Origin: Pseudomonadota bacterium
Lineage (GTDB): Bacteria; Pseudomonadota; Gammaproteobacteria; Burkholderiales; Ferrovaceae
Direction: 5' to 3'
DNA length: 64,000 bases
NCBI GenBank assembly: GCA_021796835.1
Contig: JAKABO010000001.1
Span: 62,001-126,000 of the forward strand
In this document: in pieces, positions 1-64,000 of the stretch
How the letters are laid out: the number at the start of each line of letters is the position of its first letter
How positions within the stretch are numbered: position 1 is the stretch's first letter
Program-made: the position numbers and the translations under genes
Notes under the pieces: generated by a model
Seen by the model: only the letters and a program-made list of their open reading frames with translations
What the model was told of the DNA's origin: nothing
The model's database searches: none

Positions 1-819
1 GCTACGTCCTATTTGGGGATTCCCCTGATTCATGTGCAAGGTGGGGAAATCACCGGAAATATCGATGAGCGGGTACGTCATGCCGTGACCAAGTTATCCG
101 ACATTCATCTGGTGGCCAATGCCCAGGCGGCAGCGCGTCTCATGCGCATGGGGGAACACCCGGACAGTATCTATGTGACCGGATGTCCCTCCATCGATCT
201 GGCGCGGGAAGCCTGCCAGATCTCTCTGGATGACCTGGCACTGGCGCTGGTTGGGCAGGAGGGATTGGATCATTTCGACCTCGAGGGCGAATTCATCATG
301 GTATTGCAGCATGCGGATACCACGGAGCATGAGTCCAGTTATCGCCACATGATGATGACCCTGCAGGTGGTCAGCGCCAGTGGTTTGCCTTTCGTGGTCT
401 TCAACCCCAACAGCGATGCAGGATCGGAAGCCACCTCCCGGGCAGTGACCGATTTCCGGCGCGATCATCCTCATGCGCCCATGGGAATGATCACCAATCT
501 GGAAGGGCGCCTGTTCTTGCGTTTATTGCGTCAGGCGCGCTGCTTGATCGGTAATTCCAGTGTGGGGATCCGCGAATGCGCTTTTCTGGGTACGCCGGTG
601 GTGAATCTGGGCGAGCGTCAGAATGGGCGGGAACGTGCCAGCAACGTGCGCGACAGCCCCTGGAAACCCCAGGCCATGGCACAGGCCCTGGCCTACCAGT
701 TGCAACAGAGTTATGCCGGGAGCCAGATCTACGGTTCAGGTCACTCGGGAGAGTTGATGGCTGATATCATTGCCCATCTGCCTCTCCCCCGTAAAAAGCG
801 CTTTCATGACCCCGCCTGA
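1..819 (+). CDS. UDP-N-acetylglucosamine 2-epimerase (hydrolysing type, NeuC/WecB family), 5' truncated by window edge
   Basis: Frame open from base 1 (ATSYLGIPLIHVQGGEITGNIDERVRHAVTKLSDIHLVANAQAAARL), typical 2-epimerase motifs (HVQGGE, GNSS-GIRE). Confidence 0.88.
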   Translation, partial: ATSYLGIPLIHVQGGEITGNIDERVRHAVTKLSDIHLVANAQAAARLMRMGEHPDSIYVTGCPSIDLAREACQISLDDLALALVGQEGLDHFDLEGEFIMVLQHADTTEHESSYRHMMMTLQVVSASGLPFVVFNPNSDAGSEATSRAVTDFRRDHPHAPMGMITNLEGRLFLRLLRQARCLIGNSSVGIRECAFLGTPVVNLGERQNGRERASNVRDSPWKPQAMAQALAYQLQQSYAGSQIYGSGHSGELMADIIAHLPLPRKKRFHDPA

Positions 820-839
820 TTCGACGGGAATCCGGCGGT

Positions 840-3314
840 TCAGTGGTTCAGATGCCAGATGTTTCGGGCGTATTCCTGAATGCACCGGTCGCTGGAGAAA
901 ACCCCCATGTGTGCAACATTGAGGATGGAGCGCCGGGTCCATTCCGTGGGGTTGCGGTAGACATCGTCCACCCGTTCCTGGGCGGCGATGTAGGCTTCGT
1001 AATCCGCCAGCAGGAAAAATCGGTCGCGGGTGGTGAGTTCTTCCACGATGGGCGCGAAGCGATGGGGCTGGTCGGGGGAAAAATACCCCTGGGCCACCAT
1101 GTCCAGGACTTGGCGTAACTCATCGTGGGTATGGACCAATTCCTGTGGGTGGTAACCGCTTTTTTGAAGTTGTGCGATCTGCTCGGCAGTCTCTCCGAAC
1201 ACGAAGAAGTTATCCCATCCCACGGCTTGCCCAATTTCGATGTTGGCTCCGTCCAGGGTCCCCAGGGTGAGGGCGCCGTTGAGCGCCAGTTTCATGTTGC
1301 CCGTTCCTGAGGCCTCGGTACCGGCAGTGGAGATTTGTTCCGACAGTTCGGCGGCAGGAATGAGACGCAGGGCAATGGTGACATTGTAATTGGGAATGAA
1401 GACGACCTTGAGCCGGTCGTTAACCAGGGGGTCGTTGTTGACGACTTCGGCCACGGCGTGGATCAGGGCAATGATGCGCTTGGCTGCGACGTAGCCGGGG
1501 GCCGCCTTGCCGCTGAAGATGACGGTACGAGGGACCATGTGATCACCTTGTCCCGAACGCAAGCGATTGTAGCGGGTGATGACCCCCAGTACATTGAGCA
1601 GTTGACGCTTGTATTCGTGAATTCGTTTGACCTGTACGTCAAACAGGGTCTCGGGATCGAGCGTCATGCCGTGGCGGTGGAGCAGATATGTGGCCAGGGC
1701 CTCTTTATTAGCCTGTTTCACCGCTTTGAAACGATGCTGGAATGTTTCATCGTCGGCCCGATGGGCCAGTGCCGAGAGTTGGGACAGATCATTTTTCCAG
1801 GCTTCGCCCAGAGTCTCCGAAAGCAGGGCCGAAAGACGGAAATTGGCTTCATTGAGCCAGCGTCGTGGCGTGATCCCATTGGTGACATTGAGGATCTTGC
1901 CCGGATAGAGGGCATCGAATTCGGCAAAGGTCGTGGTCTTGAGCAACTGGGTATGTAACTGGGCGACCCCGTTGACATGATGGCTTCCGACGATGGACAG
2001 ATGAGCCATGCGGACACGCCGCCCGCCTGTTTCGTCGATGAGTGAAAGGCGCTGCAGTATGCTGGGGTCGCCGGGATGATGGTGGCGTACTTCTTCAAGC
2101 AGGCGGTGGTTGATTTCATAAATCAGTTGCAGATGGCGGGGCAACAGTTTCTCCATCAAGTCAACGCTCCATGTTTCCAGCGCTTCGGGCATGATGGTGT
2201 GGTTGGTATAGGAAAACAGGCGGGTTGTGAGGTTCCAGGCCGAATCCCAGTCCCAGTGATACACGTCCAGCAACAGGCGCATCAGTTCCGGGATGCACAG
2301 GCTGGGGTGGGTGTCGTTGAGCTGGATGGCTACCTTGTCGGCCAGCCTGCTCAGGTCGGGATGATGATTCAAATGGCGCTGTATGATGTCCTGCAGGGAG
2401 GCGCTGACAAAAAAGTATTGTTGTTTGAGGCGCAACACCCGGCCTTCCATGCTGGAATCATCGGGGTACAAGACCATGGAAAGATTTTCGGAGTCGTTCT
2501 TGTTGGCGACGGCCTCCATGTAATCGCCTTCATTGAAGTAGCGCAGATCGAATTCATGGGTGCCTTTGGCTGACCATAGGCGCAAACTGTTGGTGGTTGG
2601 GGTGGCATGTCCGGGGACGGGAAGATCGTAGGCCAGAGCGAGGACGACTTCAGTATCCACCCAGTGATAGCGGGCTACGCCGTCTTCTTCGCGGTAGTGG
2701 GTGACTTTTCCGCCAAAGTGAATCTCGTAACTGATTTCGGGACGACGGAATTCCCAAGGGTTGCCAAAACGCAACCAGTTATCCGGACGTTCGATTTGCT
2801 CGCCATTTTCGATGTCCTGATGGAACATGCCGTATTCATAGCGAATGCCATAGCCACAGGCCGGGTAGTCCAGGGTGGCCAGGGAATCCATGAAACAGGC
2901 GGCCAGGCGTCCCAATCCCCCGTTGCCCAGGCCCGCATCCTCTTCCACGGCGCGGATCGATTCGAAGTCCACCCCCAGATCGGCCAGACATTCCCGGCAG
3001 GTGTCGAGCAATTCAAGATTGTAGAGGCTATTGACCAACATTCGGCCGAGGAGAAACTCGAGGGAGAGGTAATAGACCCGTTTGCCTTCGTGCCGGTGAA
3101 GCTGCTCCTGGGTCTGAATCCAGTTTTCCGTCATGCAGTCGCGCACGGCATGGGCAACGGCCATGAACCAATCATGGTGAGAGGCCTTGTCCCGGGTCTT
3201 GCCGACAGTAAAGAGCAGATGATTGGAAATGCTACGCTGGAGCGACACTTTGTCCAGTCCGGGGCGATCGTGGGGAAGGGGCGGGGTTGAAGCACGTTTT
3301 GCCATGGAACACCT
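840..3314 (-). CDS. glgP: Glycogen/starch/alpha-glucan phosphorylase
   Basis: 838-aa ORF 840..3356 with EDAGLGNGGLGRLAACFMDSLATL, VQVKRIHEYKRQLLN, EASGTGNMKLALNGALTLGTLDGANIEI; exact start uncertain (an internal Met at MAKRAST is plausible). Confidence 0.96.
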   Translation of the reverse strand, partial: RCSMAKRASTPPLPHDRPGLDKVSLQRSISNHLLFTVGKTRDKASHHDWFMAVAHAVRDCMTENWIQTQEQLHRHEGKRVYYLSLEFLLGRMLVNSLYNLELLDTCRECLADLGVDFESIRAVEEDAGLGNGGLGRLAACFMDSLATLDYPACGYGIRYEYGMFHQDIENGEQIERPDNWLRFGNPWEFRRPEISYEIHFGGKVTHYREEDGVARYHWVDTEVVLALAYDLPVPGHATPTTNSLRLWSAKGTHEFDLRYFNEGDYMEAVANKNDSENLSMVLYPDDSSMEGRVLRLKQQYFFVSASLQDIIQRHLNHHPDLSRLADKVAIQLNDTHPSLCIPELMRLLLDVYHWDWDSAWNLTTRLFSYTNHTIMPEALETWSVDLMEKLLPRHLQLIYEINHRLLEEVRHHHPGDPSILQRLSLIDETGGRRVRMAHLSIVGSHHVNGVAQLHTQLLKTTTFAEFDALYPGKILNVTNGITPRRWLNEANFRLSALLSETLGEAWKNDLSQLSALAHRADDETFQHRFKAVKQANKEALATYLLHRHGMTLDPETLFDVQVKRIHEYKRQLLNVLGVITRYNRLRSGQGDHMVPRTVIFSGKAAPGYVAAKRIIALIHAVAEVVNNDPLVNDRLKVVFIPNYNVTIALRLIPAAELSEQISTAGTEASGTGNMKLALNGALTLGTLDGANIEIGQAVGWDNFFVFGETAEQIAQLQKSGYHPQELVHTHDELRQVLDMVAQGYFSPDQPHRFAPIVEELTTRDRFFLLADYEAYIAAQERVDDVYRNPTEWTRRSILNVAHMGVFSSDRCIQEYARNIWHLNH

Positions 3315-3443
3315 CTTGTGGATAGGGGGAAGCGGCCCCCATGGTAATCCTAGCATTTCTGCAGAAGTGTTTCATTCTGTGACGGGTTTGATGGAAGTTT
3401 CACCCTTCGGCAAGTACCTTCCCTGGTCCGGGTCACGGGCGGC

Positions 3444-4343
3444 TCAGGGACCTCGAAACAGGACGGTGGGGTCGAGCACCAGCATGAAGTTGAGGATCAT
3501 GATGGCCAGAATCGAGAAGAGAAAATGGCCCCGGGCCCAGGATTTCAGGTGGGGATGATGACGGGTTTTCCAGGTGGTTCCCAGCCAGCCCCCGCCCACC
3601 GTCAGCATCACAAGCAGGTAGGCTGGCCCGGTCAGCCCCTGGAAGAAAGGCAGCAGGGTGGCCAGCAGAAAGGCCCCAATGTAGTAGGGCATACGCTGGC
3701 GCACCACCTCTTCGCCGTGCGTGATGGGCAGGAGACGGAGTCCGGCCCGGCGGTAATCCTCGAGGTGCAGGAGTGCGATGGCATGGGCATGGGGGATTTG
3801 CCACAGGCAGAAGATCAGAAACAGGAACCAGGCGCCCGGCCCAAGATGGTGGGTGACGGCCGTGTAGCCCATCAGGGGAGGGATGGCTCCGGCGATGCTG
3901 CCGACCCAGACACCCAGCCAGGAGTGACGTTTGAAGTACAGGCTGTACAAGCCAACATAGACGAAAAAGCCGGTCAGGGAAACCGCCAGGGTCAGGAGAT
4001 TGGTGTAGTGTCCCAGCACCCAGGCGCCGCTGCCCAACAACAGGGTGCCCCAGGCCAGGGCTTGCGTGGGGGTGATTCGCCCCTGAGTCAGGGGACGCTG
4101 TCGGGTACGTTGCATGAAGGAGTCGATGTCCCGGTCGATGAGGTTGTTGAAGACGCAGCCCGCGCTGAGGATCAGGGCGGCGCCCCAGAGGGTGGCATCG
4201 AGCAGGGACCAGGTGACCTGTCCTCGGGCGGCCAGGCCAAATCCCCCGACCACGGAAACCAGATTGGCCAGCACGATGCCCGGCTTGATCAGGGACAGGA
4301 GGTCCCGCCGGGAAGGGGCGGCCTTGAAGGCGAGGGTGTTCAT
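3444..4343 (-). CDS. cyoE: Protoheme IX farnesyltransferase (heme O synthase)
   Basis: UbiA-family sequence with NNLIDRDIDSFMQRTRQRPL motif; downstream end of cyo operon. Confidence 0.95.
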   Translation of the reverse strand: MNTLAFKAAPSRRDLLSLIKPGIVLANLVSVVGGFGLAARGQVTWSLLDATLWGAALILSAGCVFNNLIDRDIDSFMQRTRQRPLTQGRITPTQALAWGTLLLGSGAWVLGHYTNLLTLAVSLTGFFVYVGLYSLYFKRHSWLGVWVGSIAGAIPPLMGYTAVTHHLGPGAWFLFLIFCLWQIPHAHAIALLHLEDYRRAGLRLLPITHGEEVVRQRMPYYIGAFLLATLLPFFQGLTGPAYLLVMLTVGGGWLGTTWKTRHHPHLKSWARGHFLFSILAIMILNFMLVLDPTVLFRGP

Positions 4344-4346
4344 TTT

Positions 4347-4676
4347 CTAGGGGTCCATCCCCGACATCATGTGCAGGTTGGCGTTGTGCATGATCCATAG
4401 CGTGCCGCCCACCAGCAGAGTGACGATGAGGAGGGTATAGAGGAGGGGGAGCAGGTGCCAGAGTTGTTCGGAAGAGGTATCCACGTGCAGGAAAAAATAA
4501 ATCTGGAGGATGATCTGGAGAATGGCCAGCAGGGCGAGTGTTCCGAACAGGAGTGAAGACTCCAGGGGGGGGCCATAGAGAACCAGTCCGAAGGAGGCCA
4601 GGGTCAGGAACAGGGAGGCGGCAAATCCGCCCAGATAGGCGCGCAGGGAGCCATGACGGGCGACGGATGTCTTCAT
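4347..4676 (-). CDS. cyoD: Cytochrome o ubiquinol oxidase subunit IV
   Basis: 109 aa, three predicted TMs, [16 protein letters not shown] motif, operon position. Confidence 0.93.
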
Positions 4677-5293
4677 GAGCGGACTCCCATGAGGTAAACG
4701 AGGGTAAAGACGCCGATCCAGATCAGGTCAAGAAAATGCCAGAACAGGCTGAGTCGGATCAGGCGCGACTGAATGGGAACGGTGATCCCGCGGCGCCCGA
4801 TTTGCAGGATCAGGTTGATCATCCAGAGCAGACCGATGGTGACGTGCAATCCATGGGTTCCCACCAGCGTGAAAAAGGCAGACAGAAAGCCACTGCGCTG
4901 GGGGCCATTTCCTGCGCTCACGAGGCGGATGAATTCATGGATCTCCATTCCGATGAAACCCAGGCCCAGCAAGGCGGTCAATCCCAACCAGTAGAGCAGA
5001 CGAGTGCGGTCCTGGCGTTGCATGGACAACAGGGCAAAGCCGGTGGTGGTGCTGGATAGAAGCAGGCATAGGGTTTCGACGAAGACATAGGGGATATCGA
5101 AAAGATCCTTGCCGGTCGGCCCGCCGGCGAAATTCTTGTGAAGCACGGCATAGGTGGCAAAGAGCGCAGAAAAAAGGACGCAGTCCGTCATCAGGTAAAG
5201 CCAGAAGCCGAAGGTTGTGAGATCCACCGAATCGTGGTCCGGGTGTTCCCGAACGGGATTTCCGAGGTCCAGGAGGGGCTGGGCAGGGGTCAT
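4673..5293 (-). CDS. cyoC: Cytochrome o ubiquinol oxidase subunit III
   Basis: COX3-like: [55 protein letters not shown]. Confidence 0.95.
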
Positions 5294-7332
5294 GGCAGGG
5301 GATTCCTCTCAAAGGCGAATTTTTGGAGGGACGGGTGTTCTTCCGTACCGGCGGCGGAAGTGCCAGAATGGCGCAATGCCGTTTCGATGGCGCGAACTGC
5401 CGACGCAGGGAGTTCCTCCTCGGTGTGTTCGTCCCAGGAGCGGGCGATGACGCAGCCGAGCAGGCCTGCCAGGGCAAGGATGGCCGACCACCACAGGTAC
5501 CAGACCAGAGAGAAGCCCAGAACGAAGGTCAATCCCCCCATGAGGGGGCCCAGGCTGGAAGAGCGGGGCAGGAGGATGGCCTCATAATCCACCTCTTCCG
5601 TGTCTCGTGCCTGATTTTTCATGGCGAGGAAGGCATCCCGTGTGTGGATTCGGGGAATCCGGGCAAAATTATAGGCAGGTGGGGGAGAGGGAACGGACCA
5701 TTCCAGCGTACGTCCATCCCAGGGATCTCCGGTTTCGTCGCGCAACTGGGCGCGGTTACGAATGCTGAAGGTGAGTTGCAGGATCTGGCACAGGATGCCC
5801 CCGAAGATGATCAGGGTCCCGCTCAAGGCCACCACCAGATAGGGTTGCCAATGCGCATTGTCATAGTGGAGAAGGCGCCGGGGCATACCCATGAAACCCA
5901 GGGCATACAGGGGCATGAAGGCAAGGTAGAAGCCGACGATCCAGAGCCAGAAGGCCCGTTTGCCCCAGGTTTCGTCCAGTTTGAACCCGAATACCTTGGG
6001 AAACCAGTAGGCATAGCCGGCAAAATAGCCGAACAGGGCACCCGGGATCAGCATGTTATGGAAGTGGGCAATGAGAAATTCGGAATTGTGCAGTTCAAAA
6101 TCGGCGCCAGGCACCGCCAGCAGGACACCAGTCATGCCGCCGATACAAAAGGTGACGATGAAACCCAGGGTCCACAGCACGGGCGTGGTGAATTCGATTC
6201 GCCCCCGATAAAAGGTGAAGAGCCAGTTGAATACCTTGACCCCCGTGGGGATGGCGATGATCATGGTGGCAATCCCAAAGAAGGCGTTGACGTTGGCACC
6301 GGCCCCCATGGTGAAGAAATGGTGCAGCCAGACCATGAAGGAAAGCATGGCAATGGCGACGGAGGCATAGACCATGGAGGTGTAACCAAAGAGCCGTTTT
6401 CTGGAAAAGGTGGCTGCCACTTCCGAATAGATGCCAAAGGCCGGGAGGATCACGATATACACCTCAGGATGCCCCCAGATCCAGAACAGATTGGTGAACA
6501 GCATCAGGTTCCCTCCCCCGTGATTGGTGAAGAAATGCATTCCCGTATAGCGGTCCAGGGCCAGCAGGGCAAGAACCACCGTGAGGGCAGGGAAGGCCAG
6601 CATGATGAGTACATTGGTGACCAGAATGGTCCAGGAAAAGATCGGCATTTTCATGAGGGTCATGCCGGGTGCGCGCAGGCGCAGGATCGTCACAAAGAAG
6701 TTGATGCCGGTCATGAGGGTCCCCACTCCCCCCAGTTGCAGGCCCCAGATCCAGTAGTCCACCCCCGGGCCCGGACTGTAATATTTTTCCGAGAGGGGGG
6801 GGTATCCCGACCACCCTGCATGGGAGAAATTGCCCAATCCCAGAGAGAGCATGACCAGTGCGGCGCTGGAGGCCGTCAACCAGAAACTCACCGAGTTGAG
6901 AAACGGATAGGCCACGTCCCGAGCCCCGATCTGCAGTGGCACGATGATATTCATCAGGCCGATGAAAAAAGGCATGGCGACGAAAATGATCATGATCGTT
7001 CCATGGGCGCTGAAGATCTGGTTGTAATGGTCCGGGGGCAGGTAGCCCTGCGCACTGCCTTCGGCCAGGGCCTGCTGGGTACGCATCAGCAGCGCATCGG
7101 CAAAACCGCGCAGGAGCATGACCAGGGCCAGTACGACATACATGATGCCAATCCGCTTATGGTCGACGCTGGTGAACCATTCTTTCCACAAATAGGACCA
7201 TTTGCCGTGGTACCAGATCAGGAATGTAATACACAGCAGGAGCATGGTGGAACCGCCCAGAGTTGCCATGATGATGGGGTTGTCATAGGGGATTTCGCGC
7301 AAGGTCAGACGACCGAAAATGAGTTCTTCCAC
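5290..7332 (-). CDS. cyoB: Cytochrome o ubiquinol oxidase subunit I
   Basis: Heme-copper oxidase subunit I motifs ([36 protein letters not shown]), 680 aa. Confidence 0.97.
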
Positions 7333-7336
7333 GGGG

Positions 7337-8248
7337 TCAATCCTCGATGGCAGTCATGGGGGCGGGGGAATGAGACGTCATCGTCATCGGCCGGAGCGTG
7401 CTGTCCTGGGATAGGATGCGGTCGAAAAGGTCCGGTAGCGCCAGAGCGAAGAGACGGGGTGCCTCATTGATGGAAGGTTTTTCCAGGGCGGCAAAGGTGG
7501 CGCGATCGAGTACCTGACCGCCGGTTTCAACCTGATGAACCCATTGTTGAAATGCTTCACCGGAAGTCGCCACGGTTTCAAACATCATGCCGGAAAAACC
7601 CTGCCCGCTGAACTGGGTGTTATAGCCCTGAAAGATGCCGGGCTGGTCGGCGATCAGATGCAGGTGGGTTTTCATGCCGGCCATGGCGTAGATTTGTCCA
7701 CCCAATTGCGGGATGAAAAAAGAACTCATCACCGCATCGGACGTCAGGCTGAAGTGAACGGGGACACCTGTGGGAATGACCAGTTGATTGACGGTGGCAA
7801 TGTGCCACTCCGGGTAAATGAACAGCCATTTCCAGTCCATGGCCACCACTTGTACTTCGAGCGTGGGTTGCCGCGAAGCGATGGGTCGATAGGGGCTCAG
7901 GGCATGGGAGGATGTCCAGACGAGGTAGCCCAGCACGGCTACGATCAGGGTCGGGATGGTCCAGACCACCCCTTCGATGAGGATGGAATGATCCCAGTCC
8001 GGATCGTAGTCTGCCCGCGGGTTGGAGGCGCGGTATTTCCAGGCGAACAGAAAGGTCATGAGAATGACGGGAACTACCACCAGCAGCATCAGGCCCAGGG
8101 CCGTCAGAATCAGGGTTTTTTCGTGGCCGGCAATCGTGCCGCGCGGGGTCAGCACCGCCCATTGATCTCCGCAGTTCCCGGTACACGCCCATAACCAGGA
8201 AGGGCAAAGCAACAGCGCGCCTGTCCATGGAATGATCCATTTCTTCAT
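7337..8248 (-). CDS. cyoA: Cytochrome o ubiquinol oxidase subunit II (lipoprotein-type)
   Basis: COX2-like fold: [61 protein letters not shown]. Confidence 0.95.
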
Positions 8249-8410
8249 CGATTCCTCCCTTGGCTTCCGTGGAGTTTAACAGGCCACCTGCCGAAAAATG
8301 ACTACCCGCCATGATCTCAGAAGGGGGGTGTGCCAGTTGTATCAAATCCTTTTCGGGACACAGCACGAAGTCCGACGGGCTTCTGGCGAATGGTTTATAC
8401 TGCATCCCTT

Positions 8411-8605
8411 GATACAGGTGCCACTGTGCGCGTTATCGCGTCCAGAGGTGAAACGGGAAGTTCGGTGAATGCGGGAAGACCCTGCATGATTCCGGCGTAG
8501 CCCCCGCTGCTGTAATCCTGAGGAGTACCTGAGAGCCACTGCGCCGTTGAGGGTGTGGGAAGGTGGGTGCTTCGTCGAAGGTAAGCCAGAAGACCGGCCT
8601 GTATT
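8411..8605 (+). ncRNA. Cobalamin riboswitch (AdoCbl class)
   Basis: P1-type pairing ATACAGG (from 8412) with CCTGTAT (ending about 8604), 'gggaag..ggtgaatgcgggaagaccctgc' core, 'gtagcccccgctgctgtaa' and B12-box 'aagccagaagaccggcct'; directly upstream of cbiM and the cbi operon. Confidence 0.95.
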
Positions 8606-8755
8606 CATTGAAGTGTTGTAGCCACGGGGTGTGGGCGGTAACGGGTCAGGCGAAGGCTGGGTTCTTTGCAATGGCTTGAAGATCAGGGATGTCTGCCGAT
8701 CACTCGGTATTCCTGCCTCACTCCCTTACTGTCTTGATCATATAAGGGAATCGTC

Positions 8756-9394
8756 ATGCATATCGAACCAGGTTATATTTCTTCCGCCAAAATCGCCGTG
8801 GCGAACGTGACGGCACTTGGGGTTTTGGGCAGTCAGAGTCTTGCTCTGCTCCGCCAGCCCACGATGGTGATTCGTACCGCCATTGCGGCGGTTTTTTTCA
8901 CTCTGTTCATGCAGATGTACCACCTCCCGGTCGGCCCCTCGGAATTGCATTTCGTCGGGGCCATGCCCATCTACCTCATCTTCGGCTTCGTGCCGACCCT
9001 GTTGGGTTTTGGCCTGGGCCTGCTCCTGCAGGGGCTCCTGTTCGTTCCCACGGACCTCGTGCATTTGGGGGTGAATACCCTGTCGCTGGCCATACCTCTG
9101 GTGCTGCTGCATGGCACGGTGGGACACCGTTTGAAAACGGCCGATCTCAAAACCATTCTCAAACTCGATGCGCTTTATTACAGTGGCGTGACCTTGATGG
9201 TGGGGTTCTGGCTGTCGCTCAGCGAGATTCCCACACCACTTTCGGCCTGGGCCACCTTTGCGGCCTCGTACCTGGTCTTGGTCCTGATCGAACCGGTAGT
9301 GACCTGGACCCTGCTGGTTGCTTTCAAAGGCCATCGGGACTCCCCCATTGCCCGCCACTGTCTCGAGTATCGTGTTGAAGCTCTCGTGCGCTGA
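8756..9394 (+). CDS. cbiM: CbiM-like cobalt ECF transporter S component (energy-coupling factor permease)
   Basis: N-terminal MHIEPG metal-binding start, CbiM-like hydrophobic profile, controlled by B12 riboswitch. Confidence 0.85.
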   Translation: MHIEPGYISSAKIAVANVTALGVLGSQSLALLRQPTMVIRTAIAAVFFTLFMQMYHLPVGPSELHFVGAMPIYLIFGFVPTLLGFGLGLLLQGLLFVPTDLVHLGVNTLSLAIPLVLLHGTVGHRLKTADLKTILKLDALYYSGVTLMVGFWLSLSEIPTPLSAWATFAASYLVLVLIEPVVTWTLLVAFKGHRDSPIARHCLEYRVEALVR

Positions 9395-9447
9395 GCATTG
9401 GACGTTGTCCGGGGCATCGGATTCTTTCAGGCAAGGTTGGGAATCCC

Positions 9448-10245
9448 ATGGCAGGTAAGGTATGGTTCGTTGGGGCGGGCCCCGGGGATCCCGAACTTCT
9501 GACCTTCAAGGGGGTGAAGTTGCTGCAGCAGGCAGATGCCATCCTGTATGCAGGGTCTCTGGTGAATGAAGCGGCCACCCGTTACGCGCCCAGCCACTGC
9601 GAAATCCGGGATTCCAAGGGCATGACTTTGGAAGAGATTACCGCGTGGCTGATCGAACAGACGGCTCGCCACGTCACCGTGATTCGCCTCCAGACGGGAG
9701 ATCCCGGGCTCTATGGCGCATTGGTGGAAATGGTGCGGGCGTTGGACGAGGCTCGGGTCGAGTGGTCGGTGGTGCCCGGCGTCTCTTCTGCATTGGCCGC
9801 TGCTGCCGCGGCAGGAGAGACACTGACCCTGCCGGAGGTGACCCAGACCGTGATCTTGACCCGGGTGGCAGGACGTACGCCGATGCCTGCCGGGGAAGAT
9901 CTGGAGTCCCTGGCCGCACATCATTGTACCTTATGCCTCTTTCTGTCCATCACCCTCTTTCCCGAGATCCAGCGTGCTCTGCGCGCGGCAGGATGGGCGG
10001 AGGACAGCCCGGTGCTGGTGGTACAAAAAGCCAGTTGGCCTGGGGAAGAAAAGATCGTGCGGGGGACGTTGGCCGATATCCGTGAGCGGTGCCGACGGGA
10101 AAAAATTGGCAGTCAGGCCATGATCATCGTCAGTCCTGCCTTGGGGGCCCGGGGATGGGCCGAAATCAAACGTTCGAAACTTTACGATGGCGCGTTTTCC
10201 CATCGTTATCGCAAGGCAAGCAAGGAATCCGGAGATCTCTCATGA
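9448..10245 (+). CDS. cbiF: (Cobalt-)precorrin-4 C11-methyltransferase
   Basis: KVWFVGAGPGDPELLTFKG, RLQTGDPGLYGALVEM, PGVSSALAAAA; operon context. Confidence 0.95.
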   Translation: MAGKVWFVGAGPGDPELLTFKGVKLLQQADAILYAGSLVNEAATRYAPSHCEIRDSKGMTLEEITAWLIEQTARHVTVIRLQTGDPGLYGALVEMVRALDEARVEWSVVPGVSSALAAAAAAGETLTLPEVTQTVILTRVAGRTPMPAGEDLESLAAHHCTLCLFLSITLFPEIQRALRAAGWAEDSPVLVVQKASWPGEEKIVRGTLADIRERCRREKIGSQAMIIVSPALGARGWAEIKRSKLYDGAFSHRYRKASKESGDLS

Positions 10246-11108
10246 AGAATGAAACCATTTTGCTGGTGGGGCATGGTTCCCGGGAACGGAGCGGCAACCA
10301 GGAAATCGAATTCTTTGCGGAACAATGGCGCTGCCGCCAACCTCAGTGGAACATCGAGGTCTGTTTCATCGAATTTGCGGAGATTCTGGTCGAAGAGGGA
10401 TTGAGTAGGGCAGCCCAGCGCGGTGGGCGGGTCGTGGTCGTCCCGCTTATTCTGAATGCGGCAGGTCACGTCAAAATGGAGATTCCGGAGCATATCGAGC
10501 AGGCGCGTCTGCGTTATCCGGCGGTGGAATTCATCTATTGCCCGCATCTGGGGGCGAACACCAAAATCCTGGCGATTCTCAAACGCAATCTGGCCCATGC
10601 CCTGGCCCAATTGGATATGCCGGATCCTCACAACACGGGGATCGTTCTTCTGGGGCGTGGCTCTTCGGACCGTGTGGCCAATGGCGAAGTGGCAAAAATG
10701 GCACGCTGGCTCTACGAGGAAGGCGTTCACCCCTGGGTGGATATCGCTTTTACGGGAATTACCTATCCCCGTCTGGAATCGGTGGTCCAACGGCAGGTCA
10801 AACTGGAGGCGCGGCAAATCGTCGTATTGCCTTTCTATCTGTTCACCGGTACGCTGATCGAGCGCATTCGCCGTCAGGTCGGCGCGCTCGAAGTACAATA
10901 TCCGCAGGTGCGTTTTGCCTTGTCCAGTTATTTCGGGTTTGAGGAGGAGATCTATGCGCTGCTGGAGCAACGAATCCGGGAGGCGACGGATCCCGCCGCC
11001 CAGCACATGATGGAATGCGATGGCTGCAAATACCGTGAATTTTCTGCGGATCATGGACAGGGTGGCCATGTGCACGACCATCCTCCCGTGGTTGCTTCCG
11101 TCCAGTAG
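10242..11108 (+). CDS. cbiX: Sirohydrochlorin cobaltochelatase, CbiX long type
   Basis: ATG at 10242 overlaps the cbiF stop (ATGA); MKNETILLVGHGSRERSGNQEIEFFAEQW; two CbiX halves; C-terminal MECDGC + His-containing tail. Confidence 0.92.
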   Translation: MKNETILLVGHGSRERSGNQEIEFFAEQWRCRQPQWNIEVCFIEFAEILVEEGLSRAAQRGGRVVVVPLILNAAGHVKMEIPEHIEQARLRYPAVEFIYCPHLGANTKILAILKRNLAHALAQLDMPDPHNTGIVLLGRGSSDRVANGEVAKMARWLYEEGVHPWVDIAFTGITYPRLESVVQRQVKLEARQIVVLPFYLFTGTLIERIRRQVGALEVQYPQVRFALSSYFGFEEEIYALLEQRIREATDPAAQHMMECDGCKYREFSADHGQGGHVHDHPPVVASVQ

Positions 11109-11117
11109 GTCCGGGCC

Positions 11118-11786
11118 ATGAAAACTCCGATCATCACCGAACAACTCACCGATGCGGGACGGCGCATCGAACATGATTCCTTTGCCATCGTGGATCGTGA
11201 AGCAGGCCCCCATGCTTACTCCGATGCTCAATGGCAGGTGGTTCGACGCATGATCCATGCATCGGCGGATTTTGACTTCAACGGGTTGACCCGTTTTCAT
11301 CCTCTAGCCATCGAGGCGGGGCTTCAGGCCATTCGAAGCGGGGCGCCCATCGTTGCCGATGTGGAAATGATCTGTGTGGGTCTGTCCAAACCGCGTCTGG
11401 AACATTACGGGATGCAGTCCCACCAGTTCATTTCTGATGAGGATGTGATCGTTCAGGCCCAAATCCAGCACACGACGCGCGCGGTTCAGGCCATGCGCAA
11501 AGCTCGGGCACGACAGTTGCTGGATGGGAGTATCGTGGCCATCGGAAATGCGCCCACCGCACTCCTCGAGATTTTGCGAATGGTGCGGGAAGATCAGGTC
11601 CGGCCGGCTCTGATCATCGGGATGCCCGTGGGTTTCGTCTCTGCGGCCGAATCAAAAAGCCTGTTGAGTCAGAGTACGGAATGCCCCTGGATACTCATCG
11701 AGGGCCGAAAGGGGGGATCCACTCTGGTGGTGGCCGTCCTCCATGCCTTGTTGGCTCTGGCTGAAGTCCACGCCGATCTTTTTTGA
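11118..11786 (+). CDS. cbiC: Precorrin-8X methylmutase
   Basis: SFAIVDREAG, VVRRMIHASADFDF, GMPVGFVSAAESKS motifs. Confidence 0.95.
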   Translation: MKTPIITEQLTDAGRRIEHDSFAIVDREAGPHAYSDAQWQVVRRMIHASADFDFNGLTRFHPLAIEAGLQAIRSGAPIVADVEMICVGLSKPRLEHYGMQSHQFISDEDVIVQAQIQHTTRAVQAMRKARARQLLDGSIVAIGNAPTALLEILRMVREDQVRPALIIGMPVGFVSAAESKSLLSQSTECPWILIEGRKGGSTLVVAVLHALLALAEVHADLF

Positions 11787-11795
11787 ACCGCGTCC

Positions 11796-12905
11796 ATGGA
11801 CAAAAAACCAAAGGGCACGCGCAAGGGATTTACCACCGGCGCCTGCTCCGCTGCCGCCGCCCGGGCAGCGGTACTTGGGCTGATTCAGGGTTCGGTGCCG
11901 GGAGAAGTGGAATGTGACTTGCCCAATGGGGAGAGGGTCCGGTTTGCCGTATCCGAAGGGCAGTCGGATGGTTTTTCGGCCCATGCGGTCGTGATCAAGG
12001 ATGCCGGCGATGATCCGGACGTGACGGACAAGGCCGCACTGACCGCGGATGTCCGGTGGTTGCCGGATGCGCCCGGGGCCGTACGCCTGAAGGGCGGCGA
12101 GGGGGTGGGTACGGTGACCATGCCCGGACTCGGACTGGAGGTGGGGGGGCCTGCCATCAATCCAGTGCCGCGCCGCAACATCGAGGCCAATGTGCGTCAG
12201 GTGGCGCAGGCGGTCCTGGTGCAGCAGGGCCTGGAGGTCTGTATCTCCGTGCCGGGGGGCGAGACTCTGGCCAAGCGGACATTGAATTCCCGTCTGGGCA
12301 TTGTGGGGGGAATTTCCATTCTGGGGACGACGGGCATCGTGCATCCTTACTCGACGGCTGCATTTCGGGCCAGCGTCATCCAGGGTATCGAAGTGGCTGC
12401 CAATCAGGGACAGGACACGGTGGTGCTGACCACCGGAGGGAGAACCGAGAAGTTTGTCATGGGGGCCTTGCCCCATCTGGCTCCCGCCTGCTTCGTGCAG
12501 ATGGGGGATTTTTTGAAATATGCGCTCGATACCGTGGTGAAGTGCAGGATTGCACGGGTCATCATTGGCGGGATGGTGGGAAAACTGACCAAGATCGCCC
12601 AGGGAGAAACCATTACCCACGCGAACCGCAACCCGGTGGACACGGATCTGCTGGCAGAGATTGCGGCCACGGTGGGAGCGCCGGCAGACGTGTGCCGCGC
12701 CATTCGGCAATCGGAGATGGCGCGTTATGCCAGTGAACGGATGGAGGAATTGGGGTTGACCGCAGAATTTTACGAAGCCTTGGGTCAACGGGTGATACAG
12801 ACCTTGTATGGCCGTTATCCGGGGAAATTTGCCCTGCAGGTACTGATGTGCGATTTTGATGGTCATGAACTGGCACGGGTCTCCGGGGAGGATTGGCATG
12901 GATGA
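11796..12905 (+). CDS. cbiD: Cobalt-precorrin-5B C1-methyltransferase
   Basis: RKGFTTGACSAAAARAA, GGETLAKRTLNSRLGIVGGISILGTTGIVHPYS. Confidence 0.96.
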   Translation: MDKKPKGTRKGFTTGACSAAAARAAVLGLIQGSVPGEVECDLPNGERVRFAVSEGQSDGFSAHAVVIKDAGDDPDVTDKAALTADVRWLPDAPGAVRLKGGEGVGTVTMPGLGLEVGGPAINPVPRRNIEANVRQVAQAVLVQQGLEVCISVPGGETLAKRTLNSRLGIVGGISILGTTGIVHPYSTAAFRASVIQGIEVAANQGQDTVVLTTGGRTEKFVMGALPHLAPACFVQMGDFLKYALDTVVKCRIARVIIGGMVGKLTKIAQGETITHANRNPVDTDLLAEIAATVGAPADVCRAIRQSEMARYASERMEELGLTAEFYEALGQRVIQTLYGRYPGKFALQVLMCDFDGHELARVSGEDWHG

Positions 12906-14193
12906 ACCCTGTCTGGTGATCGGCGTACTGGACAACGGCGTGGAGGGATTGACCCCCGCCGCCCTCAAGGGCGTTCAGGAGGCGGATCTGGTCATTGGGG
13001 GAGGGCGGACCCTGGAATTGCTCCGGGCGCTGATCCGGGCCGATGCCGAGTGTCGGGATCTGACGGGGCGTTTGCCCCAGGTTCCCCAGTGGGTCGTCGA
13101 GGCTCGGCAAGGCCATCGGCGGGTGGTGATTCTGGCCAGTGGAGATCCCCTTTGCCACGGTATCGGGGGATATCTGGTGGAGAAATTGGGGCGCTCGGCG
13201 GTCCTCATCGAACCCAACCTTTCCTTGATCCAGATCGCCTGCGCCCGTTTGAAACAACCCTGGCAGACGTTGCGAATGGCCTCCGTGCACAGTCGTGATG
13301 CAGGCGAATGGCGTGTGGGGGCAGGTCCCGAGCATGGGCTCCATGGGGTGTTGCAAGTGCTCGTTCGAGAAAAACTGGTGGGGATTCTCACCAGTCCGGA
13401 AAACACGCCCGGACGGATCGCGCGCATGTTGCTGGCGGAGGGAGTGGCCGAAGATTTTGAGATGGCGGTGGCGGAATGTCTTTTGCAGGACAGGGAGTGC
13501 ATTTACGACTGGATGGACGTCACGGCCGTGTCCCAACGTGTTTTTGCTGAGCCCAATGTCCTGTTGGTGCGGCGTTGCGCCGTTCCGGAGGATCCCTTGT
13601 TTGGTTTGGAGGATGCGCGTTTCGATCAACGCAAACCCGACAAGGGGCTGATCACCAAGCGCGAAGTTCGTGTGGTTTCCCTGGCACGGATGGCCTTGCA
13701 GCGGGACAGTGTGGTCTGGGACATCGGTGCCGGTTCGGGATCGGTGGGGCTGGAGGCGGCCCGGTTGTGTGTGCAGGGTCACGTTTATGCCATCGAGAAA
13801 AACACGGAGGATGCGGCCATCATCCTCAGAAATCGGGCCAGTTTACGGGTGACCAATTACACCCTGAGGCAGGGAAAAGCTCCGGAGGGCCTGGCGGAAT
13901 GGCCCGATCCTGATGCCATATTCATCGGTGGTTCGGGGGGCGAACTGCGCGAGTTGATCCTGCTCTGCCTGGAAAGACTGCGTCCGGGTGGGCATCTGGT
14001 GATGAACTTCGCCACCCTGGAAAATTTGGGCACGGCTCTGGACTGTCTGGCGGCTTCTGCCACCGTGTGGGACGTCACTCAACTGCAGGCGGCGCGGAGT
14101 CGCCCCATTCTGGAGATGCATCGTTTGCAGGCCGAAAATCCGGTCTGGATCCTGTGCGCCGAAAAGTCGGTGCCTGCGGTGGGCAGTCCATGA
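12898..14193 (+). CDS. cobL: Fused CbiE-CbiT (CobL-type) precorrin-6Y/7 C5,15-methyltransferase (decarboxylating)
   Basis: N-terminal tetrapyrrole methylase + C-terminal SAM methyltransferase (DIGAGSGSVGLEAARL); start overlaps the cbiD end. Confidence 0.93.
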   Translation: MDEPCLVIGVLDNGVEGLTPAALKGVQEADLVIGGGRTLELLRALIRADAECRDLTGRLPQVPQWVVEARQGHRRVVILASGDPLCHGIGGYLVEKLGRSAVLIEPNLSLIQIACARLKQPWQTLRMASVHSRDAGEWRVGAGPEHGLHGVLQVLVREKLVGILTSPENTPGRIARMLLAEGVAEDFEMAVAECLLQDRECIYDWMDVTAVSQRVFAEPNVLLVRRCAVPEDPLFGLEDARFDQRKPDKGLITKREVRVVSLARMALQRDSVVWDIGAGSGSVGLEAARLCVQGHVYAIEKNTEDAAIILRNRASLRVTNYTLRQGKAPEGLAEWPDPDAIFIGGSGGELRELILLCLERLRPGGHLVMNFATLENLGTALDCLAASATVWDVTQLQAARSRPILEMHRLQAENPVWILCAEKSVPAVGSP

Positions 14194-14984
14194 GCGCGCG
14201 GACTTACGGACGGCTGTATGGCGCCTCCCTGGGCCCGGGGGATCCGGGTTTGATCACCCGGCAGGTTTGGGCGTTGCTGCAACGGGAGGACCTCTATTGG
14301 ACCTATCCGGTGCGTCGCAAGGGCGCAGACAGTCATGCACTCGGCATCGTCCAGCGTGCCGGACGGGCGTTACCCGGCACAGGGGGCGCGCTGATTTTTC
14401 CCATGACCCACGATCCGGAAATTCTGGCCGGTTACTGGTTGCGGGCTGCGGAAGCGGTACTCGAGCAGTTACGAACGGGGCAGGATGTCGTGTTTCTGGT
14501 CGAGGGAGATGCTTCGACCTACTCCACCTTTGGTCACTTGTCCCGGACCGTACGGGCCCTGGAAGCGGAAGTGGTCATCGAAACTCTGCCCGGGGTTTCC
14601 TCCTACCATGCGGCGGCGGCCACTGTGGGCATGCCGCTGGCCGAAACGGATGAAACCATCGCCATCATTCCGGCCAGTTATGGGATCGATATGATCGAGC
14701 GTCTGTTGCTGGATTTCGATACCCTGGTTTTGCTCAAGGTCAAACCCCTGCTGGACGACATTCTGGACCTTCTCGAACGGCGTGACTTGTTGGCCCATGC
14801 GGCGTTCATCGAAAAGGCGGGCACGCCCCTGGAACGAGTGGAACGTGCGCTCACCCGTTTGCGCGGGCATAAGGTCAACTATCTATCCTTGATGCTGGTG
14901 CGTAACCCGGCGCGGGTGCGCGGGACGATCCTGCGCGGTTGCCGAAAAAAATCCTCTCTTCTGGATACTTCTGTTCATGAATAA
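14190..14984 (+). CDS. cbiL: Precorrin-2/cobalt-factor II C20-methyltransferase
   Basis: ATG at 14190 overlapping the previous stop; LYGASLGPGDPGLITRQVWALLQ, FLVEGDASTYSTFGHL. Confidence 0.94.
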   Translation: MSARTYGRLYGASLGPGDPGLITRQVWALLQREDLYWTYPVRRKGADSHALGIVQRAGRALPGTGGALIFPMTHDPEILAGYWLRAAEAVLEQLRTGQDVVFLVEGDASTYSTFGHLSRTVRALEAEVVIETLPGVSSYHAAAATVGMPLAETDETIAIIPASYGIDMIERLLLDFDTLVLLKVKPLLDDILDLLERRDLLAHAAFIEKAGTPLERVERALTRLRGHKVNYLSLMLVRNPARVRGTILRGCRKKSSLLDTSVHE

Positions 14985-15720
14985 TATGACTACTCCCCAT
15001 GTCGCGCTTGTTGCGATTACCAAACATGGTCTGGCTCGCGCCCTGACCCTGCTGCCCCGATTGCCCGAGGCCCATCTTGTGGTGACGGAGAAATTCGCTC
15101 CAGATCTTCCGCCGGCGTTGCCCCATCCGGTCAGGATCCTGTCCGGGGCGTTGAGCGGTCATATGGCGGACCTGTTTTCTGACTACGGTCAACTGGTTCT
15201 GTTCATTTCCCTGGGCGCCGTGGTGCGTCTGATGGCTCCTCACCTCAAATCCAAGGATGAAGACCCCGGGGTGGTGGTGATCGATGATGCGGCCCGCTAT
15301 GTGATTCCCGTCCTGTCGGGGCATGTAGGAGGGGCCAATGCTTTTGCCTTGCATCTGGCCGAACTGCTGGGCGCCGAAGCCGTCCTGACCACTGCATCCG
15401 ATGTGGGGAAAACCATCCCCGTGGACATTCTGGGACGCGAACTGGGTTGGCAGGTAGAGGCACCCAAGATCAACATTACCCGGGTTTCGGCCCATGTGGT
15501 CAACGGAGAACCCATCGCTTTCGTGCAGGAAGCCGGAAGCCGGCGATGGTGGACCCGTCCCACCCCCCTCCCTTCCAATATTCATCTATTCGATGCGTTC
15601 GAGCAGGTGGACCTGTCGTCGTTCAAGGCCGTGCTCTGGGTGACCCGGCGGGAAATTTCCGGGTCGGTGTGGGATCGTCTGAAGGAGCGGCTGGTCGTGT
15701 ATCGCCCGCCTCTGGCGTAG
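14977..15720 (+). CDS. cbiG: Cobalt-precorrin-5A hydrolase CbiG, N-terminal/core part
   Basis: HVALVAITKHGLARALTLLPRLP..., FISLGAVVRLMAPHLKSKDEDPGVVVIDDAARYVIPVLSGHVGGANA (CbiG_N), overlaps cbiL. Confidence 0.92.
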   Translation: MNNMTTPHVALVAITKHGLARALTLLPRLPEAHLVVTEKFAPDLPPALPHPVRILSGALSGHMADLFSDYGQLVLFISLGAVVRLMAPHLKSKDEDPGVVVIDDAARYVIPVLSGHVGGANAFALHLAELLGAEAVLTTASDVGKTIPVDILGRELGWQVEAPKINITRVSAHVVNGEPIAFVQEAGSRRWWTRPTPLPSNIHLFDAFEQVDLSSFKAVLWVTRREISGSVWDRLKERLVVYRPPLA

Positions 15721-15724
15721 CGGG

Positions 15725-16123
15725 ATGAAAGTCATGGTGGGCGTGGGATGCGATCGGGACGTGGCGTTTGCCACCCTGAGCGAAGGCGTGCTGTTGGGCC
15801 TCCAGCGGGTTGGGCTGACGGAACGTGCCGTCGTCGGTCTGGCGACCATCGACAAAAAGAACGATGAAGCGGCCGTGCTGGCATTGGCCGAGGCGAAAGG
15901 CTGGCCGTTATTCTTTTTTGATGCGGCACAACTGTCCCGAGTCACCGTCCCCAATCCTTCGGAGACGGTGCGCCGGTATATGGGAACCCCGGCGGTGTCT
16001 GAAGCCGCCGCATTATTGGCGGCGGGGGTTGGAGTGGAAGGTCTGATCCTGGAAAAATTCAAACATCGTGGCGCGGACCGGAAACATGCCACGGTGTCCA
16101 TTGCACTCATGAAAGAGAATTGA
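15725..16123 (+). CDS. CbiG C-terminal domain / CobE-like protein encoded as a separate ORF
   Basis: GVGCDRDVAFATL, LATIDKKNDEAAVLALAEAKGWPLFFF; 4-bp gap after cbiG core. Confidence 0.88.
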   Translation: MKVMVGVGCDRDVAFATLSEGVLLGLQRVGLTERAVVGLATIDKKNDEAAVLALAEAKGWPLFFFDAAQLSRVTVPNPSETVRRYMGTPAVSEAAALLAAGVGVEGLILEKFKHRGADRKHATVSIALMKEN

Positions 16124-17485
16124 ATGAAAACAGGAAAAATATTGATGGTGGGTTTTGGCCCCGGCGCCACGGAACATATGACCTATCGTGCGCGCGCGGC
16201 CATTGCCGAGGCGGACGTGGTCATCGGATATTCCACTTACATCAAGCTGGTGCAGGATCTCCTGGTCGGCAAGGAAATCATTCGCAAGGGGATGACGGAG
16301 GAGATCGATCGTTGCGTCGAAGCCTACGAGCAGGCATGCCAGGGCAAGACGGTCGCCCTGATTTCCTCGGGGGACATAGGCATTTACGGGATGGCAGGCC
16401 CCACCTACGAAGTCTTGCTTCAGGCAGGCTGGACGCCGGAAAGCGAGATCAGGGTGGAGGTCATCCCCGGTGCCAGTGCCTTGAATGCCTGTGCATCCCT
16501 GGTGGGAGCCCCTTTGACCCACGACTTTTGTTCCATTTCCCTGTCCGATCTCCTGACCCCCTGGCCGGTGATCGCCCAGCGCCTGCGGGCGGCTGCGCGG
16601 GGAGATTTCGTCATCGCCCTCTATAATCCAAAAAGTGGTCGCCGCACCCAGCAGATCGTGGAAGCCCAACGCCTGCTGCTGGAATACCGGGACCCCGGGA
16701 CCCCCGTGGCCGTGGTCAAATCCGCCTACCGCCGCCGCCAGCATATTCAACTCGTTACCCTGGAAACCATGGCAGACCAGGAAATCGGCATGCTGACCAC
16801 GGTGTTGATCGGAAACAGCAGTACCTTTGTGCGCGCTGGCCTGATGGTGACGCCGCGGGGGTATACCAACAAATACGAAGGATTGACGGGAGAGGCAAAA
16901 CCCGGAGAACAGGCCGGGCGTTCCCTGACCCTGGGGTTGGAGGGCTGGAAGGAGTTTGTCCGGGTTTATCTGCAAACCTATCCGGACCACTCCCTGCGTC
17001 AGGTGGCGGACCATTTCGATGCGCCGTTCGCCCAGATTCTGGAGGCGATGGATGGAACCCCGGAAGACGATGCCCCGGATAGAGTGCTGGCCTGTCACTT
17101 TGCGCCGGCGGAACTCGAGCACCTTCTGCAGGAAATGCATCGATGGGGGAAACTACGTGCAGTGGTGCGCCATGGGGGGGCCGTTGCGGAACTCCTGATT
17201 TATGCCCGGGACTTAACTCTCGAGTCAGGTCGGCTGAATCTGATTCATGAGTATTTTCATCTGCATGTAGATGTGTCCTCGCTGGCCCATGGCTGGTTTG
17301 TACGGCAGGGGACACGTCAGGCCGGGATCTGTTTTACGGATGCGCACGGAGATTTCGTGGTGTCCTTTCTCCTGACCAAGGATGGAGAGGGACGGTGGTC
17401 GGCGGAGGAAGTGAAAAGTTTCTACCGTGCGTCGGCGACGATGGGAACGAAAATGGTCAAGGGAAAAGAAGGAGCAGGCGCATGA
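16124..17485 (+). CDS. cbiH: Precorrin-3B C17-methyltransferase (CbiH/CobJ) fused to a HutX/ChuX-like C-terminal domain
   Basis: N-term about 1-245: ILMVGFGPGATEHMTYRARAAIAEADVVIGY, GDIGIYGMAGP, ALYNPKSGRR; C-term about 265-450 resembles HutX (WGKLRAVVRHGGAVAELLIYARDL...ESGRLNLIHEYFHLHVDVSSLAHGWFV...AGICFTDAHGDFVVSFLLTKDGEGRWSAEEVKSFYRA). Confidence 0.9.
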   Translation: MKTGKILMVGFGPGATEHMTYRARAAIAEADVVIGYSTYIKLVQDLLVGKEIIRKGMTEEIDRCVEAYEQACQGKTVALISSGDIGIYGMAGPTYEVLLQAGWTPESEIRVEVIPGASALNACASLVGAPLTHDFCSISLSDLLTPWPVIAQRLRAAARGDFVIALYNPKSGRRTQQIVEAQRLLLEYRDPGTPVAVVKSAYRRRQHIQLVTLETMADQEIGMLTTVLIGNSSTFVRAGLMVTPRGYTNKYEGLTGEAKPGEQAGRSLTLGLEGWKEFVRVYLQTYPDHSLRQVADHFDAPFAQILEAMDGTPEDDAPDRVLACHFAPAELEHLLQEMHRWGKLRAVVRHGGAVAELLIYARDLTLESGRLNLIHEYFHLHVDVSSLAHGWFVRQGTRQAGICFTDAHGDFVVSFLLTKDGEGRWSAEEVKSFYRASATMGTKMVKGKEGAGA

Positions 17486-17835
17486 GTGAAGATACGGGTC
17501 ATTCTCCGATCAAACCCGCCATTGGGAGTTACAAACGCCACGTATTGGTGTGTACGGGTCCGCGCTGTACCCTGCAGGGAGAGTCGCAAACCCTCTTTGA
17601 CAGCCTTGGAGAAACATTCAAGGCGGCGGGACTCGATAAGGGCGCGCTGCGCGTCAAACGCACCCGGGTGGCATGTTTCGCAGCCTGCAAGGGAGGGCCC
17701 ATTCTCTGCGTGCAACCGGATGGGGTGTGGTATTACAACGTCACTTCAGAGAATCTCGAGCGGATCGTCCAGCAACATCTGGTGGAAGGCAGGCCTGTGG
17801 AGGATCTGGTTTTTCACCAGCAGGCAAGAGATTGA
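17482..17835 (+). CDS. Thioredoxin-like [2Fe-2S] ferredoxin, cbi-operon-associated
   Basis: HVLVCTGPRCTLQG...RVKRTRVACFAACKGGPILCVQPDGVWYYNV; ATG at 17482 overlaps the cbiH stop. Confidence 0.85.
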   Translation: MSEDTGHSPIKPAIGSYKRHVLVCTGPRCTLQGESQTLFDSLGETFKAAGLDKGALRVKRTRVACFAACKGGPILCVQPDGVWYYNVTSENLERIVQQHLVEGRPVEDLVFHQQARD

Positions 17836-17847
17836 GCCCGGTTCTCC

Positions 17848-19056
17848 TCACAGGAGGTGCGCTGCCTTGAAATGCCACTTGGCAGGGTCTTCGACGTTCA
17901 GGATGGCGTCACCGCATTTGCCCAGGTCGAGCATGAGCGGTTCGATGAAAACGTTCTGTCGGGTCGAATAGAATGCCTTTACCAAAGGTGTCATCAAACT
18001 GCCCGGATGTTGTTCCACGACGTAGGCCAGGCGTCCGGATTTCAACTGGACGAGCGTTCCTGAGGGATATAGCCCCACCGTTCGGACGAAGGCGTGAAAG
18101 ACGGTGCGATTGAATTGGCCTTCCTGCCATTCGGCCATTTTCCGGATGGCCTGACCCAGTGCCCACCCTGTCTGATAACTGCGTTCCGAGGTGATGGCAT
18201 CATAAACATCGCAGCAGGTGCCCATATTGGCATAGATCGAAATCTTTTCTCCGGGCAACCAGTCCGGATAACCTTTTCCATCCATTCTTTCATGGTGATG
18301 GGCACATACATCGAGGATGATTTCATCGTCGACGCCCAGGTTTTGCAAGAGGTGGTACCCCAGCAGGGGGTGAGACTTCATCATCTCGAATTCTTCGTCC
18401 GTCAGGCGGGCCTGTTTGTTGAGCAGGGGCAGGGGGAGCAGGGTTTTTCCGATATCGAGCAGCAGTCCGGCCATGCCCAGTCGTTTCAACAGACCGTTGT
18501 CAAACCCCATCTGTTTTCCCAGGGCAATCATCAAAGCGCAGACGGCCACTGCATGGAGATAGGGGTAAGTTTTTTTGGTCTTGGCGTGAAGAAGGCTGAT
18601 GAGCGCTTCCGAATTACGCAGGACTGAATTGCAGATATCCTCGACGAGTTGGTGAGCGGCCATCAGATCGACCGGGATGTCCATGCGGGCTTCCGTCAGG
18701 AGGCTGTGGATGACACCGTGAGAGCGGGCATGAATGCCGCGCGCAAGAACCAGTTCATCCTCAAAACTGGTTTTCTGGGTGGCAACTTTGGTCGCCCTGG
18801 CTTCCTTGATCGTTTCCATCAACGATGACGGAACCGGAGAGGGGGCAGAGACCGGAACGGAAGGGTCCGTATCCCTCCCTTTGTCGGGATCGATCCACAC
18901 CTCACGAATGCTGCTTTTTTGTAACGAGATCAAGTCGTTTCGGTCACTGATCACAAACGAGGATGCCCAAAAGGGATGATCCATCCAACTTCCGCAGATT
19001 TCATGGACAAACATTCCGATTCTCAGATCGTCGACGGATATCTTTTTCATGGGCAT
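17848..19056 (-). CDS. HD-GYP domain protein with N-terminal DUF3391-like region (putative c-di-GMP phosphodiesterase)
   Basis: MKKISVDDLRIGMFVHEICGSWMDHPFW; HHHERMDGKGYPDWLPGEKI (HD-GYP motif). Confidence 0.9.
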   Translation of the reverse strand: MPMKKISVDDLRIGMFVHEICGSWMDHPFWASSFVISDRNDLISLQKSSIREVWIDPDKGRDTDPSVPVSAPSPVPSSLMETIKEARATKVATQKTSFEDELVLARGIHARSHGVIHSLLTEARMDIPVDLMAAHQLVEDICNSVLRNSEALISLLHAKTKKTYPYLHAVAVCALMIALGKQMGFDNGLLKRLGMAGLLLDIGKTLLPLPLLNKQARLTDEEFEMMKSHPLLGYHLLQNLGVDDEIILDVCAHHHERMDGKGYPDWLPGEKISIYANMGTCCDVYDAITSERSYQTGWALGQAIRKMAEWQEGQFNRTVFHAFVRTVGLYPSGTLVQLKSGRLAYVVEQHPGSLMTPLVKAFYSTRQNVFIEPLMLDLGKCGDAILNVEDPAKWHFKAAHLL

Positions 19057-19406
19057 CAAGACCAGTGTAATCAACCGGGTCACCGTGCGCCGGACCTCAC
19101 CCACTCTGGCTGGCAGGCGTACCGGAACCCTCCTCCATGGTACAGGATTTTAGGGGAGGAAAGCAGTCCGGGGAAGGGTGTCGCTGGAATAGGTCAGATA
19201 GGGGGCTCTACCTGAAAATCCGGTGAAATTCCTGGATCAGATGAGTGGAAAAGACCGGCGTAAATCCATCCAGGGAGAGCACGATCAGATAACCGAGTTT
19301 TCTCGCGTATCATTGGTCTTGACAAGTGGGCGCGCTTTGGGTTCCACTTGTTCGGGCAGGTGAAGCCATAACACATAGCGATGTAACCACCCACAAGGAG
19401 ACAGTC

Positions 19407-19769
19407 ATGAACAAAACAGGAAAAAGGATGTATGGCATGTTGTTTGCCGCACTCTGCGTTTTGCCGTTGGGGTCCTACGCAGCAGGGGGCGCGAGTATTG
19501 AAATCTTGTCCCCCAAACAGGGAGAAACCTGGACCACGGGTGCCCATGTGGTGAAGTATCAGGTGCACCCCAGTGCCAATGGAAACCACTTGCATGTGTA
19601 TGTGGACCAACAGGACGAACCCATCATCAGCCACCAGATGAGTCACTGCCCTTGTTCGGAACAGTTGCCTGACCTGGGACCGGGAAATCACCGGATCACG
19701 ATCAAGGAAGCCACAGCGAGTCACAGTTTGACCGGGGTAGAGAGCAGCGTTTCCTTCACGGTGAAATGA
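19407..19769 (+). CDS. Small exported protein of unknown function (signal peptide; HLHVYVD motif)
   Basis: RBS 'aaggag' then ATG at 19407; MNKTGKRMYGMLFAALCVLPLGSYAAGG signal peptide. Confidence 0.7.
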   Translation: MNKTGKRMYGMLFAALCVLPLGSYAAGGASIEILSPKQGETWTTGAHVVKYQVHPSANGNHLHVYVDQQDEPIISHQMSHCPCSEQLPDLGPGNHRITIKEATASHSLTGVESSVSFTVK

Positions 19770-19778
19770 GGGTGATAC

Positions 19779-20189
19779 ATGGGCACCCTGCTCGAGTATG
19801 CACTCATTCAGGTGCTTCATAATTTTGGAGCCTTGCTGGTGGTCGGAATGAGTGGATACGGGTTCCGGGTTGCCCTGCTGCGTCAGTCGCCCTCCCGGAC
19901 TCTTGCGCTTTTCGTCCTGTCTGCATGGCTGATGCAGGGGTTGACGGGGGCTACTTTTGGCTGGGTGACCTATCGTTCGGATCACCGATTTCCCGATATT
20001 CATGGGATTGCCGTGATTGCCCTCATGATCAAGGTATCCTGCGTGTGCGGCGGAGCGGGACTGATGGCCACCTGCCTGGGGTGGGGGAGTTCCTGGTCGG
20101 CCTCTCGCCGGATGATGGTCTGGGCGGGTTCCACCGGATTGGCCTGTCTGGCGTTGACGGCCGCTGCGTTTCTGCGTTGGTTTTCGTGA
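19779..20189 (+). CDS. Small integral membrane protein, unknown function
   Basis: 136 aa, about 4 hydrophobic segments; tightly follows the preceding gene. Confidence 0.65.
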   Translation: MGTLLEYALIQVLHNFGALLVVGMSGYGFRVALLRQSPSRTLALFVLSAWLMQGLTGATFGWVTYRSDHRFPDIHGIAVIALMIKVSCVCGGAGLMATCLGWGSSWSASRRMMVWAGSTGLACLALTAAAFLRWFS

Positions 20190-20215
20190 CGGAGAATCCT
20201 GGAAGGGGAGGTTTT

Positions 20216-20572
20216 GTGAAAAAAACGATCATGTATGGGGTGCTGGCGCTGGTTCTGGCTTCCTGTGGGGAAAGCAATCCGCTCCTTGGAAAGTGGAAAT
20301 CGGAGGCCGTGTTGGGTGCTTCCCGTACGCTGGAATTCAAACAGGACTCTGTGGTCACGACCTCGACCGCTTTTGGCGTTGACGAGAGCAGGGAGGAAAA
20401 GGTGAGTGGTTACCAAATCGAAAAAGAGGGGAACGGTCAGGAAAAAGTCGGAGTCTCCGTAAAAAAGGGCGACGAGACCGAAACAGTTTGGTACAAAGTC
20501 CTGAACCCGAATACCCTACAATTCGACGCTGGTCTGGTCAGCGTGACCTATCATCGTTTAGGCAATCAGTGA
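20216..20572 (+). CDS. Putative lipoprotein, unknown function
   Basis: GTG start; lipobox-like [12 protein letters not shown]; 118 aa, in frame with ORF ending 20572. Confidence 0.65.
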
Positions 20573-20585
20573 AAGGAGTTTCTTG

Positions 20586-21539
20586 ATGACTGTAGAAACA
20601 CTGCTCGATCAGTTGAAGTCCATGACAGCCATCGTTGCCGATACCGGTGACATTGAAGCGATTCGACACCATCAGCCGGAAGATGCGACAACGAACCCTT
20701 CGCTTTTGCTGAAGGCGGTTGCATTGCCCGAGTACCGTCCACTCATCGATGATGCAATAGCCTGGGCGAAAGCGCAGGGCAGTCAGGCGGAGCAGCAACT
20801 TCGCGATGCCAGCGATAAATTGGCGGTGGATGTCGGCCTGGAAGTCCTGAAGATCGTGCCGGGCCGCATCTCCACCGAGGTGGATGCGCGTCTTTCCTTT
20901 GACACGCAAGCCACTTTGGCCCGGGCAAGAAAATTGATCCGCCTGTATAACGAAGCCGGGATCGGCAACCAGCGGGTTCTGATCAAGATTGCTTCCACTT
21001 GGGAAGGCATCAAGGCGGGAGAAATTCTCGAGCATGAGGGCATTCATTGCAATCTGACCCTGATGTTCGGTTTTTCTCAGGCTCGTGCGGCCGCAGAGGC
21101 TGGCGTGACGCTGATCTCACCCTTCGTGGGGCGCATCATGGATTGGTACAAGGGTAAGGGCGCGGTTTTTACGCCGGAGGAAGACCCTGGCGTACAATCG
21201 GTTCGGAAGATCTACCAATACTTCAAGGAACATGGCTATCCCACCACGGTCATGGGGGCTTCTTTCAGAAATGTCGGCGAGATCGTGGCGCTGGCTGGGT
21301 GTGACCGACTGACGATCGGACCCAATTTTCTGGAAGAACTGCAGAACACCCGAGGCGTACTGACCCGCCGTCTGAAACCGATGGGGGAAGTCAAACCCCG
21401 TCCTCCTTCGATGACGGAAGCCGAATTCAGATGGGAAATGAATGAAGATGCCATGGCTACGGAAAAACTGGCAGAAGGCATTCGCGGGTTCACGGTGGAT
21501 CAGATCAAGTTGGAAAAGTTATTGGCCGATCGACTGTAA
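20586..21539 (+). CDS. tal: Transaldolase
   Basis: [63 protein letters not shown]. Confidence 0.97.
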
Positions 21540-21593
21540 GTTTTTGAACTTACGCCACCAGGATGATTCAAGAACCTCTGAGGGAGACGAGAG

Positions 21594-22220
21594 ATGCAAA
21601 TTATTCTCACCCGCCATGGCCAGGTCGAAGGTATCGATCCCCCGCGTTTTAGAGGTCGCATGGAGCTGGAATTGACCCCCGTCGGGCGTCAACAGGCTGC
21701 TGCCCTGGCCAGGGCCGTTGCCAGTCAGTTTCAACCGGATGCGGTCGTGACGAGTCCCCGGAAACGCTGTCAAGCCACGGGGGCCGAGGTCGCACGGGTA
21801 TGTGGGGTTTCCACGCAGGTCCATGAAGGATTCGACGACTTCGACTATGGCCAGTGGCAGTGGAAGACACATGCGGAGGTGGAGGCGGAATTCCCGGCAG
21901 AGTTGGAGCGTTGGCAGCGTGCTCCCCAATGGATGCAATTTCCGGAAGGCGAGTCGTTACAGGCCGTTGCGTTGCGCACCACCGATGCTTTGCGTGCCTT
22001 GTTCGCCCGGCACAAGGGTCAGACGGTGGTGCTGGTGGCCCATGACAGCGTCAATCGTGTCATTCTGATGCAGGCGCTCGATCTGCCTTTGTCGGCCTAC
22101 TGGCGGATTCAGCAAGAGCCCTGTTGTATCAACCTGCTGACTTTTGATGCGACGATGCAGATGAGGGTACTCCGGCTCAATGATGCCGCGCACTTGCATG
22201 CCCTGAACCGCGATCAGTAA
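21594..22220 (+). CDS. Histidine phosphatase (phosphoglycerate mutase-like) family protein
   Basis: MQIILTRHGQVEG (RHG motif), VVTSPRKRCQATG, VVLVAHDSVNRVIL. Confidence 0.9.
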   Translation: MQIILTRHGQVEGIDPPRFRGRMELELTPVGRQQAAALARAVASQFQPDAVVTSPRKRCQATGAEVARVCGVSTQVHEGFDDFDYGQWQWKTHAEVEAEFPAELERWQRAPQWMQFPEGESLQAVALRTTDALRALFARHKGQTVVLVAHDSVNRVILMQALDLPLSAYWRIQQEPCCINLLTFDATMQMRVLRLNDAAHLHALNRDQ

Positions 22221-22294
22221 GTGTCAGGAATTTTTATTTTTGGTGCGAAAACCTGATCGCTCCGCTTGGCAATCATCAATTTTCAGCCTCCCGC

Positions 22295-22321
22295 TAAAGT
22301 TTTCCAGAGGATTCCCGATAA
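22295..22321 (+). promoter_or_regulatory. Candidate sigma28 (FliA) promoter
   Basis: TAAA-N15-CCCGATAA versus consensus TAAA-N15-GCCGATAA; about 80 bp upstream of the sensor kinase. Confidence 0.6.
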
Positions 22322-22402
22322 CCAGACTCAAGAGCAGTCATTCCGCATCATGGGTTAACGGCGCACTGGGAGTAGACACATGCGGACAGTGGGTATCTCC
22401 AG

Positions 22403-24286
22403 ATGATCAAAGAGGAACCTCCGGCGGCGGGAATCAAGGCTGTACCTGAGACTGAATGGCAAGGGAAACTGCCGATTCGCAAATGGTTTGATAACCGCTC
22501 ACTACAGAACAAGATCCAACTTCAGATTCAGCCCCTGTTGTTCCTGTTGCTGTCTGCGGCAACGTTCTTCATCTACCAACAGATGAAATTGAATATCATT
22601 TCCAGCGGGACGCAACGTGCAGAAGGCGTTGCCATGCAGGTCATCGATAGTGCCAATATGATGATGGTGGACGGGGCGATTCGCAATTCTGGCGACCGTC
22701 AATTGATGATCAAAAAAATTGCAGAAGGGCAGCGGTTGGATTCTCTACGGCTGCTGCGTACAGATCAGGTGGTCAGGCAGTTCGGCCCAGGATTGCCGGA
22801 GGAACATCTGGACGACCCGTTGGTGAAACAGACGATCGAGGATTCGGTCAGGGCCGGAAAATCAATCCCATATGTTTCGATCGAGCAGGTGAACGGCAAA
22901 CCCATGCTGCGCGTCATCACGCCGTATCTTGCAAGCCATGATTTCCACGGCACAGATTGCCTGTCTTGCCATCATGTCAGGGCGGGTTCGGCCAACGGGG
23001 CCTCTGATCTCAGAATCGATTTGTCGGCAAATTTTGAAATCCTGCATACCGTGCTGAAGGAACTTGTCTGTGGGCAGATCATTTTGCAGATCCTCCTGTT
23101 TTTCATCATAGGACGGATTGCCGCTCTCAAGAACCAGCAACAGCAACTCGAATTGGCCCAGAGGCAACTGACCGCGTTGATCGAAGCCATCCCCGATGCG
23201 ATTTTTCTGAAGGATGGAGAAGGACGCTGGCTGATTATCAACGATTCGGCCAAGCAGATGTTTCAATTGCACGACCTTCCCTGGCAGGGCAAAACCGAAA
23301 TGGAGTTGGCGGATCTTCAGCCGGCATTCCGCGCGGCGCATGAAGGATGTCTGGTGGGCGATGAAAAGGCATGGCAAGCCGGGCATCTGTTGGTGGGCGA
23401 AGAAAGTTTTACCGTAGAGGATCAACATGTGGTCGTGGAAACGCGTAAGGTGCCGCTATTCGGAGATGAGGGGCAACGTAAGGAATTGTTGGTCATTGGA
23501 CGTGATATCACGGAGCGCAAGCGGGCAGAGGCCGAACTTCGCGCACTCAAGGACGACCTGGAAATTCGCGTCGCGGAGCGGACGGTGCAACTCGAGGCCG
23601 CAAACAAGGAGTTGGAGGCGTTTTCCTATTCGGTTTCGCACGACCTGCGCACGCCCTTACGCGCCATAGACGGATTCTCCCGTATCCTGCTGGATGACTA
23701 CACCGACAAGTTGGATGACGAAGGTCGTCGACTGCTCAATGTGGTGCGGGACAATACCGGCCGGATGGGACAACTGATTGACGACATCCTGAAATTTTCC
23801 CGCGCAGGACGAGTGGAAATAAATTTTTCCGAGGTTGACATGGAGAGGCTGGCTCACGAAGTTTTTGAGGAGTTGCGACCAGCCATGGATGGACATGAGG
23901 TGCGGGTGGAGATCGAGCACCTGCCCTCCTCGATGGGTGACCGCGCCATGATGCATCAGGTATTCGTCAACCTGCTGTCCAATGCCCTCAAGTTCAGCCG
24001 TTCCAAAGAGCCTGCCAGGATCAGGGTGGGCGCTTCCATCGGTCAGGGTGAAATCGCTTATCATGTGAAAGATAATGGCGCCGGTTTTGACATGCAGTAC
24101 GTCGACAAACTGTTCGGTGTGTTCCAGCGTCTGCATGGCGTGAATGAGTTCGAAGGTACCGGCATCGGACTCGCCATCGTCAAGCGTATCGTCAATCGCC
24201 ACGGTGGGCGGGTATGGGCTGAAGGCAAGGTCAATGAAGGCGCGACCATTTACTTTACTTTGCCGACAAATGGAGAGAGCGGATGA
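22403..24286 (+). CDS. Membrane sensor histidine kinase with periplasmic c-type-heme sensor domain (DUF3365/Tll0287-like), PAS, HisKA, HATPase_c
   Basis: TM-periplasmic-TM topology with GTDCLSCHH (CxxCH); [21 protein letters not shown]-box; [24 protein letters not shown]. Confidence 0.9.
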
Positions 24287-24735
24287 GTCATATGATGGAA
24301 GAAGTGGAAATTTTACTGGTGGAAGATAATCCAACCGATGCCGAATTGGCGATCAGAGCGCTGAAGGAAAAAAATCTTACCAATAAACTGGTGTGGGTCA
24401 AGGATGGTGCGGAGGCGCTGGATTTTCTCTTTGCGACCGGAGCCTATAGCGGGCGCCAGGTGGCGAATGGCCCCAAGGTCATCATGCTGGATTTGCGGTT
24501 GCCAAAGGTGGATGGTATGGAAGTGCTGCGCCGGGTCAAGGAAGATGAGCGGACCAAAACGATTCCTGTGGTGGTACTTACCTCGTCCAAGGAAGACAGG
24601 GATGTGGCAGAGAGTTATCAACTCGGCGTCAACAGTTACATCAGCAAACCAGTGGAGTTCAACGAATTTGCCAAGACGGTAGCCGAGTTGGGGCTTTACT
24701 GGCTGCTGGTAAATCACCCGCCGGTTACGAAGTAG
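24283..24735 (+). CDS. Single-domain response regulator (Rcp1-like)
   Basis: [55 protein letters not shown]; 4-bp overlap with kinase. Confidence 0.93.
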
Positions 24736-24737
24736 TC

Positions 24738-27383
24738 ATGGAGGTGGGGGACATGACCCACGAATTGCATGTCTTGATGCTGGAAGACACACCTGCCGAC
24801 GCGGAATTGACCGGGCGTGAACTGCGCAAGGCCGGTATTGTTTTTACTTCGATGCGTGTGGAAACGCGGGATGCATTCATTCGGGCGCTCGATGAGTTTC
24901 ATCCGGACGTTATCCTGTCGGATTACAGCCTGCCCAATTTCAATGGCATGGCAGCACTGGAGATCGTGCAGTCCAGTCATCCTGAAGTGCCGGTGGTCAT
25001 GGTTACCGGTGCGCTTTCCGACATCGAGGCGGTGGAGTTGATCCATGCCGGTGCCAAGGATTATGTGCTGAAAGACCGACTGGCCAGACTGGCTCCTGCC
25101 GTCCAGCGGGCGTTGCTGGCAGAGCAGGGAGCCCGTGCGCGAAGAATGCTGGAAGCGCGCAACGAACGTCTGACGAAATTTTACAAGGCAATCAGCGAAG
25201 TCAATCAGGCCATTGTTCGGATGGATGAAGAGGCCTCCCTGTTCCCGCTGGTGTGCAGGATGGCGGTGGATTTTGGTGGCATGAAGATGGCCTGGATTGG
25301 ACAATTGAATGAAGCCAATGGGGTGATCGAACCGGTGGTGAGTTATGGGGAGGCCGAATACCTGAACGGTCTCGTGATTTCCTCAAAGGAGGATCGGCCT
25401 GAAGGGCGCGGACCATCCGCCATTGCATTTCGGGAAAATCGCAATGTGGTCGTCAACGACTTCAAGTTGGACGATATCTCGGCACCATGGTGCGCGCGCG
25501 CGTTGCACTACGGCTGGGGGTCGAGTGGCTCCTTTCCGATTCCGCGCTCTGGAAAACCGTTCGCGGTATTCACCGTTTACCATTCCCATGCAGGCGCATT
25601 CGATGCTGAGATGACCGGGGTTATCGATGAAATGTCGCGCGATATCTCATTTGCGCTGGACAGTTTCGATCGGGAAAATGAGCGCAAGCGAGCCGAGCAG
25701 GAACTGCATATCGCCGCTACGGCTTTCGACACTCAGGAAGGTATCGTGATTACGGATCGGAACAACCGTATCATCCGTGTCAATCGCGCCTTCACCCGTT
25801 TGACTGGCTACAGCGACACTGAGGCGATAGGCCAGACACCGGCCATGCTCAAGTCTGGGCGACAGGATGCGACTTTTTATCGCAGTCTGTGGGAAACCCT
25901 CATTCGTGACAAATACTGGCAGGGGGAAATCTGGAACCGGCGCAAGGATGGTGAGATTTACCTGGAGTGGCTGACCATTACTGCCGTGATCGATGAAAAT
26001 GAAGAGGTGACGCATTATGTCGGGGTATTTTCAGACATTACGCGCCACAGGGAGGCAGATGAAAAAATCTACCGACTTGCCTTCTACGATCCACTCACCC
26101 TGCTACCCAACCGTCGTTTGTTGCGCGACCGTTTGCAGCAGGCACTGGGGTTCAGCGCACGCCACAAGAGCCATGGCGCAATTTTGTTCATCGATCTGGA
26201 TAACTTCAAGATACTCAACGATACTCGAGGACACGATGTCGGCGATTTACTGTTGGTCGAGGTCGCCAAATGTCTCCAGAATTGTGTGCGCAGCGATGAT
26301 ACGGTTGTCCGCCAGGGAGGGGACGAGTTCGTCGTCCTGCTCGAGGACCTGAACGAAGATGTCCAGCAAGCGGCGGCGGCGGCACGGGATGTCGGGGAGA
26401 AAATTCTTGCAGCCATCAACCAGCCCTTTGTTCTTCAAGGGGTCGAATATCACAGTTCATCCAGCATCGGCATCAGCCTGTTTTGCGGCGATGGTGTCGG
26501 TCTGGACGACCTGCTCAAATACGCCGATACCGCGATGTATCAGGCCAAGACCTCGGGACGCAACACCTTGCGATTTTTCGATCCTGCCATGCAGACCGAA
26601 CTGGAATTGCGCGCCGTCATGGAGGCGGACCTGCGCCAGGCGCTCTCACATCAGCAATTCGAACTCTACTATCAGGTACAGGTCAACGAACATGGTGTGA
26701 TGGGTGCCGAAGTTCTGCTGCGCTGGCAGCACCCCAGGCGGGGGCTGGTTTCTCCCATGGAATTTATTCCGCTCGCCGAGGAAACAGGTCTCATTGTACC
26801 GATCGGGGAATGGGTGTTGCAAATGGCTTGTACCCAACTCAAGGCATGGCAGGCTGATCCACTTGCCCATCAGTTACACCTTGCCGTCAATGTCAGCGCG
26901 CGGCAGTTCCGTCAACCCGACTTTGTCACAAAGGTGCTTGGTGTGCTGAAAAAAGTTGGCGTTGATCCACTCAAACTTGGACTTGAACTTGAACTGACCG
27001 AGTCTCTGATGTTGTATGACATTACAGACAGCATCGAGAAAATGCAGGCGCTGCGCGATGTCGGGATCCGTTTCTCGCTGGATGATTTCGGCACGGGGCA
27101 ATCTTCCTTGTCCTATCTCAAGCGCCTGCCACTGGACCAGATCAAGATCGACCAGAGTTTTGTGCGCGGCGTCGCCACTGATGCCCATGATTCAGCGATT
27201 GTTCAAACCATCATCGGGATGGCCAACAATCTTGGACTGAAAGTCATTGCCGAAGGCGTAGAGACGGAAAAGCAGCGCGATTTCCTCGAACGCAATGGCT
27301 GCTATGCACACCAGGGTTACCTGTTTGGCAAGCCCGTACCGATCGATGAATTTCAGGATTCATTGTCCCGGTTGCATCGCTAA
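24738..27383 (+). CDS. REC-GAF-PAS-GGDEF-EAL bifunctional c-di-GMP signalling protein
   Basis: REC (SDYSLPNFNG), GAF, PAS, RQGGDEFVVLL (intact GGDEF), EVLLRWQHP (EAL variant), DDFGTGQSSLSYLKRLPLDQIKIDQSFV. Confidence 0.93.
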   Translation: MEVGDMTHELHVLMLEDTPADAELTGRELRKAGIVFTSMRVETRDAFIRALDEFHPDVILSDYSLPNFNGMAALEIVQSSHPEVPVVMVTGALSDIEAVELIHAGAKDYVLKDRLARLAPAVQRALLAEQGARARRMLEARNERLTKFYKAISEVNQAIVRMDEEASLFPLVCRMAVDFGGMKMAWIGQLNEANGVIEPVVSYGEAEYLNGLVISSKEDRPEGRGPSAIAFRENRNVVVNDFKLDDISAPWCARALHYGWGSSGSFPIPRSGKPFAVFTVYHSHAGAFDAEMTGVIDEMSRDISFALDSFDRENERKRAEQELHIAATAFDTQEGIVITDRNNRIIRVNRAFTRLTGYSDTEAIGQTPAMLKSGRQDATFYRSLWETLIRDKYWQGEIWNRRKDGEIYLEWLTITAVIDENEEVTHYVGVFSDITRHREADEKIYRLAFYDPLTLLPNRRLLRDRLQQALGFSARHKSHGAILFIDLDNFKILNDTRGHDVGDLLLVEVAKCLQNCVRSDDTVVRQGGDEFVVLLEDLNEDVQQAAAAARDVGEKILAAINQPFVLQGVEYHSSSSIGISLFCGDGVGLDDLLKYADTAMYQAKTSGRNTLRFFDPAMQTELELRAVMEADLRQALSHQQFELYYQVQVNEHGVMGAEVLLRWQHPRRGLVSPMEFIPLAEETGLIVPIGEWVLQMACTQLKAWQADPLAHQLHLAVNVSARQFRQPDFVTKVLGVLKKVGVDPLKLGLELELTESLMLYDITDSIEKMQALRDVGIRFSLDDFGTGQSSLSYLKRLPLDQIKIDQSFVRGVATDAHDSAIVQTIIGMANNLGLKVIAEGVETEKQRDFLERNGCYAHQGYLFGKPVPIDEFQDSLSRLHR

Positions 27384-27386
27384 AGA

Positions 27387-27432
27387 TGGTGGGCCCCCTC
27401 GGAGTCGAACCGAGCACCAACAGATTATGAGT
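27387..27432 (-). pseudogene. Duplicated 3' half of tRNA-Ile(CAU) (putative att site)
   Basis: tggtgggccccctcggagtcgaaccgagcaccaac[a]gattatgagt matches 28324..28369 over 46 bp with one mismatch; includes CCA, T-arm and anticodon loop 3' part. Confidence 0.9.
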
Positions 27433-27515
27433 AAGCAATTCAATCTATGCTACATTGATAATCAACAAGTTATAATTTGCCTCACGCGCAAGTACTCGGT
27501 GCTTGATGCGCTCGG

Positions 27516-27911
27516 TCACAAAAGGCGCGTTGATTGTCCTTGAGCCGTGAGAAGTGCCACCGCCTTCTTATCGAAGGAAATGAAGGTTTCTCCACCAAGC
27601 CAGTTGCCCTCGTAGGCAATAACACCATCGGCAAAATCTCCGCCCGCGTCGAGCACCCGCAGGCCAGCCTCTACGGCCGGCCGGTTCACCTCCACGTTCG
27701 CAGCGGCAAGTAGTGCGCGGATCGCGCTGGCCGCGTCGGCTTGCTGGAAGCCATATACCCGGAGCAGCACCCAAACAAATTCGCATAGGCACGGCGTTGC
27801 TACCGCGATCAACTCGGCGTCGGTCAAGACTGTAGCAGCAACGTCCCCTTGCTCGGGATCGTCGCGCACAACAGCACGCACAAGGACATTGGTATCTACT
27901 GCGACCTTCAT
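27516..27911 (-). CDS. vapC: PIN-domain toxin (VapC family)
   Basis: MKVAVDTNVLVRAVVRDDPEQ, LCEFVWVL, FADGVIAYEGNWLGGETFISFDKKAV (PIN acidic residues). Confidence 0.9.
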   Translation of the reverse strand: MKVAVDTNVLVRAVVRDDPEQGDVAATVLTDAELIAVATPCLCEFVWVLLRVYGFQQADAASAIRALLAAANVEVNRPAVEAGLRVLDAGGDFADGVIAYEGNWLGGETFISFDKKAVALLTAQGQSTRLL

Positions 27912-28159
27912 TTCTTGCCTGCCCACCCTTGCGCAGCCGCCTCGTTGATTTCTTCGATGGTGGCTACCTTCTGCGTCCTGCCCGAAAGTAGGCCGACGAA
28001 ACTGGATATCGTCCCAGCGGGCCGCGCCGCCTTGAGTACGCCCCGACCATCTGGCAGTAAGTCCAATTCGATCTTGTCGCCTGGCCTGATGCCCAAGTGT
28101 TGCAGTACGTCCTTCCGAAACGTCACTTGTCCCCGTGCGGTAACAGTCAATGTGGTCAT
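27908..28159 (-). CDS. vapB: AbrB/SpoVT-fold antitoxin (VapB family)
   Basis: MTTLTVTARGQVTFRKDVLQHLGIRPGDKIELDLLPDGR; ATG at 28159; overlaps vapC start. Confidence 0.9.
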   Translation of the reverse strand: MTTLTVTARGQVTFRKDVLQHLGIRPGDKIELDLLPDGRGVLKAARPAGTISSFVGLLSGRTQKVATIEEINEAAAQGWAGKK

Positions 28160-28323
28160 GGCGTTGTGCCCTCGCAATCTCGCAGGTTGATGCTTTGTAG
28201 AGTAATGCAAAAGCACCTTACTGTCAATATCCGTCAAACGATCATTAACCGGCCAAGCCGGACACTAATTTCCCGCCAATAATTTTTATAGAACCAATAA
28301 CACATTGTAACTATTTGATTTAT

Positions 28324-28402
<79 letters not shown>

Positions 28403-28409
28403 GGTTAAC

Positions 28410-30287
28410 TCAACTTTCCGAATTTTCTATGAAACTACGCAGTCGTTCCGAACGCGATGGGTGACGTAACTTGCGCAGTGCCTTGGCTTCAATCTGACGG
28501 ATGCGTTCCCGCGTCACATCAAATTGTTTGCCCACCTCTTCCAGTGTATGGTCCGTACTCATTTCGATGCCAAAACGCATTCTCAGCACCTTGGCTTCCC
28601 GTTGCGTCAGAGAGTCCAGAACGTCCTTGGTGGCATCGCGCAAACTGGCATAGAGGGCAGAGTCGGCCGGCGCGACGGTCGCATTGTCTTCGATGAAATC
28701 ACCCAGATGGGAGTCGTCGTCATCTCCAATGGGCGTCTCCATCGAAATGGGTTCTTTGGAAATTTTGAGGATCTTGCGAATCTTGTCCTCGGGCATTTCC
28801 ATTTTTCGTGCCAGTTCGGAGGCATCCGGTTCCAGTCCGGTTTCCTGCAGAATCTGGCGGGAGATGCGGTTCATCTTGTTGATGGTTTCAATCATGTGCA
28901 CCGGAATCCGGATGGTACGGGCCTGATCGGCGATGGACCGGGTAATGGCCTGACGGATCCACCAGGTGGCATAAGTGGAGAACTTGTAACCACGCCGGTA
29001 TTCAAACTTGTCCACTGCCTTCATCAGACCGATATTCCCCTCCTGGATCAGGTCAAGGAATTGCAAGCCGCGATTGGTGTATTTCTTGGCAATGGAAATG
29101 ACCAGACGCAGGTTGGCTTCGATCATTTCCCGCTTGGCGCGGCGCGCACGAGCCTCTCCGGTGGACATCTGGCGCGCTATCTCCTTGAGGTCTCGGATGG
29201 GGATGCCCACTTCCCTTTGCAGCGCAAGGATTCGTTCCTGTTCTTCAACGATCGCATACTTGAAACGCTCCAGGGCCGCGCTGTGACTCCGCTTGGCGCT
29301 GATTTCATCACTCAACCAATGCAGGTTGACCTCATTCCCGGGAAAGGATTTGATGAAATAGTTGCGTGGCATCCCCGCGGAACTGACGCAGAGGTGCATG
29401 ATGTTGCGTTCGTGGGCCCGGACCCTGTCCACCAACCGGCGCAGGCTACTGCACAAAAATTCCACCTGTTTGGCCGTGAAACGGATGGCCATGAGTTCCG
29501 TCGAGACGGATTGCTGCAATGATTTATATTCCTCGCTGGCATGTCCTGCGCTGGCAAGGGTCTGCTGTAATTGCCGATTGAGTTCACGGACTCGGGAAAA
29601 GCGGATCAGGGCTTCAGTTTTCAGGTGCTCGAGATTGGCGTTGGATGCATTGGCATCTTCGTCTGCCTCTTCGTCTTCATCCTGGGTGAGGTCGATCTCG
29701 GCATCTTCGGTCAGTTCTTCGTCCGAAAGGAGGGCGCCATCGCTGTCGATCAACCCGTCGATGACCTCGTCGATTCGCAACGTTCCCGCAACCACGGAGT
29801 CCACCAGGGCCAGGATTTCATCGATGGTGGAGGGGCAGGAAGAGATTGCCTGGATCATGTGCTTGAGGCCATCTTCGATGCGCTTGGCGATCTCGATCTC
29901 CCCTTCTCGGGTCAGCAATTCCACTGAGCCCATTTCGCGCATGTACATCCGCACGGGATCCGTGGTCCGGCCAAAATCCGAATCCACCGTGGACAATGCG
30001 GCCTCTGCTTCTTCCACCACATCCTCGTCGGCCATGGGCGGAGGCGCTTCCGACATGAGCAGTTGCTCGCTGTCCGGCGCTTCGTCATACACCGCAATAC
30101 CCATATCGTTGATCATGCCGATGACGGACTCGATCTGATCCGAGTCGAGCATCTCATCGGGAAGATGATCGTTGATTTCAGCGTAGGTGAGAAATCCTCG
30201 GTCTTTTCCCAGTACGATGAGATTTTTGAGCCGGGTGCGTTGCGCGTCGACGTCGGACTGTCGCGCTTCGGGTTTATCTGCAGCCAT
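28410..30287 (-). CDS. rpoD: RNA polymerase primary sigma factor
   Basis: [71 protein letters not shown]. Confidence 0.98.
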
Positions 30288-30362
30288 AGGCGATCGTACT
30301 CCTGTCAGGCAGAATCGTTAAAATAACAGAGGATTATAGCCCATTATCGAGAACCCTTCCAG

Positions 30363-32117
30363 TCACTGTGCCAGACGATTGAGCGTCAACCATTGCAATC
30401 GTTCCTTTTCCTGTTGATTCAGGGGGCGACTCTGCGCCAACTGGAGCAGAATCCTGGCCTCCTGTTGACGTCCCATGCTCTGCCAGCGTTTCAGGCCATC
30501 CTGATAGACCAGGACCAGTTCCTCCGTTGGAGTATCCTGCAGGGTCAAAAATTCCCTTTTCAGTACGGCTTCGATCAACTTTTCTTCATCCTGGGCGCGG
30601 AAATGTTCGAGAATGTGCGATAGATTGGGAACGGGGTCCTGGTGGCGCAGATAACTGGCCAAATGGTGTAGAGCCTGTGCCTCGGGAAGGAGCGGGGTTT
30701 GGGTATCCTGGTCGGGAATGCCAACCTGCTGGGCAAAGGCGGGTTCGACCAGCAGACAGGCCATCAACTGATGGGCAATGGAACTGGGCGCCTGACGCGG
30801 GCGAAGGGGGGGGCGTGAACGCGGTTGAGGGGATTGAACCGCGGGAGCAGCGGTGGTTCCGAGAAACGAATTCAACTGGTCCGGGGTGATTTCCAGCCAT
30901 GCGGCCATCAATCGCTTCAGTGAGAAGGTGAGCCAGGGGGACGTCAACGTGGCCAGGAGTTCCCGTGCCTGACGCAGAAATTGACCCTGATGCTCGGGTT
31001 GGCTGCGTATCAGTCCCTGGGTCAGCCGTTCCATGACAAAGTTGGAGAGCGGGAGGGCTGTAGAAATTTTGGTGTGCAGTGCAGCAGGGCCATTCTGGCG
31101 CACGAAACTGTCCGGATCTTCTCCTTCCGGGAAAAACAGGAAGCCGATTTCCTTGCCTTCTTCGAAAATGGGCAAGATCAGGTGCAGGGCACGTTCGGCG
31201 GCTTTGCGACCGGCTTTGTCGCCGTCAAAGGCAAAGAGGATCCGGTCCGTACTGCGCAATAAACGTCTTGCCTGATCGGCAGTGGTGGATGTCCCCAGGG
31301 TAGCGACGACATTACCGATCCCCGCCTGGGACAGGCTGACGACATCCATGTACCCTTCGACCACGAGAATCTGGTTGTTCTGCCGCAGTGCCTGACGGGC
31401 CTGGGGCCAGCCGTATAATTCCTTGCCTTTTTCAAATAGTTCGGTTTCCGGCGAATTCAGGTACTTGGGTTCTCCGGAATCGAGGACCCGTCCGCCAAAG
31501 CCGATGACCTGTCCTTTATGGTCATGGATGGGGAACATGAGGCGATCGCGAAAACGGTCGTAACACTTGCCGTTTTCGTTGCGGACCATCATTCCCAGGG
31601 CCAGCCAGGTGTCGATGGTGACCTGGGGGAATTTTTCTTCCAGTCCGTGCCACGCGCCGGGGGCATAGCCCAAACCAAAATGTTGTGCGGTTTCCGGTGT
31701 TACCTCGCGTCTCTTGAGGTATTCCAGGGCGTGAGGGGTTTGGGCCAGTTTTTCCTGGTAATGGAGGGCAACCTGTTGCAACAGGTCGAGGCCGCTTCTG
31801 GAGGGGGCCTGACGGGCAGGTTCCGTGCTCGAGGGGACGGTCAGTCCGGCCTGGTCTGCCAGGTGCTGGACCGCTTCCACGAAACCGGCTCCCGTATGCT
31901 GCATCACGAAACCCAGGGCATTGCCACTGGCGCCACAACCAAAGCAGTGAAAAAACTGACGTTGGGGGTTGACTGAAAAAGAGGGGGTTTTTTCTTGATG
32001 AAAGGGACAACGGGCAACGTAATTGACGCCCGACTTTTTGAGCGGAACCGATTGCCCGATCAGATCGACGATATCCGTTCGATCCAACAGGGTTTGAATG
32101 AAATCGTTGGGGATCAT
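30363..32117 (-). CDS. dnaG: DNA primase
   Basis: ARCPFHQEKTPSFSVNPQRQFFHCFGCGASGNALGF zinc finger; EGYMDVVSLSQAGIGNVVATLGTS TOPRIM. Confidence 0.97.
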   Translation of the reverse strand: MIPNDFIQTLLDRTDIVDLIGQSVPLKKSGVNYVARCPFHQEKTPSFSVNPQRQFFHCFGCGASGNALGFVMQHTGAGFVEAVQHLADQAGLTVPSSTEPARQAPSRSGLDLLQQVALHYQEKLAQTPHALEYLKRREVTPETAQHFGLGYAPGAWHGLEEKFPQVTIDTWLALGMMVRNENGKCYDRFRDRLMFPIHDHKGQVIGFGGRVLDSGEPKYLNSPETELFEKGKELYGWPQARQALRQNNQILVVEGYMDVVSLSQAGIGNVVATLGTSTTADQARRLLRSTDRILFAFDGDKAGRKAAERALHLILPIFEEGKEIGFLFFPEGEDPDSFVRQNGPAALHTKISTALPLSNFVMERLTQGLIRSQPEHQGQFLRQARELLATLTSPWLTFSLKRLMAAWLEITPDQLNSFLGTTAAPAVQSPQPRSRPPLRPRQAPSSIAHQLMACLLVEPAFAQQVGIPDQDTQTPLLPEAQALHHLASYLRHQDPVPNLSHILEHFRAQDEEKLIEAVLKREFLTLQDTPTEELVLVYQDGLKRWQSMGRQQEARILLQLAQSRPLNQQEKERLQWLTLNRLAQ

Positions 32118-32299
32118 TCGCGTCCCTGTTACCCGTCCCGCCGGTGGGCGAGATGGGAGAAATCAGATGATTGAAAGTCCTTCATATACCGATAATGTTG
32201 CTGAACGAGTAAAATTGCAATTGTTCCTGCTCGATCCGTGGGTTGTGGACTTCAGTGTGCGACTGTTCTCGGTCACCGCGCGCACGAGATGGTCATGGA

Positions 32300-32641
32300 T
32301 TATTCCCAGGGCTCAGCGATTGCCTGCAACTGGGGCAGGATTGCCGGAATTTCTACCGTCGCGGTTTCCCAAACCGTTTGGGTGTTAATGTCGAAATAGG
32401 CGTGGATCAATCGGTTGCGCATGCCAATGATGGCTTTCCATGGGATGATGCGGTAAGCGGTACGCGTTTCTTCCGTGATCCGGTTCGCTGCTTCGCCGAT
32501 GACTTCGATGGCGCGCAGGACAGCAAAGAGCAGCATCTTGTCCTGGTCCAGATCAGATCGCTCACGTCCTGAGATGAATTGAACAACGCTTTCCGCTGCC
32601 TCGATCATGTGCAGGAGCCGCACACGATCTTCATCGTGCAT
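32300..32641 (-). CDS. HepT-like (DUF86) toxin
   Basis: [23 protein letters not shown]...[12 protein letters not shown]...[13 protein letters not shown] (Rx4H motif); ATG at 32641. Confidence 0.9.
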
Positions 32642-32945
32642 ATTGCACCTCCGCTGTGCGCACCACTTCGTCGCGGAAATAACGGGAAAGGTCCTGGAGC
32701 GTACGCAGATCGACACGCAGCCCGCCGAGCAGCACGGATAACTCTTGCTCCATTGCCGCGATGCCGAATAAACCCGGCACATCGTCAGGCTCAAACTCCA
32801 CCAGCAGGTCAATATCGCTGTCTGGTCTTGCCTTTTCTTTCAACCGCGAACCGAACAAGGCAAGGCGTCGGATATGATGGGCTTCGCAAAAATGCTCAAG
32901 TCTCGTTTCGTCAATGTTCAGACTGGGATGCATCTCACCCTCCAA
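32631..32945 (-). CDS. MntA-like minimal nucleotidyltransferase antitoxin
   Basis: [26 protein letters not shown] (GS...DxD nucleotidyltransferase motif); overlaps the HepT start. Confidence 0.9.
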
Positions 32946-33105
32946 TAACGATTCTCCATGCCGAGTTTACCATGACCCTGTGTCAATTCGCCGAGTAGGC
33001 TGATTGTGCCGGAACGCATCCCGCGAAATACGAACTTGGGGTAGGAATACGATGGGGCGAGAAAACACGTCAGCAACGGGTATCCATGCCTCAACCCTCG
33101 TTTCA

Positions 33106-33154
33106 AAACCAAAAACCCCCTGATAATCAATAGAGTTCAGGGGGTTTTTGGTTT
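33106..33154. terminator. Perfect 18-bp inverted repeat, probable bidirectional terminator
   Basis: aaaccaaaaaccccctga (33106-33123) / tcagggggtttttggttt (33137-33154). Confidence 0.8.
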
Positions 33155-33198
33155 GGTCTGCACGGACTTGAACCGTGGACCAAGGAGGATGAGTCCCT
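33154..33198 (-). pseudogene. tRNA-like 3' half (CAU anticodon loop, T-arm, acceptor 3' strand)
   Basis: RC: AGGGA-CTCATCC-TCCTT-GGTC-CACGG-TTCAAGT-CCGTG-CAGACCA; no matching 5' half because rpsU coding sequence occupies that position. Confidence 0.6.
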
Positions 33199-33410
33199 TA
33201 GTACAACTTGGGGGGTAACATCTGGCTGCGCAGGCGCTTGTAACGGCGCTTGATGGCAGCGGCCAGTTTGCGTTTGCGTTCGGCAGTGGGTTTTTCGTAG
33301 AATTCGCGGGCGCGTAATTCGGTTAACAGCCCAGTTTTTTCAACGGCGCGCTTGAAGCGGCGCATGGCAACATCAAAAGGTTCGTTTTCCTTGACGCGGA
33401 TGTTCGGCAT
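33198..33410 (-). CDS. rpsU: 30S ribosomal protein S21
   Basis: [60 protein letters not shown]. Confidence 0.98.
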
Positions 33411-33487
33411 TCAGACCTCGGATTCAATCAGCAGGGTTATCAATCCCGCAAGTATAACAGTTTTTATGGAATATGGCGCATCAAACG

Positions 33488-33892
33488 CTATTTTTTCAGG
33501 GGGAATGACGAGACAGGAGAGGTGAGGGGGCGGGTGGGATTTTTTTCTTCGAACAGAGCCAGGGCCCGCTCGAATTCTGCCGGGAGTCGTACCCTCAATT
33601 CCAGCCCCTGAGGGTGATAGTAGTGTCCCTCGAAAGGAACGGGGGCCAGAAGGTCCAGACGGTCTTGTGGGCGGAAGTGAAACCAGCGCAGAAGCGCACG
33701 TTGTTTATTATCCTGGTGGAGGAAGGTGATTTCATGGTGTTCGAGGATGGCCAATACCTGCAGGGCGCGGATGGGCAGAAACAGCGGAGAATCCGAACGC
33801 TGGACCAATACGTGAAATGAGCGGTAAGTCGCAGCGGGCATCCTGCGCATTTCGTTCAGGATGGGAGGGCCATATTCAACGGTCAGTTCCAT
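33488..33892 (-). CDS. Conserved hypothetical protein
   Basis: 134-aa ORF filling the rpsU-sppA gap, same strand as neighbours. Confidence 0.5.
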   Translation of the reverse strand: MELTVEYGPPILNEMRRMPAATYRSFHVLVQRSDSPLFLPIRALQVLAILEHHEITFLHQDNKQRALLRWFHFRPQDRLDLLAPVPFEGHYYHPQGLELRVRLPAEFERALALFEEKNPTRPLTSPVSSFPLKK

Positions 33893-33948
33893 TTGTCGGT
33901 GACATGAAACTCGTTAAATTCCCTGACCTTACGATGCGGGGACATGAC

Positions 33949-35805
33949 TCAGGGAACTTGACAGAGACAGTGCGTGAGGGGAACGAAAGAGGCGGTTCCT
34001 TTCAGTAGTGGGCTGACCAGGACTCCCAGGTCGGTCCGCATTTGGAAAGACGAGGCGAGGGGCAGGGCGGAGGTTCCTCGGGATAACCAGGCCACCAGAG
34101 GATTGGGCAACAGGCTTTGTCCGATCAGGTTGAGCCACCGTTGCCATGGACTGGGGTTGGGATCGTAATAGTGAACGGGGGCGTTTTCCGCGAGATGTGC
34201 CCGCAGACGGGCGCTTTTCAGGGCGTCCTGAAACAGGCCGAGATGATCGATCAGATGGTAGTCCAAGGCCTGCGTTCCGGTCCACACCCGGCCCTGGGCG
34301 ACGGTATCGACGGCTTGGGGAGAAAGGTGGCGGGCGCTGGCAGTGCGCTGGATGAAGTCCTGGTAGAGGTGATTCACGCTGCTTTGCAGAATCTGGGTGA
34401 AGCGCGGATCGAGGGGGCGCAACAGGTTGTCGGCATCGCTCAGCCAGGTCGTGGTGACCCCCCCTGTATGAATGCCAGCCTTGTTCATGAGGCCATCGGC
34501 GGTGGGGATCAAGGCAAATACACCGATGGAGCCCGTCACTGTATCCGGGTCGGCAATGACTTCATCGGCGGATAAGGACAGCCAGTACCCTCCGGAGGCC
34601 GCCAGATTGCCCATGGATACCACTACCGGCTTTCCCGCTGCCCGGGTGAGGGCCAGTTCGCGCCGAATCAGTTCCGAGGCATGGGCACTGCCCCCAGGCG
34701 AATCGACGCGCAGTACCACGGCCTTGACCTGATCATCCTCCCGCGCCGTCCGGATCAATTCCGCGGTAGTGACCCCTCCAATCGTCCCGGCTGGCGCTTC
34801 CCCATCCTGTATCTCTCCCTCGGCGACGATCACGGCAATGCCATCGCCGCTTTTGGGATCAGGAAGCCGGGAGACATAATCGTCCAGGGAAATCTGGCGA
34901 AAATCCTTGGCTTTGTCATCTTCATGACCATTTTTTTTCAGCAAGTTGGTCAGTTCGTCGGGGGTAATCAGAGCATCGACCCAATGCTGGGCAAGCGCCA
35001 GTTTGGCGGCATTGCCTTGCAGCGTGGCGAGATCCTGGGGAAGGTGATCGATGGACTGGTCGATCATGCCGGCGGGTTGGTGACGCGCATTTTCGATGGA
35101 GCGATCAAAATCCGCCCAAAGTGCGTGGTAGAGGGTTTGATCCGCCTCCAGAGCGGCTGGCGATGGGCCATTGGCTACAAAAGGTTCGCCGAAACTTTTG
35201 TAGGTACCCACCCGGATCAGGTTGACCTTGATCCCCAGGCGATCGAGGGCATCGCGGTAATAGTTGCGGTAATGTCCGAAACCCTGGAAGAGCACTTGCC
35301 CCAGGGGGTCGAGGTAGAGACGGTCGGCATGGGCCGCCAGAAAATATTGGCGTTGATCGTAGTGGTCGGCCCAGGCGATGACAGGCTTCCCGGTTTTTCT
35401 GAAACGGTCCAACGCGTGGGCAACTTCGTGCAGGATGGCGATTCCCGACACTTGAAGACCATCGGTCTTGAGCAGCACGCGGTCGATGGCGGGATCCTGA
35501 GCCGCTGCATCCAGGGCTTCGAGAACATCGCGCAACTCGATATCTCCAGAATCGTTCTGATGCAACAGGCTGGCACTCAGAAGGTTATCGGTGCGGGGGG
35601 CCGCCTGCTCCACCAGGTGAGCGTTCAGATCGATGACCAGAGTGGTTTTTGATTTGGGGGCCGGAATGCGATTGCTCAAATAGGTCGTCAGGCCGGCGGA
35701 CAGGAGAATCACGAATACGAGGCTGACGCCCAATTGACCCAAACCCATCAATCCACGCCAGATCCAGTACAGGGAACGTCCCAGCCAACGAAACGACGAC
35801 GCCAT
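33949..35805 (-). CDS. sppA: Signal peptide peptidase SppA, 67K type
   Basis: KTTLVIDLNAHLVEQAAPRT, VVLRVDSPGGSAHASELIRRELALTRAAGKPVVVSMGNLAASGGYWLS. Confidence 0.93.
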   Translation of the reverse strand: MASSFRWLGRSLYWIWRGLMGLGQLGVSLVFVILLSAGLTTYLSNRIPAPKSKTTLVIDLNAHLVEQAAPRTDNLLSASLLHQNDSGDIELRDVLEALDAAAQDPAIDRVLLKTDGLQVSGIAILHEVAHALDRFRKTGKPVIAWADHYDQRQYFLAAHADRLYLDPLGQVLFQGFGHYRNYYRDALDRLGIKVNLIRVGTYKSFGEPFVANGPSPAALEADQTLYHALWADFDRSIENARHQPAGMIDQSIDHLPQDLATLQGNAAKLALAQHWVDALITPDELTNLLKKNGHEDDKAKDFRQISLDDYVSRLPDPKSGDGIAVIVAEGEIQDGEAPAGTIGGVTTAELIRTAREDDQVKAVVLRVDSPGGSAHASELIRRELALTRAAGKPVVVSMGNLAASGGYWLSLSADEVIADPDTVTGSIGVFALIPTADGLMNKAGIHTGGVTTTWLSDADNLLRPLDPRFTQILQSSVNHLYQDFIQRTASARHLSPQAVDTVAQGRVWTGTQALDYHLIDHLGLFQDALKSARLRAHLAENAPVHYYDPNPSPWQRWLNLIGQSLLPNPLVAWLSRGTSALPLASSFQMRTDLGVLVSPLLKGTASFVPLTHCLCQVP

Positions 35806-35807
35806 GC

Positions 35808-36245
35808 TCACTCCTGGGGCGGTGGGAAAAAGAGGGAGGCGACCCGGGTGCCCACCAGAACGGCGATCAGCAGACTCAGCGCCAGAATGTCGCGCCATTC
35901 CAGGCTGTGGCTGTAGAGTCCTATGAACACATCGCGCAGCACGAAGACGATGGCGACTTCCGAAATGACGCGCAGACGCAAGCGGTGAAACTCCAGATAA
36001 TCGGTAAAACTGCGAAACAGTTCGATCAGGACGAAGACGGACAGAATGGACTCCACCAGGGTTTGGATGGCGATTTCGTGGCGCAGGTTGCGCAGTGCGT
36101 CATAGAGGTCTACCAGAACGCTGAACAGAGCCACCCCCAAGGTGATCAGCATTACCATGATCAGGAACACGACGATGAGGTCGATCATGGAACCGTAGAT
36201 TCTCAGGATGCGACCCTTGAAACCAAGAATGTTTTTGAAGCGCAT
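35808..36245 (-). CDS. PsiE-like (phosphate-starvation-inducible family) membrane protein
   Basis: MRFKNILGFKGRILRIYGSMIDLIVVFLIMVMLITLGVALFSVLVDLYDALRN..., 4 TMs. Confidence 0.7.
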   Translation of the reverse strand: MRFKNILGFKGRILRIYGSMIDLIVVFLIMVMLITLGVALFSVLVDLYDALRNLRHEIAIQTLVESILSVFVLIELFRSFTDYLEFHRLRLRVISEVAIVFVLRDVFIGLYSHSLEWRDILALSLLIAVLVGTRVASLFFPPPQE

Positions 36246-36430
36246 GGGACACTGACCCGGCAAGGATGGAAAGACACTTTCAAATCGCGTTCACGATGAG
36301 CGCTCAGGATAGCAGAAAATAATGAGGAAAATCTGCTCTGATCCGGCGTTTGTATCAAAAAGACCGTGCTAGAATTCACACGGACTGTACGCTCGACTCA
36401 GAATCTTTCATGCCAGCCAGAGGTTGATTC

Positions 36431-36949
36431 ATGAAAAACAAATTATCGCCAACCCAGGTGGAAAAAGTCATGCGTGATAATGACTTTATCGTTTCGATGA
36501 CCGACATCAAGGGACGCATTACCTACGGGAACCGGATCTTCATCGAGTTTTCCGGCTACACCTGGCAGGAACTGGTTGGCGTGCAGCATAACATCATTCG
36601 TCATCCAGATATGCCTCGATGCGTGTTCAAACTGCTGTGGGATGTCATTTCCGGAGGAAATGAATGCCACGCCTACGTTAAAAATCTGGCCAAGGACGGA
36701 AGTTTTTATTGGGTTTTTGCCAACGTTACCCCGCTCTTTGATCCGTCAGGTCAAATCGAGGGATATTTTTCCGTGCGGCGAAAACCCAAGGCCGAAGGGG
36801 TCAAGGTGATGGCAGGCCTGTACCAGATGTTGCTGGATATCGAACGAAAGGCGGGCGCACGGGATGCCATCGATGCCTCCACTCAGGTGCTGTTGAAGAT
36901 ATTGGCGGATAAGGGAATGGGTTATGACGAGTTCGTTCTCTCGATCTGA
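36431..36949 (+). CDS. Stand-alone Aer-type PAS domain protein
   Basis: NDFIVSMTDIKGRITYGNRIFIEFSGYTWQELVGVQHNIIRHPDMPRCVFKLLWDVI. Confidence 0.88.
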   Translation: MKNKLSPTQVEKVMRDNDFIVSMTDIKGRITYGNRIFIEFSGYTWQELVGVQHNIIRHPDMPRCVFKLLWDVISGGNECHAYVKNLAKDGSFYWVFANVTPLFDPSGQIEGYFSVRRKPKAEGVKVMAGLYQMLLDIERKAGARDAIDASTQVLLKILADKGMGYDEFVLSI

Positions 36950-36996
36950 TCCTTTAAAAGTAAAAGCATTCTAAATTTTTGGGGATATCTCGGACC

Positions 36997-38457
36997 ATGA
37001 CCCACTCCTTGATTGGCAGGATGACCTTGATTTACTCGATACAGGCTGTCTTGATGGGCCTGATGGTGGTGTTGACGGCGGGCCTGGGGGTGGTTTCTCC
37101 CTGGTTGTGGGGATTCCTGCTCCCCATGTTGTTTTTGCCCTGGCTTTCGTTGCGCATTCTGACCCGATGGATGGGACCGCTCGACAAACTCAATGCGGTG
37201 GTGCGTGAGGCCGCCCAGGGACGTTTCAATAATCGTATCCTGGGGGTGGATGATAAGGGGGAACTGGGCGGGCTGTGCTGGAATATCAATGATATGCTCG
37301 ACCAGTTGGGCGCGTTTTTTCGTGAGCAGGAAACGACCTTCCGGGCCAACCTCGAAGGTAAATACTACCGTACGACTCTTTCCACGGGGTTGCACGGGGG
37401 ATTTCGAAAGGGATTGGAAAACCAGAATGTTTTGCTGGCTGCCATGGCAGATCAGAAGCGCCGCTCAATTTATCATGGGCTCATTTCGCGGGCTCACGAC
37501 CTCAGTACGCGTAATTTGCTTCCCAACCTGGCCTCTACCCAGGAGGACATGCGCCTGATCACGGAGCGCATGCGCGCGGTTACGGACCAGGCCACCCAAA
37601 CCTGTACCGATGCGGATGTCGGGAAGTCGCTCGTGGCGGAAGTCGTTCAGCGCCTGGATGATATAGCCCGTCGGGTGGATTCTGCCAACCAGACTTTATT
37701 GCAATTGAATTCACGCAGTACGGACATTCGTCAGGCAGTCGCACTCATCACCTCCATTGCCGATCAAACCAATCTTCTGGCGCTCAATGCGGCGATCGAA
37801 GCGGCTCGGGCGGGTGAGGCTGGGAGGGGGTTCGCGGTGGTGGCGGATGAAGTGAGAAAATTGGCCGAGAATACCAAACATGCTTCGAGGTCCATCGGCC
37901 AGATCATGGAAACGTTGCAGCAGGAAACCCACGAGATGCAGGCGGATTCCGAAGAAATGCGTTCGAATGCGGTGCAATCGCTACAGGTCATCGGTCAGAT
38001 GGCCGAGCGTTTCGCCTCCTTCAATGATTCCGCCAACAAGACATTGAGCGATGCAACCTACGCCCATGATTTGAGTTTTACTTCCTTGATCAAGGTGGAC
38101 CACCTCATTTACAAACAACGGGCCTACGTCATGCTCAATCAGACTGAGGATCCAACGGCAGCCCAGGCGGTGGCGGTGGATCATCACCATTGCCGCCTGG
38201 GGCAGTGGTATGAAGGCATCGGCCAGAAAGACTTTGGTTCCCTCCAGTCTTTTCGCCTGTTGGAAACCCCGCATGCCAAAGTTCATGACAATGTTCATGA
38301 GGTTTGTCGTCTGATGACGGGTAAATGGCTGGAAGATCCCGATATCCATGACCGCATCATTCTGTTCATGGAAAAAGCCGAACAAGCCAGTCTGGATGTG
38401 ATGAACTTGCTGGCCCGGATGGTGCGTGACAAACATCCTTCTATGGGACAGAACTGA
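36997..38457 (+). CDS. Methyl-accepting chemotaxis protein with C-terminal CZB (zinc-binding) domain
   Basis: Two N-terminal TMs, HAMP-like region, [38 protein letters not shown] hairpin; [11 protein letters not shown]...[14 protein letters not shown]. Confidence 0.93.
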
Positions 38458-38498
38458 TCGGGGTTCTGGGGCATGCCTCGATCTTTGGACCGGTAGGG

Positions 38499-40370
38499 AT
38501 GAAAGTGGAGGCGGGTATGGCGGGGGGTTCCAAAGTTTGGCGTTTTTTTCGGGCGGGGGGGTTTGATCAGGTCAAGATCGAGACTGCCTCGGATTTGCTC
38601 GAACTCAGGCAATTGGACCAAAAGTTATGGGTTGCCTTGTCCTGCCCGGTCAAGGGGTTGCAATTTGACGAACGCACACTGAATCTGATCGATACGGATC
38701 AGGATGGGCGCGTGCGGGCTCCCGAACTTTTGGCAGCCATCGACTGGGCGGCGGATCGGCTGATTACCCCGGAAATTCTGGCAGAGCCCCCAGAGGGTCT
38801 GAGACTGAGCCATCTGCGCGAGGATGAGAAAGGCCGTGCCCTGGCTGAACAGGCGCGTCAGTTGCTCGCGGATTTGGGCAAGACCGAGACCGATTCGCTG
38901 ACGGTCGCTGATGTCGAGCAGGCACAGGTGCGTTTCACGGCCCGACTCCGAACTGCCTGGGAGGAGGCTTGCCCCGCCAACTTGCCGCTCGGGGAAAAAA
39001 CTCCGGATGGGTACCTGATCCTGAGAAAGGTGGCAGATAAACTGGATGATTATTACTTGCGCTGTCGTATTCTGGCCTTTGAAGGAAGACAGAGTGGTGA
39101 GGTTGTCACGGAGGCGCAACATCAGGCGGTTTTTTCTTTATCCAGTGTGGCCAGAGAGGCATTGCTGGAGTGGCCTCTCGCACCTATCGACAGTTCGGGG
39201 CGTCTGCCTCTGATCGAAGGAATCAATCCTGCCTGGGCAGAAGCCATGGCTTCTTTTCGGACCCAGGTGGTCGTTCCGCTTCTGGGCGGGTGCACCATGC
39301 TGGGTGAGCGTGAATGGGCGCAACTCAAGGATATCTTTGCGGAATTTGCGGCCTGGCAAGGGGCTTGTCCTGTGGAGGCAGAGAATGAAACGGTTCGGGA
39401 TCTGGAAAAACTGGTCCGACTGGTGCGAGACCTCATGATTCTGGCGAACAATTTCGTTTCGTTCAGGGCTTTTTATACGCGTACGGGTCAAGCCATTTTT
39501 CAAGCGGGAACGCTTTATCTGGACAGTCGTTCCTGTGAACTGTGTGTCACGGTGAATGACGCGGGCAGGCATGCACTATTGGCCAATTTATCGAATATTT
39601 GCCTGGTTTATTGCGATTGTGTGCGCGCCGGTCAGAAGATCACCATTGCGGCTGCTTTCACCGATGGAGATTCCGATCAACTGCGGGTGGGGCGAAACGG
39701 TGTGTTCTATGATGCCAAAGGGCAGGATTGGGACGCCACCATTACGCGTATCATCGAGCAACCCATCAGTCTGCGTCAGGCATTCTGGTCGCCTTACAAG
39801 AAGATGGTACGCACCATCAGTGATCAGTTCGAGAAATTTGCTTCCAGTAGAGCCAAGGCTGCCGATGATCTATGGGTTGGTTCTGCGGTCCCTGTGCCTC
39901 AAAAAGGGTCCGGAGGACCTTCTGCTGCGGCTCAGCAGGCTTTTGACGTGGGCAAGTTTGCGGGCATTTTTGCGGCCATCGGCATGGCGGTGGGGGCCAT
40001 CGGCACTGCCCTGGCGTCAGTGGCGGTCGGGTTGTTTTCCCTGGCGTTCTGGCAGATTCCGTTTGTTCTTCTGGGCGTTTTGCTCCTGATTTCCGGGCCA
40101 TCCCTCCTGCTGGCATGGTTCAAGTTGCGTTCTCGTACCCTGGGTCCGATCCTAGATGCCAACGGGTGGGCGATCAATGCCCGGGCAAAAATCAACCTGC
40201 TCTTTGGGGCTTCCCTGACCCAATTGGCCCAACTCCCTCTGAATGCGGAACGGACGCTGACCGATCCTTTTGCCGAGGAAGAACGTTCTGCCTGGATTTA
40301 TGTGGTCTGGGGTGCAGTGGCCGTGATGGTCGTCGCCATGCTCTGGGCCGTACGGACGAGACCACATTGA
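38499..40370 (+). CDS. Large uncharacterised protein with EF-hand-like loop and two C-terminal TM segments
   Basis: 623 aa; DTDQDGRVRAPE EF-hand-like loop; hydrophobic stretches near the C terminus; start could be 38517. Confidence 0.75.
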   Translation: MKVEAGMAGGSKVWRFFRAGGFDQVKIETASDLLELRQLDQKLWVALSCPVKGLQFDERTLNLIDTDQDGRVRAPELLAAIDWAADRLITPEILAEPPEGLRLSHLREDEKGRALAEQARQLLADLGKTETDSLTVADVEQAQVRFTARLRTAWEEACPANLPLGEKTPDGYLILRKVADKLDDYYLRCRILAFEGRQSGEVVTEAQHQAVFSLSSVAREALLEWPLAPIDSSGRLPLIEGINPAWAEAMASFRTQVVVPLLGGCTMLGEREWAQLKDIFAEFAAWQGACPVEAENETVRDLEKLVRLVRDLMILANNFVSFRAFYTRTGQAIFQAGTLYLDSRSCELCVTVNDAGRHALLANLSNICLVYCDCVRAGQKITIAAAFTDGDSDQLRVGRNGVFYDAKGQDWDATITRIIEQPISLRQAFWSPYKKMVRTISDQFEKFASSRAKAADDLWVGSAVPVPQKGSGGPSAAAQQAFDVGKFAGIFAAIGMAVGAIGTALASVAVGLFSLAFWQIPFVLLGVLLLISGPSLLLAWFKLRSRTLGPILDANGWAINARAKINLLFGASLTQLAQLPLNAERTLTDPFAEEERSAWIYVVWGAVAVMVVAMLWAVRTRPH

Positions 40371-40433
40371 TTCATGGGGGTCTGTTTTGACCCCCCCTGG
40401 GGAGCCAACTCCAGGGGGAGGCGAATCTTGCTT

Positions 40434-41003
40434 CTATTTTTTGATGGCTTCGACGGAAACCGTGATGGTGACATCGTCACCTACATAGGGAACGTATTTG
40501 CTCATGCCAAAGTCGGAACGTTTGACATGGGTTTCTGCATCGCCGCCACAGGCATCCTTGTGCAGGAGGGGGTGAAGCATGCACTTGAACGAAGTGATCT
40601 TGAGTGCCACTGGGTGACTGATGCCCTTCAAGGTCAGAATTCCATCGATTTCAGTGGGCGTATCCCCGGTGAATTTGACGGAATCTCCCTTGAAAGTGGC
40701 GGTGGGGAATTTCTCGGTATCCAGGAAATCGGCTTCCTGAATATGCTCGTTGAAATGATCGGAACCGGTACTCACAGAACGGGTATCGATCGTGATGTCG
40801 GCCGCACCTTTCCTGGCTACCGTATCCAGCATGATCGTTCCGGATACCTTGTCAAAGCGGCTCAACTGGGTGCTGAATCCGAGGTGGTTATAGGAGAAAC
40901 GGGCAAAGGTGTGATGGGGGTCGGTGACATAGGTATCCATGGCCGCTTGAACGGATGCGGAAAGGGGGGCGAGCAGGGCGAGAATGAGTCGTGCTTTTTT
41001 CAT
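40434..41003 (-). CDS. YceI family periplasmic protein
   Basis: MKKARLILALLAPLSASVQA signal peptide; AMDTYVTDPHHTFARFSYNHLGFSTQLSRFDKVSGTI. Confidence 0.93.
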   Translation of the reverse strand: MKKARLILALLAPLSASVQAAMDTYVTDPHHTFARFSYNHLGFSTQLSRFDKVSGTIMLDTVARKGAADITIDTRSVSTGSDHFNEHIQEADFLDTEKFPTATFKGDSVKFTGDTPTEIDGILTLKGISHPVALKITSFKCMLHPLLHKDACGGDAETHVKRSDFGMSKYVPYVGDDVTITVSVEAIKK

Positions 41004-41151
41004 GAATTGTCTCCTGAGGGTAGATAGTACGAATGCGTACAATATAAAGGTTTGCGACCATCGATGCAAGTATTTTGTGGTGGAAAGTCCAGGTGGATTC
41101 TGCGACAGGATGGCATAAAAGCTTTCCCTTTCAAAGAGCGGGAAGGGTACA

Positions 41152-41165
41152 ATGACATAAGTCAA
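41152..41165. promoter_or_regulatory. FNR/CRP-type dyad upstream of fnr
   Basis: aTGACataaGTCAa. Confidence 0.4.
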
Positions 41166-41216
41166 AATCCTGGGGTGGGTTTTCAATAATTTTTTGGATC
41201 AGGTGCTATTTCCCTT

Positions 41217-41933
41217 ATGAATCTTCATGACTTGAAATCTGTATGCGGTCATTGCACCATCCGGGAGTTGTGTCTTCCCGCCGGGTTGAGCGATGAGGAG
41301 GTTCATCTGCTCGACCAGCATATGAATCATCGTCAGGCCGTGCCCAAGGGTGAATACCTTTACCGCGTCGGTGATCCCTTCCGTTCGCTCTTTGCCGTCA
41401 GTTCCGGTTTTTTCAAGACGGTATTGCTTCATGAGGATGGTCGGGGGCAGATCACCGGATTTCAGATGATGGGGGAGTTGCTGGGCTTGGAAGCCATTCA
41501 CAGCGACCATCATGTCTGTGACGCCATCGCGCTGGAAGACAGTGCCGTGTGCGCCATTCCTTTTGATCAGTTCGAACAGTTGGGACAGGTCATGGCCAAC
41601 CTCCGGCACCGGTTCAACAAGGATTTGTCCCGGGAAATCGTCCGCGAACACCATGTCATGATGTTGCTGGGGAGCATGCGTTCAGAGGAGCGTCTGGCCA
41701 ATTTTCTCATCGATCTGGCGGATCGCCATGCCGAGCGTCACCAGTCCTCCGTGGAAATGACCCTGCGCATGACGCGGGAGGACATTGGCAGTTACCTGGG
41801 GCTTAAACTGGAAACGGTCAGCCGTCTTCTTTCGCGCTTTCATGATGAAGGGGTGCTGGAAGTACGGGGACGACGGGTGAGGATTCTTGATCGGGATGCC
41901 CTGGCATTGCGTAGGACTGAAACCCATAATTAG
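41217..41933 (+). CDS. fnr: FNR-type transcriptional regulator
   Basis: VCGHCTIRELCLPAGLS Fe-S cysteines, cNMP-binding domain, DIGSYLGLKLETVSRLLSRF HTH. Confidence 0.94.
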   Translation: MNLHDLKSVCGHCTIRELCLPAGLSDEEVHLLDQHMNHRQAVPKGEYLYRVGDPFRSLFAVSSGFFKTVLLHEDGRGQITGFQMMGELLGLEAIHSDHHVCDAIALEDSAVCAIPFDQFEQLGQVMANLRHRFNKDLSREIVREHHVMMLLGSMRSEERLANFLIDLADRHAERHQSSVEMTLRMTREDIGSYLGLKLETVSRLLSRFHDEGVLEVRGRRVRILDRDALALRRTETHN

Positions 41934-42055
41934 TGGGTTGGTGGATGTTCCTGGTCCGTGTTTCATTTCTTTTCATTGGTTGGCGGTTTGTTGTGTAAAT
42001 GCGACAATCTTTCTCGAGATTGCGACGATCCTGTAACCAACTGTTTCATTCAAGA

Positions 42056-42069
42056 TTGATTTGCATCAG
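42056..42069. promoter_or_regulatory. FNR box upstream of ompW
   Basis: TTGATttgcATCAG versus TTGAT-N4-ATCAA. Confidence 0.65.
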
Positions 42070-42166
42070 AATGCGTCCTTGTGTCCTGCGCTACCATGCG
42101 TCTGCAGGGCTTTAGGAACTGCATAAAAAATTATGCCTGTCATACAACGTACTTAGGAGGGGAGTA

Positions 42167-42811
42167 ATGAAATTTTCGACCAAAAAAACTCTGGTAGCGA
42201 CCATCGCCTTGACCGCTTTGACCGGTCCATTCGTTGCGTCCAGCGCCTTTGCAGATGATGGTGAGCCAAGTCCCTGGCTCGTCCGGGTTCGGATGCTTCA
42301 GGTGGATACGCAACAGGGCAATGATGCAGGCGGCGGTATTGGTGCCGATTCGATCAAGGTGGCTAATCGCACCCAGCCGGAAGTTGATGTCTCCTACTTC
42401 ATTACCCATAACATTTCTGCGGAGTTGGTGGCCTCCTATCCGCTGAGCCATCAGGTGCAATTGAATGGGAATTATATTGGTGGATTGCAGGAATTGCCGC
42501 CAATTTTGAATCTGCAATACCACTTCGATGGAATGGGCAAATTTGTTCCTTATGTGGGGGCGGGTGTGATGTACCTGCGGACCATGAACGTCTCGCTGCT
42601 GGGTGGTGCGGTTGGTCTGCAACAGAATAACTGGGGTGAGGATGTTCAGTTGGGCGCGGACTACAAACTGGATAACCACTGGTTGTTGAACGCGGATATC
42701 AAGAAAACCTGGGTTAGCGTGGGATTGGATTCCGCTGCTACCGGTGGCACGATTCTGCAACTCCATCCGGATCCCTACATTTTTGGTGTTGGGGTGGGCT
42801 ACCGTTTCTAA
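42167..42811 (+). CDS. ompW: OmpW family outer membrane protein
   Basis: Signal peptide; PWLVRVRMLQV..., DVSYFITHNISAELVASYPLSHQV, terminal GVGVGYRF. Confidence 0.93.
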   Translation: MKFSTKKTLVATIALTALTGPFVASSAFADDGEPSPWLVRVRMLQVDTQQGNDAGGGIGADSIKVANRTQPEVDVSYFITHNISAELVASYPLSHQVQLNGNYIGGLQELPPILNLQYHFDGMGKFVPYVGAGVMYLRTMNVSLLGGAVGLQQNNWGEDVQLGADYKLDNHWLLNADIKKTWVSVGLDSAATGGTILQLHPDPYIFGVGVGYRF

Positions 42812-42973
42812 CTTGGTCGTCTAGCCGGCTTTCCCCCTCCGCCGGCGAACCTTCGCCACCGCGGGGTTGTTTTGCGGTGGCGCTTTCCTTGTCTGGCGGG
42901 GAATTACGGCTCGGTCAACCCGAGCCGTTTGCGTTTCTGCGGTTCCAGGAGCGACGCGGTAACGTGTCAAAAG

Positions 42974-42987
42974 TTGATTTCCGTCAA
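42974..42987. promoter_or_regulatory. FNR box upstream of hemN
   Basis: TTGATttccGTCAA, about 35 bp upstream of the hemN ATG. Confidence 0.65.
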
Positions 42988-43021
42988 TATATGGGAGATG
43001 AGCTGAGGGGATAATCACCCC

Positions 43022-44425
43022 ATGGATCGCATTAAACCCAATTCCGAGACTTTCGTCACCCCCGAACTGGTCGAGCGTTTCGACATTCCCGGGCCGCGCT
43101 ACACCTCTTATCCGACGGCGGATCGTTTTCTGCCCGATGAGTGGGGGGCACATCTTGCCCATGCTTTGGGGAGTCGGGCAGGGACATCGAGTCATGCGCC
43201 GCTCTCCCTGTATGTTCATTTGCCTTTTTGCGCCTCGGTTTGCTACTACTGTGCCTGTAACAAGGTGATTACCAAGGACCATGGGAAGGTTTCGGAATAT
43301 CTTCGTTATCTCGAGCAGGAAATGGATCTGGTAGTGCCTCTGGTCGGTGCAGGTCATCGCCAGGTTGCCCAGTTACATCTGGGGGGGGGGTCTCCCACCT
43401 TCCTGGACGATGATGAACTGACCCAATTGATGAGCCTGCTGGCTCAGCGCTTTGAACTGCTTCCCGACATGGAACGTTCCATCGAGATCGATCCGCGTAC
43501 GGTTACGCCGAAAAGACTGGCGCATTTGCGTACCCTGGGTTTCAATCGGGTGAGTTTTGGTGTACAGGATTTCGATCCTCGTGTCCAGAAAGCCGTCCAC
43601 CGGGTTCAGCCCTTCGAGCAGGTCCAGGCACTGGTGGAGGAAGTACGGCGTTTGAGATTCGATTCCATCAATCTGGATCTCATTTATGGGTTGCCCCATC
43701 AGACTCTGGATTCTTTTCAGAAGACCGTGGATCAGGTGCTGACCATCCAGCCCGATCGCATAGCCCTCTACGCCTACGCCCATTTGCCTGTCCGTTTCAA
43801 ACCACAGCGGCGTATCGATGCGGAGACTTTGCCGGCGGTAACCACCAAAGTGCAGATGATGGATCAGGCGATACACGCCTTTATGGCCCATGGTTATGAC
43901 TATATCGGGATGGACCATTTTGCCTTGCCTGAAGACCAACTGGCCAAGGTGAAGCGGGATGGACGCCTGCAACGGAATTTTCAGGGGTATCACACCCACG
44001 CCGGGGCGGATTTGTTGGGGTTCGGGGTATCTGCGATCAGCCAGGTGGGACAGGCCTACAGTCAGTCCGTCAAAACCCTGGAGGCCTATTATGCGGCCCT
44101 GGATGCGGGGAAATTTCCTGTGGAGCGGGGCTTGACGCTGGAATCCGATGATCTTCTGCGGCGTGAGGTCATCATGTCCCTGATGTGTCAGGGGCGTATT
44201 GCCTTTGAGCCCATCGAGCAAAATTACGGAATCGACTTTGCAACCTATTTCCAGGATGCACTGGAGCGGTTACAGGAATTTGAACAAGAGGGCCTTTTGA
44301 CCCGCACGTTGGCGGGTCTGGAGGTCAGTAAAGCCGGGTGGTTCTTTGTGCGTCCCATGGCCATGAGTTTTGACAAATATCTCTGGCTTCATCAGGATCA
44401 TCAACGGTTCTCGAAAGTGTTGTAG
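43022..44425 (+). CDS. hemN: Oxygen-independent coproporphyrinogen III oxidase
   Basis: GPRYTSYPTADRF, LYVHLPFCASVCYYCACNKVI radical-SAM motif. Confidence 0.97.
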   Translation: MDRIKPNSETFVTPELVERFDIPGPRYTSYPTADRFLPDEWGAHLAHALGSRAGTSSHAPLSLYVHLPFCASVCYYCACNKVITKDHGKVSEYLRYLEQEMDLVVPLVGAGHRQVAQLHLGGGSPTFLDDDELTQLMSLLAQRFELLPDMERSIEIDPRTVTPKRLAHLRTLGFNRVSFGVQDFDPRVQKAVHRVQPFEQVQALVEEVRRLRFDSINLDLIYGLPHQTLDSFQKTVDQVLTIQPDRIALYAYAHLPVRFKPQRRIDAETLPAVTTKVQMMDQAIHAFMAHGYDYIGMDHFALPEDQLAKVKRDGRLQRNFQGYHTHAGADLLGFGVSAISQVGQAYSQSVKTLEAYYAALDAGKFPVERGLTLESDDLLRREVIMSLMCQGRIAFEPIEQNYGIDFATYFQDALERLQEFEQEGLLTRTLAGLEVSKAGWFFVRPMAMSFDKYLWLHQDHQRFSKVL

Positions 44426-44447
44426 CAGTCTCCTAAAGTGGTCCTTC

Positions 44448-44482
44448 GCCGCCCCCAGTTCGCTGTGGGCGGCTTTTTCTTT
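44448..44482 (+). terminator. Rho-independent terminator after hemN
   Basis: gccgcccccagttcgctgtgggcggctttttcttt. Confidence 0.85.
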
Positions 44483-44589
44483 GGGTATTACAATGCGGAG
44501 GAATATTTCTGGGCAATGATTTTGAATATGGTTATTGATTCACGGAATCTTCATCAGCGCTACTCGGGGTTGTAACAATTTGTAACCAC

Positions 44590-44630
44590 AATACCCCCCT
44601 AAGGAAAAGTTTTTAAAGGGGGGAAGTATT
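44590..44630 (+). promoter_or_regulatory. Hairpin sequestering the Shine-Dalgarno of the TonB receptor gene
   Basis: AATA-CCCCCCT ... AGGGGGG-AAG-TATT immediately before GTG at 44631. Confidence 0.55.
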
Positions 44631-46883
44631 GTGACAAAACCAAAATTTAAACAACATGCCGTTCACCAAGCGGTGATCTCTGTATTAACTCTGCTGGGGA
44701 CCTTGCCTGCCTTGGCCGATTCTCAGGCCATGGACCTTGGGACAGTGTCTGCCACGGGCGGCGGAGGAGACAGCTCCACCCCGTCGGTGACGGGCAAAGG
44801 CACAGCAACTTATGAGGCTCCAGGCAGCATGTCTATCAATGCCACGGAACCAGTCTTCAATATCAATCAGCATTATATTGAAGAGAATGCGGCTCCGGGG
44901 GCAAACTACAGCGATATCATTTCCATTTTGCCCAGTGTGACCAGTGTGGATCCCAATGGTCCGGGGGGGATGGAGAATCAGGCCTTGACCCTGCGTGGTT
45001 TCCAGGATGGCCAATACAATGTCACCTTCGATGGCATTCCCTGGGGCGATTCCAACGATTTTACCCACCACACCACTTCCTATTTCATGGAGCAGGATTT
45101 GGCGGGGGTCAAGGTTGATCTGGGACCGGGAGATGCCAGCAATATTGGATATTCGACTTTCGGGGGGACCATAGCCCTCAGTTCAAAACTTCCCCAAAAC
45201 CAGACCGGAACCAGTATATTTGGAAGTTTTGGCAGTTGGAATACGCGTCTTCTCGGGGCCCAGTTCGATACCGGCAACCTGCAGAACTATGGGGATACCA
45301 AGGCCTTTATCAGTTACAAGGACTTTTCTACCGATGGATATTTGACCAACAGCGCTCAGCAACGCAAAAACCTTTTCATGAAGTTTGAAAAAGTCGTGGG
45401 TGATGATACCCTGCTGACTTTTGTGGCCATGGGAAACAAGATTCAGCAGAATGTACCTTATGGGGCAACCTTGCAGCAAATGGCACAATATGGCCGAAAT
45501 TATGGCCTCTCATCCAATCCCAACAGCCAGGCCTTCTACGGCTACAACTTCGACAACATCACTTCAGACTTCGAGTACATTGGCATTAAAACCCGATTCG
45601 GCGATGTGGATGTGGATAACAAACTCTATACCTACGCCTATTATCACAATGGTTACAATGGATTACAGCCGGGCTTTGGCACCTATCCGGGGACGGGGAA
45701 TGGGGCGGGCCTCCCTGCCACAGGAACAGTGGTGGGCGGAACGGCTTATCCCAATGATATTCCAGGTCAGGCGATGACCATGAATTATCGTTCGGTGGGC
45801 GATTTGTTGAGAATGTCGGAAATCTTGGGTCAGGGTCAATTGGACTACGGCACATGGATCGATTATCAGAACAATAACCGCTCTCAGTACGAAAGTGACT
45901 GGACCTTGAACGGAGCCTACAATTCAGGTAACCAGATTTATGCAACTACGGGTAATCTGGCCTACACCGACCGGTTGATGATGGACACCTTGACCACCAT
46001 TCAGCCCTATGTGCAGTATGAATGGAGACCCACCGAGAAATGGACGATTACGCCTGGCCTCAAGTACTCCTATTTCGAACGTTCATTTAATTCCCCAGTC
46101 ATGCAAGGGACGGGACAACCTTACAATGGGGCTCAAAGTTGGGTCAAACCGCTGCCTGCCTTGACCACCAATTACAAGGTGAGCAGCAACTGGTCTTTCT
46201 ATGGCGAGTATGCCGCAGGGTTTATGGCCCCCAATATGAATAATTTCTTTAAGAGCAATGCCCAGACGGGCACTTTACAACCCCAATCCACCCAGAATTT
46301 CCAGATTGGGACCGTTTTTACCACCCGGACCCTGAATCTTTCTGCTGATCTCTACCGTATCAATTTCACTGACAAGATCAGTCCAGTGGCATGCGGAATC
46401 AATACCTGTTTCACCAATATCGGCGGTGTGCGCTATGACGGGGGTGAGATGCAGGGAACCTGGATGTTTGCCAGGGGATTCAGTTTGTACGGTAACTTGG
46501 GGATAAATAATTATTCCACCAGCGATGGCTCCATCCTTCCCTATACACCGCGAACCACTGCGGCGCTGGGGGGGATCTACGACCAAGGGAATTGGTACGG
46601 CTCTCTTATCACCAAGGAAGTGGGCGCACGCAATAGTGGGGCGATGGCGGCCACAAACATCCCTTTTGGCTCTTACACCATGACCGACTTTAATATGAGT
46701 TATAAAATAGATACGGGTTGGTCTTGGGCAAGGCAGGCAAAACTTGGATTTCAAATCAACAACTTATTTAATAGAAATGACATCTACGCCTCGACATCCG
46801 GATTTACAGACCAAAATGGAAACCCCCTGCTTTTTGCTTTGCCAGAGCGTTCCTATGTGGTCAATTTTTCTGTGATGTTCTAA
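44631..46883 (+). CDS. TonB-dependent outer membrane receptor
   Basis: Signal peptide, plug (GGMENQALTLRGFQDGQYNVTFDGIPWGD), terminal beta-strand YVVNFSVMF; GTG start. Confidence 0.94.
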   Translation: MTKPKFKQHAVHQAVISVLTLLGTLPALADSQAMDLGTVSATGGGGDSSTPSVTGKGTATYEAPGSMSINATEPVFNINQHYIEENAAPGANYSDIISILPSVTSVDPNGPGGMENQALTLRGFQDGQYNVTFDGIPWGDSNDFTHHTTSYFMEQDLAGVKVDLGPGDASNIGYSTFGGTIALSSKLPQNQTGTSIFGSFGSWNTRLLGAQFDTGNLQNYGDTKAFISYKDFSTDGYLTNSAQQRKNLFMKFEKVVGDDTLLTFVAMGNKIQQNVPYGATLQQMAQYGRNYGLSSNPNSQAFYGYNFDNITSDFEYIGIKTRFGDVDVDNKLYTYAYYHNGYNGLQPGFGTYPGTGNGAGLPATGTVVGGTAYPNDIPGQAMTMNYRSVGDLLRMSEILGQGQLDYGTWIDYQNNNRSQYESDWTLNGAYNSGNQIYATTGNLAYTDRLMMDTLTTIQPYVQYEWRPTEKWTITPGLKYSYFERSFNSPVMQGTGQPYNGAQSWVKPLPALTTNYKVSSNWSFYGEYAAGFMAPNMNNFFKSNAQTGTLQPQSTQNFQIGTVFTTRTLNLSADLYRINFTDKISPVACGINTCFTNIGGVRYDGGEMQGTWMFARGFSLYGNLGINNYSTSDGSILPYTPRTTAALGGIYDQGNWYGSLITKEVGARNSGAMAATNIPFGSYTMTDFNMSYKIDTGWSWARQAKLGFQINNLFNRNDIYASTSGFTDQNGNPLLFALPERSYVVNFSVMF

Positions 46884-46921
46884 CTCTCCAGTGTTGTGAC
46901 TGTTTCCTGAAGCGGTCTTTT

Positions 46922-46957
46922 GCCGCCCCCATTCGCTGTGGGCGGCTTTTTCTTTTT
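46922..46957 (+). terminator. Rho-independent terminator after the TonB receptor
   Basis: gccgcccccattcgctgtgggcggctttttcttttt, near-identical to 44448-44482. Confidence 0.85.
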
Positions 46958-47069
46958 GGATGATTTTTTCATCACCATGACGTTTGAATGAAGTTGCAAC
47001 GCACGCAGTGGAACGGAATCGCAGGGGCTTCCAGAGATTTTCTGAATAACGTAGGCCAAAGACTGCTAA

Positions 47070-47441
<372 letters not shown>

Positions 47442-47477
47442 TCTCGCTCTTTTCCAAAGGTCAGGGATAGTCGATTC

Positions 47478-48632
47478 TTATACGGCGACCGGGCAGGAAG
47501 AAGTTGTGGCCAATGCGTTTTTAAGGCGCAGGGCGCGTTCCAGCGCTTCATTGGCGCTGGGACCCAGCACCGTGATATGTCCCATCTTTCGTCCCGGACG
47601 AGGCTTTTCCTTTCCGTAGAGATGTAACTTGGCTTCCGGTTCTTGAAAAACCAGGGGCCAGGGGGGCGTCCCTTCCTGCCATAAATCCCCCAGCAGGTTG
47701 ATCATGGCTGCTGGTTTCAACTGTTCCGTACTGCCCAGAGGGAGGTCACAAAGCACCCGAACCTGTTGCTCGAATTGACTGGTGATACAGGCATCGAGGG
47801 TGTAATGCCCGCTGTTGTGAGGGCGTGGCGCAATTTCATTGACCAGAATCTGATCGATACCCGTCACAAAAAATTCTACTGCCATGACCCCCACGTACTC
47901 CAGTCGTTCTGCAATTTCACTGGCCATTTTTCGTGCCCGGGTGGCCAGTTCGTCGCGAATGCGGGCAGGGGCGATGGTGATGTCCAGAATGCCTTGATGG
48001 TGACGATTTTCAGCCACGGGCCAGTGAACGATCTCGCCACGGGCGGTTCGCGCCAGAATGACCGATATTTCCAGGCGAAGCGGGACGATTTCTTCCAGAA
48101 TACAGGGCAGGAGACCAGCCTGCTGGCTCAGAATCTCTTGAACTTCTTCGGGTGATTCCACGCGGACCTGTCCTTTTCCATCGTATCCAAACCGTGCAGT
48201 CTTGATCAGTGCGGGAAATTTGATCTGTGCCAGTGCATTGGCGCAGGATTCCCGGTTAGGGATAAGCGCAAAGGCGCCTACGGGAAAGCCCTCGTCGCGC
48301 AGGAAAGTCTTTTCCCGAATACGATCCTGGGCGATCGATACGGCGCGTGCGCCAGGGCGGACAATCACCTGACTGGCCAGGGCGGACAGTGTTTCGGCCG
48401 GTACGTTTTCGAATTCGGTGGTGACGGCCCGGCAGGAATCCGCCAGTTGTTTCAGAGCCGCGGCATCATCGAAGGACGCACATAGGTGGCGGGTGGCAAA
48501 ATGCGCCGCTGGAGCATCAGGGTCAGGGTCCAATACCCAAACATCAAATCCCATGGTGCGGGCAGCCGAGGTGAACATTCTCCCCAATTGCCCTCCGCCC
48601 AACAAACCCAGGGTCCGATCGCGTCTGCTCAT
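47478..48632 (-). CDS. purK: 5-(carboxyamino)imidazole ribonucleotide synthase
   Basis: TLGLLGGGQLGRMFTSAARTMGFDVWVLDPDPDAPA; ATP-grasp; next to purE. Confidence 0.96.
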   Translation of the reverse strand: MSRRDRTLGLLGGGQLGRMFTSAARTMGFDVWVLDPDPDAPAAHFATRHLCASFDDAAALKQLADSCRAVTTEFENVPAETLSALASQVIVRPGARAVSIAQDRIREKTFLRDEGFPVGAFALIPNRESCANALAQIKFPALIKTARFGYDGKGQVRVESPEEVQEILSQQAGLLPCILEEIVPLRLEISVILARTARGEIVHWPVAENRHHQGILDITIAPARIRDELATRARKMASEIAERLEYVGVMAVEFFVTGIDQILVNEIAPRPHNSGHYTLDACITSQFEQQVRVLCDLPLGSTEQLKPAAMINLLGDLWQEGTPPWPLVFQEPEAKLHLYGKEKPRPGRKMGHITVLGPSANEALERALRLKNALATTSSCPVAV

Positions 48633-49126
48633 GGGGTGGGCGGAAGATGCATGGCGGTGACCTGTGCGACCAACTCGGCGCGATAGGCGTTCAAACGTTC
48701 GGCCAGGTGCGGGTGTTGTGCCGCCAACAAACTGACCGCAAAAAGGGCGGCATTGGCAGCACCGGCGGCGCCTACGGCAAAGGTGGCCACCGGAATGCCT
48801 TTGGGCATCTGAACGATGGACAGGAGCGAATCTTGTCCCTGAAAGTAGGCGGTGGGAACGGGAACGCCCAAGACGGGTAAAGTGGTCTTGGAGGCCAGCA
48901 TGCCGGGTAGATGGGCTGCCCCGCCGGCTCCTGCGATCAGGCAGTTCAGGCCACGGTCACGTGCTTCCTCTGCATAACGAAACATGCGGTCGGGCGTGCG
49001 GTGGGCGGAAATCACCTGTGCTTCGAAGGGGACTTCGAAACGAGTCAACATCAGGGCGGCCTGTTCCATCACCGTCCAGTCCGACTGGCTTCCCATGACC
49101 AGTCCTACCCAGGGCGTTGCCGGCAT
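48629..49126 (-). CDS. purE: 5-(carboxyamino)imidazole ribonucleotide mutase
   Basis: VGLVMGSQSDWTVMEQAA, VISAHRTPDRMFRYAEEA, IAGAGGAAHLPGMLAS. Confidence 0.97.
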   Translation of the reverse strand: MPATPWVGLVMGSQSDWTVMEQAALMLTRFEVPFEAQVISAHRTPDRMFRYAEEARDRGLNCLIAGAGGAAHLPGMLASKTTLPVLGVPVPTAYFQGQDSLLSIVQMPKGIPVATFAVGAAGAANAALFAVSLLAAQHPHLAERLNAYRAELVAQVTAMHLPPTP

Positions 49127-49131
49127 CAGCG

Positions 49132-50175
49132 TCAGTCCACCAATTCGCGTGCTTCTGCGACCTGGCTGCGGTAGGCATCATAGATGCGGCGCAGGGCGTC
49201 CATCATGCCGACTTCAGGCGACCAGTTCAACTCCTCGCAGGTATTGGTGATCTTGGGGACGCGATTCTGGACATCCTGATACCCTTTGCCGTAATAGGTG
49301 TCAGCGGTGGTTTCCACCAGTTTGACCTGTTGTGCGGTGGTGCGGTATTCAGGGTATTCCATCGCCAGATCCAGCATCATTTGCGCCAGTTCCCTGACTG
49401 AGTAGTTGTTGCCTGGGTTGCCCACGTTGTAGATTTTTCCCGTTGCCACACCCTGAGGATTTTCGATGATTTTCATGAGCGCGGAGACGCCATCGTCGAT
49501 GTAGGTGAAGGCCCGTTTCTGGGTTCCGCCGTCCACCAGTTTGATGTTTTCTCCCCGCACGATATGCCCGAAGAACTGGGTGATGACGCGTGAACTGCCT
49601 TCCTTGGGCGTGTGGATACTGTCCAGTCCGGAACCGATCCAGTTGAAGGGGCGGAACAGGGTAAAGTCCAGCCCTTCCTGCATGCCATAGCCCCAGATCA
49701 CCCGATCCATCAGTTGCTTGCTACAGGAGTAGATCCAGCGCTGTTTTTCAATGGGGCCCAGGATCAGTTCCGATCGATCCGGATCGAACTCGCTGTCCCG
49801 ACACATGCCATAGACTTCCGAAGTCGAGGGGAAGAGGATTCGTTTGCCGTACTTGACACAACTGCGCACGATGGGGAGGTTGGCTTCGAAATCCAGTTCA
49901 AAAACCCGCAGGGGCTGCTGGACGTAGGTGGCCGGGGTGGCAATGGCCACCAGCGGCAGGACCACATCACACTTCTTGACGTGGTACTCGATCCACTCCT
50001 TGTTGATGGTGATATCCCCTTCGAAGAAGTGAAAGCGCGGGTGATCCAATAGATCCTTGACGCGTTCGCTGTGCATATCCATGCCATACACCGACCAGTC
50101 GGTCGTGGACAGGATGCGCTGGCTGAGGTGGTGACCGATGAAGCCATTGACGCCAAGGATGAGGATTTTTTTCAT
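49132..50175 (-). CDS. UDP-glucuronate decarboxylase (ArnA C-terminal-domain homologue)
   Basis: MKKILILGVNGFIGHHLSQRIL, STSEVYG, RWIYSCSKQLMDRVIWGYG, FRPFNWIGSGLDSI. Confidence 0.93.
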   Translation of the reverse strand: MKKILILGVNGFIGHHLSQRILSTTDWSVYGMDMHSERVKDLLDHPRFHFFEGDITINKEWIEYHVKKCDVVLPLVAIATPATYVQQPLRVFELDFEANLPIVRSCVKYGKRILFPSTSEVYGMCRDSEFDPDRSELILGPIEKQRWIYSCSKQLMDRVIWGYGMQEGLDFTLFRPFNWIGSGLDSIHTPKEGSSRVITQFFGHIVRGENIKLVDGGTQKRAFTYIDDGVSALMKIIENPQGVATGKIYNVGNPGNNYSVRELAQMMLDLAMEYPEYRTTAQQVKLVETTADTYYGKGYQDVQNRVPKITNTCEELNWSPEVGMMDALRRIYDAYRSQVAEARELVD

Positions 50176-50264
50176 GGAGGTTCCGTTGTTCAAAGATAAA
50201 AATGGCACATTATCCCGCTATTATACGGGAAGCCTTCATTCCGATAAACGGGGGGAAAGGCATT

Positions 50265-51194
50265 TTAAGGGCTTTTTGTTGCAGGCAGAGGATCCGGTGC
50301 GCAGCCTTGGGGGAAAGTGGCCCTGAATTGCGCTGCATCCAGGCATTGCCCCTGCCATTCTGCCTGCAACAGGTAGAGGGGGTGGCCATCTCCGCCCCGG
50401 GTTTCTGCCAGGGCATCTGGATGGGGATGAAGACTGGTTCTGAGGATACGCAGAGATTGACCCCCCACCAGGGTAAATGCACCCGGATAAGGGGGGGCAA
50501 CGCCTCGCACCAGATTATGGATGACTTGGGCAGGTTGGCTCCAGTCGATTTTTCCATCTTCGGGGCGACGTCCACCGCAGTAATTTCCCTGGGACAAATC
50601 CTGCCGACGATGCACGGCTTTTCCCGCCAGCAGAGCAGGAAGCACTTGAGAAAGGGCTCGTTCACCCGCTTCGATGACGCGCAGGAAAACATCATGAGCC
50701 GTGTCGTCCGGACCGATGGGGACTTTTTCCTGTGCGACGATATCGCCCTGGTCCGGTTTGAGAGTCATGACGTGCAGGGTGGCACCAGTTTCCGTTTCGC
50801 CGCAAATGACCGCCCAATTGACCGGGACTCGCCCCCGGTAACGCGGCAGAAGTGAACCATGCAGGTTATAGGCGCCGCGTTTGGGCAGGGCGAGCAAGTC
50901 GGCTCCCAGCATCTGCCGGTAATAAAAGGAGAAAAAGAAATCGGGATGAAGGGCGGAAATTCGTTCCACCAGAGCGGGATCATTGGGGTTTGGCGGGGTG
51001 AGGGCGGGGATGCCTTGTTGAGCTGCCCATTCGGCCACACTGTCAAACCAGCGATTTTCTGAAGGGTCGTCCGGGTGAGTCACGATCAAGGCGATATCCA
51101 CGCCGGAGCGATGGAGTACCTCGAGGCAACGTACGCCCACCGAGTGGTAGGCGAAGACCACGACTCGTGGCGGGTTTTTGGCTTTATCAGGCAT
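50265..51194 (-). CDS. UDP-Ara4N formyltransferase (ArnA N-terminal-domain homologue)
   Basis: VVVFAYHSVGVRCLEVLHRSGVDIALIVTHPDDP, GAYNLHGSLLPRYRGRVPVNWAVI, ATLHVMTLKPDQGDIVAQ. Confidence 0.92.
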   Translation of the reverse strand: MPDKAKNPPRVVVFAYHSVGVRCLEVLHRSGVDIALIVTHPDDPSENRWFDSVAEWAAQQGIPALTPPNPNDPALVERISALHPDFFFSFYYRQMLGADLLALPKRGAYNLHGSLLPRYRGRVPVNWAVICGETETGATLHVMTLKPDQGDIVAQEKVPIGPDDTAHDVFLRVIEAGERALSQVLPALLAGKAVHRRQDLSQGNYCGGRRPEDGKIDWSQPAQVIHNLVRGVAPPYPGAFTLVGGQSLRILRTSLHPHPDALAETRGGDGHPLYLLQAEWQGQCLDAAQFRATFPQGCAPDPLPATKSP

Positions 51195-52152
51195 CGCCGG
51201 ACTCCTCGGGCGGCAGGGGAGACTCCAGGATACCCTGGATGAGGAAGCGTGGGCGATCGCGAACCTGCTGGTAGATGCGTCCGATGTATTCTCCCAACAG
51301 GCCAATGCCGAACAGCAAAATACCGATCAGGAAGAAGGTGATGGCAAAGAGGGTGAAAACCCCTTCAGCTTCAGGCCCGACGATGAGGCGGCGCAGAACC
51401 AGAAAAACGACGAACAGGGCGGACAAGACCGACAGACCCATGCCGAGCAGTGAAAAGAACTGGAGGGGCAGGATGGAAAACCCGGTGATCAGATCGAAAT
51501 TAAGACGGATCAAACTGTACAGGGAGTACTTGGATTCGCCCGCCGAACGTTCTTCGTGTCCTACCACGATTTCCGTGGGGTTGGAGGAGAAACTGTAGGC
51601 CAGTGCCGGAATATAGGTGTTTGCCTCACGACAGGAAACGATGGCCTGGATGATCCGGTGATCGTAGGCTCGCAACATGCAGCCCTGATCGGTCATGTGG
51701 ATATGGGTGACCTTTTCACGGAGGCGGTTCATCAGGCGCGACGCCCAATGGCGCCAGGCACTGTCTTCGCGGGTGCGACGGATGGTCCCCACATAGTCAT
51801 GGCCCGCATCCATGGCGGCGAGGAGATTGCCGATTTCTTCCGGGGGATTTTGCAAGTCGGCGTCCAGGGTGACCACCTGCGCGCCTCGACAATGTTCAAA
51901 TCCCGCCATGATGGCCATGTGTTGCCCATAGTTGCCATTGAAGAGGATGACGCGGGTCACTTCGGGGCGCAATTGAAATTGCTCGCGCAACAGGGCGGCG
52001 GAGCGGTCGCGACTGCCATCGTTGATGAAGATTATTTCATAGGGGATCTGCAGTGCGTCGAGGGATGGGTAGAGACGTTCGAAGAGCAGGTGCAATCCGG
52101 TTTCTTCGTTGTAGACCGGGATGACGATGGAAAGGGCGGGTTTCTGATTCAT
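51187..52152 (-). CDS. arnC: Undecaprenyl-phosphate 4-deoxy-4-formamido-L-arabinose transferase
   Basis: GT2 domain SIVIPVYNEETGLHLLFERLYPSLD, VVTLDADLQNPPEEIG, C-terminal TMs. Confidence 0.92.
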   Translation of the reverse strand: MNQKPALSIVIPVYNEETGLHLLFERLYPSLDALQIPYEIIFINDGSRDRSAALLREQFQLRPEVTRVILFNGNYGQHMAIMAGFEHCRGAQVVTLDADLQNPPEEIGNLLAAMDAGHDYVGTIRRTREDSAWRHWASRLMNRLREKVTHIHMTDQGCMLRAYDHRIIQAIVSCREANTYIPALAYSFSSNPTEIVVGHEERSAGESKYSLYSLIRLNFDLITGFSILPLQFFSLLGMGLSVLSALFVVFLVLRRLIVGPEAEGVFTLFAITFFLIGILLFGIGLLGEYIGRIYQQVRDRPRFLIQGILESPLPPEESGDA

Positions 52153-53288
52153 CGGGCAGCCTGTTTCAGGATTTTTTCCAGGGTTGCGCAGACGCGGTCC
52201 ACCTCCTCCAGGGTCAGGGTGGGGTAGAGGGGGAGGGTCAGGGTGGTGCGTGCGATGTGCTCCGCATGGGGGAAATCGCCCGCCTGATATCCCAGAGCAG
52301 AATAGCGGGTGGTCAGATGCAAGGCTTCATAGGAGATTCCGCTCCCGATGCCCTCCCGATGCAGGGCATCCATGATTTCCTTGCGGCTCCAGCGCAGATG
52401 CTCGAGTGGCAGGAGCGGGGCAAAGAAATTCCAACTGTGCCCTTCGTCCCCCCGGAAAGGCAATTCACAGGGGGGGTCGGTATGCAGGCGCTCAAAATAG
52501 CGGGCAACCAGGACATGACGGCGAGCAATGAATTCCTCGAGGCGGGCCAGTTGCATCAACCCCAGGCGCGCATTGACATCGGGCAGGTTGGATTTTCCTC
52601 CGGTGACCACGACGTCGCGGGTGCCATCGGGCAGGCGCACGATGCCGTGGAAGCGCAGGCGCTCGGCGGTTCGTGCCTCTTCCTCACTGGCAAAAACCAG
52701 TGCCCCTCCCTCGATGGTGGTGAGGGTTTTGTTGGGATGAAAACTGAAACTCACCATGTCCCCAAAACTGCCGATGGGCTTTCCTTTCCAGCGGCTGCCA
52801 ATGGCCAGGGCGGCATCTTCGATGACCCGCAGTCCGTGTCGTTGGGCCAAAGCATAGAGAGGCTCGGGGTCCACCGGCCAACCGGCAAAATGGGTTGGCA
52901 TGAGGGCGCGGGTACGTGGGGTGAGGGCTGCCTCGGCAGCGTTCAGATCCAGATTGCGGGTGACGGGGTCCACATCCACAAAGACGGGGGTAGCACCTGT
53001 GCGGGCGACCGCATTGGCACAGGCAAAAAAGGTTTGGGCCGGGATGATGACCTCATCGCCGGGGCCGATGCCCGCCGTCAGGACAGCGACCTCAAGGGCT
53101 GCCGTTGCCGAAGAAAAGACCCGGACCGGACGCCCGCCATGATATTCGGACAAGGCTTTTTCGAAGGCCAAAACCTGCGGGCCGGAGGTGATCCATAGGG
53201 AACGCAGGGTGTCACCGACGGCTTCCACCATGGATTCGTCGATCGTGGGGCGGGCAAAGGGCAGATAGGGTAGGTTATGAGCGGGCAA
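52149..53288 (-). CDS. arnB: UDP-4-amino-4-deoxy-L-arabinose--oxoglutarate aminotransferase
   Basis: DegT/DnrJ family: LPFARPTIDESMVEAVGDTLRSLWITSGPQVLAFEKAL, SFSFHPNKTLTTIEGG. Confidence 0.93.
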   Translation of the reverse strand: MPAHNLPYLPFARPTIDESMVEAVGDTLRSLWITSGPQVLAFEKALSEYHGGRPVRVFSSATAALEVAVLTAGIGPGDEVIIPAQTFFACANAVARTGATPVFVDVDPVTRNLDLNAAEAALTPRTRALMPTHFAGWPVDPEPLYALAQRHGLRVIEDAALAIGSRWKGKPIGSFGDMVSFSFHPNKTLTTIEGGALVFASEEEARTAERLRFHGIVRLPDGTRDVVVTGGKSNLPDVNARLGLMQLARLEEFIARRHVLVARYFERLHTDPPCELPFRGDEGHSWNFFAPLLPLEHLRWSRKEIMDALHREGIGSGISYEALHLTTRYSALGYQAGDFPHAEHIARTTLTLPLYPTLTLEEVDRVCATLEKILKQAAR

Positions 53289-53646
53289 TCAAATACACTC
53301 CTGCGAGGATGACGGCAATGCCGGAAATCCGGCTAACCGTCAGAGTTTCTCCCAACAACGCCCAGGCCGCCAGAGCGTTGACCACGTAGCCAATGGACAA
53401 GAGAGGGTAGGCTTGGGAAACGGGGACGCGTGAGAGCGCCAGAATCCATACCACCACACTGATGGCATAACAGAACAGCCCCACCGGAATGGGCCATTGG
53501 GTACAAATTTTGAGCGCAATGGGCCAGAGGTTCTCCCAGGTGAATGCAAAATGCCCCAACTGGTTGGCTCCTGCCTTGAGCAACAGTTGGGCCACGGCAT
53601 TGAGTAGTACACCGGAAAGGATGAGAGAAAAACTGACCAGGCTCAT
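53275..53646 (-). CDS. ArnE-like small EamA/SMR-type flippase subunit
   Basis: MSLVSFSLILSGVLLNAVAQLLLKAGANQLG..., VSQAYPLLSIGYVVNALAAWALLGE; 4 TMs. Confidence 0.8.
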   Translation of the reverse strand: MSLVSFSLILSGVLLNAVAQLLLKAGANQLGHFAFTWENLWPIALKICTQWPIPVGLFCYAISVVVWILALSRVPVSQAYPLLSIGYVVNALAAWALLGETLTVSRISGIAVILAGVYLIARS

Positions 53647-55295
53647 GTTCGGGCCACTATAACACGGTGCGCATCCCGAAACAGAATGCGCATGGGGAAA
53701 CCCTGATTTTTCATGACATCGTACAAAGGTGGCGGGAGAATGGCCAAGGCCCCCAGGTCCGCGGCCCAAAGGGGTCTGAACTCTTTCAGGGTGGGAATGG
53801 CGTGTTGGGGTTCCAGACTCAGGCCAAAGGCCATTTCATCCTGATAAGCCACGGGAATGACGGTGCGTTGCAGGTAAAAATCGAGGGTCTGGTCGTAGGT
53901 GTTCACGCTGTAGAGATGGCTGGCTGCAGCAAATCGTGGGGCCAGGCGGCGGGCGAGGGCGGCCCCGGATTGAAAGTCCGCCAGGGTATTGCTTCCGCTG
54001 ATCAGCAGTTGGGTGACGAGCAGTGTACCGACGGCGACGGTTTTCAGGCTGTGGGCTGGCCGGGCGCGTTGACGGTGGGCCAGGTAGCCCAGAACCAGGG
54101 ACACCGCAGCAGCAGCGGCAATCCAGGCGGAAAATCCCTGGTAACCCATGACCATGTCCGGGTCCATTCCCAAAGACCAGCCCAAACTTTCAGGAAGGGC
54201 GGGAAACGCCAGAAGTAACGCAGTGACCCCGAAAAAAGCGCCGCCCAGGGCCAGCAGAAGGGGAGGGCTGAGCGGGAAGGGGCCCGGGCGAACGCTGAGT
54301 TGGCGAGCACCGAGCAGGGCCAGTGCCGGGAAGGCGGGGAGGATGTAGTCGGGCAACTTGGAGCCGGACAGACTGAAGAAGAAGACGACGAAGAGGGCGT
54401 AAATGGCGAGGAAACGGGCCGGTGAAAAATGACGTCCATGATTGCGCAACAAGGCATTGCCCGTGGCGCGCAGAGCCACCAGAGTCCAGGGCCAGAGACC
54501 AACCAGCAGGATCGGGAGAAAATACCAAACCGGTTCTACCCGTTGATGGAGGGTGGTGGTATACCGGTCAAACTGCTCGTGTATGAAAAAAAACCACAGA
54601 AATTCGGGGTGCACGCGACTGGCCAACCAGAACCAGGGCAAGGTGAGCAATAAAAACAGGAGCAGGCCGGGAAAGAGGTGGAGACGTTTCCAGGGGCTCA
54701 GGTCACGGGTGAACAGAGTGTAGAGCACCAAAGTGGCGCCAGGGAGCGCCAGGGCCATGAGACCCTTGCTCATGAACCCGGCCGCCGCCGCACCCCAGGC
54801 CAGGGTCATCCAGAGACGCGAAGACGATTCCTGTTGGGCCAGCAGAAAACACCCTACCGCCAGGAACATCCAGACCGTAACCCCCATGTCGAGGGTGTTG
54901 ATATGCCCCAGCGCGGTGTAATAAAAGGTTCCGATCAGGAGTAGGGGCGCGCGCCATCCGGCTTCCGTTCCGAAGAGGCGCCGGGCAAAAAAGGCGCTGG
55001 CCAGGATCCCCAAAAAACCAAGCAGGCCCGTCCAAAGACGGGCGGCCAGAGGGGTGGGCCCCAGCAGGTCGATACTGAGTGCCGTGGCCCAGTATTGCAG
55101 GGGTGGTTTTTCATAGTAGGGAATTCCATTCAGGTGGGGGGTTACCCAATCTCCCGAAACGGCCATTTCCCTGCCGATTTCGGCATATCGCCCTTCGTCG
55201 GGCCGAGTAAGGGCGCGCGTCCCCAGCCCCAGACTCCAGATCATTGCCAGCAGGATGATCCAGACACCGCAGGTTTTGATCGAACCGGGGTTCAA
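53643..55295 (-). CDS. arnT: GT39-family 4-amino-4-deoxy-L-arabinose transferase
   Basis: TRALTRPDEGRYAEIGREMAVSGDWVTPHLNGIPYYEKPPLQYWATALSI; multi-TM; operon context. Confidence 0.9.
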   Translation of the reverse strand: MNPGSIKTCGVWIILLAMIWSLGLGTRALTRPDEGRYAEIGREMAVSGDWVTPHLNGIPYYEKPPLQYWATALSIDLLGPTPLAARLWTGLLGFLGILASAFFARRLFGTEAGWRAPLLLIGTFYYTALGHINTLDMGVTVWMFLAVGCFLLAQQESSSRLWMTLAWGAAAAGFMSKGLMALALPGATLVLYTLFTRDLSPWKRLHLFPGLLLFLLLTLPWFWLASRVHPEFLWFFFIHEQFDRYTTTLHQRVEPVWYFLPILLVGLWPWTLVALRATGNALLRNHGRHFSPARFLAIYALFVVFFFSLSGSKLPDYILPAFPALALLGARQLSVRPGPFPLSPPLLLALGGAFFGVTALLLAFPALPESLGWSLGMDPDMVMGYQGFSAWIAAAAAVSLVLGYLAHRQRARPAHSLKTVAVGTLLVTQLLISGSNTLADFQSGAALARRLAPRFAAASHLYSVNTYDQTLDFYLQRTVIPVAYQDEMAFGLSLEPQHAIPTLKEFRPLWAADLGALAILPPPLYDVMKNQGFPMRILFRDAHRVIVART

Positions 55296-55304
55296 GGGCG
55301 TGGC

Positions 55305-56285
<981 letters not shown>

Positions 56286-56363
56286 TTAATTCAACCCGTG
56301 ATTGTACCATTGTCCCTTCGATGACTCTTATCGTTTCGGAGTCAGAAAGGCTATAATCAGCCC

Positions 56364-58706
56364 ATGAGCGATTCTCCCCTTGCCCTGAAGTTGACCCGTC
56401 TGCTGTGCGAGGCCTTGTTGCTGCTGGTGGTACTGCTGGCGCTTTATCTCGCATTGTCCCTGCTGACCTATCATCGGACCGATCCGGGGTGGTCCCTGGG
56501 GTCGGCGGTCAACCGCCCCGACTGGGAAGCCTCCGTCTCCCATGTGGCCAATGCGGGTGGGCGGGTGGGCGCCTGGTTATCGGATTTTTTACTCTATCTG
56601 TTCGGATTTTCGGCGGGTTGGTTTGTGGTCGCATTGGGTTGGTTGGCCTGGCGCGGCTATCATTATCTCAAACAGGAACCGGGTTTCGCCGGGGGGAAAA
56701 AACCCGCATCGCCGGTATCCCGATACTGGTTCGTGCTGATGGGTCTGGGGTTCCTGCTGATGGTGATTTCCAGTGCAGGGCTGGAAGCCATGCGTCTGGC
56801 CGGTTTGCATTTCGAGTTGCCCCTTCAGTCCATGGGTGAAGGGACCTGTAGTGGGGGCGGCGGTGTGCTGGGATGCGAATTGGCCAGTTGGGCCATTCAG
56901 GGGGTCGGACTGAGCGGGGCAGTCATGTTTCTGCTGTTGGCATGGGCTCTCGGGTTTTCGCTCATGACGGGGATTTCCTGGTTACGTTTGGCGGAATCTT
57001 TGGGCGCGACCTGTGAAAACCTCTTCCGCCGCTTCAATTCGAAGCGCAGTGTCGCCATCGACCGACGCGTGGGGCGTCGGGCCGGTGAACAACGCCAGAC
57101 CCTGGTGCAGGAAGCCCGTAAATTACAGGAAGATCACGAACCGTTGCAGGTATTGCCGGTCACCACCCAGATCGAGCCCTCCATGCAGGCAGTACGGGAA
57201 CGCCAGGTGCCCTTGTTCAAGGATCTTCCCGATTCTGCCTTGCCTCCCCTCAAATTGCTGGACGAGGCCAGTTCGGCACGGGAATCGGTGAGCCAGGAAC
57301 TGCTGGAATTCACGTCGCGCCAGATCGAACGAAAATTGGCGGATTTCAATGTCAGCGTGAAGGTATTGGCCGCCCTGCCTGGTCCTGTCATCACGCGCTA
57401 CGAAATTGAACCGGCGGTGGGCGTCAAAGGGAGTCAGATCATCAATCTGGTGAAGGATCTGGCTCGTGCCCTGACCGTCGGAAATATCCGGGTCGTGGAA
57501 TCCATTCCGGGAAAGAACTGCATGGGCTTGGAAATACCCAATGCGCGGCGTGAAACCGTACGACTCTCTGAAATTTTGGGGGCGGCGGTCTATGGGGATA
57601 TGGCTTCGCCGCTTACCTTGGCGCTGGGTAAGGACATTGCGGGCAATCCGGTGGTGGTGGATCTGGCCAAAATGCCCCATCTTCTGGTGGCAGGTACGAC
57701 GGGGTCCGGAAAGTCTGTGGCCATCAATGCCATGATCCTGAGTTTGCTGTACAAGGCGACTCCGCAGCAGGTCCGACTGGTTCTGGTGGATCCCAAGATG
57801 TTGGAACTGTCGGTTTATGACGAGATTCCACATCTTCTGGCGCCGGTGGTGGTGGACATGAAGGAAGCGGCTCATGCCCTGAACTGGTGTGTGGCAGAGA
57901 TGGATCGCCGTTACAAACTCATGTCTCAATTGGGGGTACGAAACCTTTCCAGTGCCAACCACAAGATCAATGAGGCGTTCCACAAGGGCCAGCCCCTCAT
58001 GAATCCCCTGTCGCTGACCCCGGATACCCCGGAGCCACTGGAACCGATGCCCTACATCGTGGTGGTGATCGATGAATTGGCGGATCTGATGATGGTAGTG
58101 GGCAAGAAGGTGGAAGAATTGATTGCGCGGATTGCACAGAAGGCGCGGGCTGCCGGGATCCACCTGATCCTGGCGACCCAGCGTCCTTCGGTGGATGTGA
58201 TCACCGGACTGATCAAAGCCAATATTCCCACCCGAATCTCCTTCCAGGTCTCCAGTCGGGTAGACTCACGCACCATTCTCGATCAGATGGGTGCAGAAGC
58301 GTTGCTGGGTCAGGGAGACATGCTCTACATGCCGACAGGAGCCGGCTATCCCCACCGTTTGCATGGGGCTTTTGTGAGCGATGACGAAGTGCATCAGGTC
58401 GTTCATTACCTGAAGGCGCAGGGCAAGCCGGCTTACGTGGAAGGAATGCTGCAGGGGATCGAGGAGGGCATGGATCCGGAAACGGCCCCCGGGCAGTCTA
58501 CTGGAGAACAGGATCCTTTGTATGACCAAGCCGTGGCATTGGTGCTGGAAACGCGGCGGGCCTCGATTTCCCAGGTGCAACGCCACTTGCGGATCGGGTA
58601 CAACCGCGCGGCGCGTTTGATTGAAGATATGGAAAAAGCGGGTTTGGTGTCCGGCATGGCCACTAACGGCAGTCGGGATGTCTTGGTGGGAGGAGGGCGG
58701 GAATGA
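56364..58706 (+). CDS. ftsK: DNA translocase FtsK
   Basis: N-terminal TMs; [55 protein letters not shown]; winged-helix gamma domain. Confidence 0.97.
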
Positions 58707-59323
58707 AGCGATGGAAACCGTGGGCTGGCGTAATGTTATGGATGGGCTGCATGGGGTGGGCCAGTGCCTCCGGTCTTGATCGTCTGCATGCTTTTCTGCG
58801 CGACACGCATCGGGGAGAGGCCCAGTTCGAGCAGCGCAACCTCAAAGGCAATGGAGATTCGGGAGGGACCGTCAGTCGGGGCGTTTTTCTGTTTTCCCGG
58901 CCAGGCAAGTTTCGTTGGGAGTATCGCAGTCCCTATCCACAGACTTTGGTCGCGGATGGTCAAACCCTCTGGATCTGGGATCCGGATTTGCAGCAGGTGA
59001 CCCGAAAAAAAATGAGCCAGAGTTTGGGTAGTACCCCGGCTGCCCTGCTGGCGGGGGACGATGCCCTGGAGAAGGGGTACGTGGTCACCGAGGGCGGGGA
59101 GAGCGAGGGGTTGGAATGGGTGATGGCCAAACCAAAAAGTACGGAATCAGGATTTGAATGGGTAAGGATGGGGTTTACGGATCAGGCGCTGGCGCGGATG
59201 GAGTTGCAGGATAGTTTCGGTCATACGCTCAGCATCGTGTTCACCCAGTTCGACAGGGATCCGAAATTCACGCCGGATACTTTCCGTTTCACTCCCCCTC
59301 CGGGTGCCGACATCATTCAGTAG
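58703..59323 (+). CDS. lolA: Outer-membrane lipoprotein carrier protein
   Basis: [37 protein letters not shown]; follows ftsK with ATGA overlap. Confidence 0.93.
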
Positions 59324-59326
59324 GGA

Positions 59327-59403
59327 TGGCGTGCCCGACAGGGATCGAACCTGTAACCCCCAGCTTAGAAGGCTGGTGCTCTATCCGATTGAGCTACGGG
59401 CAC
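59327..59403 (-). tRNA. tRNA-Arg(UCU)
   Basis: RC GTGCCCGTAGCTCAATCGGATAGAGCACCAGCCTTCTAAGCTGGGGGTTACAGGTTCGATCCCTGTCGGGCACGCCA; anticodon TCT. Confidence 0.95.
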
Positions 59404-59423
59404 TCACTCGGGCCGACTTTCCG

Positions 59424-59500
59424 TGGTCGGGGTGGAGAGATTCGAACTCCCGACATCCTGGTCCCAAACCAGGCGCGCTACCAGGCTACGCTACACCCCG
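59424..59500 (-). tRNA. tRNA-Pro(UGG)
   Basis: RC CGGGGTGTAGCGTAGCCTGGTAGCGCGCCTGGTTTGGGACCAGGATGTCGGGAGTTCGAATCTCTCCACCCCGACCA; anticodon TGG. Confidence 0.95.
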
Positions 59501-59534
59501 AACCCGAGATTATCCTGCATGCCCCGGTTTTTTG

Positions 59535-59957
59535 TCAAGGACGGTCTTGGGTGTGGGCAAGTCCGGGCGGTTGAGAGCGGCGGATGGAAACGGCCACCGT
59601 GGCTACTTCTGGCCACATCCGGTACTTCATCACCTTGATTTCGCAGGCCCGGACTTCGGGATTGCGCAGAAGGAGATCGGCAATTCGTTGGGCCAGCACC
59701 TCGATTAACGTCACGCGTTCCGAGGTGGCTTGTTTGATGGCATCGTAAACGTGATTGTAGTCGTAACCAGAGAGCAGTCCTTCCCGTGAATCCGCGATAT
59801 GGCAGAGGGCGTCAGACACTTCGACACTGACGGTCAGGGAGACCTTCTGGGGTTTACCCAGTTCAAAGGCATTGATTCCGATTTCCAACTCGAGGTCGAT
59901 GCCATCCAGAACGAAGCGGGTGAGAGAATCGGAAGAAAGGAGGGGGGGTAGGGGCAT
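59535..59957 (-). CDS. folB: Dihydroneopterin aldolase
   Basis: FVLDGIDLELEIGINAFELGKPQKVSLTVSVEV, YDYNHVYDAIKQATSERVTLIEVLAQRIADLLL. Confidence 0.9.
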   Translation of the reverse strand: MPLPPLLSSDSLTRFVLDGIDLELEIGINAFELGKPQKVSLTVSVEVSDALCHIADSREGLLSGYDYNHVYDAIKQATSERVTLIEVLAQRIADLLLRNPEVRACEIKVMKYRMWPEVATVAVSIRRSQPPGLAHTQDRP

Positions 59958-59958
59958 T

Positions 59959-60693
59959 TTATCCTTCGATATGGAGTGACAGACCGCCATCAACGGTCAG
60001 AAAGGAGCCGGTGGTAAAAGTGGCTTCGCACAACAAAAAGCGAACGGCGCGAGCCAATTCATCGAACCGGCCCAAGCGCTTCAGGGGCACCGCTTGCAGA
60101 ATTCTTTGTTGATTTTCTTCGGCAAATGCCTGGGACTTGTGGGGCCAGTCAAAGTGACCGGGCAGTACGGTATTGACCCGAACCTGGGGGGCCAGTTCCA
60201 CGGCCAGGGCTTGCATCGCGGCCATCAGGGCATTCTTGGCAATGTGGTAGGTCAGGTAACCGGCGGCCGGGCGATGAAAGTGAATGTCTCCGATGGCGAC
60301 AATCGCGCCTTGCCGTCGCATCAATGAATCGCGACATTGGCGAATCAGGCGTAGATGGCCATAAAGATGACTGCCCAGATCCCGTTCCAGATGGTCTTCG
60401 TAGTCATCGAGATGCGTTGGGGAAAAATCCGAGGCATTGGCTACGATGCCGTCGATGTCCGTACAAAAGAATGGAGGGGGGAAATGGTTGCACAGATCCT
60501 CTATCCAGAGCCGGGCACTGTGGGCACGTTGGGCATTCAAGGCATGGCAAAGAATGTCGGCCTCGATCTGGGAGGAGGTACGACAATGTATGATGACGCG
60601 GTGCCCGGCTTCATGCAGCGATCGCACGATGGCGGCTCCGCCACGACGTGCCGCCCCGGTGACGACATACTGGTTGACACGTGGATTATCCAT
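59959..60693 (-). CDS. SDR-family pteridine/dihydromonapterin reductase (FolM-like)
   Basis: YVVTGAARRGGAAIVRSLHEAGHRVIIHCR, NASDFSPT, GDIHFHRPAAGYLTYHIAKNAL, next to folB. Confidence 0.82.
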   Translation of the reverse strand: MDNPRVNQYVVTGAARRGGAAIVRSLHEAGHRVIIHCRTSSQIEADILCHALNAQRAHSARLWIEDLCNHFPPPFFCTDIDGIVANASDFSPTHLDDYEDHLERDLGSHLYGHLRLIRQCRDSLMRRQGAIVAIGDIHFHRPAAGYLTYHIAKNALMAAMQALAVELAPQVRVNTVLPGHFDWPHKSQAFAEENQQRILQAVPLKRLGRFDELARAVRFLLCEATFTTGSFLTVDGGLSLHIEG

Positions 60694-60861
60694 GTTTTTG
60701 AATCGGAAATGTTGCCTGGATCGTTGCAGATGGCAGACAATTATGCTTGAAATGGAGGGTCAAGTCCAAAATTTGCGGAAACTTTTCCTCGATCATCGTG
60801 ATTTTCACCCGTGCCGGGGGTTGGCTGAAGGCGAGGTGCTTCGGGGAATCGGTCGGAAGAT

Positions 60862-62052
60862 TCATACCGCCTGTCCGGCAGCATTGCCGCTGGCCCAGGC
60901 CCACTGAAAGTTGAATCCGCCCAGATGCCCCGTTACATCCACGGCTTCGCCGATAAAGTAAAGTCCCGGAACCGACCTGGATTCCATGGTTCTGGACGAT
61001 AAGTCCTCCGTGGCCACCCCACCCAGAGTAACTTCAGCCTTGTTATAACCCAGGGTCCCCGAGGGCCGAATTCGCCAGTTGTTGAGGGCTTCCCCCAATT
61101 TTCGAAGTTCCGGTGGGGTAAACTGGCAAAGCGGTTTTGACAGATCATGGGCGGCACACCATTGCCGCGCAAATCTGTGCGGCAAGAGTTCCGCCAGGAA
61201 GTTATCGATCCGAACCCGACTGGAACCATGGTCGCGGAGCCATGTTTCTGCATTTTTACCCGGCAATAGATCGATGGAGAGGAAGTCTCCGTTTTGCCAG
61301 TAGGAAGAGATTTGCAGAACGGCTGGGCCGGAAATTCCTTGATGGGTAAATAGGAGGGCCTCGCGAAAACGTCCTTTGCGACAGGAGACTTCGACTTCCA
61401 GGGAAAGTCCTGACAAATCGCCAAACTGCTTCAGGGTTTCAGGTTCCAGGGCGAGCGGCACCAGGGCTGGACGAGGGGGGATGACTGCCAGGCCAAATTG
61501 TTCGGCGATTTGATAAGCCATCGGGGTCGAGCCAATGGCTGGGACGGCCAGTCCTCCGGTGGCCATGACCAGGGCCCGGGACTGGTAATGACCATGGCTC
61601 GTCGTTACCTGAAACCCTTCCCCGTTTCGGCCCACCGCCTGAACTTCGCATGGCATGCGCCAGTCTACCTGACCCCGTTCACATTCACTCCGCAACAGGG
61701 CAATGATCTGCTGGGCGCTGCCTTCGCAAAACAATTGCCCCAGGGTTTTTTCGTGATAGCGGATGCCGTAACGTTCTACCAGGGCAATGAAATGTTGGGG
61801 AGTAAAGCGTGCCAGGGCGGAGCGGCAGAAGTGCGGGTTCCTGGAAAGATAATTATCCGGTCCGCAGTGAAGGTTGGTGAAGTTACAGTGTCCGCCCCCG
61901 GAGATCCGGATTTTTTCGGCCAATTTGCGACCATGGTCGATCAGCAACACCTTGCGGCCCCGCTGCCCCGCCTGAGCAGCACACATCATGCCTGCCGCGC
62001 CCGCGCCGATGACAATGACATCCCAGGGTTCGTTTCCATTCATGGGGCTCAT
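60862..62052 (-). CDS. HI0933/BaiN-family NAD(P)/FAD-dependent oxidoreductase
   Basis: DVIVIGAGAAGMMCAAQAGQRGRKVLLIDHGRKLAEKIRISGGGHCNFTNL; VDVTGHLGGFNFQWAWASG. Confidence 0.92.
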   Translation of the reverse strand: MSPMNGNEPWDVIVIGAGAAGMMCAAQAGQRGRKVLLIDHGRKLAEKIRISGGGHCNFTNLHCGPDNYLSRNPHFCRSALARFTPQHFIALVERYGIRYHEKTLGQLFCEGSAQQIIALLRSECERGQVDWRMPCEVQAVGRNGEGFQVTTSHGHYQSRALVMATGGLAVPAIGSTPMAYQIAEQFGLAVIPPRPALVPLALEPETLKQFGDLSGLSLEVEVSCRKGRFREALLFTHQGISGPAVLQISSYWQNGDFLSIDLLPGKNAETWLRDHGSSRVRIDNFLAELLPHRFARQWCAAHDLSKPLCQFTPPELRKLGEALNNWRIRPSGTLGYNKAEVTLGGVATEDLSSRTMESRSVPGLYFIGEAVDVTGHLGGFNFQWAWASGNAAGQAV

Positions 62053-62188
62053 GATAATCCATGATGGCAGTGCTACGCGTCATCGGCATGAAAAAAACGA
62101 ATTTCCGTCACCCAGGGACAGGAACGGTTGGGGTGGATCTGTAAGGAATGTTTCGGAATTCTGGTCTTCAGGATCCAATTGTGAGAGG

Positions 62189-63133
62189 ATGACTCCGAAA
62201 CAGGGATCGTCCAGCCATTATCGAGGAGAAGCGGTGGAGAGTGTTTCTGAATTGAATCGTCGCTACGGTATTCCGGATCAGGTGAGTTTTTGTCAGGATC
62301 CCGGTGGCTTCATCCATGTGGATGTGAAAAACTCATGGGCGTCTGCCCGCATTGCCCTTCAGGGGGCGCAACTGACGGATTGGGTACCGAAAGGCGAAGC
62401 TCCGGTCATCTGGCTTTCAAAAGAAGCCTCCTTCCAGAAGGGAAAGTCGATCCGTGGGGGAGCACCGGTCTGCTGGCCGTGGTTTGGGCCGCATGAATCG
62501 CAAAGAGATTTTCCTGCCCACGGTTTTGCACGCACTGCCCTGTGGGAAATATCGCGCGTGGAATCGCGGTCAGACGGATCCACTCATCTTGTTTTTCGCC
62601 TGCCGGAAGCCGCTTTTCCAAAAAATCAATGGGCTCATGCCACCACCCTGGAAAACCACATCACGATTGGTTCTTCCCTGGAGGTGGATCTCGTAACCCA
62701 TAATCTGGGAAATCAGCCGGTTACCATCGGGCAGGCCCTCCATACCTATTTTCAGGTGGGAGATATCCGTACCGTTCGCCTGCTTGGACTGGAGGAATGC
62801 GTCTACCTTGACAAGGTGGCGGGTGGGGTTCGCAAGATTCAGAAAGGGCCGGTGAATTTTACAGAGGAGACCGACCGTATTTATCTGGGGGCCACAGGGG
62901 ATGTTCTGATCGAGGATCCCCTGATGAAGCGCCAAATCCGGGTCACCAAGAACGGGAGTACCTCCACGGTGGTCTGGAACCCCTGGATTGAAAAGTCGGA
63001 AAAGATGGGGGATATGGGCGACGAGGGCTATCTTCACATGGTTTGTGTCGAAAATGCCAACGCGGCTGAGGATGTGGTCACCCTGGCTCCGGGGGCAGAA
63101 CATCACCTGTGGGTACGCTACACCACCGTCTGA
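62189..63133 (+). CDS. D-hexose-6-phosphate mutarotase (YeaD-like)
   Basis: IWLSKEASFQKGKSIRGGAPVCWPWFGPHESQRDFPAHGFARTALWEI; aldose-1-epimerase fold motifs. Confidence 0.9.
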   Translation: MTPKQGSSSHYRGEAVESVSELNRRYGIPDQVSFCQDPGGFIHVDVKNSWASARIALQGAQLTDWVPKGEAPVIWLSKEASFQKGKSIRGGAPVCWPWFGPHESQRDFPAHGFARTALWEISRVESRSDGSTHLVFRLPEAAFPKNQWAHATTLENHITIGSSLEVDLVTHNLGNQPVTIGQALHTYFQVGDIRTVRLLGLEECVYLDKVAGGVRKIQKGPVNFTEETDRIYLGATGDVLIEDPLMKRQIRVTKNGSTSTVVWNPWIEKSEKMGDMGDEGYLHMVCVENANAAEDVVTLAPGAEHHLWVRYTTV

Positions 63134-64000
63134 ATTTCATCGCCGGATCGTTTCAACCAGAGAAAACCCAGTGCTCCGGCAGCGAGGGATGATAGAAGGA
63201 TGGCCAATTTTGATGCATCGATGATTTCCGCCCTTCCGGCAAAGGCCAGGTTGGCGATGAAGATGGACATCGTGAAGCCGATCCCTCCCAGAAGACCTGC
63301 TCCGAAAATGTGTCGCCACTTCAAGTCGGGCGGAAGTCGACAGACGTTCATTGCGACAGCCAGGAAACTTGCCAGGAAAATACCCACCGGTTTGCCGATC
63401 ACCAGGCCCGCGATAATCCCCCAACTGTTCATGCTCGACAGGCTTTGTTGCCATTCTGGCCCGATGACGAGCCCTGTATTGGCCAGGGCAAACAGGGGTA
63501 GGATAATAAAAGCCACTGGCTTGTGCAGGAAGTTTTCGAGTTGATGGGAAGGCGACTCTTCGTCTTCCGCCTTGGCGGAGAAGGGTAGGCTGAAGGCGAG
63601 CAGGACACCGGAAATAGTGGCATGAACCCCGGATTTGAACATAAAAAACCACATCAGGGCCCCGCCCAGCAAGTAGACCGGTACCGACATGACTTTGAAT
63701 GCCCGGTTAAGAATGAGGAGCAGAATAAACACGGCAAGCGCGCTCGCCAAATAGGTCAGGGAAAACTGCGCGGTATAAAACAGGGCAATCACGATGATTG
63801 CGCCAAGGTCGTCGATCACGGCGAGCGCCGTCAGAAATATCTTCAGTGATGCCGGCACCCGGCTACCCAGCATGGCCAGTACACCCAGAGCAAAGGCGAT
63901 GTCTGTCGCCATCGGTATGCCGGTTCCGGCTTGAGTTGGGGTTCCTGAGTTCAGCATGAAATGAATCGATGCCGGAACGCCGATCCCGCCGAGTGCGGCC
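63118..64000 (-). CDS. nhaA: Na+/H+ antiporter NhaA, N-terminus beyond window edge
   Basis: GIPMATDIAFALGVLAMLGSRVPASLKIFLTALAVIDDLGAIIVIALFYT (NhaA DD motif); frame open to window end. Confidence 0.95.
   Translation of the reverse strand, partial: AALGGIGVPASIHFMLNSGTPTQAGTGIPMATDIAFALGVLAMLGSRVPASLKIFLTALAVIDDLGAIIVIALFYTAQFSLTYLASALAVFILLLILNRAFKVMSVPVYLLGGALMWFFMFKSGVHATISGVLLAFSLPFSAKAEDEESPSHQLENFLHKPVAFIILPLFALANTGLVIGPEWQQSLSSMNSWGIIAGLVIGKPVGIFLASFLAVAMNVCRLPPDLKWRHIFGAGLLGGIGFTMSIFIANLAFAGRAEIIDASKLAILLSSLAAGALGFLWLKRSGDEIQTVV

Follow-up and report, generated by a model that had tools for sequence, protein, structure and literature searches.

A ChuX/HutX-superfamily domain fused to the ring-contracting methyltransferase CbiH in oxygen-independent cobalamin operons

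The cbi operon and its two-domain CbiH

Our analysis of the window, by which we mean the whole stretch of 64,000 nucleotides, identified a cobalamin operon on the + strand with the gene order cbiF (9448), cbiX, cbiC, cbiD, cbiET, cbiL, cbiG as two genes, cbiH-HutX and ferredoxin, and a cbiM-type cobalt uptake gene lies upstream at 8756. The first six genes encode a CbiF-type methyltransferase (9448..10245; PF00590, E=1.9e-47, named from operon order), the CbiX cobaltochelatase with two repeats (10239..11108; PF01903, E=3.9e-47), the CbiC methylmutase (11118..11786; PF02570, E=5.8e-72), CbiD, a marker of the oxygen-independent (anaerobic) pathway (11796..12905; PF01888, E=2.4e-90 at the matching genome position), the bifunctional CbiET methyltransferase (12892..14193; PF00590 and a weak Methyltransf_31 match, named from operon order) and a CbiL-type methyltransferase (14187..14984; PF00590, called CbiL by operon position and similarity across loci). 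They are followed by the N-terminal and middle part of CbiG (14977..15720; PF11760, PF11761) and by its C-terminal half, a separate gene directly upstream of cbiH-HutX (15725..16123; PF01890, E=1.2e-30). CbiX, CbiG, CbiC and CbiD were all found by Pfam, and the presence of CbiX, CbiD and CbiG assigns the operon to the oxygen-independent route. The splitting of CbiG into two adjoining genes (14977-16123) is seen here and in many of the other loci that carry the fusion.

The ORF at 16124-17485 (+) encodes a protein of 453 aa, in which two domains share one reading frame. Its start directly adjoins the cbiG_C stop (16121-16123) and its own stop overlaps, as ATGA in the sequence, the ATG (17482) of a gene for a thioredoxin-like [2Fe-2S] ferredoxin (17482..17835, +; PF01257, E=2.1e-6; NF041612, E=1.9e-13, below its cut-off), a homologue of which takes the same place after the fusion in many loci, of Methylomonas type and others. 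The N-terminal part (residues 1-248; 16124..16867, +) is a CbiH/CobJ precorrin-3B (cobalt-factor III) C17-methyltransferase domain, as the original prediction had it for the first ~245 aa: TIGR01466 (cobJ_cbiH) matches residues 6-248 with 319.7 bits, above its equivalog-domain cut-off of 246.35 bits, PF00590 matches with E=1.3e-36, and the Foldseek matches of the full-length model include CobJ (3nut and 2zvb). A flexible linker (residues 249-263, the TNKYEGLTGEAKPGEQ region; 16868..16912, +) leads into a C-terminal extension, which begins with a conserved helical part (residues 264-309, GRSLTLGLEGW ... HFDAPFAQILEAM; 16913..17050, +) that forms three helices in the model and contains the H297 codon (17012-17014, +). 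This is followed by a ChuX/HutX-type beta-domain with a C-terminal helix (residues 321-440; 17084..17443, +), supported by Pfam, Foldseek, residue tables and hhalign, in which the codons of H379 (17258-17260, +) and H381 (17264-17266, +) belong to an FHLH motif. PF06228 (ChuX_HutX) matches residues 324-433 with E=2.2e-9 and 37.7 bits (cut-off 25), the match that had been anticipated for this C-terminus, and PF05171 (HemS) also matches there (E=2.6e-7, 31 bits, cut-off 24). The idea of an added heme-carrier domain therefore stands, with the correction that the linker/helical stretch ending in HFDAPFAQIL precedes the beta-domain (~321-440) as part of the extension. Matches of the helical part to HTH_TbsP_C and FeoC were weak and below cut-off, and were dropped.

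The full-length model has a pLDDT of 80 and a pTM of 0.51, with the linker (about 250-270) at a pLDDT of about 50. We consequently dropped the idea of fixed docking between the CbiH and HutX parts; on this model, a flexible tether would fit better than a rigid channel.

Fold and conserved residues of the extension

The extension belongs to the ChuX/HutX superfamily, as shown by Pfam, profile comparison and fold. PF06228 matches all 31 full-length fusion homologues, and hhalign against ChuX/HutX proteins of known structure gives a collinear alignment over the beta-domain with a probability of 95 and E=1.7e-8. The structure of residues 264-453, modelled from 16 homologues, was predicted with a pLDDT of 84.8 and a pTM of 0.82, and the significant PDB matches of this model in Foldseek (ranks 1-27, all with E<=3.6e-5) are without exception ChuX/HutX/HemS/PhuS/ChuS proteins or unnamed relatives of that fold, in agreement with the original prediction. 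Since the homologues share conserved sequence from residue ~264 onward, the ChuX/HutX match is far beyond chance.

Among the closest relatives are the cytosolic heme carriers ChuX/HutX (PF06228; PDB 2ovi, 6u9j and 5exv), with Foldseek E values of 1.6e-11 to 6e-8 and target TM scores of 0.75-0.84. The sequences are collinear, including the WG, E356 and H381 positions, but the extension differs from these carriers in being fused to CbiH inside cbi operons, in lacking the GYYN motif of HutX and the GRES/GMDT loop, and in having invariant arginines at positions 345 and 349, where ChuX/HutX have other residues. The HutX/ChuX label is thus right at the level of the superfamily and, to judge from the sequence, too narrow if it is taken to mean a HutX orthologue: the protein scores 24-27 bits against TIGR04108, the HutX equivalog, whose cut-off is 110, and GYYN is replaced, aligning in hhalign with R370 (W in most fusion homologues) and L371. 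We place the axial tyrosine of HutX, presumably Tyr90, in this motif. The fold is also common to HemS/ChuS/PhuS (PF05171), whose F-x-L-H aligns with the FHLH of the extension, although HemS-type proteins consist of two repeats and act on heme, whereas the CbiH extension is a single domain with no redox activity known. ChuX, ChuS and HutX bind heme 1:1 (PMC10404700). The same fold occurs in PDB 3na2, a member of the unnamed LFE_1968-like family (PF22684) from Leptospirillum, another iron oxidiser, and PF22684 weakly matches three of the 31 fusions.

A C-terminal extension of CbiH within an anaerobic cbi operon is likewise present in CbiH60 of Priestia (Bacillus) megaterium, where it is reportedly an Fe-S domain. 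The alignment of homologues of our extension contains no invariant or nearly invariant Cys, which rules out a reading as an Fe-S extension and bears out the original distinction from CbiH60, here compared by its description. We found no papers on a fusion of CbiH/CobJ with HutX/ChuX in the open-licence literature. The architecture is probably already present in domain databases; both the enzyme and the fold are known, and it is their combination for which the open-licence literature gave no description.

Residue conservation was tabulated for 86 representatives of the extension, 68 of which have the HxH of the FHLH motif. In all 68 the residues R345, R349, E356, H379 and H381 are present, and position 297 is either H (34) or Y (34). 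This polar set stands out because the extension is otherwise diverged, with a mean pairwise identity among representatives of 44% compared to 79% for the methylase, and invariance of this kind is typical of a binding or active site. H381 is common to the extension and ChuX/HutX, but R345 and R349 are not, and the set may mark a tetrapyrrole pocket that has been adapted to a ring with cobalt and with more carboxylates. The most likely reading, which we hold with middling confidence, is that the extension forms a tethered pocket that takes up a cobalt-tetrapyrrole intermediate. The enzyme is a ring-contracting CbiH (cobalt-factor III C17-methyltransferase) with a ChuX/HutX/HemS-superfamily domain on a flexible linker, and this domain would have kept the tetrapyrrole pocket of the fold. 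R345 and R349 may grip ring carboxylates, of which cobalt-factor III carries many more than heme, while H379/H381 and/or H/Y297 may face the metal or the ring. In this way the extension could keep cobalt-factor III or cobalt-precorrin-4, respectively substrate and product of CbiH, close to the methylase, hand it over and shield it in cells that meet oxygen. One CbiH-HutX copy that continues into BluB, itself an enzyme of B12 synthesis, also counts in favour of such a pocket.

Alternatively, the ligand might be heme, or a free cobalt-porphyrin, and the extension a sensor through which ring contraction is adjusted to heme, iron or oxygen status. Its membership of a heme-binding superfamily is consistent with this, as are the H/Y at position 297, which resembles the two usual types of heme-iron ligand, and the many bearers that oxidise iron or are aerobes with the oxygen-independent pathway. 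However, the scores below the HutX equivalog cut-off, the replacement by W/R-L of the GYYN motif, the presumed site of the HutX axial tyrosine, and the arginines R345/R349, which are unlike heme carriers, make a heme sensor unlikely. A role in heme uptake is also unlikely, since in most fused genomes the fusion is the only ChuX/HutX match. With the fusion, a heme-carrier fold has been recruited into B12 biosynthesis, at the enzyme that catalyses the pathway's key step, in many proteobacteria that meet oxygen yet use the oxygen-independent route.

Spread and history of the fusion

The fusion had been treated as an oddity of one genome, a view that our survey overturned in favour of a widespread and old architecture. 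TIGR01466 scores above its cut-off in 39 of 375 sampled Gammaproteobacteria (GTDB), and 21 of these 39 carry the extension; PF06228 does so in 32 of 387 sampled genomes of the class, and at least 14 of these matches are CbiH fusions. A scan of genome contigs with a single fusion sequence gave no match, and an alignment was needed as the query. The survey of CbiH-HutX fusions that the original prediction had suggested, carried out in this way on named genomes, yielded 87 fusion loci, which, wherever the flanks extend far enough, always lie among anaerobic-pathway cbi genes. Their bearers include Ferrovum, Zetaproteobacteria (Ghiorsea, Mariprofundaceae), Thiosymbion, Sedimenticola, Thiorhodococcus, Thiomargarita and others, with methanotrophs (Methylomonas, Methylobacter, Methylotuvimicrobium) and sulfur oxidisers among them. 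The best named match to the fusion of the window is in a Ferrovum sp. MAG (L035), with 73% identity in the extension. The Ferrovum cbi operon (9448-17835) may have been received horizontally from elsewhere, since a sample of 200 genomes from the window's own order contained only 4 with the extension, and the other bearers are mostly gamma- and zetaproteobacteria. Two further observations concern single loci: a 704-aa ORF (L028/L061, G557) is a triple fusion of CbiH, HutX domain and BluB (5,6-dimethylbenzimidazole synthase; TIGR02476, 218 bits), and L100, a record assigned by its title to Candidatus Polarisedimenticolaceae (Acidobacteriota), clusters tightly with Sedimenticola sequences, probably through a binning error.

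The extension was gained once, in one CbiH lineage. A tree of 98 methylase rows places all 55 extended CbiH in a single clade (SH-aLRT 97), so that the label requires only one change; this clade is nested in one of 72 (SH-aLRT 98), in which the early-diverging CbiH have no extension at all. Within the extended clade, the HxH has been lost in about five places, with decayed sites in Sedimenticola, the Thiomargarita group and Thiorhodococcus. The decayed copies remain recognisable as this domain (hhalign probability 100), and 9 of 16 match PF06228. In two loci from the window's own order (L207 of G056 and L217 of G782), the linker and helical part are kept and the beta-domain is gone. The repeated decay of the site and the absence of the beta-domain in G056 and G782 indicate that some lineages can do without the extension. 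In an independent-pairs test, the joint loss of the polar residues in decayed copies was not significant, with about five events, too few of them supported.

These losses are what one might expect if the extension had no ligand and only helped CbiH to fold, dimerise or dock with a partner, being lost where unneeded: the polar set decays repeatedly while the fold stays, and ChuX/HutX proteins are dimers or oligomers. The strict invariance of five polar residues and of H/Y297 in a domain with 44% identity argues against this purely structural role, which we think improbable. The named residues offer targets for mutation, and the natural series of intact, decayed, partly deleted and never fused copies offers a means to probe what the domain contributes.

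Absence of CbiJ and a possible redox role

The source genome, which is 99.5% complete and has CbiA/CbiP-type genes, yielded no match to CbiJ (PF02571), unlike the Priestia (Bacillus) megaterium operon, which reads cbiWHXJCDETLFGA-cysG-cbiYbtuR (PMC8123684). Across 53 genomes, CbiJ/CobK (PF02571) is absent from all 35 with a fused CbiH and present in all 18 genomes of the class with an unfused CbiH/CobJ, and with nine further cases none of the 44 fused genomes tested has CbiJ. This pattern could be explained if the extension were a redox enzyme, with NAD(P)H or the adjoining 2Fe-2S ferredoxin as donor of the hydride or electrons that it passes to a bound cobalt-tetrapyrrole, in place of CbiJ or for a reductive ring contraction. 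The overlap of the ferredoxin gene with the fusion and the existence of a CbiH-CbiJ fusion in G228 point the same way, as does the anaerobic transfer of hydride from NAD(P)H to heme by HemS and ChuS, proteins of the same fold (PMC11773379). If true, this would be a heme-carrier fold turned enzyme, supplying the reduction needed by a B12 pathway without CbiJ.

However, among 80 further CbiD-positive genomes from the wider phylum, 45 have CbiJ and 35 do not, and the latter include the nine fused genomes already counted, one (G671) cut by a contig end inside the linker and one (G823) in which CbiH was not found, leaving 24; in 23 of these, CbiH has no HutX beta-domain. In the methylase tree nearly all of the 23 are early branches of the same CbiH clade (G797 lies outside that lineage), so that the loss of CbiJ is older than the fusion and a trait of a larger CbiH lineage. 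The extension is therefore not present exactly where CbiJ is missing, and we rejected the HutX domain as a CbiJ replacement, the 35/35 versus 18/18 pattern being weakened by the unfused genomes and the tree: CbiJ loss predates the fusion and needs no fusion. The NADH-binding residues of the HemS family are, in addition, said not to be well conserved (PMC11773379). We consider a redox function distinctly unlikely, and prefer a tethered pocket for a cobalt-tetrapyrrole intermediate. Nearly the whole sampled CbiH lineage is without a recognisable cobalt-precorrin-6A reductase.

CbiJ/CobK (cobalt-precorrin-6A reductase) is absent from the source genome (G000), G584, G596, G675 and others, fused or not, with the rest of the oxygen-independent pathway present. 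The CbiH-CbiJ fusion of G228 (L165), a 522-aa ORF, likewise joins a C-terminal B12-pathway partner to CbiH, the partner in this case being the precorrin-6A reductase CbiJ and not a heme-carrier fold.
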